DNA from: Mayamaea pseudoterrestris
Taxonomy: Eukaryota; Bacillariophyta; Bacillariophyceae; Sellaphorales; Sellaphoraceae
NCBI GenBank assembly: GCA_027923505.1
Contig: BROI01000001.1
Span: 2,930,719 to 2,994,718, forward strand
DNA length: 64,000 nt
Direction of reading: 5' to 3'
Under the pieces are notes generated by a model. The model was not told where the DNA came from and did no database searches. It was given only the letters and a program-made list of their open reading frames with translations. Below are positions 1-64,000 of the stretch, in pieces. The position numbers were made by a program, and so were the translations under genes. Position 1 is the stretch's first letter, and every line of letters begins with the position of its first letter.

Positions 1-634
1 GAACTTTGCGACTGTTTGATAGGCCTCGTTGGAGGACGTAGCTATAATCTTCACCTGCATGATCAATCATCGTGCTATATGATTCTGAGACCATGTGAAG
101 TTTTTCATCGCCAGGATCGTAACGGTGCAAGTGGAAGGGATAGAGATATCCCGACATGTTCATCGAGTCGACCATACGAAAAAATCGTTTCTGCTTCTCA
201 GGATCGCTAAAGGTTGGAGGGGACGGACGAATTTCTGCATCGCGAGGTAGTGCTCTATTTACGTCGCGCAGATGCTCGACGAGTTCCGTGAAGAGAATGG
301 GACTCTCGTCGAGAAAGAATCGGCCATTCGAATCTCGAGGCAGAACCTTATCGCGATCGCCACTAAACATGATCTTCAACTGCCCCGGCACGAATGTGAG
401 CGTCTTTCGCATCACATCCAGATTCCGTCCACCGACATTCAAAGAGATTACATCATTGGGAGATGGCACCTCAAACTGATTGCGGCCGCCAGCTGTTGTC
501 GGCGACTGCAGAGCGGCCGATCCACCATTCTCCATGAGCTTCAACGTTTTGTAGTCGCGTTTCAAAGACTCGTTGTCGTCCTTCACACCTTGCACCTCAT
601 CCAGAATGCGCTTGAGAGTCTCTCTATCGCTCAT
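1..634 (-). CDS. BTB/POZ (KCTD-type T1) domain protein, 3' end beyond window
   Basis: The minus strand is open from an ATG at 634 to the left edge (211 codons seen). The first ~40 residues are charged and look coiled-coil (LKRILDEVQG...). Residues ~60-125 match the potassium-channel-tetramerisation type BTB fold of KCTD proteins: VISLNVGG near residue 60, then the FSGDRD and GRFFLDESP elements. KCTD-type BTB domains oligomerise and often act as cullin-3 adaptors or scaffolds. No channel segments are visible in this part. The C-terminal half lies outside the window, so the overall class cannot be settled. It is divergent from COG6, with ~415 bp between start codons. Confidence 0.75.
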   Translation of the reverse strand, partial: MSDRETLKRILDEVQGVKDDNESLKRDYKTLKLMENGGSAALQSPTTAGGRNQFEVPSPNDVISLNVGGRNLDVMRKTLTFVPGQLKIMFSGDRDKVLPRDSNGRFFLDESPILFTELVEHLRDVNRALPRDAEIRPSPPTFSDPEKQKRFFRMVDSMNMSGYLYPFHLHRYDPGDEKLHMVSESYSTMIDHAGEDYSYVLQRGLSNSRKV

Positions 635-1049
635 TGTCTCAAGAGTCTAAACTTCTTGGAGTATACTGCAAGTTGAACAGCACCTTTTGGGCAGACCAGA
701 AACTTTTTGGCAGCGATAGCGTTGTGTGGTCCATAAGTGGCTGGCGCAACTCGATGTTTGGGCCGAAGGGCTGTTCAAATGGGGATTCCAGTCATGTCTT
801 GATATCAGTCGTTGGTTAATTATGTCATGAATACAATGATGATATAGACGTAAAAGTGCAGTAATAGTGAATACTGCATATTGCATTGTCGCGCATGGAA
901 CGAACAATGACTGCTTGGACAGCCTGAGTACCGGTAAGATTCAGACACAGCAGGAAACGCTCGAGCAACAAGATCCACTCGTCACCATGAGCACCAGCAG
1001 CCCTCAAAGCTAAACTTACTACGAGCAGTTGCAGCGCGGCCAGAGAAAC
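635..1049. promoter_or_regulatory. Divergent intergenic region with a small uORF
   Basis: This non-coding gap separates the divergent start codons of the KCTD-type gene (634, minus) and COG6 (1050, plus). An eight-codon upstream ORF, ATG at 987 and stop at 1013, sits in the probable COG6 leader. No TATA box or other known element stands out. The promoter role is inferred from position only. Confidence 0.35.
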
Positions 1050-3686
1050 ATGACTTCTACTTTTAATGACAACTCTGCGCTTGAAAATGAGCAGCAACCA
1101 ATGAAAACGCAATCGATTCTGAGCGAAAAGGTTTCTCGAGCATTGCAAGTTCGCACCGATACGCCTGCCATGGCGGCTGCGTTGGAAGCGCTCGGGCAGA
1201 TACAGTCGACTGGACCAACGTCAGGAACATTCTCGTCGTCGAAACAAGTATCGTCTACTGCAGTTGTTGATTCGCGCACAGTCCGAGCCGCCATGGAGCA
1301 GGATGCCTTGGCGCAAGCTTTGCAGCTCCAGTCTCAGGTGAAAGGCTTGGTTCAAGCAGTTCGTGACGTTCGCGAGCAAATCTCTGAAACGGCCAATTTT
1401 GCACGGCAGGTATCGAAAGCCATTCAAGCAAATGTCATTGTTGACGAAAACAGTAACAGTGGTATTGTTGGGATGGTGAAGCGAAATGATGAAGTATTTA
1501 ATGAAACGACGTCGGAGGAGTTAGTCTCATCGGATAGCACAATCGTTTCGGCTATGAATGCCGTGCCAATGACGACGGCACTTCAGGAGCAATTACTTGC
1601 CGGTCGTCTTCACGAGGCTTTTGTTCATCGCGATGCGGCAAAGCAGCGAGTGGAAGCCGTGCATGCATTTTTTGATCGCTTTGATTTGTCGCCACAAGAA
1701 GCACGACTCTTGGAGCAGTATTCCTTTGAAGATGTTTCACTGAATTTGGATGAGGACGAGACTCTCATGCACTCAGGTTCGGACAGTGATAGCATGCCAG
1801 CCAATGGAGTTGCGTTCCTACGGGCACTCGAGCGCCTGCGTAGGGTTCGTCGTGCGTTGACGGAGACGTTTGGGAGTCCTCGCGACATTTCAATGGCAAC
1901 CACATCTAACACCGGTAACTCGATGCAAAAGGATGGTTTGGCGCCTTCGTCGGCATTGCGCATGATGGAGCGGTTGGCGCAGACGCAGGAGCGAGCATAT
2001 GAGCGACTGTACCACTGGTTGCAATCGTATTTGCATCTTTCACACCAGTCGGCTCCAACGTCGTCGAGCGCCATGCAGCAACAGCAACTCCCAAACTCCA
2101 CCGCCGCCGAAGGGCTTGAGGAAGCTATTCAGCATCCTTTCGTTCAACTTGCTCTGCACACACTCCGCCACGTGCCCGCCTTCTACACGCATACTCTCGA
2201 GTTGATTGCAAGCAGTCGTCGGACGGAGCAAACAAAGCGTTTTCTCTTGGCGCTCACCACGACGAATAGTGGACTGGCAACGGCTCCGCTTGAACTTAAA
2301 AGTCAATCACAAGACCCGGTCGGGTACACGGCAGATCTGTTGGCGTGGGCGTTTTCTGCATTCAGTGTTGAAGCCGATGTAGCCAAGGGATTATTTCGTA
2401 GACATGCTCGAGGTAGTGGTTTGACGCATGGAAGTGATGGTGTGAACGAGTTAAACGATGAGAGTCATAATTCGTCTCGTCGCGAAGACAGTGTGGAGGA
2501 CGAAGACGACACGTTTCGTGGCGACGATGATGGTATGTTTAGCAGTATTGACAAGCCCATGACGGCGCAGGATATGCTGGCCATGAGCATGAGTGGACTA
2601 GCACGCCCTCTCAAATCGCGCATTATGCAAGTCATTGCTCGACTTGCTCGTCGTCCCGATCAAGATGGCAATGAAGACAATGATGAAGATGACGACGGGC
2701 ATGATGGTTTGGATGACTTTGAAGAAGAAGGAAGGGTTCAGCGCAATCGAGTAGCTCACTTGTACGAGCTTTGTGGACTGCTTCTCTTTTATACTAGTGT
2801 CATGGAAACGACGATTAACAAGCTGCAGCTGCATGGAAGTGAGGCGTCAACAGCTGTTACAAAGGAAGATGAGGGGGGAAATTCGGATAGTCGTGGCGCC
2901 GAACAAAACCCACTCCTGACGAGTCTCGTTGAGTGTTTTGCGGAAGCCACAAAAGCTTACGAGGCGACCGTTCGTGTGTACGCTGCAGTGATGGGCCAGT
3001 TGTCAGCGAGCACTGGGGAGTCTGAGTCAGCCTTGACACATCTGCTTCTTGTCAAAATTGCGCAGGTGCGACAACAATCTCCAGGCTTTGCCAAAGATGT
3101 GGAATGCCCTGAGGCGTATGCCGACATTCTATTGATTGACTGGGTGACACATATTCTGATTCAAGCCGCCATTGCCAGTTGCAGGACTTTGGATGATGCC
3201 GTCACGCTTCAACAGTCAGTGGCAGCATCGAAACAGGCAGGCATGAAAATCGTGGCTGCGGAGCAACTTGATGAAGCTATAGAAGCAAAGGAGGTTGTTT
3301 TGATTCAGCAGCTGGTAGCGCAAGAGTCGAATAAAGTCTTGGACCTCTGCGGACTAGGGCAAGTGACGGCTAATTTAATGCTTTGGCAAGAAGTGCAGGG
3401 CGGTGGAACGCAAATGGTCGCGTATCCCGGTCTTTCGCCGCAAGAGGTGGAAGCGGGCTTGAAAGAGTTTTATGCGTCACTGTACTCGCCACCGATTCCT
3501 TCATTAGAGACCACGGTTAAGGATCCTGTACTTCGAAAAAATGCACGATCCAAAATCGCAGAAAGCGTGTGCGAAACTTATGAGAGACTTTACGAAGCTA
3601 TTTCATCTCCGGCCCACGGAGGGTATGACGACACTTCCTTCCTCGGCCATACTCCTGACCAAGTTCGGACGCTAATCATGCATTAA
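1050..3686 (+). CDS. COG6: Conserved oligomeric Golgi complex subunit 6 (COG6)
   Basis: Single-exon, 878 codons. COG6 is a subunit of the COG vesicle tether that maintains retrograde intra-Golgi traffic. Family-typical blocks appear in the usual order: an N-terminal coiled-coil region, MERLAQTQERAYERLYHW at ~310, DPVGYTADLLAWAF at ~420, GLARPLKSRI near 515, and a C-terminal HTPDQVRTLI ending, which matches the end of animal COG6. Two acidic low-complexity inserts (around residues 470-500 and 535-555) make it longer than animal COG6 (about 650 residues). The ATG at 1050 is chosen because the frame further upstream has only a TTG. Lobe B of COG would include this subunit with COG5, 7 and 8; those genes are not in the window. 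Confidence 0.92.
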   Translation: MTSTFNDNSALENEQQPMKTQSILSEKVSRALQVRTDTPAMAAALEALGQIQSTGPTSGTFSSSKQVSSTAVVDSRTVRAAMEQDALAQALQLQSQVKGLVQAVRDVREQISETANFARQVSKAIQANVIVDENSNSGIVGMVKRNDEVFNETTSEELVSSDSTIVSAMNAVPMTTALQEQLLAGRLHEAFVHRDAAKQRVEAVHAFFDRFDLSPQEARLLEQYSFEDVSLNLDEDETLMHSGSDSDSMPANGVAFLRALERLRRVRRALTETFGSPRDISMATTSNTGNSMQKDGLAPSSALRMMERLAQTQERAYERLYHWLQSYLHLSHQSAPTSSSAMQQQQLPNSTAAEGLEEAIQHPFVQLALHTLRHVPAFYTHTLELIASSRRTEQTKRFLLALTTTNSGLATAPLELKSQSQDPVGYTADLLAWAFSAFSVEADVAKGLFRRHARGSGLTHGSDGVNELNDESHNSSRREDSVEDEDDTFRGDDDGMFSSIDKPMTAQDMLAMSMSGLARPLKSRIMQVIARLARRPDQDGNEDNDEDDDGHDGLDDFEEEGRVQRNRVAHLYELCGLLLFYTSVMETTINKLQLHGSEASTAVTKEDEGGNSDSRGAEQNPLLTSLVECFAEATKAYEATVRVYAAVMGQLSASTGESESALTHLLLVKIAQVRQQSPGFAKDVECPEAYADILLIDWVTHILIQAAIASCRTLDDAVTLQQSVAASKQAGMKIVAAEQLDEAIEAKEVVLIQQLVAQESNKVLDLCGLGQVTANLMLWQEVQGGGTQMVAYPGLSPQEVEAGLKEFYASLYSPPIPSLETTVKDPVLRKNARSKIAESVCETYERLYEAISSPAHGGYDDTSFLGHTPDQVRTLIMH

Positions 3687-3926
3687 ATAGTAGTCTTTTT
3701 AGTATTGGTTTACGTTAATTACATCTTGCGTTACGAAGCTAAGTCGTGCTCGTTGTGATGGCAACATTCAAATCAAAGATACTGTAACGAAGCGACACGA
3801 CATGCTTCTCGTGATTGTCGCATCATTCGTTCGACCGATATGACCACAGAGTGAGCTCCCTTCGTCTACGAGTATATTAAGCGTGCATATTTACAGTAAC
3901 TTGAATCACAGATTGCTCTACTGCTA

Positions 3927-4247
3927 ATGGCTGCATCTCATGGACGAGAAGCGTTGCTTCAGTTGTACAAGCAGCTTTTGAGGTCCGCCGAAACATTTCC
4001 GTCCAAGAATCGTTTGAAAATTTACCAAGCAATTCGTGACGACTGGCGCGACAATAAACATATTGAGGGTGTTAAGCTACAACAGCAATTATCAGTGGCT
4101 TATAAAGGTTTATCGCAGCTTCGGCAATTTGATGAGACGGAAATGACTGGCGGCCAGGTGGATTCTACGAATTGGAGCGTCAAGCTGGAACAGAACCCCA
4201 TGCCAAAACCGGATGACTACGATGAACGAAAGAAGAAAAAGAAATAG
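3927..4247 (+). CDS. LYR-motif (Complex1_LYR) family small protein
   Basis: 106 residues. The start has the LYR-family pattern: a short N-terminus, then LLQLYKQLLR (LYK in place of LYR), a second basic helix with IRDDWRDNKHI and a third helix (KGLSQLRQFD). LYR proteins bind the mitochondrial acyl carrier protein and serve as complex I/II subunits, Fe-S or complex assembly factors. The C-terminus is lysine-rich. It resembles small assembly-type LYRMs more than the large complex I subunits, but the exact orthologue is not clear. A second LYR protein, NDUFB9, is encoded at 37518-38199. The start is the first ATG, 20 nt after a stop-rich AT leader. It converges on ClpX. Confidence 0.75.
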   Translation: MAASHGREALLQLYKQLLRSAETFPSKNRLKIYQAIRDDWRDNKHIEGVKLQQQLSVAYKGLSQLRQFDETEMTGGQVDSTNWSVKLEQNPMPKPDDYDERKKKKK

Positions 4248-4485
4248 TTTTGCTCACTTACTTAATAATGTTTCAAAGGACAAATTGGTCTCACATCGAA
4301 GGTTTTGTTGTCTGAATGGAGAAGGATTTCCAGTCCTTCGATCGCTCGTGCTTAACAATACTGAATACAAAATACAATCAAAGGAGCTATTTGCAATTAA
4401 AAACGTTTAAATATATATGTATGCTCGACGAACCGTTTCTCGCGGGCTCGAATCGAATGTTTCGCTGCTCTGGAGCAGCTAGTGT

Positions 4486-6987
4486 CTACGCTGCCACTTC
4501 ACGCTCGAGGTCTATGTCCTCGTCAATATTGACACAAGCAGCGCCTTCCACTTCTGTAGCTCCACTTTCGACCAACTCTTCGTACCGCGTAACTGTCATC
4601 TCCGGACTCTTCAAAAGAATAGGCTTGCGCTCGCCTCGAACAGCAGGGGCGTCGACGTACACGGTATGGACATCAGGAAGTGACGGCACAATGTATTGAG
4701 CATCCATGATGATATTGTCGGTAATAGAACGAAGGCCACGAGCGCCTGTACCACGAGAAAAAGCAGTTTTAGCAATCTCCTCCAGGCCGTCCTTCGTCAC
4801 ATGAAAATTGACGTCGTCCATGGCAAACAATCGAGTGTACTGCTTCATGATCGAGTTCTTCGGCACCGTTAAAATATCCACCAGGTTCTCGATATCCAAA
4901 CCCTTGGTCGAAACAATGACAGGAAAGCGCCCGACAAATTCAGGAATTAAACCGTACTCGACAAGGTCTTTGGGAACAGCGTTGTCAAAATACCGGCCCT
5001 GCACCTTGTGATCGTCAACATTCTTTTTCATCTTGGCATTAAAGCCAATTGATGCAGCGTCCATGCGTCGATTGATGATTCTTTCAAGACCTGAAAAAGC
5101 TCCACCGCAAATGAACAGAATATTCGTCGTGTCGATCTGAAGAAAGTCGCCGCGTGGGTTCTTTCGGCCTGGTTCCTGCAAGTTACAAAGGGTTTCCATA
5201 TGTGAAAATGTTGAGACACGTTCATGAAAGCCGTCACATCGACTATACATCCCAAAATCATAGTACCTTGGGAACGTTAACAGTGTTGCCTTCGACAATC
5301 TTGAGCAGGGCGTGTTGTACTCCTTCGCCAGAAACGTCGCGGCTAATGCTAACATTTCCTCCCGACTTCCTTATCTTGTCGCACTCGTCGATGTAAACAA
5401 TGCCGCGCTGACAACGCTCAATGTCTTGACCACTTTCGAGATAAAGCTTAAAAAGAATGCTTTCAACGTCTTCACCAACGTAGCCAGCTTGTGTCTGCAA
5501 CAAGAAAAGCAAATGACAGCAATTAGCGATGCAGTTGACAAGCCGCCTGCGCACTACTCGACAAATCACATACCAAGCATGTAGCATCGGCGATTACGAG
5601 AGGAACGTCAATAATTTTGGCAAGAGTCTTGACAAGAAGCGTCTATTATAGAGAAACAGGGGTCAGCAGAGTGCAAAAGCCGGACGATAAATTTCACGAG
5701 ATGCACACACATACCTTTCCGCTACCAGTCGGTCCAAGTAGAAGAATATTGCTCTTGTCAATCTCACATTCCTCAACGTCGCGAGCAAACGTTTCGTCAC
5801 GAATGTTGTTGATGCTGTCAATATCTGGCGCCTCGCAAAATGGTTTCTTCGTGTCTATCTTTCCTTGCACCGTTCCAAAATTACCAAGATTTAAATCTTG
5901 CAAGGTAGGACCATGACTTGAATGATGAGCCGGACCACCTGCCGCCACATAGTTAGCTTCTTCCAACTCTGCCTTGCGCATCTCCTCCATGGCCTGCTGC
6001 GACTCGGCGAGCGAAATTCGCTTGTAGTGGTTGTACACGCCAACCGAAAGGGCCACCTTTACTTCCTTTTGCCCAATGACATAGTCGTTCAAATTTTTCA
6101 TTATCTGTTGTGGCGTTGGCATCTTTTTCATCTCATATTCCGGGGTTCGCCGCGCGTCCTCTCGGGGAGCGGAAGCACCGCCATGTTCCGCATCTTGCCC
6201 GGGCGCCTGTCGCGTCGTGTAGATTTTGGGGTCATTGTTATTGTTATTGCTGCCATGGCTATCTGGCATGTGACGCAACAAAAGCATTTGCGGGTCCGTC
6301 GTTGTCGTAGCATCTTGTCGGATGTGCGGAATCTTCACTCGCTCATCAAGAGAGTCATCATATGGATGACGCGAGCTTTCGTCGACCCCATGACCAAGAG
6401 TAAAAAATCCAGAGCAAGCCGCACAGTAAAATTGATTCTCCTGGAAATCCCCGTGTTGAAAGGTCATTTGCGTTCCGCATCTAGGGCCTGTGGGTATTTG
6501 CGCCGCAAGAAATTTAGGAAAGTTTCTACCAGTCTCGAGCCTTCTTCTCTCGATAAATTCACTTACATCGATGCCTTCCACTGCCTCCATCCCCGCCAGA
6601 TTTTCGAGATATTGGCTTGCTACTCATTTCGTAGTCCGACGCTGTTGGTGGAGGATACGGCCTGGACGTTACATTTGATGGCGGCGGTCTTGATCCAGCC
6701 GCAGACATGAAAGTGCTGGATAGCTCTTCACTTGTTTCGTGGTGGCCATCGTCATCATCATAATCGTAGGCCAATGCCAAGGCTAGCTGGGGAGGCGCAT
6801 TACGAATAGATTGGACATTTCGATAACTGCAGTCCAAGCCTTCGGCAGCACTGGACCAATGGCACTTCGGAATCTGCTGCCACGAGGGACTGGCCGGAAA
6901 ATTCAGATTTACACCAACACCCTTAAGCCAATGAGCTCCCTTGCGCTTGAAGCCAATGGCATGGCTTGACGTTGCCCGTAGCATCAT
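4486..6987 (-). CDS. CLPX: Mitochondrial ClpX, AAA+ unfoldase of the ClpXP protease (five exons)
   Basis: Predicted exons: 6987-6567, 6487-5715, 5642-5574, 5494-5267, 5175-4486, giving ~726 residues. The basic N-terminus (MMLRATS...) looks like a mitochondrial presequence. A four-cysteine zinc-binding domain follows: CPRC at 141-144 and CAAC at 162-165. Its first cysteine codon is created by splicing the 79-nt intron 6488-6566. Then come Walker A GPTGSGK (392-398, at the end of exon 2), the GYVG pore loop (~425), Walker B IVYIDE (~453-458) and the IGF loop (~540) that docks on ClpP. ClpX unfolds substrates for ClpP in the matrix. The region between zinc finger and AAA domain is enlarged and Asn-rich. 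All introns have GT-AG ends and three are phase 0. The 7002 GTG upstream is not used as start. Confidence 0.93.
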
Positions 6988-7366
6988 GTTGCACTTGTTC
7001 ACGACTAGGAGAAGATTTTGCTTGTGACCAGCGATGACACGGCTCGTTCACAAGCGAGCGACCGAATCCATAAAACGAGGGACGGAACATCGAGTGTCGT
7101 CATTCGCGCGCGATCCAATTTCTATGCCAAAGAGCGCATCCGCCACAAAATGCAGATCTTGTACACTTTAGCCTATAGCTCATGCATTTCAGTCACGCAG
7201 AGTTTCGCCGACAGATGCGTTTTCGGGTTGCTTTCGACGTGTCACAACTACTCCCCTGCGTCGGCAATTGACGTCCGGTCCTTTCATCGTCTCACAATCG
7301 GCTCCGGCCGAGCGAAAGCTCGATCGATCCTATTCCTGACCTCTCCAAAACCCAATTACTTCCACC
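6988..7366. promoter_or_regulatory. Divergent intergenic region between ClpX and the ELK-motif gene
   Basis: A 379-bp gap between two divergent start codons. An open frame crosses it (7018-7389) but overlaps the start of the next gene, has no family resemblance and begins with a non-ATG codon. I regard the stretch as promoters and leaders. No recognisable core element is seen. Confidence 0.3.
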
Positions 7367-9266
7367 ATGCCATCCTGGCTTTCACCTAAAGTTGGGACTG
7401 TCCCACAAGCAGGACAACCAAGCAGAAAAGATAGACGATCTAGAAAGGAAGCGTCAAAGAAGGGAATCACCATGGAGGTAAGTCGGAAGCACACGTTGCT
7501 CGCCATCGTGGCGCGCTCGTTTCGTTAGCGAGGCGGTACTCAGGGTCATTCCTTCATCTTTACTTATGGCGTGATGACGTATGTGCGAACTTGCGTTAAG
7601 TGATTATATGTCAATGGATGACTTTTGAGCTCCTGGATCCTCGGCCATGGGTGGTGGCTTGAGAGTAGCGAATGATTCGTGCCGTTGGCGGCGGTTCAAC
7701 GACCGTGTAGGTCGTGCGGATTTGAAGAGTAGTATTTTACTCACCATGACGCGTCGATGTTTGTCAATGCAGGATTTAAAGAAGCAAACGGCGCTTCGAC
7801 TTGCGCACGAGCAGAAGAAACGGCCGACGGAAGGATCGAAAGGGCCTTCTCCAACAGCTGCTGGTCCTACTCCTTCCATGCCTCCTTCATCCATGGTATA
7901 TTCACCGCATCATCAAGGACCGCCGGCTCCGAATCACTACGACATGCCACACTCGAGCATACCGGGAATGGTGCCTCAAACTACGTATGGCGTTGTTCCA
8001 TTTGCGTCGCCTGGTCCGTCGATGCAAGGACCGCCAGTTGTGCCAGTAAACGTAGAATCGATGAGTAACTTCCAGAAACAGGGATCTGCTCAAGACCTGA
8101 GCAACTCAAAATTACCGCACGGTTTGACAGTGCAGGAATTGAAAGAGATGACCAAGGCTCGTCTTCAAGCGGAAGCATCCAAGGCGGAAGTCTCTTCGAT
8201 GGAACGCCGTGAGCAGCCTCCAGCGATTAGTCCTCTTCCGATGCAACATCCTATTCATTCTTCACAGAGCCGATCAAGAACGCAGAGCCGTGATGGCTGG
8301 TCACAATGCTCGCGCGGGGATGCCGATGAATATAGTGTTTGTTCAACTACCTCAGACTTTCCGGGATCGGAGTCGGCATTTGGAGTTAGTGGTCCATCGC
8401 CCGCTCCTTCTCCATTTACACCGAATCGTGCTTATCTTGGATCGTATGGGTCAGTCGCTGGTGCCGGGTCACCTCTCCCGGAGATGGTTGCTTTCACGGG
8501 TTCGGGGTCGATGGCTTTTGGAGGAACGCCGGATTACTACAATGCCAATCGGCGTCGCGCACAGACCCTCTCTCCTCGTCAAGGATTATCTTATGTAGAC
8601 GAGGAGCGACAAGTGTTACCAAGCCAACAGTTTCACGGTATGCCATCATTCGGCTCTCCAATGATCAATAGTCAATATTCACAATTTTCTAACAATTCAA
8701 GCGTTGATTTAATCGGCGGACTACCGACAAGACCGAACATGCTTGGCACTGACAATCGGGCACGCACTTACTCATTGGACCCGACAAGCATCAGCGATCG
8801 GGCTGTAGGTAGCCCTGACTGGCTAGACAATCGTCCTCGCACGTCGTCAGCTGCCTCGCTGCCCGCCACGTCGCAGACTGCCGAGGAGTTTTTCATGATG
8901 GAACCTCCGCAGTTTCAGCGAAGCTCCTTCCATCGTCTATCGACTGAGATAGGTGTTTTGGATGAGGAACACGTCTCGCGTCCGTCGGTTACTGGGCTGG
9001 CCGATGTTTTCCGAAAGTCTCCACCGCCAGGTTTTGGGACTTCGACGACTGGGCGCGGAGCTGTCGATGCCTTGGGTTCGCACAATAGCACAGTCCAATC
9101 AAGCAGCGCTGGTCTTGGCAATATGCCTTTTTATGGTGGCGGTGGTGATGTCAGGAGCCGTGCATCGACATGGGCTCCAGACTCCATGTTTGGAACGTCG
9201 TCACCGTCCGGTGGCTTGGGTATGGAGGAGCTAGCTGCGATTCTCAAGCTGTCAGAAGCAGAATAG
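7367..9266 (+). CDS. Low-complexity Ser/Pro-rich protein with ELK-type repeat motifs
   Basis: Predicted exons 7367-7477 and 7773-9266 (534 residues). The donor is GAG|GTAAGT and the acceptor TCAATGCAG. Exon 1 starts MPSWLSPK and ends GITME; joining restores GITMEDLKKQTALRLAHE. A second copy of the same motif, GLTVQELKEMTKARLQAE, lies about 110 residues later. The rest is rich in Ser, Pro, Gly and Gln and predicted to be disordered, with a short helical end (MEELAAILKLSEAE). I recall similar ELKxxT motifs in stramenopile proteins of unknown function, but no biochemical role is known to me. A regulatory or scaffolding role is a guess. The 295-nt intron is the longest in the window. Confidence 0.7.
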
Positions 9267-9725
9267 TTGTCTTGGGGGGCTTGCGTAATTAGAGTGAACC
9301 GGCTTGCGGATGCAAGTTTATGCATGGATGGTATTTTCACCGCGATGGTGATGACAACGCCTTGGACGTTGCGTGTATGTTTTTATTCTTTGGTTGAATG
9401 TGTGTTGGCAATGGCGAAGTATGTGCAGTACGCCAAGTATTGATTGAGGGAAGACCCTAAGATATGTTGATGTTGCAAGGTTTGCTGTGCTCGTTTATTG
9501 GGCTGTTTGTGCACAACGATAAATTATATGATAAATCTACATTTGATATAAACTGTGACTATGGATGTATAGCAGATCGAATGGCGGTATAAAATTTCCC
9601 TACCGTCATGTGAATACAACCAACCGGTAGACATCGGTTTCCGCGACTGTATTTATAGTGTGGAGAAAAATGGTCCACCGTGGCTCTGATTCAACTATGT
9701 TTCAACGCCAGGTCGTTGTAATAAT
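9267..9725. other. Convergent 3' intergenic region
   Basis: 459 bp between two convergent genes. It becomes AT-rich around 9520-9600 and probably holds both 3' UTRs and poly(A) signals. I see no gene, repeat or structured RNA in it. Confidence 0.4.
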
Positions 9726-11302
9726 CTATTCATGCTTCAATTTCGAAGACTCAGCTTCCTCCGCTTCCTTTAACTTCTTGGCCACCAGCTGACGGTTCTG
9801 CTCCTCCAACTCTTCTTCCTTCTTTTCGTTAGCAGCGTCAACTTTGCAAGCAAGTGCCCCGTACAGTTTCGTAAAGAGCGCGGCACGAGCACCCTTGTTC
9901 CAGTCACTGTTGAGCATGCTATAAATATTGCTGTCGCGACTGGACTCCTTGACAATCTTGTGCTTAAACAGCATGCCCTCCACTGTAAAGCCCAGGCGTG
10001 TTGCCAGTTTGCGCTTGTGAACGTCTTGCGAGTCAATACAAATCTGTATGCGCCGGTAACCGTAGCCATACAGTCGATCCATCATCAAAAAGATAGCCTC
10101 CAGTTGTTCGGGACATCCCTCAAAGGCCGCTTGCATCAACGGTGGCTCAATTTGTATAGTGAGATTCTTTGGGTCGTCATTCGTCAAGAGAAACGCACCC
10201 ATCAAGCGATCTGTAACTGCATGCACAATAGCAAACGCGGCTTCGTTCGGCATGTGCTGAAAGACAAAAGACTTGGCCATTTCCTCGTCCGATTTGAATG
10301 GTCCTTCGGGCTGAAAACTCCAAACCTCTTCCGGATCAAATGCTTTGTTCTGCAATCCTGGTTCGCCCGAAGTAAGTGTATACAGCTCCTTTAAGTGACG
10401 TGAATCATCAAGAGCTTCCAAGCGAACATATCGTCCAACAATATCAGCCGGGCGCGTTTTCCAAAGCTCCAAGTATTTGTCGTCCGTCTTGTGGTTGGCG
10501 CAGCAAATGGCTTCGTACATGCGGCCGTACGACCGACGGTACAAGTCACTGACATATGGACCGCAACCAGCAAACCCTCGAGCATAGGCTTCAAAACGCG
10601 ACTCTGGTCTACCGGGCAACGTAGCGCCTGTGAATAACGAATTGGTAGTATGGATGAGATGATGGAAAAAGAATGACAGGCGTGCGTTACCTGTCCAACG
10701 ATGTTGACTTTGCTGACTACCAGGCCACTTCAAGACCGACAAAGCGTAACATTCCAATCAAACTCACCTCCAGGCTTGTCCTGACATGTCCGATAGGCCT
10801 TGTAATAGTTCTCTTGATACATGGGCGGAATGTAATACTCAAAACCTTTCGACTCGTCGTGCTGCAAAAGGTCCTTTGCCGCAACCTTGCGATTCTCCGG
10901 CGCGACATTGGCCAGCATGGACATGAGCTTGGTAGATCCCTGCATGCGTTCGTGTCGGACGCAATTTTGCATCATGCGCTCGCGGGCATCCAGAAGCGTC
11001 TCCAACAAGAGGGGTCGTTGCGATCGAGCATCGTGAGGAGCGACAATAGTCGTCTCGCCAGTCTCAGCTTGCTGCTTAATGCGCTGAAAGGATCCACCCA
11101 TGATCAACAGAGCAACGACAGCCGACACTGTCGAGACGAAAACTAAACATCCAAAGAGTATTCCGTAGCGCTGCGCCGTTGGCATGTCGGATAGCCCCAT
11201 GGCTTCTAGCAAAGCATCAATGCTGCCAAACTTGGATGTGATTTCCACGAACGCGATTCGAAGCTTTTCAAAGTCATCCGTGTCTTTATTTGAGTATCCC
11301 AT
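9726..11302 (-). CDS. Membrane-anchored GNAT-type N-acetyltransferase
   Basis: Predicted exons 11302-10768 and 10627-9726 (478 residues); the 140-nt intron has GTGAGT and CACAG ends. Residues ~45-75 form one strong hydrophobic segment (YGILFGCLVFVSTVSAVVAL), so the N-terminus looks anchored in a membrane. From about residue 255 there is a RimJ/RimL-like GNAT acetyltransferase domain: RYVRLEALD at its start, an FLMMDRLYGYGYRRIQI stretch and KLATRLGFTVEG, typical of the acetyl-CoA-binding half. A charged helical tail (KKEEELEEQ...) closes the protein. GNAT enzymes transfer acetyl groups from acetyl-CoA to amines; the substrate is unknown. Further in-frame ATGs exist upstream (to about 11560), but MGYSNKD at 11302 gives the most protein-like start. 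Confidence 0.75.
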
Positions 11303-12251
11303 TTTGGTAGTTTTCGTAGGTGTAGATGTAGATTGTCGAAGATGCACAGCAAGGCGATAGGATGGTTGATGAACGCAACGATGGACGGCGCAGCGGCGGC
11401 TCGTCATTGTGGCCGGAACACGATAAAACGTGCACGCGCGTTTCGATGCGCGCCGGGCGGATCCGCGAAATGACGAGGGACGCGACAACTTGAAACGATC
11501 GATGAATGATGGACGTGTATAGAGAATAAGGAAGCGAACAACATCATTGTCGGCAGTCATATATTCATTGGCGTGAATGACCAGATTGAAAGCAAACGAT
11601 CCGTGATCGGGTCTGATGATCAGCGATCTCGAATCTCGAAGGATGAGGAATTCAAGGTTAACCGTCCATGCTGCAATGTCTTATGTCCATCGGAATTCCA
11701 ACAACAACTGCCGTCGTCATCGGTGCCAGTGGCTAGCAATCGATAATCGCTGCCATGCAACATACAATGCGGATCTCGCAGCATTGCTCATCGCGATCAA
11801 CCATGAAGAGCTCAAACGCCAATATGGAGCACTGAGCAGTGCGGAGAAGATTGATGAAGCAATCTAAATGTTGAAGTTGGCAACATGTTCAAATTAAAAA
11901 CTACGGTAGTGGACGCGAAAAGATTAAAAGTTGAGCTAAGCACGTTGGTGCATGGTGACACGTTACGTGCGACCGTATGGCATCGCCGCCGTGCTTCCGA
12001 CGATGCCGCAGCTGCTACAATTAACTGAATAGCGCATAAATTGCTGGCGAATACGTAAACCCATGTGCTTTACGTGTAGCATGCTCTGTTGCAGCAGGAG
12101 TCAGCGTAGATTCTCGCTTTCATAAGTTGCCTGCGAGATGCTACCAACCTGTCTTTTACGGTAAGCGAGAGGCGATAGCTGCGGTACATAGTTTCTTACT
12201 ATTATATCTCAGAGTTATAAACTATCTGCCAACCATTCAGATGGCTCCTGT
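11303..12251. other. Gene-poor intergenic region
   Basis: About 950 bp with no supportable gene. The longest open frame (11616-11867, plus; 83 codons) has no family resemblance, though its last 30 codons (AALLIAINHEELKRQYG...) look mildly protein-like. No repeat or structured RNA was recognised. Confidence 0.3.
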
Positions 12252-12958
12252 TCACCTTGATTTTGCGCCTCCTTGGAACATGCCTGTTTCCGCACCGGCA
12301 TTTTTATACTTTGCTTTTCCAAACGAAATCGGCACATACTTGTGCTTGTACATGTGCATAATTTGTCGTTTCATCGTCATGAAGAAGAGAACAAAGAAGT
12401 AAAGAAGCAATATCGGCCAAAAGACTGGAACATCGAATATGGAAAAGAATGTCATGCCAATCGAAATTGCCGTCCCTCGCGCACATGCCAGCCAGAATTT
12501 GAACTCGGGAAGGCGTCGCGTAAATGGCCGAAACTCTTCATTTGAAGTCGGCAGCGTAGGTCCATCGTTCACAGGGTCTTCCAGTGGGCTCAGAAACGCA
12601 ATAAAATTATTTAGGAGGAAGATTCCTAGTCCATAGGCGACGATGAAATATCCTTGCACCAAGTAGATCCGGAGGAAGAAGAGAGCCAGCAATGTTCCAA
12701 ACAGTGCCCATCGCGGCACAATATGAATTGTCGATTTGTCAAGCCAGTATTGAATGGCGCGTTGTACTGCGTGAATGTAAGATAGATGATAGCAAAGAAG
12801 GAAATGAGAAATGAGACGACACGAGAGCAGCTGCATTGAACGTGACGATACAAATTGATCCTGCAGCCCCTGCGTTTCCAATGCATCTACAGACACATAC
12901 AATTAGCATTTGTTTGCGCTATGGACTGACGTCCTTCGTCGTCTGTGCCTTGCATCAT
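12252..12958 (-). CDS. RER1: RER1, ER retrieval receptor
   Basis: Predicted exons 12958-12901 and 12766-12252 (190 residues; human RER1 has 196). RER1 is a four-TM Golgi protein that returns ER membrane proteins to the ER in COPI vesicles. Signature segments are clear: [53 protein letters not shown] and [22 protein letters not shown], ending in a lysine-rich cytosolic tail (FGKAKYK). The intron (12767-12900) has GTATGT and TTCACGCAG ends and places the start at MMQGTDDEG. Reading without the intron would give a stop-to-stop frame lacking a proper N-terminus. Confidence 0.93.
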
Positions 12959-13103
12959 GGTTGCTGCTAGCTATTAATAGCAAGAATGCCGTCGATGTTG
13001 GAAGCCTCTCGGGTGGCCAGCCACCAAACAATGTGTGCGACCAAACCATCGTGAAAACCCGTTCACAAGCTGTGTGCTCGCATATCAAGGCTTATGCGTC
13101 TAT

Positions 13104-13306
13104 GACGCAGTTTTCACTGGCACTCGTTTTATACAATTGCCTGATGACGCAGTTCTCACTGGCACTTGTTTCGTACTATTGCCTTATGACGTAGTTTTCA
13201 CTGGCACTCGTTTCGTTCTATTGCCTTGTGACGCAGTTCTCACTGGCACTCGTTTTGTACAATTGCCTTGTGACGTAGTTTTCACTGGCACTCGTTTCGT
13301 ACATGC
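13104..13306. repeat. 42-bp tandem minisatellite, ~4.8 copies
   Basis: Units start at 13104, 13146, 13188, 13230 and 13272 with exactly 42-bp spacing. Each contains gacg(c/t)agtt(t/c)tcactggcac followed by a variable tcgttt...ttgcct half. Copies differ at a few positions and no indels are visible. As 42 is divisible by three, the plus strand stays open through the array and would read as 14-residue repeats (DAVFTGTRFxxLPx), but no start or splice context supports translation. Confidence 0.9.
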
Positions 13307-13770
13307 CGACCACGACCACCATGTCGACTCGACGAGCCTCCGCTTACGGCAAACAAAGGCTTCGTAGTGTACCTTTAACCTTTAACTCGACAATTGCTTG
13401 GCTCACCACATTGTTCACCAATTATTAATATACACCATGCAATTCCACTCTGTGCTTTTGCCTTTTCAGCTGCGTCAGCCCTTGTGATCGTCCTACGCTA
13501 CTACTGATGGCTGATGGCAACAGTCTCGGCGTTCCTTTCATTGCCTCGTCGTCGTCAACATTCGAAACCATCACTCCTTTACAGTACAGCAACATACAAT
13601 TAAGTATTTGTCGCTGGATGTTCTTGTTGCGTTGGTCGCGCCATCAGCTTCAAGCGTGGCTCCCAGGATAGAGTTGAGGAGAAAATGAGCTAACAAGCCA
13701 CCATTGACCAGAGAGCCAGGGAGAGTCATTCCACTGCCCAATGATTGAGCCAAAATGTATGAGGCAATGG

Positions 13771-13772
<2 letters not shown>

Positions 13773-13801
<29 letters not shown>
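13773..13801. repeat. (AGC)n trinucleotide microsatellite
   Basis: A pure AGC/CAG run of about 9-10 units, located ~170 bp beyond the PSMB2 stop codon and so probably in its 3' UTR or just downstream. No reading frame of a recognised gene includes it. Confidence 0.9.
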
Positions 13802-13974
13802 TGTTTCATGTCTCTCGTTACAGCAGAGTCACAAGTAAGAGGCTAGGAAGTGCCTCAGATTAGCAAGCATGTCCCCTTATATCTAGGACGAGTTGCGGAA
13901 TAAATAGAGAGACATACATTGCGAAAGAAGATAGTGTGCAACCTTTGTTTACACGTTTACGTGAACCTACTATT

Positions 13975-14821
13975 CTATGTATCCGCTGGATCAGCGCCGA
14001 CGGAAACAACACGAACTCCATCCTTGTCGACAATTTTGATGATAAAGTTCGGCTGGCTCAAAAGAAAGCGCTTGTGCAATGCCTTAATGCACTTGTTCAT
14101 GATCTCCAGCGCATCATCGTACCCAAGTCCCTTAATGTAGTCTCGATCCATGATACTAAGACAAAAGTAGGCCGCGTAACCTTGCGCATTGTACGAAACC
14201 TTCTGCAAGGCAGCGAGATGATCCATGAAATACAACTCTGCTTGCTTCTTGACAGTATCGTATCCGCCCAGCAAAACGTCAACTTGGTATGGTCCTTTGC
14301 GAAGAGCCGTTGCAAGCGTGTTGCGGCAAAAATTGGCCTGCGCCTTGGTGGAGAGTTTCGTGCCGTCATTTTCGAGTTCGTAGAGGTTCAAGTTCTTCTC
14401 AATATACTCGGTAAAATTTACCAAATCGCAGTTTGGGCCAGAGACTCCCATCATGGTATGCGAAGTCAATTCCTTGATCTTGTCAATGTTGGTTTGGTAA
14501 AGAAGGATGGATCGTGCATTCGACTGGTCGCATGCAATGAGGACTGCGAATAAAGAGGAAATTTTGAGTTGAAAGATAAACTAACAGAGTATACTTTCAG
14601 TAGGTACGAAATGCGACAGAACTATCGGTAGAGCTTGTGCAAGGTTATTCGTAGCTCTTCACCCGCCGGCTCACGCAATCGAACCAGCAATCAGCGTGCG
14701 ATCTTCCGTAAATCCTCCGTAATTTTAACTCATGAAATTATGCCGCTACACTTGCAGAATCTTTAATCATAATATACATACCACCCCCATCGTATTGAAT
14801 TCCCAACACTGTATCAGACAT
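13975..14821 (-). CDS. PSMB2: 20S proteasome subunit beta type-2 (beta4)
   Basis: Predicted exons 14821-14782 and 14543-13975 (202 residues; human PSMB2 201). It is a non-catalytic beta subunit of the 20S core particle. Exon 1 encodes MSDTVLGIQYDGG; joining through GTATGT/TTCGCAG gives DGGVLIACDQSNARSILL, colinear with the human N-terminus without gaps. Further family signatures are FTEYIEKNLNLYEL, NFCRNTLATALR, VDVLLGGYD, YFMDHLAALQKV and the C-terminal IKIVDKDGVR. It lacks the N-terminal catalytic threonine arrangement, as expected for this subunit. It is divergent from cysteine synthase with ~240 bp between starts. Confidence 0.95.
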
Positions 14822-15061
14822 GGTAAGCGAGCTATTGATGTCAAAAGATACTGAGTTGCGTCAATAACAACAAGTGCATGTAGACCTTTTGCCATCGTCG
14901 AGCATCCATCCATCGCTTCCTCTGTTGTCGCACCAGGACCAAGAAACCGATGCGACTTCCAGTTAGCGCGCGATCTTTTTGGCGCATGCAGTTTTGAAAC
15001 GAGATCCACGAATGTCACCAGTCGATCCACCAGTTGTTGATCAGCTTCTCTTTCATAAATA

Positions 15062-16281
15062 ATGCTTGCGCTGAGAAACCTAACGCCTCGCACAATCCGA
15101 AAGCTTACATCTTCTTCTCGCTTCATCATGCACGTCGCTGCTCGACCATCTGATCTCGTTGGCAACACGCCGCTCCTTGACCTTGCTCCCATTTTGAAGC
15201 AGCATGGCATTGACGGTGATGACGCTCCCAAGCTCTACGGCAAGCTCGAGTCTCTCGGTCCCTGTAGCTCCGTCAAGGATCGTATTGGACGCAGCATGAT
15301 TGATCAAGCTGAAAAGGATGGTTTGATTCGCCCGAACTACAGCACCCTCGTGGAGCCAACCAGTGGAAACACTGGCATTGCGCTTGCCTTTTTAGCGCGT
15401 GAACGAGGATATGGATGCATTCTTACCATGCCTGAGACCATGTCACTCGAAAGGCGCATGATGCTCTTAGCCTTGGGGGCTGAAGTAGTCCTTACACCGA
15501 AGGAGACGGCTGTGAGTGGAGCGATTGCCAAGGCACAGGAAATCTTGGCCGAGTTGGGCGACAAGGGGCACATGCTCAACCAGTTTGAAAATCCAGCCAA
15601 CCCCAAAACTCATCGCGAAACGACTGGGCCGGAGATTTGGAGAGACACGGATGGAAAGATTGACTACTTCTTTAGTGGCGTGGGAACTGGCGGGACCGTC
15701 ACTGGTGTTTCGCAATACATTAAAGGTTCGGAGGAGTTTAGCTTGCCGCCGCTCAACCCGAATCTTTATACGGTGGCGGTGGAGCCACAGGAGCAAATGC
15801 TGCTAACCGAAGCCAAGGGCGGAGAAAAAATTGGAGAGCAGGGTCCTCACAAGATTCAAGGAGTAAGGATGTCTCGGTGTTTTGTCTATTTCGACTTCCA
15901 ATATATATGTCTAATCATTTGCTGCCTTTTGTATACCAGATGGGAGCCGGCATCGTTCCCAAGGTCATCAACCTTGATCTTGTCGACGAAGTAGTTCCAT
16001 GCCATTCAGACCATGCCATGGATATGACTCGCGAACTCTGGCTCATGGGTCTTCCCACTGGAGTCTCGGCTGGAGCCATTGTACATGCTGCCGTCGATGT
16101 TCTTAAGCGCCCTGAAGCCGCAGGAAAGACGGCTGTCTGTATTATTCCTTCCTTTGGCGAGCGTTACTTTTCGCATCCGGGCTTTAACACCATCCGCGAA
16201 ACGGCTGAAAACCTCAAGAAGCAGCCTTTGCCCGAGCCTTGGGACAACCGAAAGTATGGATTTGACACCGAACGTGGGTAG
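15062..16281 (+). CDS. Cysteine synthase (O-acetylserine (thiol)lyase), organelle-targeted
   Basis: Predicted exons 15062-15862 and 15940-16281 (380 residues), with a phase-0 77-nt intron (GTAAGG/TACCAG). It makes L-cysteine from O-acetylserine and sulfide using PLP. The PLP lysine is in SSVKDRIG (~72). Other motifs are PTSGNTGIALAF (substrate loop), the GTGGTVTG phosphate-binding loop and the C-terminal GVSAGAIV and IPSFGERY. The first ~25 residues are basic and hydroxylated with no acids (MLALRNLTPRTIRKLTSSS), suggesting a mitochondrial presequence; no plastid AF motif is seen. A cystathionine beta-synthase is less likely because there is no heme or CBS extension. Confidence 0.93.
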
Positions 16282-16353
16282 TTAGTCAACTATTTTTGCA
16301 ACGTACGTTTTCAAAACGATGATTGTTAGTTGTTAACATACATAAGTACTACA

Positions 16354-18213
16354 ATGTCCTACAATAGTATGATGTACACTGGTCAAAAGCTACAAGTACG
16401 AGTCCAGTCGGCATCATTGAGAAACGGTGCGACTGCGCGTTTCATTTCGCGCCGCGAGCCCCACGCGCGTTGGAAATCAGTTCCTCGACTTCGACGGATT
16501 GACAATGGCCATGGCATCCGGAACTGCTACTATCTTTATCCAAAACACGCACGAGACATGAAAGATCTTGCATCAAACCAGGACGGCGGCTATGGAAGCG
16601 CTCTCACAGAAGCGACCGTCTCAGAGCGTTTCGAAACACGACAATTTGCGAGCAACCACTCAGAAAACGAAATCAGTGTCATGGCGGAGGCTCATCATAT
16701 GTTTGCATCCATCCAGCGCGAGGGTTCTTTAGAGCAGGTTGAGGAAGATCTGGTGGTGGGTTTGCTTAATGACGGTGAGCGACGAAACTTGAGTCGATTG
16801 GCTCGAGAAGATTCGTCGCAACAGCAATACCCTTTTTTCCATTTCATGTTCCGTCGCATGCGATTCCTGGGCGACTATCTTGCCTATTTGACGCTGCTCG
16901 CCATGCTTCTTATAATACCGGTTGTCATGTATCGGGCTATTGAGAAGCAAAAATTTGACTTGGCAGCCTTTCACAGCGCAGAAATCATGACGCTTGGTAC
17001 TGTCATCCTGTCGGCGAGGCTGGTGTATCTGCATCTTACGCACTGGTACATGCCATTGGTGCAACGATACGTCGTCCGGATACTTTGGATGGTTCCAATA
17101 TATTCGGTGCAGTCATATTTGAGCTTGCGATTCCACGAATCAAGAACCTACATTGACTGCATCCGCGACTTGTATGAGGCTTACGTAATCGCAAGCTTTG
17201 TGTACTACTTAATACAGCTCTTGGGTGGAGAAGAAGCCCTGGTGCAGATTTTGTTACGAAAATCGGATACGGATCTTGGCAAGCATCCATGGCCGCTCGA
17301 TCAGGTCTTATATCCGTGGGAGCTCGGAGAGGAATACATGTTGCAGTGCAAACACGGAGTTCTACAATATGTGGTCTTTAAAATTATGGCAACGGTTGTT
17401 ACATTTGTTTTCGAGAGCATGGGTCTTTATCATGAGGGCAAGTTTGACTGGAAGACTGCCTACCCATATTTGTGCTTTTTTCAAAACCTATCAGTCGCCT
17501 ACGCAATCTACTCTCTGGTTCGCTTGTATCGTGCAGTCAAGGAGGAGCTGGAATATCCTGTAAACTGGCATCCACTTGGCAAGTTCCTATGTATCAAGGG
17601 GGTCATTTTCTTTACATGGTGGCAGGGCGTCATTATATTCTACCTTCGCGCTCATGGAATCATTGAAGACATGGGAAACTGGACGTCCGCTGAGGTGGCG
17701 TATGGACTCATTGACTACTGCATCGTCATTGAGATGGTGGGCTTTGCAATTGCTCATAGTTATACGTTTACCTACAAGGAATATCTACCTGAGAATATAG
17801 CGCAGCATACGGGCGAAGAGATTGATGCAGGGGAGGATCTAGACGATGCGGAAACGAGAAGGGACCCCTCGACTACGTGGGACCGGGTGGGATATCATCC
17901 GCCAGCGACATTGTCGTCTCCTATGGATTTTAAGGATGCCTTTTGGAGCTCCGCTATGCCGCGGGACATGCGACAAGACATTCAACGACTCAGGCAAGAA
18001 GCCATGACTGCAGTTCGAACACGAAACCCTGTTAGTATCAGCATGGCGGAAATGATTGCGAAGGTTAGTGGCGAAGTTGATGTTGAAAGTGACGATGGAG
18101 AGGAGTTGGACGACTCCCAACCTGTCGAACAAAGTGTCGCTTGCCAGGAGATTGATATTCACAGTGAACAAGGGACAGTGCAACTCGTCGAACCCGAGTC
18201 GACTTTCGTTTAG
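16354..18213 (+). CDS. TMEM184 / OST-alpha (DUF300) family seven-TM protein
   Basis: 619 residues from the first ATG of the frame. A soluble N-terminus (~175 residues) precedes about seven hydrophobic segments from MRFLGDYLAYLTLLAML to the TFTYKEYLP end of the core. Family signatures are QSYLSLRF, the DCIRDLYEAYVIASFVYYLIQ block, HPWPLDQVLYPW and VKGVIFFTWWQ-like CIKGVIFFTWWQGV. Members include plant LAZ1 and animal TMEM184, found on endomembranes or the vacuole; their function is poorly defined (organic solute transport in the Ost-alpha branch). The C-terminal ~130 residues are acidic and disordered. The start is uncertain: only 72 nt separate it from the preceding stop, and later in-frame ATGs could serve. 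Confidence 0.85.
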   Translation: MSYNSMMYTGQKLQVRVQSASLRNGATARFISRREPHARWKSVPRLRRIDNGHGIRNCYYLYPKHARDMKDLASNQDGGYGSALTEATVSERFETRQFASNHSENEISVMAEAHHMFASIQREGSLEQVEEDLVVGLLNDGERRNLSRLAREDSSQQQYPFFHFMFRRMRFLGDYLAYLTLLAMLLIIPVVMYRAIEKQKFDLAAFHSAEIMTLGTVILSARLVYLHLTHWYMPLVQRYVVRILWMVPIYSVQSYLSLRFHESRTYIDCIRDLYEAYVIASFVYYLIQLLGGEEALVQILLRKSDTDLGKHPWPLDQVLYPWELGEEYMLQCKHGVLQYVVFKIMATVVTFVFESMGLYHEGKFDWKTAYPYLCFFQNLSVAYAIYSLVRLYRAVKEELEYPVNWHPLGKFLCIKGVIFFTWWQGVIIFYLRAHGIIEDMGNWTSAEVAYGLIDYCIVIEMVGFAIAHSYTFTYKEYLPENIAQHTGEEIDAGEDLDDAETRRDPSTTWDRVGYHPPATLSSPMDFKDAFWSSAMPRDMRQDIQRLRQEAMTAVRTRNPVSISMAEMIAKVSGEVDVESDDGEELDDSQPVEQSVACQEIDIHSEQGTVQLVEPESTFV

Positions 18214-18864
18214 CGATTGTAATCGCCATCGTGATGAGCATCATGGGTATACCAGTCGCACTGGAACGATCGCGCGAGATTGAAAACGGGTGCACAGAGC
18301 GTGGGTGGTTGGAATGCAGGTTTCATTGCCGAAGTGATTATACTACATCATTCGGCCGCTAACCGATACCATGCGTTTGACGCTTTCCAAGAGCATGAGA
18401 CGCCAGTCCTTATGAATAAGTATGCACATGATTACGCTGGCTTTTTTAAAGTGTGTTTGCGTCTGTTACGGTACACTCTGCCAACTTGTTACCTAGCAAT
18501 GAAAGCATGTCATCCACCATCCGCTCTAGCGCTCCGTACCTCCTACTGTACCGTAATGACTGCGAGTGGTTGCATCTCCAAATACCGGTACCGACTTAGT
18601 TAATGCAGAAGCCGTAATAAAACATGCTAGGCATCCAAGCATTAGGTTGAAATGGTAGCTGTTGTCGGTTATACTAATGTTGTCGGTTAGGAAACGGACT
18701 CAAATTTTCGAAAGAAAATTCGAGTGCCCGTCAGACACCAGGTCACACATCGCGCATCGTCCTCGTTCCAACGCCTTTCCACTTTTTACTTTCGGCGCTC
18801 GCTGGCAGCATAAGCGCTCACCTCTTTGTATTGCTTGTGCCAAGCTCAACATTGATACTTCCAT
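18214..18864. other. Intergenic region, no gene seen
   Basis: 651 bp between two plus-strand genes. Open frames here are short and without resemblance to proteins. It should contain the 3' end of the DUF300 gene and the promoter of the next gene. Confidence 0.3.
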
Positions 18865-19495
18865 ATGACTTTTGTGCAATGGATGAAAAGACGTCGTGCT
18901 GCTATCGTCGAAGCATCGACGAATAATTCCAACCACGACGGCAAGAATTCGCCACGTCGTCGTTGCAGATTATTGAATCGAACGGAAAGTATCGCATTAG
19001 ATGAAACGCTGTCTTTGTCAACGACAACTGACGACGCTCAATGGCGAATAGGTGAGTGAAATGGGCTGATTAACAACATGGACGCTTATTAAATTCTCAG
19101 TGTGTTGTTGTTTTTTTTCTACAGAGAACCTTTTACCCACTGGAGCGCCTCGATCGTCAGATTGGTGGGTGGAATTGACAGAAATGGAGAGGGACCAAGA
19201 GGAAGAAGCAAACGGTTTCAATGAAGGCGATGGTGATCAAGTTGGTCCCCAATTTCGCAACTGTGGGCTTGATATATGGAACCAAGGCCGATCGGCATGG
19301 AGAGGCCATGACGAGGACCCTGTTACGGCAGATGGTCCTTCATTACTCTCGTCGTCAAAGCCCTATCTATCCATATCACAGAGGAGGGAACTTATGAGAG
19401 GCCTTGCCACTGGGCGAACTTACCAAATGAGACAGAGCGTCAGCCTGAAGGAAATTGTGCAAACATACAATATAATTTGGAACGACGATCTATAG
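18865..19495 (+). CDS. Small protein with DUF4050-like C-terminal domain
   Basis: Predicted exons 18865-19051 and 19125-19495 (185 residues). The 73-nt intron has GTGAGT and a long T-tract before CTACAG. The N-terminal third is basic and Ser-rich. The C-terminal half resembles the DUF4050 module of plant and fungal proteins of unknown function: FRNCGLDIWNQGRSAW around residue 100, then a variable loop, and a closing SVSLKEIVQTYNIIWND that corresponds to the plant PLxEMVDxLVxxW ending. The assignment is from pattern memory and needs a profile search. No catalytic motif is seen. Confidence 0.6.
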
Positions 19496-19569
19496 TAGCA
19501 GCCCTGATTTGATGGCAGTTTGCATAACATTACGCCTTAATCGTTCATATACATACACTCTGTATCTAT

Positions 19570-20221
19570 CTAGTGAGATTCGCGTATGTTCAAACCCACA
19601 ACTCCAACAATAATGAGCGCAATGCACAGTAGCTTGACAGCGTCGTACGATTCTCCAAAGAAAAGCACACCAGCAGTGCTAACAAGCACAGTGCCTAGAG
19701 CGGACCACAAGGCGTATGCTACACTGACGTCAATCTGTGATAATCCCACGTTGAAGCCTGCCACGCTTCATGGGAGACAACAGAATGATATAGTGAGATG
19801 AAAGGATAATTGAGGTGCAAGTCTCTTCGTAGTTGGCAACGTACCAAATGAGAAAGAGTATGCAGGATCCTGCAAACAACTGAGCGGATTGTGTATCAGA
19901 TGCTCGTTTATTGAGTGTCGTCGCAGCTGCTTCGATCATGATGCTTACGACGAGCAATGCCCAGCACCTTGACTTGGAAGCTTTAATGTACGAAATCAAA
20001 CCTCCACCTCGCATCGATAGATTTGTTCTGATAGTAGGCGAGCTTTGAGATAAGAATAATGATGTTTTGTAGGCTTCTGTTTCTTCGCCGTTTTGTATTA
20101 CAGAGAGTGGACGTCTTTGTAATGACAAGGGAGACATCCTCTCATGCGATTCCGACATCGTCAGGAAGCAGAGCAAAAGCAGCCTCCTGACGCGTTTGCA
20201 ATGATTTAGCGACTCGATCAT
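19570..20221 (-). CDS. Small multidrug resistance (SMR/EmrE-like) transporter
   Basis: Predicted exons 20221-19845 and 19765-19570 (190 residues), with a 79-nt intron (GTACGT/ATGAAG). After a ~75-residue N-terminal extension come four hydrophobic helices with SMR features: SRCWALLVVSIMIEAAATTLNK holds the helix-1 glutamate, VAYALWSALGTVLVS matches the GxAYAxWSGxG helix-3 signature, and the last helix ends LIIVGVVGLNI. SMR proteins are proton-coupled exporters of cationic drugs, polyamines or guanidinium in bacteria. The extension starts with a hydrophobic stretch (RRLLLLCFL) that may be a signal or targeting sequence. The intron makes bacterial contamination unlikely. Confidence 0.85.
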
Positions 20222-20706
20222 GCTATACTACCGGTATATAGTTACAAGCGTTAAGTCTTGTTGCTAAGTGCGGCCGGCCGTCAATCAAAATATGGGCGAC
20301 GATCATGGTGGTGTTGTTCCTTGAACGCGCGTGACAGGTGAGAGAGTGGAGGGAATTTTAGTCGTGGTGTGACACGAAAGGCTGGCGCGCAACGCAGCCA
20401 ATGCCAAGCGTCCGTGCTTTCGTCACCATGGAGGCTGACCCTGTGCTTGAACCATTTCAAATTGCCGAAGACAAGGTTTATTATAATAAGCCTTTAGGCA
20501 ACGGCTGTACTCTTTCTTGCAACGCTAGAAATTTCTCTGGTCGAACGAATCTGGCCTGATTGACGTCGCTTAACATCTTCATTCGTACCTGCAGCCAAGG
20601 AAAGAAGGCCAATTAGCGCAAAGTGCACGACTGAAGCAATCTACGCCTGCATTCAATCCACATACACCAGCTACCGATACATCGTTTTTTCATATTACTA
20701 AAAATT
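20222..20706. promoter_or_regulatory. Divergent promoter region of SMR and Wee1-like genes
   Basis: 485 bp between divergent starts. A GC-rich patch lies around 20270-20400 (ggccggccg, ggctggcgcgc). No gene is seen. The promoter role is inferred only from orientation. Confidence 0.3.
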
Positions 20707-23700
20707 ATGCAGGCCGCCGATGACTCCATGGATGTGGATGATGGTTGCGAGGAGTACTATGACACGACGCAATTTCCGACCGACGACGCTGCAGCAGCAT
20801 TGACCATCCAGCTTAACAATTCCTTTGATGCATCAATGTTAAATAAACCCGAGTCGGAACAGAAGACACCAATGATCCGTCAGGTCGCGTCTTGGGATGC
20901 ATCTAGGACCAGTCAGCAAGAATTGCCGTCGTCATATTCGGCCAAGAAGTTGGCGTCACGCCGTCCTCCAACCACAGTGATCAATACGAAGCTCACGCCT
21001 GCTTCTGTTAAACGACAGCGCACTGTACAGAGAAAGTCTCCAAGACACCGTAGCGACACTTTATTTTCGGATCAAGATCAATGTGAAGAAGATTTAATCG
21101 TTCCGAAGAAGCGCGCTCCCAAGGACTCGCTCGGAACTCACACGACGGCAGCAAGTTCGACGCTTCTCGACGAAACGCTTGATAGCGCAGATGATTCGTC
21201 ATTGGCGACTGGCGCTGCATCAGCAGGGGCGCCTTTTCGATTCACGTCTTTCCCGGCGTCTCTTCCGCGGCTGTCGCAGCCAAGCAATGAGCAGTCGGCT
21301 CGCAAACGCATGTCTTTTGGCGGTTTATCGTTTCTCAACCAGCAGCCGCAGCATCTTTCTTCGTCTGCCGCTGATGAGTTCACGAATAATACAAGCCTTT
21401 CAAGTGTTGGATACGAATCTGATCATTCGAATCAGCATGAGAGGCTTGGTGAGGAGGAAGACTCGAATTCCAGCTCCCTCCTTGGTACACCAGTCCTCAG
21501 AACGCGACTCAACTTCAACGCACTCCTCAGTCCACAATTCGCTCAAGGAAATGTAGCTGCAAAAGGACAGCATCAGCAGCTTTTAATGAAGGAATCACGC
21601 CATTGTAAAGGTACGAAGGTTTTAATTTGTCCGACTTCTTCCTTCATTAATGTATGTTTCCACTAAGATTAATCATATAATTCCGACACTTGGAGTACAG
21701 ATCCGCTCCCGCCACTCATGGACGGCAGTGACAAGCAATACGAGAGCAACCGGGCAAGCATTTTTGCACGAACATTTCCTTTTCTCGCAAGCGCAAGCTC
21801 TAATCCCAATGAACGTCAACTCACCGCCGAGGAACAAGTCTGTAACTTTTCTAGTGCAAAGACTCCTTCTCGAGTGAGCAGCGACTCTCACTTTCGTTTA
21901 GAGAGTCGCCAACCAGGTACTCTTCGCGATGTTCAGTTGCATTTCCAGTTGGATGCAGCTCAGTGCAGTCCAATACCCGGCATTCCCGAAGAAGATGGAG
22001 ACTTGAGTAGGTCGCGCAATGACACCTCGCATGAATCATCGTCAACGTGGAAAAAGAGCGCACGGCCAATGCCAGACATGCATGCTTTTGATACGGACGC
22101 CAATGCGTCACGAGATCACTCAACAGACGGTACACTGAGTTCGAATAACAGTCGAAGTAAGCAGCCTACTCTGCTTTGTCCGCCCACACCCGTCCGAACT
22201 CCAGCTTGGGCTCAGGAAGACGCCACTGCACGACCTGTGATTAAGAATGGTGGCCATATCAAGTTTGGCCGGACTAACAGCTTAGTTACGACAAAGGTTT
22301 TGGCAATGTGTGAGCCGCAAGTGTTGATTGGGCGGGCCTCGCTCGAAAACTCGTCAACTGTAATGGATGGCCAACGTCGGGATATTCTTGCTCCGCCCAT
22401 TGAACCAACTCATTCTGAAGACTCGGAGACGAAAACCATTGAGGGAGACAAGGATTGCTCCATGGAATATGATGAAAACGAATGGTTACACGATGGGTCG
22501 TTACATGAAACGCGTTTGTCGATTGGTTCTCCGCCGGTGGTGCAGCAAACAAAGCGTCGGTCAGTTTTTCCACCGGAAAACTTGCCACCTGTTGTATCAT
22601 TGGCGACCCACTTTGACGTGCAATCAACATTGGGAAGTGGAGCATTTGCCGACGTATATCGAGTCAGGTCAAAAGTGGACGGATGCTTGTACGCAGTGAA
22701 ACGAAACCGTCGACATTTTCGTGGGCGGCGTGATCGCGAGCGAGCATTGGCCGAAGTCAAGTGGATGCAGCGATTGCAAACACCAGGTTTGCGGGAGGAT
22801 GCGTCCAACATCGACTTTAGTCAATACATTTTATTCTTTTTTCAAGCGTGGCAAGAAGACTGTCACTTTTATGTTCAAACTGAGCTCTGTTGCAGGGATA
22901 CCCTTGCGGATATTACCAACTCTCTTCGTTCGCAGTGGACGTTGGCAGAATCCAGATACCCCAGTCTTCGACGACTTGCTCCGCCTTCCAGCACTTCTGG
23001 CATGTCGCACGATTTTGAACTCTCGGATCTCGACGGTCGGTTGTTCCCGGAGAGCACCATTTGGAAGATTTGCCACGACGTCGGAGCAGGACTATCCCAC
23101 ATCCATTCGCATTCTCTCGTTCATTTTGACATCAAGCCATCTAACATTTTTTTGCTTGCTCATGGAAGACTCGGGGCCATTGCGAAGATTGGTGATTTTG
23201 GAATGGCTGGCGACATTGGTTCATCGGAAGACGGCCAGGAAGGAGATCAAAAGTACATGGCTGGCGAGGTTTTGGTTTCGGATCGAAAGCATCCGAGTGC
23301 GGATATATTCAGTTTGGGTGTAATGATATATGAACTATCGGCCTTTCCGAGTTTCATACTTCCTGATGAAGGTTCTCGATGGCGCGATCTTCGCAGCGGC
23401 ACTCTCAATCCTGGCGACATTCCTTCTTGCAGAAGCAAAGACCTAAAGATGCTATTAAAGTCGACACTGCAGTCTAATAAGGATGATCGTCCGTCGGCGG
23501 ACTCGATGTTGGCGCTCGAGCCAGTCTCTGCAGCTGGCAGTTCGTGTGATTACTTTTTACGAGATTACATTTACGACATTGAAGAATTTGACCGACAAGA
23601 GGAGGAACGTTTCTTTTACCGCCAAGAGGACAAAACACCTCGTACCCAGAAGCCTCAATTTCGGGCGTGTAGCCCATCTTTGAACTTCGTTCGCGACAAT

Positions 23701-23736
23701 TTGATAACTTCGCCAGAAGCGGCAGCTCAAACATAG
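20707..23736 (+). CDS. WEE1: Wee1/Myt1-family cell-cycle protein kinase
   Basis: Predicted exons 20707-21610 and 21701-23736 (979 residues); the 90-nt intron has GTACGA/GTACAG ends. Wee1 kinases inhibit CDKs by phosphorylating the Tyr of the glycine-rich loop, delaying mitosis. The long N-terminus (~600 residues) is disordered and Ser-rich. The kinase domain has LGSGAFADVYR (P-loop), YAVKR (catalytic Lys ~634), the hallmark HFDIKPSNIFL catalytic loop (~776), a DFG (IGDFGMAG), and EGDQKYMAGEVL in place of the usual APE region, which is characteristic of Wee1. An insert of ~60 residues separates the hinge from the C-lobe. No obvious membrane segment is present, so Wee1 is preferred over Myt1. 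Confidence 0.9.
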
Positions 23737-24096
23737 AGCGTTCTCACATAAATACATGATAATAAAATGTTGGCAGCGTCTTCTGCCGTAGAATTGCGCA
23801 CTCGCGTCTGATACATATTACTGCATGCGAATTTGCGAAGGTGGCCATGGTTTCACTTAGATGCAACATTTGGTCCGCCACGACAAACTGGCCAACGACT
23901 CATTTAATTGCCACACTATGAGTCGGATGAACTAGATACTACAAGTACAGGGATCAGAAGAAGCAGCAAAAATTGTAGGTGCAAATAGTACGCATACTGC
24001 TTTAATTGTTTTTGTTAAGCCGATGCAGCGCTAGCAGCTGATCAAGGTTGTTCATTGCGAAAGACACAGGACTTTTGTAACACTATGCATAACCTG
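23737..24096. other. Convergent 3' intergenic region
   Basis: 360 bp between the convergent Wee1-like and CS-domain genes. AT-rich, with an aataaaat near 23758 that may be the poly(A) signal of the kinase gene. Nothing else is recognised. Confidence 0.4.
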
Positions 24097-24633
24097 CTAG
24101 ACCACCTCATGATCTGGAATTCCCTTGTCGTTGATCGTGTGCCATTCTCCATCTTTAGCTTTCAACAGTGTCAGTATAATCTTATCTTCCTTTACACGAA
24201 AAGAGACAGTGGTAATTTCGCCTGCCAACTTGGCAAAACTGAGAATCTGGGGTTCGTCAGGCTTGTAATTCTTCACTGTCAAGCACAAGGATGAGTCTGT
24301 AAAGTCCAACTCGATGTCACTGTCTGTGCATTTTTCGCCGACCCCTTGCAACATAATGTAGAGCTTCACTTTTTTGCCACCGTCAAGAAAGGCGTAGGAT
24401 GTAATGTTACTCTTCGAGTATTCAAAAGACGACCTGGCAGTCACTCGATGTCCAACATGAGACTCGGATCGCGAAAGTAGTCGAGGCTCTTCCTTGCCGT
24501 CCCATTCGGGTCCAGTCGGCTTGTTGGCATGGGCAAAGTAGTAGGCGTTGGAGCCTTTGGCTAAAATGTTTTCCTCGAGCGCCGACTGTTTGATGGCGGA
24601 CACTGTTTCTCCTTGCTGTTCCTCGGCCGCCAT
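24097..24633 (-). CDS. CS-domain protein, CacyBP/SIP-like
   Basis: 178 residues in one exon, ATG at 24633. After an acidic N-terminus, residues ~75-165 match the p23-like CS domain in the form found in calcyclin-binding protein: ITSYAFLDGGKKVKLYIMLQGV, then IELDFTDSSLCLTVKNY, and TTVSFRVKEDKIILTLLK. In animals CacyBP bridges Siah1 and Skp1 in ubiquitin ligation; CS domains often also contact Hsp90. The C-terminal SGS-like tail of animal CacyBP is missing or very short (IPDHEVV end). A function as co-chaperone or ubiquitin-ligase adaptor is inference. Confidence 0.75.
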   Translation of the reverse strand: MAAEEQQGETVSAIKQSALEENILAKGSNAYYFAHANKPTGPEWDGKEEPRLLSRSESHVGHRVTARSSFEYSKSNITSYAFLDGGKKVKLYIMLQGVGEKCTDSDIELDFTDSSLCLTVKNYKPDEPQILSFAKLAGEITTVSFRVKEDKIILTLLKAKDGEWHTINDKGIPDHEVV

Positions 24634-24986
24634 GAGTGAAACGACAAGAAGTTACTTTTATTTGGTTGAGTGAGAACCGCTAACGCTTGTTACCTTTCGC
24701 TTTTTCGGTACTATGGTTTGCCAGCTGGAAGGTGGTGCGTCCACAATTTCGAGAGGCGCGCCATTGTCGCGGTCATCCCACTTCAAATGCATGTCGCACC
24801 ACTTCTCGAAGTGAAGGCCAGACGAAGCCTGACCTGCACCGCACAACGATACGCCTCATCAATTCGATGATCCGTTTCCAAACACGCACATCGAACTCAT
24901 CGTTTCTAGTCTACGGTCGTCATCAACTTAAAACGAGCTGTACAAACATAATATAGAGAAAGAATAAGCTACTTTTCTAGTGCAGC
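24634..24986. promoter_or_regulatory. Divergent region between CS-domain gene and HisHF
   Basis: 353 bp between divergent starts. The minus strand holds an open stretch (24658-24846) without a usable ATG at its head; I do not call it a gene. The rest is presumed promoter and leader sequence. Confidence 0.3.
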
Positions 24987-26804
24987 ATGACGCTTACCGT
25001 TTCCTTGCTCGACTATGGCGCCGGCAATGTGCGATCCGTCCGCAACGCAATTCTTTCACAGGGAGTCAACTTGATCGACATTACCGAGCCTTCGCAAATT
25101 CTGCAAGCTGATGCTATCATTTTCCCTGGAGTTGGAAGTTTTGGATCCGCCATGCGCGTGCTAAAAGACAAGGGCTTTGATGGTCCGCTGAGAGAATACT
25201 TGAAGGATCACAAGCGACCCTTTCTTGGCATCTGTCTCGGCATGCAAACACTCTTTGAGTCTTCTGATGAACAATACGAAGACGGCCCTGATACAGATAC
25301 TGCCATTCCTGGACTGGGTGTCATTCCTGGCAAGGTTGTTCGATTCGACTCAACCAAAATGGTGGTTCCACACATGGGATGGAACGGTCGGATTTTGCAC
25401 CAATCTAGTCCAGTCATGCAGCACGTCGACAAGGATGACCAAACTTACTTTGTGCACTCTTACTATGCTCCCATTACTGAACAAAATAAGGAATGGGTCT
25501 TGGCGAGCACAACTTACGGTGGACAAGAGTTTATCAGTGCCGTGCAGCGAGGTGCGGTGGTGGCGACACAGTTTCATCCGGAAAAGAGTGGATCAACTGG
25601 CCTGCGAGTCCTGCAGGGGTTTTTGGAGGTGAGTTTATGGTCGTGGCTTTTTGGAAACGAGGAAAAATTGAGTCTACGGTGCGACTACTCTATCTGCCAT
25701 TATGCTGCAACATGTCAAGCTCATTCATCTGCTTTTGTGAAATAATAGGCTGTCGAAAATGGCACATTGGAGACAACGACTCAATTAAAAGTTGATCCAT
25801 CCGCAGAGACGCAACTTGTCAAACGTATAGTTGTCGCTCTCGACGTTCGGACCAACGATCATGGCGACTTGGTCGTTACCAAGGGTGATCAGTACGATGT
25901 TCGCGAGAACCACAAGGAGGGTGTGCAAGAGGGTAGTCGCGGGGGCGTTCGAAATTTGGGCAAACCAGTTGGACTGGCGCGTCGGTACTATGAAGAAGGT
26001 GCGGATGAAATTGCGTTTTTAAACATTACCAGCTTTCGACAAGGCGTCGTCGAGGATATGCCCATGCTTCGCGTCTTGGAAGAAGCATCCCAAAACATTT
26101 TTGTTCCGCTGACGGTCGGTGGAGGCATTCGCGACTATACAGATGATGCTACAGGGCAAACATGGTCCGCTTTGGAGGTGGCTGCCGAATATTTTCGAGC
26201 TGGTGCCGACAAGGTGAGCCTAGGCAGCGATGCGGTCCATGCATCGGAAGCGTTCATCGCGTCAGGAAAAGTCAAGACTGGAAAAACGTCCATTGAAATG
26301 ATCTCGCGAGTGTACGGTGCTCAGGCTGTAGTTATTTCTATTGACCCGAAGCGCGTTTATGTAAAATCGATGGATGATGTCAAAAATGAAAAGCACGTTG
26401 TCGTGGAACTGGAGAAGGACGAAGCGGGTCCGGATGGCGAGCGACTATGCTGGTACCAATGCACCGTGAAAGGTGGCAGAGAAGCGCGAGATATATGTGC
26501 CGTCACAGTGGCCAAAGCATCTGAAATGCTGGGTGCTGGAGAAATAATGCTAAATTGTATAGATATGGATGGGCAATGCAAAGGATACGACATTGCTTTG
26601 ATGCGCGCTATTTCGGATGCTGTGACTATTCCTGTCATTGCCAGCAGTGGTGCAGGGCTACCAGAACATTTCTCACAAGTGTTCGAACGTACACGAGTTG
26701 AGGCTGCCTTAGCTGCTGGCATGTTTCATCGCAAAGAGGTTGAGATAGAAGCTGTAAAGGACCACATGCGGTCATGCGGCTTGCCGACACGTAAATATTC
26801 ATGA
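24987..26804 (+). CDS. HISHF: Imidazole glycerol phosphate synthase, bifunctional HisH-HisF
   Basis: Predicted exons 24987-25628 and 25749-26804 (565 residues); intron 120 nt, GTGAGT/ATAATAG, phase 0, placed between the two domains. It converts PRFAR plus glutamine to imidazole glycerol phosphate and AICAR, linking histidine and purine synthesis. The N-terminal glutaminase has [11 protein letters not shown], nucleophile Cys in LGICLGMQ (~83) and FHPEKSG with the catalytic His (~197). The C-terminal cyclase barrel has [27 protein letters not shown] and [10 protein letters not shown]. The fused architecture is as in yeast HIS7 and plants. No transit peptide is visible: the protein starts directly with the glutaminase. 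Confidence 0.96.
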
Positions 26805-27071
26805 TCATAATTCTTTGCTACCAGTACTTTCTTCTATAATAACAGATATCTCTGCCCCTACTTTATGCTTTTGATTTTTTTTAACTTGACTGCGTCAGGC
26901 CTTTTCAATCCGAATGTATCATCCGATGTTTCTTGGCGAGCACATCTATAACGTCTGTGGCACACCTTAATAAATTAAGCATTAAAGCTCATGATAAAAC
27001 AAGACTTGATCTAATAAAATGGTTTTCTAGCAGCAAAAATTTCTATTCAGCGTCCACCACACTAAGCGAGC

Positions 27072-29765
27072 TTAGTCAGCATCGCTAACAGGCTTCGAAG
27101 CCTGAGGACCTGGAAACGGTAAGCGCTGACCCTTGTTGGGGCCGTCGCTTACAAAGACGAGCGGTTTATATTCTTCGTCTTTTTCCATCAGCGCTGAATT
27201 CTCGAAACGTTTCAACATGGCCGCCTTGCCCTGAATGCGGGCGTACGTAACGTCGCAAATCTTGTCGCTATTGAAAATGCGCCAGTGTTTACCAAAGTAC
27301 TGCCGATGAAAAGTGACTATGTCCTTGTAGTCGACAAAGTTAATAAAAGCATACCCTCTATTGCACCTGTTCTTGAAATCAATCGGCAAATAGAAAAAGT
27401 CGATCACGCCAGGACCAAGACCGCTCTCATGGAACTCGTCTAACAGCATCTGTTGCGAGTATTTGTTGGGAATATTTCGCACCATAAGCGACGTTCGCGT
27501 GTCAAGGTCATGCTCGACAGCCTCTAAGTCCAGCATCAAGTGTCTATTGTCACCGTCGTCCTTCATAGATCCATACGATCGGCTGGATCTTCCAGAATTG
27601 ATGCTACCGTTGTCAGAAGTAACGACATGCGAGTAATATGGAGTCGCGGCGCTCCGACCGGCCTGGACAAACGACCCACTATTCACGCTTTGAGCACCGC
27701 CAAAAGATCCAGCCTGTATGGGAAGAAGTTGCGTCGACTGCGTCAATAAGCCATTTGTGGCCTGCATAGGAATCGTAGCGAGGTAAAGCTGACCGTCGGG
27801 TCCCTGGACAATCTGCTGCGTCGGCTGCTGGGCAAGTGGCTGCAGATGTCGAGGATTAAACTGTTGACCACTACTCATCTGACCAAACTGGTTTACCTGA
27901 TTTTGCTGAGGCGCAACTTGGACAACTTGATAACGACCATCGGGACCCAGAACAATTTGCGGAGTTGGGTTAATGGCTTGCTGTTGAATGCCACCCATGC
28001 CCGTGCCGCCTCGTAAACTCATCGAAGAAGCTTCCTTGCCACCAGGGGTCCACTGGACATTTTGTCTCGCTGGCGGCTGACCTCCCTCGGGCTCTCTTGC
28101 AGTCGAGGGTCTATTAATCGACTGGCGCCAACGGCTGAGCAAAGTCAACAACTCGCGGCCTCTCTTCCGTTCGATAGGATTGCGAGCACCGACTTCGACC
28201 GTCACATCAAAGCCCCATGGCTGGGAGCTCTCAAGCTCCAACAACGCTTGCTTGGAGTCTTGAATATTTTGAAACTCCACTATAAAAGACCCTGCGGGCT
28301 GAAATAGCACAGACCGAACGGCACCATACGTATTTAGTACGGAGATCATCCCATTCTGATCAACGTGATGGGGCAAGTTGGCGATAACTATCTGGCCTTC
28401 ATCAAACTGACTCGAAGCATTAAGAGGAAGGCAATAACGCACAAGAACCTCCTCGTTACTCCTTTTCTGAAGCATTAGGCGCTGAAGTACCGCTTCCAAC
28501 TCAACCGCAGCAAATTGAGCACTTCGTATATCATAGTACGATACAAAGTACACTCCTTGGTGAGAGAAGTCGGCCCGAAATGAATCAATGGCACCGTACG
28601 CGTCACATGCTTGGCGAACGTCCGACGAGTTGAGCCACGAAACGCGTAGTATAGCAAGAGTTCTGCTGGGAGTGTTTCGATCAAGATCCCAAAGAAAAGG
28701 ACGAAGCTCGTACTCTGCTTGCCGCGAGGATATCTCAGTTCCAGCTGCCGACTCAGAAATGGATGAATTCGCAATCGAATGGTCGTCACCGCCTCTCGAA
28801 CGAGCCTGAGGCTTGAATTCACGTGCATTCGGCGACCAAATATGACCACTCGCGTCATGTGACTGAAATGAATCCGTCTGCTGCGTTAAATTGAATCCCT
28901 GCAATTGACTGGACAATGTACCAGTCTGAAAATTATTTCTCGTATCGAGTCGCTGTGAAACAATGCCCGAAATGCCACCGAAATTAGCCGTGCTGTCCGG
29001 CTCCATGACATGCATACCAATTCCATTACTTTTTTGCATACCATCCGAGAAGCTCGAGCCAACGACTCGCTGACTCGTATCCGTGCCGATGCGGCTACCA
29101 GTATGGCCATGGTTGTTAAAGGCTTCGCTTCCAACCTTACGCGACGGCGTTGCCAAAATGCTTAACAACCCAGACGAGTCACCTCTTCTTAAATTCGATT
29201 CGTACAGAGTGGCTGGTGGCTGGCTTTTGTGACTGTCAGCGAATAGATCTGCCCTCGCTTCGTAGGAGCCAACAAGGCGGGTAGCGGCATGCCTTGTCTG
29301 ACGATGAAAGTTCAAATCATCCTTAAACATGCCTGTGTCATCGCGCTCTCGCTCTCTCGTCGAGTCTTCCATGGAATCCGAAAGTCCCTTACCGAGCATG
29401 TCGGCAAGATTGCTAAAGCTGGCCATGCGTTCACCCGAAGCAGCAGTATTTCTTATCGCGGCATCGGATGATGAATTGTACAAGTGCTTGCTATTTCCGC
29501 CGCCAGTGCCCCACAAAAGATTTTCGGCCACTTTGTTTCTCTCCTCTGGCCCGGCAGCGAATCCTGGAGGAGGCGGCGCAGAAAGCGGTCGTTCATACTC
29601 CTCTTGGACCAGCTCTCCTGGCTGGAGGGGGACAGCTCCGAGTATGTGTCCTTCGTTATTGGATGCCTGCAGCGAGTCTCCGTTGCTTCCTGCGTCGCCT
29701 CCCCACAGAGGCTGATGATCGCCATTTCGCCCACTTCCCAGCGCAGCATTATCTGCTAGACTCAT
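27072..29765 (-). CDS. Mei2-like RNA-binding protein
   Basis: 897 residues, single exon, ATG at 29765. Three RRMs are in the Mei2 arrangement: RRM1 ~368-440 (TLAILRVSWL), RRM2 ~455-535 (GQIVIANLPHH) and the diagnostic C-terminal Mei2 RRM ~752-850 (SLMVRNIPNKYSQQMLLDEF, FYLPIDFKNRCNRGYAFINF). The flanks are Gly/Ser/Gln-rich and disordered, with repeated QIV(L/Q)GPDG motifs around 640-690. In fission yeast Mei2 switches cells to meiosis; in plants AML proteins act in meiosis and growth. A role in diatom sexual reproduction or cell-cycle control is inference. Confidence 0.92.
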   Translation of the reverse strand: MSLADNAALGSGRNGDHQPLWGGDAGSNGDSLQASNNEGHILGAVPLQPGELVQEEYERPLSAPPPPGFAAGPEERNKVAENLLWGTGGGNSKHLYNSSSDAAIRNTAASGERMASFSNLADMLGKGLSDSMEDSTRERERDDTGMFKDDLNFHRQTRHAATRLVGSYEARADLFADSHKSQPPATLYESNLRRGDSSGLLSILATPSRKVGSEAFNNHGHTGSRIGTDTSQRVVGSSFSDGMQKSNGIGMHVMEPDSTANFGGISGIVSQRLDTRNNFQTGTLSSQLQGFNLTQQTDSFQSHDASGHIWSPNAREFKPQARSRGGDDHSIANSSISESAAGTEISSRQAEYELRPFLWDLDRNTPSRTLAILRVSWLNSSDVRQACDAYGAIDSFRADFSHQGVYFVSYYDIRSAQFAAVELEAVLQRLMLQKRSNEEVLVRYCLPLNASSQFDEGQIVIANLPHHVDQNGMISVLNTYGAVRSVLFQPAGSFIVEFQNIQDSKQALLELESSQPWGFDVTVEVGARNPIERKRGRELLTLLSRWRQSINRPSTAREPEGGQPPARQNVQWTPGGKEASSMSLRGGTGMGGIQQQAINPTPQIVLGPDGRYQVVQVAPQQNQVNQFGQMSSGQQFNPRHLQPLAQQPTQQIVQGPDGQLYLATIPMQATNGLLTQSTQLLPIQAGSFGGAQSVNSGSFVQAGRSAATPYYSHVVTSDNGSINSGRSSRSYGSMKDDGDNRHLMLDLEAVEHDLDTRTSLMVRNIPNKYSQQMLLDEFHESGLGPGVIDFFYLPIDFKNRCNRGYAFINFVDYKDIVTFHRQYFGKHWRIFNSDKICDVTYARIQGKAAMLKRFENSALMEKDEEYKPLVFVSDGPNKGQRLPFPGPQASKPVSDAD

Positions 29766-30302
29766 GTTGAAAATCTACAAATATCTATGAAACTAACCAA
29801 AAAGGCCTGCCGTAGATTGACGGAAAAGGGCGGAAGATTGTCCGATTCGAGTACTGATGCTTGCCGCGAAAATTGCACGAGAGTCAATGCTGTATTCGTC
29901 GGCTACATCCACCCGGGGTCAGTATGACGAGGATTTGGTCCAATTGAGGCGAAATCGCAGCGCTGGCACAGAAAACTAGTTCCGAGCAGCAACAATTGTA
30001 GTGGCTCCTGTTGATGCTTGGAGAAGTTTGTGATGGTTCCTGGAATCCGTGGGCGGCGCGCCACTAACGGCAGAGAGACAGGGTTGAGGTTTTATATTCA
30101 GTCCCGTGTACGGTTTCTTTCCACGAATAAACCTACTCTTTGTGTCATACATTAGTCATTCACGCTGATCATTTTTCTAGTCTTACCGGTACACCTATGA
30201 CACCTTCGCGACGGCAGCTTCTGCAACTGCCTCACGACCAAAAATCGAATACGCTTATACTCTACAAGCGAGAGCAGTCTGCCTATTATTATAATTGCGT
30301 AC
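29766..30302. promoter_or_regulatory. Divergent region between Mei2-like gene and HMCES
   Basis: 537 bp between divergent start codons, with no open frame of note. It should hold both promoters and leaders. No core element was recognised. Confidence 0.3.
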
Positions 30303-31385
30303 ATGTGCGGACGGGCTGCTCAAACTTATAGAGCCGCTGCTGCAGCAGCACATTCCTTCGGCGTCGACGATTCATGGATTGAGGAATTCATTCCTAGTAA
30401 TGATCATGGCCATGCGCAATCATCAACGAGCAAGACAGATGTCACGCAGAGCGAGGAGTCTGTATTTGATAATTTTAACATGAGTCCTGGGATGGACGCG
30501 TTTGTTATTTCGAAAGCAGGCGATGGAAAGATCCAAGTTGATCGCAAAACATGGGGGCTCGTAACTCGAAAGGGTTCTCGAGCATCGCCAATTCCCATTG
30601 GGATGAATCTCCACTTTTCCAACCTAATGTTCAATGCTCGATCTGATACTCTATGGGAGAAACCCACTTTTGCAAAGCTTGCTGGTCAAGGCAAGTCTTG
30701 TCTCATTGCAGTTGACGGATTTTTCGAATGGAAGAGTCTTGTCAAGGGCACCAAAAAGCAACCTTATTTTGTGTTTAGGAAACAATTAGAAGCTAATGAT
30801 ACCGAAAGTAAGCGGCGCCCATATTTGCTAATGGCTGGTCTTTGGACTAGTGTGTCGACGGGTCGTGACGGTGAGGACGACAAAGATGATTCGACACTCG
30901 ATACCTTCACCATTCTAACCACTGATGTTTGCGAACCGCTTAAGTGGTTGCATACTCGCATGCCTCTTTGTATTTGGGACGAGAAACTGGCTCTTGATTG
31001 GCTCGAAAATCCTACAAGAAGTGTTCATCAGCGTCTAGAGCAGGCTTGTGTTGCTACACCTGAAGGCGCCTTTGACTGGCATGCAGTGTCGCCCGAAATG
31101 TCGTCTCTCAAATTTCGATCTAGAGATGCTATGAAACCCATGCCTGCACCGACAAAAATTACTTCATTTTTTCAAAAAAAGACGGACCTTACTGATAACA
31201 GCAAGTGCTCAAACACTGCGACGAACAATACGAAACACACCATGGGATCTCCTCCTATCGCGCCGTCACCTCCCAAAAAGCTGTGCACTAGTAGTTCTGC
31301 GGCTCCTTCGTCAACCGACTCGAAAGCTAAGCCATCAGTGAAGAAGGGTCCACTTGACTTTTTTGTGAAGAAGGAGTTTACGTGA
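30303..31385 (+). CDS. HMCES: HMCES / SRAP-domain abasic-site protein
   Basis: 360 residues. It begins MCGR, so removal of Met exposes the catalytic Cys2 that forms a thiazolidine crosslink with abasic sites in single-stranded DNA. Other active-site elements are present: NMSPG (~60), DGFFEW with the catalytic Glu (~145) and LHTRMP with the His (~217). The order and spacing fit the SRAP family (HMCES, YedK). Two short motifs in the disordered C-terminus, ITSFFQKK (~285) and LDFFVKK at the very end, resemble PCNA-interacting (PIP-like) motifs of eukaryotic HMCES, which lead it to replication forks. The start is fixed by the need for Cys at position 2. Confidence 0.95.
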   Translation: MCGRAAQTYRAAAAAAHSFGVDDSWIEEFIPSNDHGHAQSSTSKTDVTQSEESVFDNFNMSPGMDAFVISKAGDGKIQVDRKTWGLVTRKGSRASPIPIGMNLHFSNLMFNARSDTLWEKPTFAKLAGQGKSCLIAVDGFFEWKSLVKGTKKQPYFVFRKQLEANDTESKRRPYLLMAGLWTSVSTGRDGEDDKDDSTLDTFTILTTDVCEPLKWLHTRMPLCIWDEKLALDWLENPTRSVHQRLEQACVATPEGAFDWHAVSPEMSSLKFRSRDAMKPMPAPTKITSFFQKKTDLTDNSKCSNTATNNTKHTMGSPPIAPSPPKKLCTSSSAAPSSTDSKAKPSVKKGPLDFFVKKEFT

Positions 31386-31552
31386 CGCATGCCGTCAGAG
31401 ACTTTTACTGACGGAAGACTACGGAGTTGTGAAGTGACTACTTTAGCTTTTATATGCCACTTAATCATTAGCAAAACGAAACACTAGTACATGTAAGCGA
31501 TGCAATACGATAGCGCCACGAGCAAGTTCGTTAATTCCGATATACCTTGTGA

Positions 31553-33617
31553 CTAGCAGGGGTATGTGTTCTCAGCCGAGAATGTGTGATGTTGTCCTCC
31601 GTTAGACCATGACGAGGTAGCAGTTACTTGTGGCTTCTGTGCTTCCTCCGTCGGAATGGCCAACACGGCTGAGTGCATTGGTATCTCATCAACTGGACAT
31701 TTCGGCGGACCCATGGGTGTCTGAAGACTTGGTTTCAAACAGCGTTCGTGAAACATGTGGCCGCATGGACGGAGCTGCGTGTCGACATCTGGCTGCTGAC
31801 AAATCGCGCAGACAGTCGATGTGGAAACCTTGACATGTCCGTCTGTTTCATTGTTTTCCGCAGAGTAGCCTGGCCGAGACTCAACTGGTTGTATCCCCGC
31901 GTATTGCGACGAAGCATGTTCGCTGGGGCCAACGGAAGATGATGCGTAAGAATAGATAAGCTCATGCGATTGTTCCAGGTGTTTATTCTGCTTAATAAAC
32001 TCCTGTGAAAGCGTTCGCTGAATTTTTGGAGGCAAGTCGAGATCGGTAAGTCTTTCGCAGCTTCGACTGACAGCCAAAAGTCCACGAGCAGCGAGTGCAT
32101 CATCATAATGACGCTTCAAATGGCCAGACTCATATTCCTCGTCCGCCGAATTCATTGGCGCAGGCTGCGGAGCCCCCGATGCTCCCGTATTAAAGTCCTT
32201 CTTGGGTGATGTATGAGTCGGAGATTCGTCTTCCAACGACAAGCCAATATCGCCTTCATCCTCCCCAGATTGCTTCATATTCTTGTCCTTCATCATTCCA
32301 CCCATACCGCTAAGATTGTTCGAGCTGCGATCACCAAAAAATACCTCAAGAAAAGCATATGAATCATTCCGACCCATCGACTCCATACTCTTCACTTGTG
32401 CGAGATTGCCCATGCGATTGAAACTGCCCTTGCCAGCAACATCAGTGCCGGACAAGCTCGTAATGCTTTTGACCCCAGGAATGGTGCCCAAATTGTTTAA
32501 CGACGTAATGCTAGAAAAGTGTGGCCAGGAATTGAGCGTGGGAACGTTATTGCTAAGGTCTCGTTGAGAAGTTGCCTTCATTGGATGCTGGCCCGATGGC
32601 ATGGGCGCCGACTGCGCAAATTGCTGTTGCTGTTGTTGCTGCTGCTGATGTTGCGCTGGCATTGGAGGTTGAGAAGCGACACCACCTTGCTGTTGCTGAG
32701 GATCAGCCTTGCTGCGAGCCGATTCCGTGGCTTGTCGGACTAAATCTTGATCGCGAGCAAACAATTCCATGAGCACAGCGTGGCTATCAGTTTTATTCAG
32801 ATTGACGTTAGACGAAAGCTGTGGCAACGTTCCAATAGAGTTGTTTGACGCCATGCTTCCATGCGATGTCGTCTGTGCATCCGGCTGCGAAATGTAGTAT
32901 TGGTTCGTACTGCCGTCGTTGTACATTTGGTTTCCGTAGATATCCGTCTATAGAAAAGAATCAATCAAAAACAACACTTAGCATAAGAATGAGGTATCAA
33001 AGCCCAATGCCCAGCATTTAATCGTACCTGTCCCGATTGACTCTGATTGTGCTCAACCGCCTGCTGATAGTGAACGCGCATAGCTTGCACCGAATGAGGA
33101 TTGTCCATACTAGACTGAACTGAAGCACCACCCATATGCGGAATCATGAGGCCAGCACCCGACGTCGTCGTAAGCTTGCCCTGCTCAATTTGTTTCTTAA
33201 GCATCGGTTTCCATATTCGTCGGCGGGCATTCGTAAACCAATTCTTGAGCTGCTTCTTGTCAATTCCCGTCTTTTGCATAAGCATAGCCTGGTCTTGCGG
33301 CGTTGGATACGGATGCGTAAAATGCTCAGGCGAGAGCAGCCTGTATAAATAGTTCCAATTAGTCGTCCATGGAAACAATTCGAAATGTTACATCTACAAT
33401 CAAATGTCGTCACGTACCAAGCCTTAAGCGTATTGACAGCGCCGGCGGGCAACTCTCTGCGTGATTTGCAGCGACCCTTTCCAGATCCGAGTTCCTCAGA
33501 TCCATCATCGTCGTCATAATCCGCCATGGGCAGTTCTTCTTCTTGTTCGTCGTCTGAATGACCAGTTAATTTTCTTTCACGTAACGAGTACGATGGATGA
33601 ACCGCCGATTGTAACAT
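31553..33617 (-). CDS. TALE-type homeodomain protein with C-terminal RING finger
   Basis: Predicted exons 33617-33418, 33340-33028 and 32947-31553 (635 residues), introns of 77 and 80 nt (GTACGT/ATACAG; GTACGA/CTATAG). Splicing 1 completes the homeodomain (about 52-112): LPAGAVNTLKAWLLSPEHF, the PYP three-residue TALE insertion, then KQLKNWFTNARRRIW in helix 3. The middle is low-complexity with a polyglutamine tract (32626-32650). Near residue 549-595 is a RING-like finger: CAIC, CGHMFHERC, then CPVD, with Asp in place of the last Cys as in Rbx1. A DNA-binding protein that could also be an E3 ligase is implied. Exon continuity across all three exons is in frame, so the fusion looks real. Confidence 0.82.
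32626..32650 (-). repeat. Polyglutamine-coding repeat in the homeodomain-RING gene
   Basis: A run of ctgttg/ctg units (on the plus strand) that encodes about nine consecutive Gln, with a second shorter Gln tract nearby. It lies in the low-complexity linker between homeodomain and RING and is probably length-variable. Confidence 0.8.
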
Positions 33618-34199
33618 GTAGTACGTAGCAACGATGGAAGGAGGACGGATGGCGTCTGGTACAGTCTTTATCCCGCAATAGCAATTTACAATCTGTCAAG
33701 CAAGCAATATATATGGATTTTGGTTTTGAATAAAGTCTTGTCGACAGGCAAGATGGACTTGAAGCTCCTCGCGTTCGCGTCTGCTGTGAAGGAGAGGATG
33801 CCATCGTGTTGCTGCGGCTGTCGAGAGGCTAGGATAGGCCCAAATTGACACTTTCCGAATCCACGTCACTGCCACGTAGAATTGATGGTGCTCCGTTTAT
33901 GACTTTTCAATGACAGTATTCATGACCGTTGATTGCTCCAAAGGTGTTTTGTTGCATTCCGTCGTCCATCAATTCAAATCGGTGGTCGCCGCGCTGATTG
34001 ATGCAAACGAATGGTGCATAACGGAGATCAGCAAATGAATGGTCTGAGAGAACGAAGTCGGCTCGACCATAGAATTTGGAAAATGATTGATGTCTTCGAA
34101 ACTTCGCTTACAACTCTGACAGCTTTTGATGCAACCTAACGAACTGATTCGCGAAGTACTGCAGAGAATAGATTGCATAAGGCTGTCTTGTTAAAAGTA
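33618..34199. promoter_or_regulatory. Divergent region between homeodomain-RING and TAZ genes
   Basis: 582 bp separating divergent starts, without a recognisable gene. The frame of the TAZ gene is open upstream to 34173 but only from a TTG. Presumed promoters. Confidence 0.3.
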
Positions 34200-35273
34200 A
34201 TGGACGTGGACGAACTTGCGGCCGAGTCGAGGCAAGCAGATGATGCGGTTGATGGCTCATCATTGATGGGTCGTAGGCGTGCTCAGTCTGTCACATCAGT
34301 CGCTAGTGTTGAAACCGTAATCGTGAAGGCGAAGCGAGCTGCATCATCTTTATGGATGCTGCTGCACTCGCAGGTAAGTCGTTTATGTCGGGAGTCATTT
34401 TTTGCACTTTATTACTCACGTACTCGAACCAGTCTAACACCTCACACTTTTAACAACGATCATCAACAGAATTGTGCAGGTATTTCATGTCCTCATACTG
34501 GTTGCTATGAAGCAAAGCTACTCCAACTGCATATAAAAACTTGCGCTGCGGGAGGAAATTTTGATTGCCCAGCGAACCATCCCGGTTGCGATAAGGCTCG
34601 TAAGCTGCTTGCTCACTACCATCGTTGTCGTACGACGAGAGCGAGGCAGGTGGGACAAATGCCGAGTCGAAGGGATGCTGGACAGCAGCAATGTTTGGTG
34701 TGCTCGCTTGTCGCCCGACAAGCACGAACAATGCTGGAACGCAATTCTGTTATCAGTCTGTCCGGTGGCGCAAGTTCCACAAAACTGACTACAAAACAGC
34801 ATTCCTCGCCATCATCGTTTGATGTACCAACTAAAGTCATTGGGGAGCCGATAGGCTCGCCGAATTCGAGTGAAGAATTTATGCCGCCGCCACCACCAAG
34901 ACCTGCCCGCGCCTTACCAGCAATGGCAACCTTTGACAAAGTCGATTCAGGTTCAGCCGGCACGAAGCTAAGGCAGTTGTCTGCGGCTTTGTCTGATCCG
35001 TCCTTGGCGTGTCTTGCGCAAGATGAGTATGGCGGCAGCTTTGACAGTGCTATGAAGAATTACGGATACAAGTCGCAACCTTTGAACCTCGCTCGTGGTC
35101 GCGACAGATCTTTGTCGACGAGCAAAACTGTCTTAAAGAGCAAGCATGTTAGCGTTGGCACCGCAACTTCTGTTCGCCATCGTCGTCGGAGGAGCGCATC
35201 GGTAGGCTGCATTCCATGTGCTGGGTCGACGTCATGCAGTACAATTGAGGAGGAGGAACCGCTGATAGAGTAA
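34200..35273 (+). CDS. TAZ-type zinc-finger protein
   Basis: Predicted exons 34200-34373 and 34470-35273 (325 residues). The 96-nt intron (GTAAGT/CAACAG) contains no stop in frame, so unspliced reading is also open, but removing it brings the first zinc ligands together: LLHSQNCAGISCPHTGC. Ligands then follow in the TAZ pattern (HIKTC, FDCP, HPGC, LLAHYHRC, CLVCSLV), as in the adaptor domains of CBP/p300 and plant BT proteins. The C-terminal half is disordered and basic, Ser-rich. A transcription co-regulator role is inferred. No acetyltransferase domain is present, so it is not a full CBP. Confidence 0.75.
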   Translation: MDVDELAAESRQADDAVDGSSLMGRRRAQSVTSVASVETVIVKAKRAASSLWMLLHSQVSRLCRESFFALYYSRTRTSLTPHTFNNDHQQNCAGISCPHTGCYEAKLLQLHIKTCAAGGNFDCPANHPGCDKARKLLAHYHRCRTTRARQVGQMPSRRDAGQQQCLVCSLVARQARTMLERNSVISLSGGASSTKLTTKQHSSPSSFDVPTKVIGEPIGSPNSSEEFMPPPPPRPARALPAMATFDKVDSGSAGTKLRQLSAALSDPSLACLAQDEYGGSFDSAMKNYGYKSQPLNLARGRDRSLSTSKTVLKSKHVSVGTATSVRHRRRRSASVGCIPCAGSTSCSTIEEEEPLIE

Positions 35274-35624
35274 CCACGAAGTATTACTGCGATCGCCATT
35301 ATTATAATGAATTTTGTTATATGCTACGGTATGGCCTTGCAATTATCTTTAGACCTATTATTGCGACGGAAGCTTAGCTTGGCTTACAGAAGTTAGATTA
35401 GCTTTCGGATGGACAATGTCGCAGCAACACTAGATGACGAAGAATTCCGATGACTTCTCGAAACATCACGAATCAATTCGTCGTTTTCGATCGTCTCAAG
35501 ATCCCGAGGACGATGGAAGATCTTGACGCGAACCTGTTGGAAGATGTTGTAACTTCGAAGAAGCAGGCTGCATTCATAAAAATCGCAACAGCTCAAGTTC
35601 GAAACATACCAATCAACTTTAAAA
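35274..35624. other. Intergenic region between TAZ and LEA-like genes
   Basis: 351 bp, no gene supported. An open frame (35450-35764) overlaps the next gene in another frame and shows no protein character. Presumed promoter and 5' leader of the LEA-like gene. Confidence 0.3.
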
Positions 35625-36203
35625 ATGATCATGCGTCTATCCACTCTCTGCATCCTCAGCATGTGCGCGGCGCAAACCCTCGCATTTGCAGGACGGCATG
35701 CTCCATTCGCTGTCGCCTCCCAGCAGCGTTCCACTGTGACCATGAGGGCCATGGATGGAGATGATCAAGGCATCTTGTCCAAGGCAGGTGATAAGATCCA
35801 AGATGGCTTTGACGCGACCAAGGAGAAAGTAAAGGCTGGCTTTGAGAAGACCAAGGATGTCGCTGCGTCGGCCTACGAAAAGACGAAGGACTTTGTCACT
35901 CCCGATGACGGTGACGTTGATGAAGTCAAGAACAAGGCTAGAAACGCTAAGGACAATGTCGGAGACAAGCTCAACGAGGCGGGCAACAAAATCCAAGACG
36001 GATTCGAAACTGCGAAAGACAAGACCGCATCCGCCTTTGACAGCGCAAAAGACAAGGCTGGCAATGCCAAGGAAAGCGCCGAGTCTAATTTCGAAAAGTC
36101 AAAGCATGAGGCCAAGGACGGCCTTAACAAGGCTGGCGACAAAGCACAGTCTGCCGCAAGAGACACGAAAAACGCCGCCAAGGACAGCGTGGACAAGTTG
36201 TAA
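35625..36203 (+). CDS. Plastid-targeted LEA-like amphipathic helical protein
   Basis: 192 residues. The N-terminus is a signal peptide (MRLSTLCILSMCAAQTLA) followed by FAGRHAPF. A Phe just after the cleavage site with a basic, Ser-rich stretch behind it is the heterokont bipartite plastid-import signature (ASAFAP-like). From residue ~48 the protein is almost pure Lys/Ala/Asp/Glu with repeating 11-residue-like units (KAGDKIQDGFDATKEKVK, KLNEAGNKIQDGFETAKDK), as in group 3 LEA proteins or apolipoprotein-like helices. LEA helices fold on drying and protect membranes or enzymes. A stress-protective or membrane-surface role in the plastid is inference. A thylakoid-structural role is possible too. 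Confidence 0.8.
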   Translation: MIMRLSTLCILSMCAAQTLAFAGRHAPFAVASQQRSTVTMRAMDGDDQGILSKAGDKIQDGFDATKEKVKAGFEKTKDVAASAYEKTKDFVTPDDGDVDEVKNKARNAKDNVGDKLNEAGNKIQDGFETAKDKTASAFDSAKDKAGNAKESAESNFEKSKHEAKDGLNKAGDKAQSAARDTKNAAKDSVDKL

Positions 36204-36334
36204 GAATGCATCAACGCGTTGTAACCAATGGGCCGATATCTTAACACGAGAAGTCAATCAAGTCCCAGGTAGCTATTTCTGTCCTCTATTTTGCTAATTA
36301 CATGACTAAATGCAGCTTGAACACTACTTTTAAA

Positions 36335-37312
36335 CTATGTCTGGTAGTGATGTTCGTGCGGCTCCAAAACAACGCCATCTTCAAACACTACTCTTCGAAA
36401 GTGAAAGTCTGGAGAGAGCGCGTCCCACCACTTAAACTCGCAAACAGTAGAAACTTTCTTGGCTTGCACGTAAAGCGTATCGCCCATGTCATTGACTCCG
36501 CCTTCCTCAATCATGTAGTCGTAAACCAGTGTTTGGACAAGCTGCTCCATTTCCTCCACCTCCAACACAATTTTGCACACTTTTTTGTCAATCATGGTTT
36601 TCTGGATCTCCGAAACCGTCACGCCTTGACCACCATTCATCTTTTGAACGCAGAAAATGATAAAGTTACGTAGTTCATCAATAAATTCGTGGTCAAACTC
36701 CAAGTCGCTGTACCAGACACCACCCGTCAACTCTTTGGATGGCACCAAGTCAAACAACATGTATAGCTTTTTGGCTTTGGCAGTGACTGACTTGACTGGC
36801 TTGATGAGGCGTCGCTGTTCGAGTGTTTTGAAGATTTTGTTGAGGGCTTGCTGCTGAATGTTCGTTTGAAGTCGAACGTCTTTCGTCCAAAGCCCCATGT
36901 TACCCGCTCGTTCAATAACGCTGTATACCATTTTGGTATTGCGATCAAGTCCTTCGAATTTGGAGGCTTGCTCGGGTGCGATGATTGTGTAGGACAATTC
37001 GCCAGTGGAGGGCATGACACTCATGTTCAGTCGATTCTCTTGGGTCAGTGCATTGATAATTGGAACGAGCTGCGGATACAAACCTTCGCCGAAGACTTCT
37101 TTGAGTTCACCATTTGAAATGCCCAATTTGTATCGCTCGTCCGACAGAGTCTTGATGAAGCGTTCGCGAAGGTCTTGGGCGCTTTCCGCGGCGGCTGATC
37201 CAGTCGTTTGTCCGACCTCTACTTTGACGATGGCATGTCCATTACCGGTAGCTCGACTACGTTTCGCAGCAGGAACAACTGGTGTCGCAATTGCACGCTT
37301 TTTAGTTGCCAT
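36335..37312 (-). CDS. POLR3F: RNA polymerase III subunit RPC6 (RPC34/POLR3F)
   Basis: 325 residues in one exon. RPC34/POLR3F is part of the Pol III-specific RPC82-RPC34-RPC31 trimer and contacts TFIIIB at tRNA and 5S promoters. The tandem winged-helix region is recognisable: ERFIKTLSDERYKLGISNGEL, then TKMVYSVIERAGNMGLWTKDVR and ALNKIFKTLEQRRLIKPVKSV, followed by KKLYMLFDLVPSKELTGGVWY, a strong family signature. The C-terminal part has YDYMIEEG and ends with a short tail. The first 35 residues are basic and may hold a nuclear signal. Confidence 0.95.
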   Translation of the reverse strand: MATKKRAIATPVVPAAKRSRATGNGHAIVKVEVGQTTGSAAAESAQDLRERFIKTLSDERYKLGISNGELKEVFGEGLYPQLVPIINALTQENRLNMSVMPSTGELSYTIIAPEQASKFEGLDRNTKMVYSVIERAGNMGLWTKDVRLQTNIQQQALNKIFKTLEQRRLIKPVKSVTAKAKKLYMLFDLVPSKELTGGVWYSDLEFDHEFIDELRNFIIFCVQKMNGGQGVTVSEIQKTMIDKKVCKIVLEVEEMEQLVQTLVYDYMIEEGGVNDMGDTLYVQAKKVSTVCEFKWWDALSPDFHFRRVVFEDGVVLEPHEHHYQT

Positions 37313-37517
37313 GACGAAGTTCAGATGATGCTGCTGCAGTTAACATTGTGATGGTCAAAGCATCGATGGTCGCAAATAATGTGAGGCGGAATGTCGGGAA
37401 CCGGTGCGATGTCATGCTACATCGATTTCAACTTGCTTGCTCATCCTATCATACATAGCTTACTGCTAATCACATTCATTGCAAACCTGCTCAATCAAAC
37501 TATTGTCTATAGCAGCA

Positions 37518-38199
37518 TTACTCCATGTTCTTTTTGTAGAAATCTACCAGAACTGTGCCAGTAGCGTTTCGTCCGTTGTCGGGCGTCGCAACGGACCAAT
37601 CCGGATTGATTTCATACATTGGAGCGTCCTTTGGAAGGTCACCGTCCGGAAAGCACACGGACATGGGTAGCGGTGGGTTTCTCATAAATTTAGATCCACC
37701 TGGCATGACTGGAAGGCGATAGATATCGGGGTGCGAGTTGCTATATAGTTCGTCTTGTCCTTCCTGAAGGTGTCGCATAAAACGAGCAAATAATGTGGAT
37801 GAAATACATAAATGAGTGAGCACCTCGCGTTCAACTGTAAACGCCTATTCATCAATAACATAGAACTTACATGTAACAATCGCAAAGCAAGAGGAGGCGG
37901 CGCGCCTCGATGGGCATCGAATCGTTCTCGCAACTTGGTGGCTTCATCGTTGAAAATGTCTCGATCAACGGCCCAGCTTAGCAGCGTCTTGAGCGAATGT
38001 CGGTACAAGTGAGCAACCTGCAATGCAAGAAGAGTTTCTTGTTAGCAATAATCATGAGCAAGCTCTTTCAACTGGAGCGAGGATCGTCATATTGCAAGTT
38101 TACCTGCTGATTGTGCGAGAGACTTGGTGACACTTGACGTGCCGTATCGGCAGCCGCCTGGAAAATGTTATTCATGTTTTGCGGGCGAACGAGACGCAT
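37518..38199 (-). CDS. NDUFB9: Mitochondrial complex I subunit NDUFB9 (B22, LYR family)
   Basis: Predicted exons 38199-38104, 38017-37871 and 37763-37518 (162 residues), both introns phase 0 (GTAAAC/TTGCAG; GTAAGT/CTTCAG). NDUFB9 is an accessory subunit of the membrane arm that carries the mitochondrial acyl carrier protein. The LYR motif is in QQVAHLYRHSLK across the first splice site. Splice 2 joins LALRLLH to EGQDELYSNSHPDIY, colinear with the human LLKEAEEEF...HPQPYIF region, then the PGGSKFMRN loop. The frame without introns would not yield this alignment. Confidence 0.87.
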
Positions 38200-38409
38200 G
38201 GTGCAAGAATATACAAGGTAAATACAAGGCGATGGAAGGATGATCAAGAAGAAGCAAAAGCCTTTCGATGCTCCAGTTGATGCTGGTTGATCGCGACCGC
38301 GACGAAACTGACGGACGCACGGGGTGCGATCGAGTTGAGGATTCCGGATTCCATCAACGCTGCGACGCTGCGCCGTTCGTCTCACTTTTTCGTTGCGCGC
38401 GTTTCGACC

Positions 38410-39420
38410 ATGGCCAACCTTCGCCGCTGCTTAGCTCCGGCTCTTGTCTCGATGCTCGCATCATCATGCGAGGCTTTCGTGTCGCTTAACAAGCCTACTA
38501 TTCGCATGACGCGGGCGTCGTCGTCGTCGTCTCTTTACTCTACGGAAGAAACCGTGGCATTTTCAAAGTACCACGGCTTGGGAAACGATTTTATTCTCAT
38601 TGACAATCGTCAGCAATCAGACCCGTCGCTATCACCGCAACAAGCCGCTCATATGTGTCATCGCAACTTTGGAGTTGGCGGCGATGGCGTCATTTTCGCC
38701 TTGAAGCCGCCTTCCGACCAATTTGACGTTGGCATGCGCATTTACAACTCGGATGGTTCAGAACCTGAGATGTGCGGCAATGGCATTCGTTGCTTAGGAC
38801 AGTTTTTGAGAGATCTTGATCCGCAGACGAAAGGAACCACGACGACTTACAACATTCATACACTGGCTGGCTTGATTCGCCCCGTCATGAATGCCGACGA
38901 TGAAACTATTACTGTTGACATGGGCGAGCCGATTCTATCGGCTGCCAAGGTGCCAACGACGCTTGCGGCGAATGCAAAGGACGACTCGGTCGTTGAGCAA
39001 GAGTACGAATGTAATGGCAAGACTTGGAAAATATCTGCCGTAAGCATGGGTAATCCGCATGCGATTATTTTCGTGAATGATCTTGAACACGACTTTGACT
39101 TGCACAAGGACGGGCCAGCTTTAGAAAAAGCTGCAGTTTTTCCGGCCAAGACGAATGTAGAGTTTGTACAAGTCGTTTCGCCAAACCATTTGAAAATGAA
39201 GGTATGGGAGCGCGGCGCTGGACCAACGCTGGCTTGCGGAACTGGTGCATGCGCCTTGACGGTGGCTGCCATTCGCGCCGACAAAATCCCTCGCGGCAAT
39301 GGACCAGTGCGAGTGACGCTGCCCGGCGGAGACTTATTCATTGAATGGAAGGAGGAGGACAATCGAGTCTACATGTCGGGGCCTGCGACGTTTGCGTTTG
39401 AAGGCGAGGCGAGAATATAG
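38410..39420 (+). CDS. DAPF: Diaminopimelate epimerase, plastid-targeted
   Basis: 336 residues. It converts LL- to meso-diaminopimelate in lysine biosynthesis by a two-cysteine, PLP-free mechanism. Both catalytic cysteines are present: EMCGNGIRC (~120) and LACGTGACA (~275). FSKYHGLGNDFILID and RNFGVGGDGVIF are further family motifs. The start has a signal peptide (LRRCLAPALVSMLASSCEA) followed by FVSLNKP, so Phe at +1 and then a Ser/Arg-rich transit region: plastid import is predicted. The frame is open further upstream but only from a TTG, so ATG 38410 is used. Confidence 0.95.
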   Translation: MANLRRCLAPALVSMLASSCEAFVSLNKPTIRMTRASSSSSLYSTEETVAFSKYHGLGNDFILIDNRQQSDPSLSPQQAAHMCHRNFGVGGDGVIFALKPPSDQFDVGMRIYNSDGSEPEMCGNGIRCLGQFLRDLDPQTKGTTTTYNIHTLAGLIRPVMNADDETITVDMGEPILSAAKVPTTLAANAKDDSVVEQEYECNGKTWKISAVSMGNPHAIIFVNDLEHDFDLHKDGPALEKAAVFPAKTNVEFVQVVSPNHLKMKVWERGAGPTLACGTGACALTVAAIRADKIPRGNGPVRVTLPGGDLFIEWKEEDNRVYMSGPATFAFEGEARI

Positions 39421-39903
39421 AGGGCGCTGCTGACAATGCAGCGAGCGGTGGTTGCATTAACGAAAAGGTCGCTTGCTAGATTGACAGCCACGTACTTGTG
39501 TACATTAGGCTGCGTTGCATATATATTCGTTACATCTTTAATGGGCATCTGTATGCGCGATGCGATTGCAGACCGAAGTGCGCCGGCGCCAACATCTACA
39601 TGCTCCATCGTTTTTTCCTAACTGTAAATATGTACGATTTGCTATCGAATGCGCGATGCAATTGCAGACGGGCGTCCGCCAGCACCAACATCTACTTTTA
39701 CTCTCACTAACGCTGTTGCGCTATATTCTGCGATTGCGGAGCGACCTCCGACACAACATCAATTCATCAAGGCCAAAGCGTCATTGTTCTTTGTTCGCCC
39801 TAAGACTCTACACTAATAATCATCTGTAGTAATTATAAATATTTGCTTAATCAATTACGATTACACGGTTCCATATATGAGTGTTGCATATAGCGCCAAC
39901 AAT
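39421..39903. other. Convergent 3' intergenic region with diverged repeats
   Basis: 483 bp between the convergent DAPF and silicon transporter genes. No gene is supported. It contains two clear and one weak copy of an imperfect ~50-bp repeat, listed separately. AT-rich toward 39900. Confidence 0.4.
39550..39770. repeat. Imperfect ~99-bp-spaced direct repeats
   Basis: Copy A (about 39551-39600) and copy B (about 39650-39697) share atgcgcgatgc(g/a)attgcagac and cgcc(g/a)gc(g/a)ccaacatctac. A weak third copy lies near 39728-39765 (tctgcgattgcggag...acaacatc). Spacing is close to 99 bp. The origin is unknown; no terminal repeats suggest a transposon. Confidence 0.6.
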
Positions 39904-42900
39904 TTACGGGGTGACTGGCTCGTCGACATCGGCGTCCGCCTCTTCGAGATCCAATTCGCCTTCCTTCTTGGCAGCAGCAGCGCGCTGTTCCGAAGTTCCG
40001 ACAAAGACTTCATCAAGCTGGTAGCCAACAATGTCCTTGTGAATCAACGCAAGAAGCCATGCGGCGGAACAAACGCCAGTCGCCTCAAGCATGAGGCATA
40101 GACGGATGATCAAGTACACAATTGGATTCGAAAGGAACGCAACGGGGAATGATGAGGCAATGATGCGCCAAGCAAGTGATCCGACAATGGTTGTAATGAC
40201 GGCTCCAAGCAATCCAGTGTTAAAAAAGTTTTGAAGCCCGTCGCTAACACCGAAAATGTTGCCATCTCCAACGACCACATTGAGGGTGGTTATGCGAGCA
40301 ACAACAAACATGCAGACCGTAACACAAACTTGGCGGCCAATCAAAAAGGCTTGAAGATTGCGGCCAGTAAATGTCAATTGGCAAGTCTTGTAAGCCATGG
40401 CATGGTTCTTCAATTCCTCCTCTGGCAAGTTGACGACGGCAAACAGAGCAATCTGCATACCCTCCATCATACCGACAAAACACATGAGTACAAAGAAGAC
40501 AACAACAGAGACAGCTGATGGAACCCCGGCCCACATGGTAGTCTTCTGCTGGAACAGTGCTCCAAGTGTGACGGCAAACGACAAGACCAAAATGACAACC
40601 GAAAACAAAACGCGAACCCAGAAAAACGTCTTTTGTACCGGCGAACGAGGAGGCTCGTTTGTCGCAATCGGCTGTCGCGAAATCTTGGCGAAGAAGATCT
40701 GGACAAGGTAGACGGAATGCAGAAGACCCGAATACTCAATGAAAAGCGAGACATATGTTGTGAAAAGCATGAAGTAATTGTTGATGAAATCAAGCATGCA
40801 GTTGGCGGCGTTGACTTGAGCGGTGAGCTGGCCGAGCATGATGGTCATCAAAATCGTCGCCAATCCGGAGCCGACAAAGATCTGGAGCATTGCATCCGAC
40901 AAACCCAGGACTTCGGTTCCAGGCAAGGCTGCAGCGCACATGTTAGTAACAAAGACAACTAACACGACGAGAAATTGTCGACCGACGATGAAACGCTCCA
41001 TGTTGTCTCCTTTGTGCGCAAGCTTGGTGTTCTTCAGGGCTCGTGGATGGCTTTCAGCGTAAAGCTCCTTGTCAATCGGCTGCAAGCCAACCAAGGCGCC
41101 TTGGCCTCCTTCCATCATGGCAAGCCAGCAAATGACGAAGAGCAAGAGGAAAAAGGCAACAAGCGGGTGCGACTGCGATGAGATCTTGGTTTGCTCCGTG
41201 AAAATGGCAGCCAACACGACCATGACGGAAAACACAAGCAAGCCAAGCGAGTAGGCGTACTTGACAACAGTGACAGTAACATCAATGTCCTTGTCGCGGC
41301 GGGTAACGGGAGCTTTGGTGTGACGAGGCGCATCCTCGAGGTAAACCTCGTCGGGTTGGAAACCGACCATCAACTTGTTCCAGCGACCAAGCACCCAGGC
41401 GGCAGAGCAAAGGCCACTTGCCTCGAGCAAGAGACACAGACGGATGATTAAGTAAATCATTGGATTCGAAAGGAAGGCAACCGGGAAGGACGAAGCAATG
41501 ATACGCCAGGCCAATGAAGCAACAATCGTTGTGATGATAGCTCCAAGCAGGCCCGTGTTGAAGAAAGCCTGGACGCCGTCACTCACTCCAAACATGTTTC
41601 CCTCGCCAATGACGACGTTCAGCGTTGTGATACGGGCGACAACAAACATGCACACAGTCACACAGATCTGGCGACCAATCAAGAAGGCTTGCAGGTTCTG
41701 GTCACGGAACGTGAGTTCGCAGTTAGTGTAGGCGATGGCATGGTTCTTCAGCTCTTCCTCTGGCATATTCACGACGGCAAACAGAGCAATCTGCATGCCT
41801 TCCATCATTCCAACGAAGCACATCAGGATGATGAAGACAACAACAGAAACCGCTGGAGGAACGCCGTCCCACATGGTTGTCTTCTCTTGGAAGAGAGCGC
41901 CGAGTGTAACCGCGAAAGCAAATCCGAGGACGAGGCAAGACATGAGGACTCGTGCCCAGAAGAAGATGTTCTGAATGAATGTGCGAGGCTCTTCCTTGGA
42001 TTCGATTGGCGTGCCGGTGACCTTGGAGAAGAAGAGCTGTACCAAGTACACTGAATGGACGAGTCCAGTCATCTCGATGAACAAGGCAACGTAGGTCGTG
42101 AAAAGCATGAAATAGTTGTTGACAAAGTCGAGCATGCAATTGGCGGCATTTACTTGAGCAGTGAGCTGACCAATGTTGATGGCGATCAAGATCAAAGCGA
42201 TTCCTGTTCCCAAGAAAATGTCGTTGACAGCCGACGGTAGTCCGAGTACTTGAGCTCCCGTGACGGACGACGCCATCATGTTGGAGACGAACACAACCAG
42301 GACAACCAAGAACTGACGACCAAGAATGAACCGTTCCATATTGTCGCCCTTGTGTGCGAGGGTGGTATTCTTGAGCGCCCGCGGATGGCTTTCAGCATAC
42401 AAGGACTTGTCGACAGGCTGAAGACCGACCAAAGCTCCTTGACCTCCTTCCATCATGGCGAGCCAGCAAATTAAGAACCAAAAAATGAAGAAGGCAGCGA
42501 TGGCGGGAATTCCCTTGCTGACTGCGCTTGACTGGCCGGTAAAGATTGCCGCCATTACCATGATCAGAGCAAAGGCCAACAGGCCGAGAGAGTAAAGGAA
42601 CTTGAAGACTGTAACGAGGCGGTCAATGTCCTTGTCGCGACGGGTTACCGGCTCGGATCCATGCGGTTCGGCGCCTTCAAGATGAACCTCGTCGGGCTGA
42701 TAGTTGACAAGAGGCTTGTGGTAGCGCGCCAAGACCCACGACGCAGAGCACACTCCAGACTTTTCAAGCATCAAGCACAAGCGAATGATCAAGTAGACAA
42801 GCGGGTTGGACAAAAAGGCAACCGGAAACGAGGAAGCGACAATGCGCCAAGCGAGCGACCCGACAATGGTTGTGATAATGGCACCAAGCAACCCTGTGTT

Positions 42901-44214
42901 GAAGAAGTTCTGCAATCCGTCACTGACTCCAAAGATATTGCCTTGCCCAACCGTCACATTGAGAGTAGTAATGCGGGCAACGACAAACATGCAAACGGTG
43001 ACGCAAATCTGGCGGCCAATCAAAAATGCTTGGAGATTTTGGTCGCGGAAGCAAAGCTGGCAAGTCTTGTGCGCCATGGCATGGTTCTTTAGCTCCTCCT
43101 CAGGCAAGTTGACAACAGCAAACAAGGCAATCTGCATTCCTTCCATCATGCCGACAAAGCACATGAGCACGAAGAAAACGACAACCGAGACGGCCGATGG
43201 CACTCCATTCCACATGGTCGTCTTCTCTTGAAACAAGGCAGCCAAGGTAACAGCAAACGCATAGCCCAAGACGGTCAAAGAGAGCAAGACGCGTCCCCAA
43301 AAGAGCAAGTTCATGGCGCCGCTTCGCGGAGGCTCGTTCGACTCGACTGGCTTGCCCGTCAGCTTGGCAAAAAACATTTGAACCAGGTAAACCGAGTGCA
43401 AGAGACCAGACATTTCAATAAAGAGCGACACGTATGTGGTAAAGAGCATGAAGAAGTTGTTGATGAAATCAAGCATGCAATTCGCCGCGTTCACTTGCGC
43501 CGTGAGCTGTCCGAGCATAATCATGACGAGGATCAAGGCAACGCCCGAGTCAAGAAAGACCTTGGTGACTCCGCTTGGGAGGCCGAGCACTTCGGCGCCA
43601 GCAACTGAGGAAGCCATCATGTTGGAGATAAAGACAACCAAGACGACGAGGAACTGACGGCCAATGATAAAGCGCTCCATATTGTCTCCCTTGTGAGCAA
43701 GCTGCGTGTTCTTGAGGGAGCGAGGGTGACTCTCCGCGTAAAGCGTTTTGTCGACAGGCTGGAGTCCAACCAAAGCTCCTTGTCCGCCTTCCATCATGGC
43801 CAACCAGCAGACGAGGAAGCAAAAGATGAAAAAGGCAGCGACTGGCGGAATTCCCATCGTCGACGTTCCAACCGTTTGCGAGCTGAACATGGCCGACAAA
43901 ACAATGACGAGCGAAAAGACCAAGAGCCCCATCGAGTACAAGTACTTGAGCGACTCAATGCCCGATCCAATCACCGAGTGCGTTCCCTTGATCGAGTTCT
44001 TCTTGTCGCCATCCTTGCCTTCGCCTGGAAAGTGCTCAAGCTTGCCGTCAGCGTCGGCCTGCGGAAACACCTTGCCCTCGTGCAACACCTCCTCGGAAAG
44101 GTCGCCAACGCTCGCCTCGTCGTCGTCGGCACTTCCATGCGCTTTGAAAGGATTGTCCATGCCGAGGGCGGCGGCGTCCTCGACGAAAATCATCTTTTCT
44201 TGATTCTCCGACAT
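39904..44214 (-). CDS. SIT: Triple-module silicon (silicic acid) transporter, three fused SITs
   Basis: 1436 residues, one exon. SITs are diatom membrane proteins that take up silicic acid, coupled to sodium, for frustule formation. A single SIT has ten TM helices with two motif pairs, EGxQ then GRQ. Here the whole unit occurs three times: about residues 84-515, 525-965 and 975-1410. Each has MEGGQGALVGLQ with (I/L/V)GRQFLVV, then MEGMQIALFAVVN with IGRQ(I/V)CV. All twelve motifs are intact. Modules 2 and 3 start with VTRRDKDID linkers. About 30 TM helices are expected. The cytosolic N-terminus (~80 residues) is acidic and the C-terminal tail is short. ATG 44214 is used, as the upstream frame has only a TTG. 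Confidence 0.95.
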   Translation of the reverse strand: MSENQEKMIFVEDAAALGMDNPFKAHGSADDDEASVGDLSEEVLHEGKVFPQADADGKLEHFPGEGKDGDKKNSIKGTHSVIGSGIESLKYLYSMGLLVFSLVIVLSAMFSSQTVGTSTMGIPPVAAFFIFCFLVCWLAMMEGGQGALVGLQPVDKTLYAESHPRSLKNTQLAHKGDNMERFIIGRQFLVVLVVFISNMMASSVAGAEVLGLPSGVTKVFLDSGVALILVMIMLGQLTAQVNAANCMLDFINNFFMLFTTYVSLFIEMSGLLHSVYLVQMFFAKLTGKPVESNEPPRSGAMNLLFWGRVLLSLTVLGYAFAVTLAALFQEKTTMWNGVPSAVSVVVFFVLMCFVGMMEGMQIALFAVVNLPEEELKNHAMAHKTCQLCFRDQNLQAFLIGRQICVTVCMFVVARITTLNVTVGQGNIFGVSDGLQNFFNTGLLGAIITTIVGSLAWRIVASSFPVAFLSNPLVYLIIRLCLMLEKSGVCSASWVLARYHKPLVNYQPDEVHLEGAEPHGSEPVTRRDKDIDRLVTVFKFLYSLGLLAFALIMVMAAIFTGQSSAVSKGIPAIAAFFIFWFLICWLAMMEGGQGALVGLQPVDKSLYAESHPRALKNTTLAHKGDNMERFILGRQFLVVLVVFVSNMMASSVTGAQVLGLPSAVNDIFLGTGIALILIAINIGQLTAQVNAANCMLDFVNNYFMLFTTYVALFIEMTGLVHSVYLVQLFFSKVTGTPIESKEEPRTFIQNIFFWARVLMSCLVLGFAFAVTLGALFQEKTTMWDGVPPAVSVVVFIILMCFVGMMEGMQIALFAVVNMPEEELKNHAIAYTNCELTFRDQNLQAFLIGRQICVTVCMFVVARITTLNVVIGEGNMFGVSDGVQAFFNTGLLGAIITTIVASLAWRIIASSFPVAFLSNPMIYLIIRLCLLLEASGLCSAAWVLGRWNKLMVGFQPDEVYLEDAPRHTKAPVTRRDKDIDVTVTVVKYAYSLGLLVFSVMVVLAAIFTEQTKISSQSHPLVAFFLLLFVICWLAMMEGGQGALVGLQPIDKELYAESHPRALKNTKLAHKGDNMERFIVGRQFLVVLVVFVTNMCAAALPGTEVLGLSDAMLQIFVGSGLATILMTIMLGQLTAQVNAANCMLDFINNYFMLFTTYVSLFIEYSGLLHSVYLVQIFFAKISRQPIATNEPPRSPVQKTFFWVRVLFSVVILVLSFAVTLGALFQQKTTMWAGVPSAVSVVVFFVLMCFVGMMEGMQIALFAVVNLPEEELKNHAMAYKTCQLTFTGRNLQAFLIGRQVCVTVCMFVVARITTLNVVVGDGNIFGVSDGLQNFFNTGLLGAVITTIVGSLAWRIIASSFPVAFLSNPIVYLIIRLCLMLEATGVCSAAWLLALIHKDIVGYQLDEVFVGTSEQRAAAAKKEGELDLEEADADVDEPVTP

Positions 44215-45397
44215 GGTCAGAGTGAGTCTCCAGGTCAAGTCCTATTCGAATACCTTGGCGGAGAAAGTGAATTGACGAAAGTATTTGCATGTGTGAGTCA
44301 ATATGTATATCATGGCGCAGCACAACGCATCTGCTCGAGCCAATTCGTCATGTTCGTGGCGCGAGAACGACACCAAGACAAGTCTCATCCATTCCCTCTC
44401 GTGTCCTCGGGTGACTTTCGTGACGCAAGCCTCTCGGTCACGAGACGTTATCGGCTGCAAGGTTCTCGATAACGTCTTCATGGTCGTCCCATGGCACATT
44501 TACTCGACCGCAAACCGTCACTTACCTCCTGGATTGGATTAATGGACGACTACTCCAGCAGCGATGACATGGTCACCATAGTCGGAGGGATATCGTCGCT
44601 GATTTTCCCAAGGTTTGGTCCGTTTTTGGGCAGTTATCCAGGCCTAAGTGATAGCCAATTGGCGGCAGACGGGGGTCTCTCACACGTTCCACAATTTAAC
44701 CGGAAGGGGTATGTTACGGTTTATTTGGAACGCAAAGGAGTCCGGAGAAATTTTCCTTCACAAGACTGCACGCGCGCCCTTGCCGGCGATCGACGTTGGG
44801 GCGGAGTCGTCATTACCGGATAGACACGTCCACGCTGCGCGGCATCTTTTCTGCATCGCTGTTTTGACGAATCGATTGATCAAGCCGCAAGCGAAACACA
44901 TCATCATGCATGTCGTCTAAAGTATCGACTACTTGTGAATCGGATAGTACATTGCATGATTGCAAGCCCATCAAGTGCTTTAGCCAGAATGAGTTCTTCT
45001 GATTGCCTGGCAACTTGGACACATTGACGCTAACCAAATGTCCCGCATTCTGTATGACGCAGTTCTGCCTCGTCCAGCTACGATATTCCGATCATAGATA
45101 TGCCTCGAGCTAAAGGCACTCTCGACTTTCATCTCGAGGAGCGATGTGAAACTTCTGCCGTACTATAGAGTATAATGAACATTATTGTATACTGTATATA
45201 CTGTACTGCTCGGTGGAAGGGACCGGAGAGCTAAAACTATCTACCTTGGAGCGAAGACGCCGTCCAATCGCAGTACAGCGCCAGATTAACCTTTAAAGGA
45301 AAAATTACAGTTGCTGCTGCTTCATAAATGCGGCTATACTTTCGTCGCTTGTCGCACCTCGTTTCGTAAAACTACTAGCTATCAGTAAGTACAGTGA
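44215..45397. promoter_or_regulatory. Long upstream region of the silicon transporter
   Basis: 1.18 kb between the SIT start and the stop codon of the FYV7-like gene, both on the minus strand. Several short open frames (for instance 44491-44823 plus) show no protein character. The part nearest the SIT should hold its promoter and leader. An AT-rich palindromic stretch (gtatactgtatatactgtac) lies near 45190. No known element is recognised. Confidence 0.35.
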
Positions 45398-45985
45398 TTA
45401 CGTTTCCTTCTGTAGCTTGCTCAATATATCATGGACCAAATTCTTCATGACTGGTTGGCCTCGACTCGTCTTTTGTTGTAAAAGTTCTGTTCGCTTTTTA
45501 CGATGAGCCAGTGCGCGATGCCGCTCCTGTTCCTGCTTCTTTTGTTCCTTCTTGATGCGATCGGCATCTGCCTGCTTCTGTTCAGCTTTTGTTTTGGTGG
45601 ATTCCTTGGCATGCTTCTTTGATGTGTCCTTTGTTACATTTGAAACGTTCGCTTCCTGGTCTACCTCCTTGTTGCTGTTATCTGCCTTGTTGTCCTCTTG
45701 TTCGTTGTTGTCTTCTGCTGCTGCTGCCGCCACGACACGTCGTCTCTTGGCTCCAGTCCCTGGTTCATAGCCATGCTTTTGCATGACCTTTTTATACTGT
45801 CGAAGCTCCTTGGACGTATGTAGACGCTTCTTTTCCTTGCGCTTGCGAAATTCCTGGAGCGCCTTGACGGGGCCAGTCGTTTTGGTGGCGGAACTGCCTG
45901 TCAGCAGCGACGGCATTCTGCGGCGATGGTTGCTGGTGCTATCATTATTCCTGTTAGATGTTGTTGGACGTCGATTGTCGGACAT
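45398..45985 (-). CDS. FYV7 / CCDC59-like ribosome biogenesis protein
   Basis: 195 residues, highly basic and helical with a Lys/Gln/Glu-rich coiled region. The C-terminus TSRGQPVMKNLVHDILSKLQ matches the RGQPxMxxxIxxLLxKI ending of yeast Fyv7 and human CCDC59/TAP26, factors of rRNA processing in the small-subunit pathway. An internal LHTSKELRQYKKVMQKHGYEP also fits this family. The middle contains an Ala run and an acidic low-complexity insert. The ATG at 45985 is the only in-frame Met near the N-terminus. The assignment rests mostly on the C-terminal motif. Confidence 0.65.
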   Translation of the reverse strand: MSDNRRPTTSNRNNDSTSNHRRRMPSLLTGSSATKTTGPVKALQEFRKRKEKKRLHTSKELRQYKKVMQKHGYEPGTGAKRRRVVAAAAAEDNNEQEDNKADNSNKEVDQEANVSNVTKDTSKKHAKESTKTKAEQKQADADRIKKEQKKQEQERHRALAHRKKRTELLQQKTSRGQPVMKNLVHDILSKLQKET

Positions 45986-46311
45986 GGTTACTATTTTCTC
46001 GTTAACGCCGACTGTCAGTTCCAACCACAGACAATCTGACGAGCAAAGAAATTGGAGGAGTGATGACTGCGAGAAAGCAGCGCTGATTGATCATGGTCAA
46101 GTCGAGGTTCGCAAAGCGTGACTGGTGACGAACGAAATTGGCGCGAACGGACGACGGACAGACGCTGTCGAGGAACGTGACGGCGAACGTTTCGATTTAT
46201 TGCGCGCAGTGATAAGAGCAGCATCTAGCATCTACAAACCCATCTGCACCTCTATTGAACTTGTCTTGCCTTCGAGACTTGACTTGGAAACGTTTTTTAA
46301 CAAGCAGCATC
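45986..46311. promoter_or_regulatory. Divergent region between FYV7-like and MTRR-like genes
   Basis: 326 bp between divergent starts. The MTRR frame is open upstream to 46255 only from TTG. Nothing specific is recognised; presumed promoters. Confidence 0.3.
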
Positions 46312-48708
46312 ATGACGGCATCGAGTCCACTGTTCATTCTTTACGGCTCGGCGACTGGCAATGCGGAACACATTGCCAAGGATCTTGCCTCGCAAGTTCC
46401 CGGATCAATTTGCTGTCCGATGGACGACTTTAAGAAGAAAGCCATGCCTACTTGGGAGACGAAACCTGCAGATGGAAGCAAGCATGCTGTATTGTTTCTC
46501 ACGTCTACTACCGGAAATGGCGATGCACCTGAAAATGCAAGTCGCTTCGTTCGATTCTTGAAGCGCAAGACATCATCGCCAACTACATTTGAGAATTGCG
46601 TCTATGCTGTACTGGCACTGGGAGACTCCAACTATGACAAATTTTGTCAGGCAGGAAAGGACGTAGATCGACGTGCTCACGAGTTGGGAGGAACGCGCGT
46701 TCGGCCATTGGCTTGCGCCGACGAAGGAACTGGGTTGGAGGATGTCGTTGAGCCATGGACGCATTCGATCCTGCAGGACATTTCAAATGCCCGACTGGGA
46801 CGCAATATTGTTAATGAGGAAGGCATCAAAGAAATTACGAATGAGGTAAAGGAGAAGGAGGAAGAATTGAAACTTGCGAATGGCGATGTTAAAAAAGTAT
46901 CGACTGAGAAAGCTGCTCCTCCGACTTTGCCCGATGCCAGCGCTGCACCTGTTACTCCCGACGCATCAGCAGGAGTCGCGATTGTACGATCAATACTGAA
47001 ACTAGACAACATTGACTCTCCTTTGGAGCCAGTCGACCCCAAACTTTTGCCTCCTCTCACAAGTAAGCTGAGCTCGTGCCAACTGGTCCACCATCAGAAT
47101 GGCGATGATGAATTGGTTACGCATCGAGACCGCAGTGCATCTTTGGCCGAGACCATGTCGTCTGGCAGCAGTGTCACGTTGCATTACAATCTACAAAAGC
47201 CGTTTGCGTCGCGCGTACTAAAGGCCCGCTACTTGACAAAAACTCCTGTGGAGGCAGCTCAGCAAGCGGCCAGCCTGTCGGTTACTGATAATGATGCGCT
47301 CTATAACCAAGCTCTAGAAATTTACGATCAGTCATTTCCATTGGCATCGGAAGATGGAAACGAGAATGACCCATTGCTTAGCAGAAACGGCAAGCGCGTC
47401 TTGGAACTTACCTTGAGCCTCCCCGATGATTACACACTTGAATACGCTCCCGGTGATTCACTCGGACTTTGCGTGGAAAATCCACCAACATCCGTTGCCT
47501 TTGTGTTGGCGATGCTAAACAAGCACCATGGCATTACAGGTGACCAGCTCTTGTCGGTGGATGGCGATTCTCCGCAACCAATTGAACAAGTTCTGAGAGC
47601 AACAGTTGATTTGAGCTCGCCCATTAAAAGTAAACGTCTCTTGTCGTCACTGGCGCAGTTTGCCACGTGCACAGATGAAGCCATAGCGCTGCAGTGGCTG
47701 GCGTGCAAGCTATCTAAAGGACAGGAGGCATTTGATGAGTATGTTGACAAGCAAAAGCTTACCATTGTGGATTTATTGCGAGCGTTTCCGTCGTGTCAAA
47801 GCATAACAATTGAAGGGCTGCTGGGTATGCTGCCGGGCATTCCGCCTCGGTACTACTCTGTTACGAGTAGCCCATTGGCTCATCACCGTAATTTGTGTTT
47901 GACGATTGCCTTTTCCGTGGTTGACTACTTGACGCCGTCACTTGTGCTGAATGGGCGAGAAATTGGCCATAGGCGTGTCCATGGTGTCGCAACAAGCTAT
48001 ATGGAGGCATTGTGCGCCAAGCTTGTGTGCGGGCTTGCCGGCTCCGAGCAAACGGCGTTACGCATCTTTCCCAAGCCTACAGTCGATTTCCGCATGCCGA
48101 GTGACCTATCGATTCCGTTAATCCTCATTGGCCCGGGAACAGGTGTCGCTCCCTTCATGGGCTTTTTGGAGCATCGCGAGGCACTAGTCTCGCAGTCTGA
48201 AAGCAAGGAAGTTGCCCACACCGTCGTCGAGGGTACTTGGCGCGGAGGAATGGAACTGGACGAGAATGAAGTACCCGTTGGTGAACAGGATGCAAGTGGG
48301 TTGAATGTGGCTGTTGACTTTCGAGCCATGCAGCAGACTGGCTCGGTGGATCTTTTCTTTGGGTGCCGCCATAAGGATCACGACTGGTTGTATCATGATG
48401 AAATGCTAGCCTATAAGGAGACCGGTGTTGTTTCTGAGTTGCACATTGCATTTTCGCGTGACGACGATCGTCAGTACGTGCAACATATCATGAAGTCGGG
48501 CTTTTGTCGCGCTCGCATTGCCGACCTAATCATGAATCAAGGCGCATGTGTATACTTGTGCGGCGATGGCAATCAAATGGCAAAAGATGTGCAAGCTACG
48601 ATTGTCGAAATACTTGGTACAGAGATAAATGAAGGTGTTGATGCGGCAACAAGCTATCTGGAGACGATGAAAAGGGACCAACGCTTTGTGATGGATATCT
48701 GGAGTTAG
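46312..48708 (+). CDS. MTRR: Diflavin reductase, methionine synthase reductase-like
   Basis: 798 residues. Domain order: flavodoxin (FMN; FILYGSATGNAEHIA near the start, STTGNGDAPENA, ALGDSNYDKFCQAGK, to ~165), an acidic Ala/Pro linker, the FAD-binding module with connecting domain (PPRYYSVTSSPLA ~512) and the NADPH-binding module (LIGPGTGVAPFMGFLEHRE ~607; VYLCGDGNQMAKDV), ending with the nicotinamide-stacking Trp (DIWS). MTRR reactivates cobalamin-dependent methionine synthase by reduction of cob(II)alamin. CPR and NDOR1 share the fold; the FCQAGKxxDRR helix and long linker favour MTRR. No membrane anchor is seen, which argues against CPR. Confidence 0.82.
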   Translation: MTASSPLFILYGSATGNAEHIAKDLASQVPGSICCPMDDFKKKAMPTWETKPADGSKHAVLFLTSTTGNGDAPENASRFVRFLKRKTSSPTTFENCVYAVLALGDSNYDKFCQAGKDVDRRAHELGGTRVRPLACADEGTGLEDVVEPWTHSILQDISNARLGRNIVNEEGIKEITNEVKEKEEELKLANGDVKKVSTEKAAPPTLPDASAAPVTPDASAGVAIVRSILKLDNIDSPLEPVDPKLLPPLTSKLSSCQLVHHQNGDDELVTHRDRSASLAETMSSGSSVTLHYNLQKPFASRVLKARYLTKTPVEAAQQAASLSVTDNDALYNQALEIYDQSFPLASEDGNENDPLLSRNGKRVLELTLSLPDDYTLEYAPGDSLGLCVENPPTSVAFVLAMLNKHHGITGDQLLSVDGDSPQPIEQVLRATVDLSSPIKSKRLLSSLAQFATCTDEAIALQWLACKLSKGQEAFDEYVDKQKLTIVDLLRAFPSCQSITIEGLLGMLPGIPPRYYSVTSSPLAHHRNLCLTIAFSVVDYLTPSLVLNGREIGHRRVHGVATSYMEALCAKLVCGLAGSEQTALRIFPKPTVDFRMPSDLSIPLILIGPGTGVAPFMGFLEHREALVSQSESKEVAHTVVEGTWRGGMELDENEVPVGEQDASGLNVAVDFRAMQQTGSVDLFFGCRHKDHDWLYHDEMLAYKETGVVSELHIAFSRDDDRQYVQHIMKSGFCRARIADLIMNQGACVYLCGDGNQMAKDVQATIVEILGTEINEGVDAATSYLETMKRDQRFVMDIWS

Positions 48709-48829
48709 ACTGCAGTTTCGTCGACGTATACGTAACCATAATGATGATTTAAAGCTTTGCTAGTACTCGCATTGCCATAATAGTTTTGCACTCCGTTTTC
48801 GCCTGTCTCAAGTTCTTCATTGTCATTAG

Positions 48830-49480
48830 CTATGTATTCTGTTGTCGTCTGACTTCCTCGAGCTGCTGATGATAACGAGCATCGACGAGTTCCCACAATT
48901 TGTTGAGAAAAAGAAGTCGCATGATCATGTACAGGATTCCCATGCCAAACATGGCAAAGGCCGATCCCCTCAAAATGTCAGCGAATGCAATCTGCGCAAA
49001 GCTGGGAGTGTCCGGATAATTATGGCCAAGCGTGGCGTACGATTCTTCAAGTCCGATGACGCCAATGAATGAGTACTGGAAACCGCGATAGAACCAGTTC
49101 TTGTAGGCTTCATTATTCGCTGGTGATAGAAAGTCGGGAAGTATCTTGATGTTCCACTCGGCGGCCATGAGAATGATGCAAAATAGAATTACGTATGATC
49201 GCAGAATCATTTGTACTATAATGCCAGGGACAATGACCCAAAGTCCAACCTGCGACAGAATGAAGCATAACGTGATCAATGTCGAAATGATTCGGATAAG
49301 AATGAAAGTCTGCAAGAGACAAGATCTTTGCGGCCGAAGTGGCGTAGGCGTCGGCACTGGCAAAGGTTCATGCTGTTGGTGCTGGCGTTGCTGTCCGCCG
49401 TTAGCATCAATAAGATTTTCCTCATCGCCGGCCTCGTCACCACGCGTTGCAGGAACCAGTCTTGTCCTCTCTGTTGTCAT
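48830..49480 (-). CDS. TVP15-like / COPI-associated Golgi membrane protein
   Basis: 216 residues. After a polar Gln/Pro-rich N-terminus there are four hydrophobic segments: FILIRIISTLITLCFILSQV, IVQMILRSYVILFCIILMAA, the GFQYSFIGVIGLEE region and FAMFGMGILYMIMRLLF. The pattern AEWNIKILPDF with NWFYRGFQYSFIGVIGLEES is characteristic of the COPI-associated/TVP15 family, Golgi vesicle proteins with modest known function. It fits the other early-secretory genes here (RER1, COG6), though they are not linked. Convergent with the MTRR-like gene (121 bp between stops). Confidence 0.75.
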   Translation of the reverse strand: MTTERTRLVPATRGDEAGDEENLIDANGGQQRQHQQHEPLPVPTPTPLRPQRSCLLQTFILIRIISTLITLCFILSQVGLWVIVPGIIVQMILRSYVILFCIILMAAEWNIKILPDFLSPANNEAYKNWFYRGFQYSFIGVIGLEESYATLGHNYPDTPSFAQIAFADILRGSAFAMFGMGILYMIMRLLFLNKLWELVDARYHQQLEEVRRQQNT

Positions 49481-49729
49481 TTGAGACTGCTTTGGTGGAG
49501 ATTGTTAACCAAAAAATGTAGAGAGTTGCGAAGGTTGCATGCGATTTTGGAACTTATCGATCAACGAAGAATGTGTGTGACATTTGTCGCAATGGTAAAA
49601 GTGCAATTGAAACGGATGCAGCGCCTCGTAAAGCACTCTTAGCTACGTCGTAATAGTGTGGATTGTATACATAGATGTTACATTTTGCAAAAGCCTTGGC
49701 CTTTACAGTTTATACGACCCGTAGCTACC

Positions 49730-51279
49730 CTAGAACTGAACGTTCCACACGGTGGGATAACCAGCTGCAGTCAACGCATCATGCACGCGCTTGCCATGAT
49801 CCGCTCCTTGCAGTTCAACAACCACTTTAACTTGCACTTGGTCGACGTTCGTAAACAACCAACTTCTTTCGTGAAAGATGTCTGTAATTGATGCACCCTG
49901 CTCGCACAGCAAGTTGCAAAGCTTCGAAATTCCTCCTGGTCTATCCGAAACGGTGGACGAAAAGTTGACGAGACGTTTATCAGCCGCCAAACCACGGTCC
50001 AGGATGCGACCGAGGACTGTTGTGTCAATGTTTCCTCCACATAACGGCACCACGATATTCTTTCCCTTTAAATCCGCCCGATCCAACGCGCCACCAGGAA
50101 GCAATGCCGCCAAGCCGGCCGCGCCTCCCCCTTCGACGACAATCTTTTCATTCTCAATCAACCTTAACACCGCTAGCGAAACCTGCTGTTCCGATGCTAA
50201 TACACATTCATCAACGTAGTGACGAGCAACTTCGAACGCATGTGGCCCAACCTCTGGTACTGCCAATCCATCGGCAATAGTTGAAACAACATCAATCTTG
50301 ACAGGCCTGCCGGCCCGCAGCGCCGCTGTATAGGATGCGGCAAACTCTGGTTCCACTCCTATGACTTGAGTATCAGGTTTAAGCGTCTTGATTGCGCATG
50401 AAACTCCTGCAATCAATCCAGCGCCTCCAACAGGCACGATAACGGCATCGACGCAAGGAACATCCTCAATGATCTCCATTCCAATCGTTCCAGCGCCTGC
50501 TAAAATGGCAGGATCATCGTAGCCATTCACATAATCAAGCCCTTCCTTGGCGGCAAGTTGTTCCGCAAATTCTTTTGCTTCGCCGATATGAGCCCCATGT
50601 ATAATGATTCTAGCACCGAATCTCTGTTGAGAAAAAGCAAAGTGATGTGAATCATCCGCAATGGTCAGATTCGATTCGAGAGAGTCACAAATAAGCCACC
50701 AATTTGCACATAAATACTTACACGACATTTCTCAATTTTGGCCATGGGCGCAACCGTGGGCATGACGACGGTGCACGGAACGCCCAAATTTTTGCCGTGG
50801 TATGACAATCCGAGTGCATGATTTCCTGCCGACGCTGCAATCACTCCATTCAAGTGATTGCCTCGCTCTCGTCTCAACTGCAGTATCGCATTCCGAGCAC
50901 CCCGCTCCTTAAAAGATCCCGTAAATTGTCTGAATTCGGGTTTGAAAAAGATATTGGCACCGACGAGTTCGGAAATGAATGGGCTCAGTTCTGCTGTTGT
51001 TCGTTTCACTCCGCCCCGAATGGCAACTTCGGCGCGCGAAATGTCAGCAAAGGAAATGGGAAGATCCGTCAAATCCTTGTTGGATCTTGTTAATGGCGGT
51101 GGCGACGCAGGCGATGCTAAATCACTGTCATTTTCGTTTTCTGAATCTGAAGAAGTGGCAAAGTAACGCTGATGATGGCGCGTCGCAGAATAAATTGGTC
51201 GGCCGTGCGTCGCTGCGATGCTGACACAACATCGTGTTGCAGAACGAGATCTGGTATTCGTAACAAGGCTTGCAAACAT
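49730..51279 (-). CDS. Threonine dehydratase (threonine ammonia-lyase) with one ACT domain
   Basis: Predicted exons 51279-50722 and 50623-49730 (483 residues); 98-nt intron GTAAGT/CAACAG. PLP enzyme that deaminates threonine to 2-oxobutanoate, the first step toward isoleucine. The PLP lysine is in TGSFKERGARNA (~121); SAGNHALGLS, MPTVAPMAKIEKCR and the EGGGAAGLAAL glycine loop follow. Splicing gives EKCRRFGARIIIHG, as in homologues. A single ACT domain (~405-480; STVSDRPGGISKLCNLL) resembles the shorter ACT-type enzymes rather than plant IlvA with two ACT-like domains. The N-terminal 45 residues are Arg/Ser-rich and look like an organelle transit peptide. Serine racemase activity cannot be excluded. 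Confidence 0.9.
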
Positions 51280-51678
51280 ACCAATGGATCCTTATGGTCG
51301 GTGCAGGCCTGGATTCTATCAACAACTAAACTGAGAAGATGATCGCATCTTGCGAGGGAAATGGCCTCACTCGGCATTTCGACGGTCGTGGAACGAATGC
51401 GATGACGTCAGTGTAAATGCCTTTGACGTTTCAATGTACTCTTTAAACCAGTGTGCCAAAAATTTTGAAAATCAAAGTTTTTGGCACCACTATTTGACCC
51501 ACAGTGCCTAAAACTTTGAAAAATTACAGAAATTGGTAGTACTCTAAAGTGACAGTAGAACAGAAGTTCGTTTTCTTCATGGGTGCGTCATCGGCATGGA
51601 AGATACTCGAGTGCTGCTTGTGCCTGCCGAGACCTTTACTTATACTACCAAACTGGTCCAGCTCTCTCCATCATTACC
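51280..51678. promoter_or_regulatory. Divergent region with inverted repeat
   Basis: 399 bp between threonine dehydratase and the HIBDH-cupin gene. It contains a perfect 10-bp inverted repeat (51453-51462 / 51478-51487) and a related direct repeat nearby, listed separately. Otherwise presumed promoters. Confidence 0.4.
51453..51487. repeat. Perfect inverted repeat, 10-bp arms
   Basis: gtgccaaaaa at 51453-51462 and its exact complement tttttggcac at 51478-51487, with a 15-bp AT-rich spacer. A related sequence, cagtgcctaaaactttgaaaa, follows at about 51512-51532 in direct orientation to the left arm. It could be a regulatory palindrome or the remnant of a small inverted-repeat element. Confidence 0.8.
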
Positions 51679-53355
51679 ATGGCCAACGTGACGGTAATAG
51701 GAATTGGCGCTATGGGCGGCGGCATGGCGCGGGCGCTGTTGGATTCAAGCGTTTGCAAGACTGTCACGGGGTTTGACCAATCCGCTAGTCTGGTCCGAGC
51801 ATTCCATCAGGATTCGCAGGCTGCCAAGAAAAGTTTGGGAACAGAGCAGCCAACAAGTTTGAGGGATGCCGTCACGGCAGATACGGATGTTGTCGTTTTG
51901 GTGCTGCAGACGGAAGCTCAGTGTGATTTGGTGTGCTTTGGCGGAACGACCGAGGATGATGGAGAAGTCACATCACCATCAGATTGCCTCTTGTCACTGC
52001 TTACATCCAACCACACGAGTAATACAAAACACTCTTGCGTCATTCTATGTTCAACCGTTACGCCTTCATGGACTAAGGTTGCGGCCCAGAAATTCCGCAA
52101 GCATGAGATCCATTTTGTCGACTCACCCATGAGTGGAGGCCCTGTCCGCGCACGCGCTGGAGATTTGACCATGATGGCCAGCGGCAGTCAAGACTGCTTG
52201 GACGTAGCCATGCCCATTTTGCTTGCGCTTGGTGGCAAGGAGGAAAACGTGCACATTATCGCGGGCGGGCCAGGCATGGGGTCCACGGTCAAGGCCGTTC
52301 ATCAGCTACTCGCCGGCGTGCATATTGTTGTCGCAGCGGAAGCTTTGTCTCTTGCTGCGGCTGCAGGACTTGACGTTGAGCAAGTATACCGCATTGTAAA
52401 TGGGGCAGCAGGCTCGAGTTGGATGTTTCGCGACCGTGGCCACCGCATGATAAATAATGAAGATGTCGTCAAGAGTCAGCTGCGAATTTTCGTCAAGGAT
52501 TTGGATATCGTATACAATGAAGCCAAGCGATTGAATGCGCCTATTCCGCTCGCGAGCGCGGCATTGCAGCAGTTTATTGCGGGGGTTGGCCTTGGTTTGG
52601 GAACGGACGATGACTCGAAGCTGGTCCGAGTTTATGAAAATGTAACCGGTGTGCCAGTCCGGGGTGACGGCATTCAACCACAAACGGAAGGAAATGGCGT
52701 GGGTGACTTTTGGAAAATGGAAGATGGCACACTGGAGGAGATTGTCGAAGTTGGACTCGAACCTCGTCACAAGGCTGTCATTTCCAACGAATATGTTCGC
52801 GCCCTTCGTGTCGAGTTCCCTGCTAACGACACCACTCTGGCGCATCAACACGCGGAAGATTCACTTTATTTCTTTCTAGTTGACGGCTTGACCGTTGTCA
52901 ATCACGTCAAAGGCCAATGTCCCATGTGCGACGCGATGGAGTTTGGCGAAGTGCGCTTCGGCGCTCACAAGTCGGAACACCCGCTGGTGCACAAAATTAC
53001 TAACAAGTCCGACAAGGTCATGTTTTGTATTGACGCGGAAATTCTGGAGCAACCGCCTGTTACCTCCATTACTGGTTTGGTAGCCGATAAACATGAACTA
53101 ATCAAGACGAGGGAAAAGTGCCGTGTGTATAAACTGACACTCGAGCCTGGTGAAAGCGTCAACGTTACCTATCCTTTTTTTCATTTAACTGTTATACTGG
53201 AACCTTCAACAATTCAAAAAGAACTAGCTGGACCGCTTCAATGGAATGAAGAGACAACACTCGGTGATGTCGCGTGGAGAGAACCTATCGCTAACATGAC
53301 CAAGACAAATGTTGGAACTACCAGATACGTCGAGTACATTGCTGAATGGCGTTAA
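51679..53355 (+). CDS. Beta-hydroxyacid dehydrogenase (HIBDH-like) fused to a cupin domain
   Basis: 558 residues. Residues 1-~310 form a 3-hydroxyisobutyrate dehydrogenase-type enzyme: Rossmann GIGAMGGGMA (7-16), substrate loop DSPMSGGPVRARAG (~147) and the catalytic-Lys helix GMGSTVKAVHQLL (~203). It probably oxidises a beta-hydroxy acid (3-hydroxyisobutyrate, threonate or a relative) with NAD(P). From ~360 there is a cupin-like domain: EYVRALRVEFPAND, LAHQHAEDSLYFFL (metal-type HxH, then Glu), and VYKLTLEPGESVNVTYPF as a second half. The fusion may couple the dehydrogenase to an isomerase- or dioxygenase-like partner; the exact reaction is unknown. ATG 51679 places the Rossmann motif at the N-terminus. 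Confidence 0.85.
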   Translation: MANVTVIGIGAMGGGMARALLDSSVCKTVTGFDQSASLVRAFHQDSQAAKKSLGTEQPTSLRDAVTADTDVVVLVLQTEAQCDLVCFGGTTEDDGEVTSPSDCLLSLLTSNHTSNTKHSCVILCSTVTPSWTKVAAQKFRKHEIHFVDSPMSGGPVRARAGDLTMMASGSQDCLDVAMPILLALGGKEENVHIIAGGPGMGSTVKAVHQLLAGVHIVVAAEALSLAAAAGLDVEQVYRIVNGAAGSSWMFRDRGHRMINNEDVVKSQLRIFVKDLDIVYNEAKRLNAPIPLASAALQQFIAGVGLGLGTDDDSKLVRVYENVTGVPVRGDGIQPQTEGNGVGDFWKMEDGTLEEIVEVGLEPRHKAVISNEYVRALRVEFPANDTTLAHQHAEDSLYFFLVDGLTVVNHVKGQCPMCDAMEFGEVRFGAHKSEHPLVHKITNKSDKVMFCIDAEILEQPPVTSITGLVADKHELIKTREKCRVYKLTLEPGESVNVTYPFFHLTVILEPSTIQKELAGPLQWNEETTLGDVAWREPIANMTKTNVGTTRYVEYIAEWR

Positions 53356-53399
53356 TATTAAAATAAATTGTGCATAGTGTAATACGTACATTGACAAGG

Positions 53400-55211
53400 T
53401 CATTGAAGCGATGCCGGAACAAGGTCAACAGCCTGATTGCTCCAAAGGGACTCTTGTCGACCTAGCCGCCGTAGTTGATCACTGTCATGGCTTACCCAAA
53501 GTATGCTTGTCTTTTGATCAGATGCGAGCTGTTGAAGAGTATTCTCAACACGCTGTTTTGATTCATCGTCAAGCGAGTTCGTAGACTCGTCTAGCAGCAA
53601 CACCCGTGGTTGTGACGCCACGGCAATGGCCAAATATATCCTCTGTGCCTCCCCTCCCGATAAATATTTCCATTCCGAAGCTAAAAGAGTCGTATCCAAT
53701 CCCCATTGTGTCATAAAGTGCTGTGCACTAGCTATCATGGTGTCATGCGTAGGCGTGTTTTTGTGCGACCAAGATTTCAATCCACAAATTTGCTCAATAA
53801 AGTGGCTGGGTGTACCGGGAATGTCAACTTTGTGTTGAGACACGTAGCGGACCTGTCGTCGCCACTCTTCAGGCGAAGTGAAGCTGTGTTGACTCCTTCC
53901 TTTGAAATGTACCTGACCGCCATCCTCATCTGGTGCAGTTAGCCACGCCAAAATACGCAACAGCTGACTCTTTCCTGCGCCTGATGGACCCACCAGAGCA
54001 AGCATAGCACCCTCCTCTAAACGCACCGAAAGATTCTGAAAAAGCAGTCGCGCTGATCCTCGACTGTCGCAGCTATTGTTGGAACAGGTGTCATCATCAT
54101 TCCTTTCTTTTGCTTCAAACGATTTCGACAATCCCTTGATCTCAAGAGCTGATAACGAGAGGCGATTGGATTCTTGTTTGATGTCGATATCGGTTTGTCC
54201 AAGCGCAAAGATCTCAAGGTTTGCTTTTTTTACGATAGCTTCTGCCGCCAACGCTGCGGAAACATCGGCATTGCCAGGGAGCAACGTCAGACTTTCATTG
54301 ATAGGTTCATCCAATACAGGCTTGCTAGCAGATCGCGATAAAAGTCTTGCAAGTGACACCCCCATTTTTCGGGTTCGCTCCAAGAAGTTGAGCTTTTTGG
54401 GCCGCTTCAAGAATTTGTCGACGCGAAGCATGTGACTCTTGGCGTCAAATCCAGCAGTTCGTACGATCCAGACTTCCAAAAGAATTGTTCCAAACGCCGA
54501 CATGGCGATTAGGTATAGGATAAGCATTTGGTATTTCGCCGCTTCAAATGGTGGAGTTCCTCCCAATATCTGTCCAGTCATCATTCCAGGTATCGAAATG
54601 AGTCCAATTACCGCCATGCTATTCAAGAGCGGCATGGCACCGATGCGAATCGCTTCTTTGATCAATCGACTTGAAGCTTCTTCTGGTGTGGCGCCAAATG
54701 CCAGTAACATTTCGACTTCATTGGATTGCTCCACTAGGCTGCTTAATGCCGTATTCAGTGAAAGCGCCACACCATTGATGCAGTTTCCAAGCAGCATGCC
54801 AGTGATCGGAATGACGTACTGCGGCTCCCAAACTGGTGTCGGCCGTAGTATGACTCCAAACGCCCAAGCGCATGCCAGCGCCGTATTGACGGCAAAGGCG
54901 CAAAATACTCCAGCAAGCATGCCATGAAAGTAGTAGGCCGATCGTGCCGACGCTTCCAGTGCAGCCAACGTGACCATGAAGAAGACGTAGAGAATCACCA
55001 CCCACCATCGATCATGTCCGTAGTTAAAGATTGGCGCGAGAATGGCTCCGAGGACGGAAAGTTGCACAAGAGTACGAATGACACCGACAACAATGGGACT
55101 TTCGACGGCTAGTCCCATTCGATGGGAGACGTAGGCCAGTCCAAGCAAGGGTGCAATCGAAAGTAGCAGCGATTGGTTGGATACTTGAATGAGGCCTTCT
55201 TCGGCAAACAT
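53400..55211 (-). CDS. Fused FetB-FetA-type ABC transporter (UPF0014 permease + ATPase)
   Basis: 603 residues. The N-terminal ~290 residues match the UPF0014/FetB (plant STAR2/ALS3) permease: ESPIVVGVIRTLVQL, AALEASAR, GMLLGNCINGVALSLN, LAFGATPEEASSRLIKEA, SIPGMMTGQILGG. After a ~90-residue polar linker, residues ~385-600 are an ABC ATPase: Walker A GPSGAGKS (~407), signature LSGGEAQR (~514), Walker B VLLLDES (~533) and SHDSD (H-loop, ~573). In E. coli FetA and FetB are separate and export iron; in plants STAR1/STAR2 give aluminium tolerance. One chain with both halves would dimerise to form the transporter. The frame's upstream TTG is ignored in favour of ATG 55211. Confidence 0.9.
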   Translation of the reverse strand: MFAEEGLIQVSNQSLLLSIAPLLGLAYVSHRMGLAVESPIVVGVIRTLVQLSVLGAILAPIFNYGHDRWWVVILYVFFMVTLAALEASARSAYYFHGMLAGVFCAFAVNTALACAWAFGVILRPTPVWEPQYVIPITGMLLGNCINGVALSLNTALSSLVEQSNEVEMLLAFGATPEEASSRLIKEAIRIGAMPLLNSMAVIGLISIPGMMTGQILGGTPPFEAAKYQMLILYLIAMSAFGTILLEVWIVRTAGFDAKSHMLRVDKFLKRPKKLNFLERTRKMGVSLARLLSRSASKPVLDEPINESLTLLPGNADVSAALAAEAIVKKANLEIFALGQTDIDIKQESNRLSLSALEIKGLSKSFEAKERNDDDTCSNNSCDSRGSARLLFQNLSVRLEEGAMLALVGPSGAGKSQLLRILAWLTAPDEDGGQVHFKGRSQHSFTSPEEWRRQVRYVSQHKVDIPGTPSHFIEQICGLKSWSHKNTPTHDTMIASAQHFMTQWGLDTTLLASEWKYLSGGEAQRIYLAIAVASQPRVLLLDESTNSLDDESKQRVENTLQQLASDQKTSILWVSHDSDQLRRLGRQESLWSNQAVDLVPASLQ

Positions 55212-55821
55212 CTTGATCGTTGATGTCGTTCTCTTAATTGACTTTTCAATGAGTTTGTGCACTGACTGTCGTTCGCGTCGTCCAAGAAAGGCTCGTCCCA
55301 AGAATTGCGATCGTAATAACCGATGGGTAAACTGCCTCGTTAACGGGTGACGCCAGTCCTCGCGAGTACCTCGTTGTACCTCGTGCTCACTCCAAATTCT
55401 GTGCCTTGAATGTTTTTTCCTCGCCTTTGAGGTCGACTACGCTTGCACAAGTTGCTTGTTTTGTGAGATGTGTCTTTGCCAAATGATCAATCTGGCGATA
55501 AAGATGCGCAAATTGTGGATGAATAAGCAAGCCGCGAGCGGAGTGATGGATGCGATAAGAGCGCATGCGGTCGCGTGCTCTTGAAGGCACATCTGGGTCA
55601 CAGAAGTGTAGAGCAGCGTCGACTGTACATCAAAGAGTGCGGTGAAAAGAATGAAACGTGTGCGTTATCCACGAGTATTCAGTCTTGGTACGACATGAAA
55701 ACACCGGGTTCGTTAGCATCCCTGACGCGTCAATCAAATTGTGCAGTGCTTTCTCGCACCATGATGCCAAGGCATCTCTACTTTTGATCAAGTCGAGCTT
55801 TCCAAACTGACCAAACATATC
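55212..55821. other. Region between FetB-FetA fusion and GPLG-repeat gene
   Basis: 610 bp that must hold the promoter of the FetB-FetA fusion gene and probably that of the next plus-strand gene. It also contains the possible two-exon minus-strand gene listed separately (55387-55818). Nothing else is recognised. Confidence 0.3.
55387..55818 (-). CDS. Possible two-exon small protein of unknown function
   Basis: Tentative exons 55818-55692 and 55622-55387 (about 120 residues), intron 69 nt with GTACCA and TGTACAG ends. Exon 1 reads MFGQFGKLDLIKSRDALASW and exon 2 DAALHFCDPDVPSRARDRM followed by a long helical, His-containing stretch. The composition is protein-like, but I recognise no family. 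Its ATG would lie only 3 bp from the ATG of the divergent plus-strand gene at 55822, so one of the two starts, or this gene, may be wrong. Low confidence. Confidence 0.3.
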
Positions 55822-56973
55822 ATGAGTCAGATCTTCTTCTTTGTTTTCATCTTTTTGTGGTGCGATGTCACTTGCTTTTCTTGTCGATGCCTCGTCACGA
55901 ACGTTTCCCCTCGACAAGTAAATCCATCATTCTTCTCCGCACCATCGTCTGATAGTGAAGACTGCGACCACATACGTAACAATAGCAATAGTTCAGAGAC
56001 TTCAATGGCTCTACGAGATACCCTTCGAACTCTCGCTCAGCTTTCCTTGGTCGATTACGAGTGGCGATCCTCCATTTTTAAATCGTCGGAAGCCGATCGC
56101 TTGATGGAAAACTCCATTGCTCGTATGCGTGGACAAGATCCTGGATACGTGCGACCAATGGATGCAGCTTCTCTAGGACCACTTGGTCGTTGGGAAAAGG
56201 CAGTGGTTGAATGGTTGAGTCTTGTGATTGACGAGGAAGGCAAGCGTGCTCAAGCAATCGTCAATCAGGATGGAAACTTGGTGCGCCCCATGTTTTCCGA
56301 TACAAATAATCTTGGTCCATTGGGGCGAATTGAAAAGGCTGTTGTTGATTTGATTCATCGGATCCAGAATTCCGAAGCGGAGCGCGTCAAGGCGGGTGTT
56401 CTTCGTCCCAAGGATATGGTCAACTCGCGAGGACCACTGTCGGAAATGGAGGAGGAAGCAATGCGGATCCTTGACGAGATTAATAGATCGGAGCGATTGA
56501 GAGCGGAACAGAGCCGAGCTCGCGGTGGAGAAATTGTCAGACCTATAGATGTACCCGGACCTTTGGGTGAATTGGAGCTCAAGGTGGCTGAAGTGTTTCG
56601 GGCGGAGCAAATGCGTTCGCAGCAAAAACAATGGAACGAAGGCAAGATTGTCAGACCAAAAGACGCCAGGATTCGTGGCCCGCTTGGTGAAGCAGAGTTG
56701 CAGGCTTTTGAGGCTATTAAAGAACTGAATAACGAGGAATTGCAGCGGCTAAAATCCATCCAGCGTGTTTTGGAGCAGAACCGGCCCATGGAGACGAATC
56801 GCAACTCCCTTCTTGGAATTCTTGAGGCTGTGATTGTTGGTCTGCTGAAAGGGCCAAGGCTATTAATAAGCGTCTTTAAACGCGTCCAAGAACTCTTGCA
56901 GAGTGAGCCATTGGACTTGCCCGATACGTCGAACACACTATCAGACAAGGTCAAAAAAGACGATCAATTGTGA
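55822..56973 (+). CDS. GPLG-repeat protein of unknown function, possibly organelle-targeted
   Basis: 383 residues. The N-terminus is hydrophobic (IFFFVFIFLWCDVTCFSC) and then Ser-rich, resembling a signal plus transit region. From residue ~105 there are five units of ~40-45 residues: (L/I)VRPxD, a short loop, GPLG(E/R)xExxAxxxxxxI, then a charged helix; GPLG-type cores lie near 119, 163, 204, 246 and 286, the third being GPLS. A degenerate sixth (RPMETNRNSLLGILEAVI) precedes a hydrophobic helix (AVIVGLLKGPRLLISVF). I recall no function for this repeat. A plastid location is inference. The start is uncertain because ATG 55822 is very close to the possible divergent gene; the internal Met at ~62 (MALRDTLR) is an alternative. 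Confidence 0.7.
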   Translation: MSQIFFFVFIFLWCDVTCFSCRCLVTNVSPRQVNPSFFSAPSSDSEDCDHIRNNSNSSETSMALRDTLRTLAQLSLVDYEWRSSIFKSSEADRLMENSIARMRGQDPGYVRPMDAASLGPLGRWEKAVVEWLSLVIDEEGKRAQAIVNQDGNLVRPMFSDTNNLGPLGRIEKAVVDLIHRIQNSEAERVKAGVLRPKDMVNSRGPLSEMEEEAMRILDEINRSERLRAEQSRARGGEIVRPIDVPGPLGELELKVAEVFRAEQMRSQQKQWNEGKIVRPKDARIRGPLGEAELQAFEAIKELNNEELQRLKSIQRVLEQNRPMETNRNSLLGILEAVIVGLLKGPRLLISVFKRVQELLQSEPLDLPDTSNTLSDKVKKDDQL

Positions 56974-57452
56974 AACAAACCATATGCGATACAAAGCAAA
57001 CGGCGCTCAAAGGAAGTTGAGTGTAAAGCCATCTCGAGGTAAAGTGGTCTCTGATATGACTCGGCCATGGATCGTTACGACATGTTGTAAAGAAATTGCA
57101 TGGCAGGTGGAACGTTTTATGTGCCATTATTTATAAGTCGCTCCAACGAGCCAGCTCCCACACGCGCTTGCTGTCCTATCGCTCCATAATAGAGTAAGGA
57201 ACACAATAATTGACTGGGATCGATTTGACGGAGTAAATAAAGGGTCCCCAACGTGACATAGCTTAACTCGACATAGTACACCGGTAGCTTGGCCGGACGA
57301 TTACTTTTGTCGTACCATGACTCGTTTCCGCACCGCAGCTGCGCCCCATGCATGCTTGTGCTCACTCATGTTAATGATCCCTCCCATACCGAACCTACCT
57401 ATCCATAGTAACATATACACATCGAATCAAACTTAAGAAGTAAAAGTGTGAT
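56974..57452. other. Intergenic region, no gene seen
   Basis: 479 bp between two plus-strand genes. Short open frames only. It should contain the SEH1 promoter. Confidence 0.3.
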
Positions 57453-58715
57453 ATGAGTGCCGCAACACTTGGTTTGGCCGGCGGAGGCAGCGGCGCAACA
57501 TCGAGCGCCGTCAACAACCAAATGCAGCAGCATCGACAGGATTCATCGAGCAGCCCGCAAGTATTGTCTTCCTTTCATTCCGATTACATTTATCACGTAT
57601 CATTTGATACATATGGACGTCGGATGGCGACATGCAGCGGCGATCGATTCGTACGCGTCTGGGATTTAACGGATACAGGTGAATGGACAATGAGCGGACA
57701 ATATCAGGCGCATCGAGGAAGCGTCTTGTCGCTCGCTTGGGCGCATCCAGAATATGGGTGTCTTCTTGCTACGGCTGGAAGTGATCAGGAAGCTAAGATA
57801 TGGGAAGAGCGCAGTCCAATGGCTGTCGGGGCAGGAACCACTACAAGTGGAAACAATGCCGCCAGTGCCGTTTCGAGCGGTCGCTGGAATCTAAAGGCAA
57901 GCCTCGCAGAAGCTCGACGCTCAGTCACTTGCTTGGAATTTTCGCCTCGCCATTTTGGACTAAAGCTTGCCGTCGGATCTTCGGATGGATGTGTTCGAAT
58001 CTACGAAGCAGTGGATGTAAGTCTGGAGACACACTGCTGCTCGCATCGCCAATTACTCCCTTTAACCTTTAACCTATGTCAAACATTACCTCTTCGATTT
58101 GCAATCACACTAATGCGTCTCACAATGCATCTTTTACTTTCATGAATAAACCATGTACAGATCAATAATCTTGCTCAGTGGCCGCTTGCTGCGACGCTGG
58201 AGTGTTTTGCGGAAACGACAACGCACAAACTCGGGTGCACCTCTCTGTCTTGGTGCAATGGCCGCTTCGAACCTCAAACGCTCGTCGCAGGAGGCTCGCA
58301 CTGCGTCATATACCGCTACATGGAATCATCTCGGGCCTGGCAAGCGATATTAACTCTGCAAGTGCCAGTCTCTGGACCGGACCACCACCGACCCGTCCTC
58401 GATGTTGCATGGGCACCAAATGTTGGACGACGTTTCCACTACATTGCTAGTGCGGAAGGCGAGCATATCAAAGTGTTTAAGCTGTTGAGGGACATCGTTG
58501 AAGATCATGATGGTGGCGAGGGCAGTAAAGAAGTGAAGACGCTGACGCTAGATTCGACGCAAATGGTTGATGCCAGCGCGTGGCGATGCCAGTGGAACGT
58601 GACTGGCACTGTCTTGGCTTCTTCAGGTGATGCGGGTGTTGTCCAGCTGTGGAAGTCGAATAGTGAGGGCCAATTTATTTGCGTTTCCAACGTACAAAAT
58701 GCGGTCAATCCGTAG
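57453..58715 (+). CDS. SEH1: Nucleoporin SEH1 (WD40 beta-propeller)
   Basis: Predicted exons 57453-58016 and 58161-58715 (372 residues; human SEH1 ~360). SEH1 belongs to the Nup107-160 Y-complex and to the GATOR2/SEA complex. WD repeats are visible: DYIYHVSFDTYGRRMATCSGDRFVRVWD, then GSVLSLAWAHPEYGCLLATAGSDQ and KIWEE, and CLEFSPRHFGLKLAVGSSDGCVRIYEA. Splicing with GTAAGT/GTACAG continues as VDINNLAQWPLAATLE, as in homologues, followed by LGCTSLSWCN and VLDVAWAPNVGRRFHYIASA. The N-terminal 35 residues are disordered. The intron is 144 nt. Confidence 0.92.
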
Positions 58716-58885
58716 TGTAACGATTTACAGATGCGCGACAAAATCGATGGCTATCATTAATATTTGCTCACTTTGGAAATAATGATATTGCTGCTAAGTA
58801 TCTTAACTTTATATAAGTTTTATATGATGTCTGCTCGCATTGATGTGCGTCGTTACTTGTTGGTAAAATAAATACAAAAAACATT

Positions 58886-60523
58886 TTACTCTTTCGAGTA
58901 CGAAAATACGTTCAGAGCAGAAGCGTTCACCTTGGCCTGAATCGGACCTGCTTCCACAACTTCGCCATCAATGTCATTGTACGAACCAGGCGAAATCGGT
59001 TCTAAACGATACGCGACGCATTCAATAAACTCAACACCTGGAACATTGACATGCGTCCCAGCCTGCAATCCGAGCATCGTTTGAATCAAGCGAAACTTGC
59101 TGACTCCCGATCGAATGAAGAAAATTTGAAAAACACCGTCATCCAGGCGACTGTTTGGACTCTGGTGATTGGACATGGACGCATGCGATACGTGAGAAGC
59201 CCAGAAGAGGATAAAATCATCCTCAATCGTCTCCCAATCACTGGGCACTGGGTCTGATAGTGCCGGCATGACGATTGACTCGGTCGAAACTTCCTTCTTT
59301 GGCTTCAAAAATGAGAATCGAGCCTTGTAACGTCGCAGCCATAGAATGCGTAAAACGCCCCAGATGTCAAAGCGAACTTCTCCCAAAAAATGAATGAGCT
59401 CCGAGTCGATGTCAATATCCGCAACCATGGCCCACGTAAAGGTCAGGAAGGACGTATACGATTGATTAGAAGTGGTATAGCGGCTCAAGTCAACTTTTGA
59501 TGTTTCACCCTTGCAAATAGGGAGGATTGATTCAATGATTCCGTAACGTTCCTTTGCCTCGTGCAGCAGACTAGTGACGAACCCATTGGCCGTTCCGCAA
59601 CCAACGACACCAATTGTGAGCTGCGGCGTCGTAGCACTATCCTTCTTGTCGTCTGACATCTCGTAGAGTCCTTGCAAAACTTGATGAACCGTTCCATCTC
59701 CCCCAACAATGACAAGCGCCGAGTAATCTGACAAGCGACGTTCAGCACCTCCATACGTAATGGTGGCTTTGTCGCTCGCAAGTTGAATGGCATGATCGGC
59801 ATGCTCCAAAACGACCACGATACACTCAAGCCCAGCTTGCTCCAGCATGGGTTGTACTTGTGTCTCCGCCACGACTTGGCCGTTGCGCTTTGGCCCAGAC
59901 TTTGGATTCGCAAGAATAAGGACTTTGGAATTCTTGCTGGTAGTGGCTTTTGGCGGACGCGCCAGTTGCTGCAGCTTGGCGACCAATGCCGACGCTTCCG
60001 CCACATCTTCCGACGGCGCCAAGACAAAGGACCGATGGTGCGCCAAGCGAGGCCCGTAGTTTTTGTCGCCCTTGTCTGGTCGCTGGTAGTTGGAAGGGTT
60101 TGGTGGAGGAGACGCTGGCGACATCATTCCAAGCCTTTGGAACCATGACTTCTGCGACAGATTTTGTCGCGGATACGAGAAGAGTGTCAAGATGGCGCAG
60201 CCCTTATTGTCCGTCAGAATGTCGGAAGAAGGCTCGTTTGAAGCTCTGTCTTTGATGGCAGCTGACGTCGAAGATGATTCCTTCGCCACCTCCATCTTTG
60301 GTTCAATGACGAGCTTGGCGCCAATCATGTCCTCCAAATCAATAACATCAAGGATCTCTTTCGTTTCATCAACAATGACATGAATGATTCCTTCAGCTGC
60401 GAGATGAACCAAGTGACAGCGCTCCTCGGCGCTGGTCGCATTCTTGCGACGAGAAGAGTAGTCGTTTGGAACAAGGAGAGGGACCATGGGAAGAGAGCCT
60501 TCTGCAGAAGATGACAGCGCCAT
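58886..60523 (-). CDS. Sphingosine (long-chain base) kinase-like lipid kinase
   Basis: 545 residues. DAGK-catalytic fold with sphingosine-kinase features: VLILANPKSGPKRNG (~200), the nucleotide-binding VIVGGDGTVHQVLQGL (~270), GVVGCGTANGF in place of the usual GSGNALA loop, and FTWAMVADIDIDSELIHFLGEVRFDIW, typical of sphingosine kinases. The C-terminal part contains VEFIECVAYRLEP and the closing GEVVEAGPIQA (DGE motif). It makes sphingosine- or phytosphingosine-1-phosphate from long-chain bases and ATP. The ~140-residue N-terminus may hold a PH-like strand set. Ceramide kinase is a less likely alternative. Confidence 0.85.
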   Translation of the reverse strand: MALSSSAEGSLPMVPLLVPNDYSSRRKNATSAEERCHLVHLAAEGIIHVIVDETKEILDVIDLEDMIGAKLVIEPKMEVAKESSSTSAAIKDRASNEPSSDILTDNKGCAILTLFSYPRQNLSQKSWFQRLGMMSPASPPPNPSNYQRPDKGDKNYGPRLAHHRSFVLAPSEDVAEASALVAKLQQLARPPKATTSKNSKVLILANPKSGPKRNGQVVAETQVQPMLEQAGLECIVVVLEHADHAIQLASDKATITYGGAERRLSDYSALVIVGGDGTVHQVLQGLYEMSDDKKDSATTPQLTIGVVGCGTANGFVTSLLHEAKERYGIIESILPICKGETSKVDLSRYTTSNQSYTSFLTFTWAMVADIDIDSELIHFLGEVRFDIWGVLRILWLRRYKARFSFLKPKKEVSTESIVMPALSDPVPSDWETIEDDFILFWASHVSHASMSNHQSPNSRLDDGVFQIFFIRSGVSKFRLIQTMLGLQAGTHVNVPGVEFIECVAYRLEPISPGSYNDIDGEVVEAGPIQAKVNASALNVFSYSKE

Positions 60524-60857
60524 GGTATTGCTAGATGGCGAACGGAGAGCAGATTAAATACTAAAACGTCGTTGCTGCTCGATCTGCAATGCTAATAGAA
60601 AGCCAAAAAAGGAGGAAGGCCAAGACTGCAGTTTGGTTGGCACGGATTTGCGAGTCGAAGAAAATGTCTTACCGGTAGCCGAACTCGGCATTGGGCGAAT
60701 TTTTGTTTGTCGGAACCGGACTGCATATCAACCATCGAGAGGTTTGTTCCCGCCGAGTTGCGCAAGTGGGAAAACTCATTTTTATGCTAACTTGGTGCGT
60801 TCACTTTGAATAGACGATTACCGGACACTGTGACCAAGCCGCTCCTTAAAAGCGAGC
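60524..60857. other. Short intergenic region, same-strand genes
   Basis: 334 bp between the PGAP1 stop and the sphingosine kinase start, both on the minus strand. No open frame of note. Presumed promoter of the kinase gene. Confidence 0.3.
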
Positions 60858-63012
60858 TTAGGCTTTCTTCAATTTACCCGCTACTTGCCGTCCCAAGAAC
60901 CAAACAACCAGCATTTCCAGTATCTCGAGTTGGACTAATTGAATAAGGATTTCCACGCAGCCAGAGGCAAAACCGGAACCGTAAGCTGGATGCTCCAAAC
61001 GAAACAGTTTGACACCACATTTGGCTACGGTAAAAGTTCGCAGCAGCATAACCAGTTTACCCACGAGACCTCGTCCGTACGAGCGCGGCAGTGGATCTAG
61101 AATGAAACACAGCAAGATCCAGCAGATAAGCGGCGCAAGTAAAATTAGAAAATTGCGGAGTGAGGCAACGCCCTTGTGCCATATGACTGCAACGTCTCCA
61201 GCCAACAAGACGGGCAGTATCGGTAAAATTAAAGCAACAAGCACCGGTCGTCGATAGTACAGAGCCAGTAGATTGTTTTGTGTGTAGCGCGCTTTGGGAA
61301 GCTTAGGCAATGTCGATGCGAGTCTTGTATCTTGCTTTGGCGGACAAGGAAGCATTCCAATCATGATAAGACTCAGCGCGTACACAAGCAAGACGGCCGA
61401 TAATGCAATGACTTCGTTTAGTCCAATACCTATTTGTCGGGACTGTTTTATGGAAAAGATGATCTTGCTAGCGACAGTAACGACCACCAAGGTCAAAGGA
61501 ATGAATGAAATAGCAATCAAATTCATGGCTTCAAGGCGTTCTGCTGCCCATCGCGCAGCCACGAAACGATTCAAGACCCAGTGTACTATTTGAAAGATTC
61601 TGCTGGCTGTAAAGGAGAGCATCAGTATAGTGAACATCGACAAGCCATTCGAGTCGGACGCGGCCCAGCATAACAAGACAGCCAGCAACGGAAAGCAAAA
61701 CCACTGTATGAGGTGAATGCCTGTATCCGCGTGTACGGCCAAGACAGGAAGCGCGCAGTGCAAGGCCGCAATCAAGCAATAACAACTAACGAGCCATATC
61801 GCTTGGTGTGTCAATGCGGCTTCCATGAAAGTTGCCCTCCGACCAAAGGAAGTCTGCAATGGGTGAGGGAATGCAAGTAAATCCAGTGTTACAACAACTG
61901 CATGATAAAAGCGCCCTTACCCGCAATTGCTCTCCGTGTTTTCCCAAAGCTTCATTGTAATCTAGAAAAACTCCTTTGTAAAGATCTTTAAGATTGACAA
62001 TTCTTTCCGTCGACGACCTTTGATCATGGACAACCGCTAGCTGGTGGAGAATGACTCTGACGCCATCCAACAAGTTATGACACCAAACAATAGCTTGATG
62101 ATCCATTCCCAGTGATGGTGCACGTTTCGTGGTATCGTCCTTTGGTGTTGTCATGATATCGCTGGCTAATATGGACAATGAGGCCGCATGAGTTGTTGAT
62201 GCGTCGCATGATCGAGCTGGGATCATGGCGTCTGCGATCCCTCCTGAGACTGCCACCACGGATAAATTGTAGTCATCGCTCTCGTGTTGTATTCGTTGGT
62301 GTATTTCATATAGAGAACGCTCCCATGCCAGACTGGGATGTCCGTGGGGTGTTGCCAACGTGATCATGTTGCGCACAAACGGTCGAATTGTCGGATCAAT
62401 AATGCGCGCCAGCTCTGCCGCATATCCACCCATGCTGTGCGCCACCAAGACAATTTGACGAAATTTGCACGAGTCTATCAAGTGGTGCGTCACTTGTGAA
62501 AGGTATTCTGCCTGTGACCGGACAAATTCACCATGCAATCCAGTCGGTTCTTCCTGAAAATGAACGGCAAACACATCGTATACAAAGTCGTCAATGTCAG
62601 TCGCATTCCCCGTATATTTTAAAGACAGCAACGACTTTTGTGTTTGCGTAATTTGTTGCCGGGAAAGGTTTCGTCGCGTCATTTGAACGCCATGCGCTCC
62701 AAGGCTGCGAGCCTGTTGGTAGGAGCCGCCGTGACCAGGAACGTACAAGACGGCCGTCGTGGTGGATGCGTCATTGGGCAACGAGTAGCACCATGATGAT
62801 GAGTCAATTGATAAATTCTTCTCGAGGTTGATTATCAAGTTCTGATTCCGAGAATCCCGACGATCGACAAACTTGTAGAGTTGATAGTCGCTAGGAATGG
62901 ACGTCGACTGATTTGGTAGTGGAATCGGTATGAATACTCGATGCGACCAGGTCATGTCGCATTCGTCCTGCGTATACAAGAATCTATGGTTCAAATAGGC
63001 GCCATACGCCAA
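60858..63012 (-). CDS. PGAP1: PGAP1/BST1 GPI inositol-deacylase, 5' end unresolved
   Basis: Predicted exons (up to) 63012-61921 and 61853-60858, at least 695 residues; intron 67 nt, GTAAGG/TTGCAG. PGAP1 removes the inositol acyl chain of GPI anchors in the ER, a step needed for ER export. The lumenal lipase domain has VLYVPGHGGSYQQARSLG, then FAVHFQEEPTGLHGEF, the nucleophile in LVAHSMGGYAAELAR and ITLATPHGHPSL. Exon 2 supplies the C-terminal multi-span membrane part with about seven helices. The frame is open upstream to 63171 and encodes an apt signal-anchor helix (FICWLPSIICFLSLAYGAYL), but no in-frame ATG exists there. A CAACAG acceptor at 63061 could join an upstream exon. Confidence 0.88.
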
Positions 63013-63174
63013 AGAAAGAAAACAAATGATGGAAGGGAGCCAGCAAATGAAACGAATCCACTGTTGAGCATGGATGAGAACCCAAACCGAAGCGGCAGCG
63101 GTGACGTCACGAAGACGGTCACATTTAAGTAAGCGCGGTAAGCGGCAACCGAAGGAGTGGATCGAGGACGATCA

Positions 63175-63286
63175 CTTCTTGGAGAAAATAAGTAAAGTGG
63201 TTTTATTGACTCTGTTCTGCTTAATCATTAGTGTCGCTTCAAGGGCGCGCAAGATATATTCTAGATCCAACATTTTCTCCAAGAAG
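63175..63286. repeat. Perfect 15-bp inverted repeat flanking 82 bp
   Basis: cttcttggagaaaat at 63175-63189 and its exact reverse complement at 63272-63286. It lies between the PGAP1 5' end and the Gag-like start. It might mark the leader hairpin or a boundary of the retroelement. Confidence 0.85.
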
Positions 63287-63299
63287 CGAGTGAAAAGAC

Positions 63300-64000
63300 A
63301 TGTCTTCGACGAGCAATACTCCGACGACAGGAGCGGCGTCGAGCGGTGGAGGTGCACCTCCCGCTCCGCCAGCAAGCGAAGGAAACCGACGCAACCGTCA
63401 TTATCGTCGTGGGAATCGTGCTGGGAATCGTTCCGGGAATCAAGGCAATGGTAACAGACTCAACGGACCGAGTCGTGCGCCGAGTGGAAATTTCCAAGGA
63501 AGCGAGCCGACGCTCGCTGGATTCATCTACGACTATAACGGTTCGCGCGATCCCGATGGATTCATCCGTACGACGAACGAGATCATCACTTTCGTCGGGC
63601 GCTCCTACAAGAAATATACCAAGGAGCTGCTCAAGGGCATGCGCAACGTGGAACTGGAGATTCCTGACGAGCCTGCACGTCCAACGAAGGATGCCGACAC
63701 GACGGACTCGGACTGGTCCATAATGCTCGAGGAATACAAGGCCGACAAGAAAGAGCATGTCGAGCGCGTGCGTGTATACTCCGACTTCCTCGCTGGTCTC
63801 TACGCCGTGTTGCATGGACAATGCACGGAGCGTATGAAGGATCGTGTCAAGTCGCACGCCAAGTTCCGAGACGCCGAGGAGGACACGGACGGAATTAAGT
63901 TGCTGGCGATTATCAAGGAGATCTCGCATACGTACGAAGGGCGCTGCAAACTTGTGGATCAAGTCGTGGACATTCAAGCTGAGTTGTTCGGACGTACTGG
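63300..64000 (+). mobile_element. Ty1/copia-type (CoDi-like) retrotransposon Gag, 5' part
   Basis: The plus strand is open from ATG 63300 to the right edge (233 codons). After a Gly/Asn/Arg-rich N-terminus, the protein has the layout of diatom copia Gag: TFVGRSYKKYTKELLKGMRN, a Trp-centred SDWSIMLEEYKADKKEHVER helix, LAGLYAVLHGQCTERMKDRV and IKLLAIIKEISHTY. LTR, primer-binding site and pol would lie outside or were not recognised. GC content is higher than in neighbouring genes, fitting a recently inserted element. It runs head-to-head with PGAP1. Whether the element is intact cannot be judged here. Confidence 0.75.

Follow-up and report, generated by a model that had tools for sequence, protein, structure and literature searches.

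The open reading frame at positions 44214-39904, on the minus strand of the window (the whole 64-kb stretch of DNA analysed, from the diatom Mayamaea pseudoterrestris), very probably encodes a multi-SIT: one gene holding three complete silicon transporters in tandem, an old fusion whose modules have each been kept by purifying selection. This judgement concerns the gene and its history and leaves aside whether the protein is cut. The frame spans 4311 nt from ATG to TAA and encodes 1436 residues without an internal stop; an automatic ORF listing begins it 8 codons further upstream, at a TTG. The Pfam profile PF03842 (Silic_transp) matched the frame in three stretches with a score of 1753.2 bits against a curated cut-off of 26.8 bits, and at such scores a chance match to the family is no concern. 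The frame thus contains three complete SIT units where a multi-SIT is recognized by two or more, bearing out the earlier note, which had read it as three complete units fused in one reading frame. The architecture itself is already known, and what is new here is the age of the modules. The parts of the frame are listed in Table 1.

Table 1. Parts of the triple SIT frame, with positions in the window.
Feature	Positions	Strand	Basis
Whole triple-SIT frame, 1436 aa	39904..44214	-	ORF, Pfam, motif scan
N-terminal tail ahead of module A, residues 1-77; acidic, without junction motif	43984..44214	-	Motif, hydropathy
Module A, residues 78-522; complete PF03842 unit carrying EGGQ, GRQ, CMLD, EGMQ, GRQ	42649..43983	-	Pfam, motifs, hydropathy
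Junction loop A-B, residues 484-538 (hydropathy); carries YQPDEV and PVTRRDKDID	42601..42765	-	
VTRRDKDID block of junction 1, residues 523-531	42622..42648	-	Motif scan
Module B, residues 523-969 including junction block; full PF03842 unit	41308..42648	-	Pfam, motifs, hydropathy
Junction loop B-C, residues 931-986 (hydropathy); carries FQPDEV and PVTRRDKDID	41257..41424	-	
VTRRDKDID block of junction 2, residues 970-978; 24/27 nt same as junction 1	41281..41307	-	
Module C, residues 970-1436 including junction block and C-tail; full PF03842 unit	39907..41307	-	Pfam, motifs, hydropathy
Final five residues EPVTP; like the opening of a junction block (EPVT/APVT) but lacking RRDKDID	39907..39921	-	Likeness spotted post hoc

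Within the window we found no further SIT pieces: in tblastn searches with the modules, all matches at E<0.1 were modules on themselves or on each other. The gene content of the window is eukaryotic (Rpc34 subunit and RRM_2 protein among others) and, together with the triple SIT, would suit a diatom or a closely related silicified stramenopile. The neighbours of the frame are an N-terminally extended DAP epimerase (38287-39420, plus strand) and an rRNA-processing protein (45398-46024, minus strand). A promoter/terminator scan (4 found versus 3.7 expected, and 3 versus 6.1) relied on bacterial consensus sites, and its result was disregarded.

A motif scan of the 1436 residues located EGGQ at residues 142, 589, and 1035, EGMQ at residues 358, 805, and 1251, and GRQ at residues 185, 400, 632, 847, 1078, and 1293. 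Each unit therefore carries the two EGxQ-GRQ pairs of a SIT, and all twelve motifs (12/12) are in place, just as the earlier note had stated. The CMLD motif characteristic of multi-SITs occurs once per unit, at residues 246, 693, and 1139. The YQXDXVYL-type motif, another multi-SIT feature, is represented by the close variants YQPDEVHL, FQPDEVYL, and YQLDEVFV, the exact published formula being absent from the frame. A hydropathy scan, a simple and crude method, returned 10 segments each for modules A and B and 11 for module C, 31 in all, of which the eleventh in module C is weak (mean 1.32 versus a cut-off of 1.25); if real, this segment would place the C-tail outside. AlphaFold models of module A (from 3 rows, mean pLDDT 34.4) and of a two-module stretch (from 2 rows, 32.9) were not used, and the PDB gave no sequence relative at E up to 1.

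The two junction loops are 55 (A-B) and 56 (B-C) residues long by hydropathy, and each holds a YQPDEV-like element followed by a PVTRRDKDID block. That the linkers share a near-identical VTRRDKDID, as noted earlier, was confirmed: the same nine residues begin at residues 523 and 970. By hand count PVTRRDKDID is identical at 10/10 positions between the junctions, while only 4/11 of the residues before it and 4/8 of those after it agree. DKDID occurs at residues 527 and 974 only, that is, at the boundaries between units but at neither end of the protein, which is the placement of DXDID expected in a multi-SIT. The tail ahead of module A lacks the block, and the frame ends in DEPVTP and a stop, without RRDKDID. 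At the DNA level the stretch coding for VTRRDKDID differs between the junctions by 3 silent changes in 27 nt, so the identity of the block does not look like recent copying. Because PVTRRDKDID is identical while its flanks differ, selection has probably acted on the junction for a role of its own. The likeness of the C-terminus to the start of the block recurs in few random sequences (PVT fell within the last five residues in 0.1% of tail shuffles, in a test picked after the likeness was noticed). We considered DEPVTP as a fourth-module remnant and rejected this, as the 3' flank, read by eye in three frames, held no SIT sequence and tblastn likewise found none.

The age of the arrangement was read from the silent sites. 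The modules share 74.7% (AB), 73.5% (AC), and 72.4% (BC) of their residues, yet identity at fourfold sites is only 0.25, 0.34, and 0.30, respectively. Where two modules have the same amino acid, leaving aside Met and Trp, they use the same codon at 113/312 (AB), 132/305 (AC), and 117/298 (BC) positions, which for all three pairs equals a shuffle of codons within amino acids (z of -1.1, +1.25, and +0.5). The NG86 method gave a dN of about 0.20 for each pair, a dS of 3.73 for AC, and no finite dS for AB or BC, and YN00 returned no estimate for any of the three pairs owing to saturation. Together, the saturated silent sites and the 72-75% protein identity indicate that the proteins have been held under purifying selection; as far as the codons tell, the high similarity of the modules is constraint, not youth. 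Strictly, these data date the divergence of the modules, and we infer that the modules were fused throughout it, a view made likelier by the many lineages in which multi-SITs have been reported.

The earlier note had taken the similarity of the modules as a sign of recent triplication or gene conversion, and had proposed their synonymous divergence as a check. The high protein identity and the identical junction blocks do lend themselves to this reading, but the synonymous comparison, once run, spoke against it, with silent sites saturated in every pair and silent differences even within the junction block. Nor are there unusually long runs of identity: the longest exact DNA matches between modules are 16 nt (AB), 23 nt (AC), and 26 nt (BC), where shuffles averaged 19.0, 20.5, and 18.3 (p 0.78, 0.33, and 0.09). 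Recent exchange between modules over a detectable length is excluded on these sequence comparisons, and we consider a recent triplication or ongoing conversion highly improbable. Residues common to two modules only (43 for AB, 37 for AC, and 27 for BC) showed no significant departure from a star (p 0.16), and a runs test on the order of these pair-shared residues was borderline (p 0.056); this value, with the longest run of BC (p 0.09), means that a very old exchange between modules may have taken place. Codon usage differs beyond the shuffle between A and B (p 0.005), with p 0.28 for AC and 0.08 for BC, and from one difference in three nothing was concluded. It could also be argued that three separate tandem genes were wrongly joined during assembly. 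A longest exact identity of 26 nt between modules is short for such a mis-join, however, and both junctions are in frame, alike, and in agreement with the junction motifs published in PMC6114903; there is very little chance that the frame is an artefact of this kind.

Multi-SITs have been described before, and the text of Marchenkov et al. (2018; PMC6114903) available to us puts the multi-SIT genes at 46 in one passage and elsewhere counts 48 full-length multi-SITs in 17 diatom species, with three-module genes in Synedra ulna. They come from marine and freshwater diatoms, both centric, multipolar centric, and pennate, and from one ciliate, and according to the excerpted text of PMC10328945 a single SIT domain is found in most SIT genes of diatoms, while many of those in Parmales have two. 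The statement in the earlier note that multi-module SITs occur in araphid pennates was hence correct but too narrow, since they are known from centrics, multipolar centrics, and pennates and, with two domains, from Parmales (PMC6114903, PMC10328945). The closest likeness is to the Synedra multi-SITs (SaSIT-TRI, SaSIT-TD, and SuSIT1-3), which, as described in PMC6114903, have three (or two) PF03842 units of about 440 residues in one frame, the CMLD and GXQ motifs, and the junction motifs DXDID and YQXDXVYL; SuSIT3 has 1416 residues compared with 1436 here. Going by the published description, modules A and B of the Synedra proteins are highly similar and C is distant, which the authors read as relatively recent duplications. 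In contrast, the modules of the present gene are about equally distant from each other (75, 74, and 72%) and their silent sites are saturated. The 48 multi-SITs from 17 species, which PMC6114903 gives after Durkin et al. (2016), have the same layout, and in 43 complete sequences DXDID stands at the boundaries. The two-domain SITs of Parmales are likewise tandem PF03842 proteins but have two domains and 20 helices versus three domains here (PMC10328945, in the part available). Single-module diatom SITs share the two EGxQ/GRQ pairs of the unit and its predicted ten helices, with one module per protein, and the consulted portion of PMC5100055 traces the ten-helix SIT back to five-helix units and describes SIT-like proteins from a small number of bacteria.

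Relatives were also sought outside diatoms. Two scans of viral contigs gave 1 and 22 pattern matches and contigs of prokaryote genomes gave 92, none of them confirmed by tblastn, and phage records gave no match. PF03842 was found in 0/5 cyanobacterial genomes and in 1/386 genomes drawn from one cyanobacterial phylum, the latter a weak match (32.2 bits against the cut-off of 26.8, 142/513 positions) whose length does not suffice to place a root among the modules or to date them. As 1/14 control genomes gave a match below the cut-off, weak PF03842 matches carry little weight.

We propose that each module would work as a SIT-type silicic acid transporter, by analogy with the literature a sodium-coupled ten-helix unit. 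With an even number of helices per module, the three modules would lie side by side in the same orientation, and hydropathy and the published ten-helix model place the N-tail, both junctions, and the C-tail in the predicted cytosol. The gene would then supply three slightly different transporters at a fixed 1:1:1 ratio. Whether the product is cut into separate transporters or stays an intact 30-helix chain we put at about even odds.

If the chain is a polyprotein, cutting at the two junctions would release three ten-helix transporters, so that three SITs would arise from one message; we give this somewhat less than an even chance. The junction block fits such a role, as it is kept in both junctions, while the tail ahead of module A lacks it and so, past PVT, does the C-terminus. 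The same can be said of DXDID at the boundaries of the 43 complete multi-SITs in PMC6114903, whose authors propose cleavage at this motif by a caspase-type protease. In its accessible text that paper, citing earlier work, reports a 64 kDa band in Synedra acus and no evidence of 94 or 152 kDa; its authors also allow function without processing, and the evidence for cleavage there is indirect. Two versions of the polyprotein can be distinguished, the published cut at DXDID by a caspase-like protease and a cut behind RR by a protease of the metacaspase type directed at arginine. PtMCA-IIIc, a diatom metacaspase, cleaves behind arginine, and the recombinant protein is about three orders of magnitude weaker on a caspase substrate than on VRPR, which argues against its cutting at DXDID; some caspase-type activity that the metacaspase inhibitor does not block is nevertheless present in P. 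tricornutum extracts (PMC8455989, in part). If a metacaspase-type enzyme acts here, RR of PVTRR may be a likelier place than DXDID. The full form of this proposal is a membrane polyprotein cut after PVTRR and before DKDID by an arginine-directed, metacaspase-type protease under Ca and redox regulation, which would set the amount of transporter released, in the form of three slightly different units at 1:1:1; taken as a whole we think it unlikely. The literature searched, mostly open-access papers, yielded no mention of RR as a metacaspase cut place in SIT junctions.

Positively charged residues flank transmembrane helices on the cytosolic side (the positive-inside rule), and the RR just ahead of the first helix of the next module is placed as for a cytosolic anchor. 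This would suit a protein that remains whole, with 30 helices and its modules side by side, perhaps cooperating or sorted as one, and with the junction block as a binding or topology element. The even helix count, which lets modules follow one another in one orientation, and the conservation of all three modules point the same way. The western blot of Synedra acus with the 64 kDa band alone speaks against it (PMC6114903, in the text available, citing earlier work), as does the first helix of module A, which has no junction block, so the block is not needed for insertion. The uncut chain, too, we rate just short of an even chance.

Silicon uptake by diatoms drives the silica cycle, and the literature examined offered no agreed reason for the fusion of some SITs. 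The processing question is sharpened, since the conserved junction block sets RR beside the published DXDID and the characterized diatom metacaspase cuts after arginine (PMC8455989, as excerpted). As this gene shows, the fusion of three SITs, or at least their present union in one frame, can last until silent sites are saturated with all modules intact, and this persistence speaks for selection on the arrangement and against a transient duplication.

In the triple silicon-transporter (SIT) gene, module A differs from module B in synonymous codon choice (p 0.005), with phenylalanine encoded by TTT and TTC at 20/12 in module A versus 8/28 in module B; the same comparison gave no significant difference for the A-C and B-C pairs. 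The triple SIT protein ends in EPVTP. This end resembles the start of both junction blocks between modules (EPVTRR and APVTRR), a likeness spotted post hoc, and PVT fell within the last five residues in 0.1% of tail shuffles, a test applied to a likeness already seen. At the DNA level, the SIT stop codon could lie at the point where a junction formerly ran on. The stretch separating this stop codon from the neighbouring DAP epimerase gene contains a 47-nt direct repeat (two copies, 85% identity, spacing 96 nt).

Positions of the features discussed, in window coordinates
Feature	Positions	Strand
Class-I glutamine amidotransferase frame, then His_biosynth frame	24987-26804	+
DAP epimerase with N-terminal extension	38287-39420	+
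47-nt direct repeat	39553-39695	+
EPVTP end of triple SIT protein	39907-39921	-
Modules A and B, codon comparison	41308-43983	-
UPF0014 membrane domain and ABC_tran ATPase domain, single frame	53403-55301	-

Judged by its motif, the N-terminal extension of the DAP epimerase resembles a presequence for plastid targeting. When prokaryotes were scanned once for relatives of the enzyme, almost all of the best ones carried cyanobacterial titles, at 53-59% identity.

Plants and fungi carry HisH and HisF fused in one enzyme. Here the gap from the glutamine amidotransferase frame to the His_biosynth frame is 21 nt and keeps the reading frame, and the two are possibly a single HisH-HisF gene with an intron. 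The counterparts of the UPF0014-ABC_tran pair in plants are separate proteins, STAR2 and STAR1, linked to aluminium tolerance; one literature search, at title and abstract level, brought up no such fusion in diatoms.

The SIT family profile PF03842 was run on 386 genomes from a cyanobacterial phylum and matched in one, at L081 of genome G328, in an open frame of 219 aa (32.2 bits, profile positions 18-159). SIT-like proteins have been described from a few bacteria (PMC5100055), and this frame may encode one of that kind.
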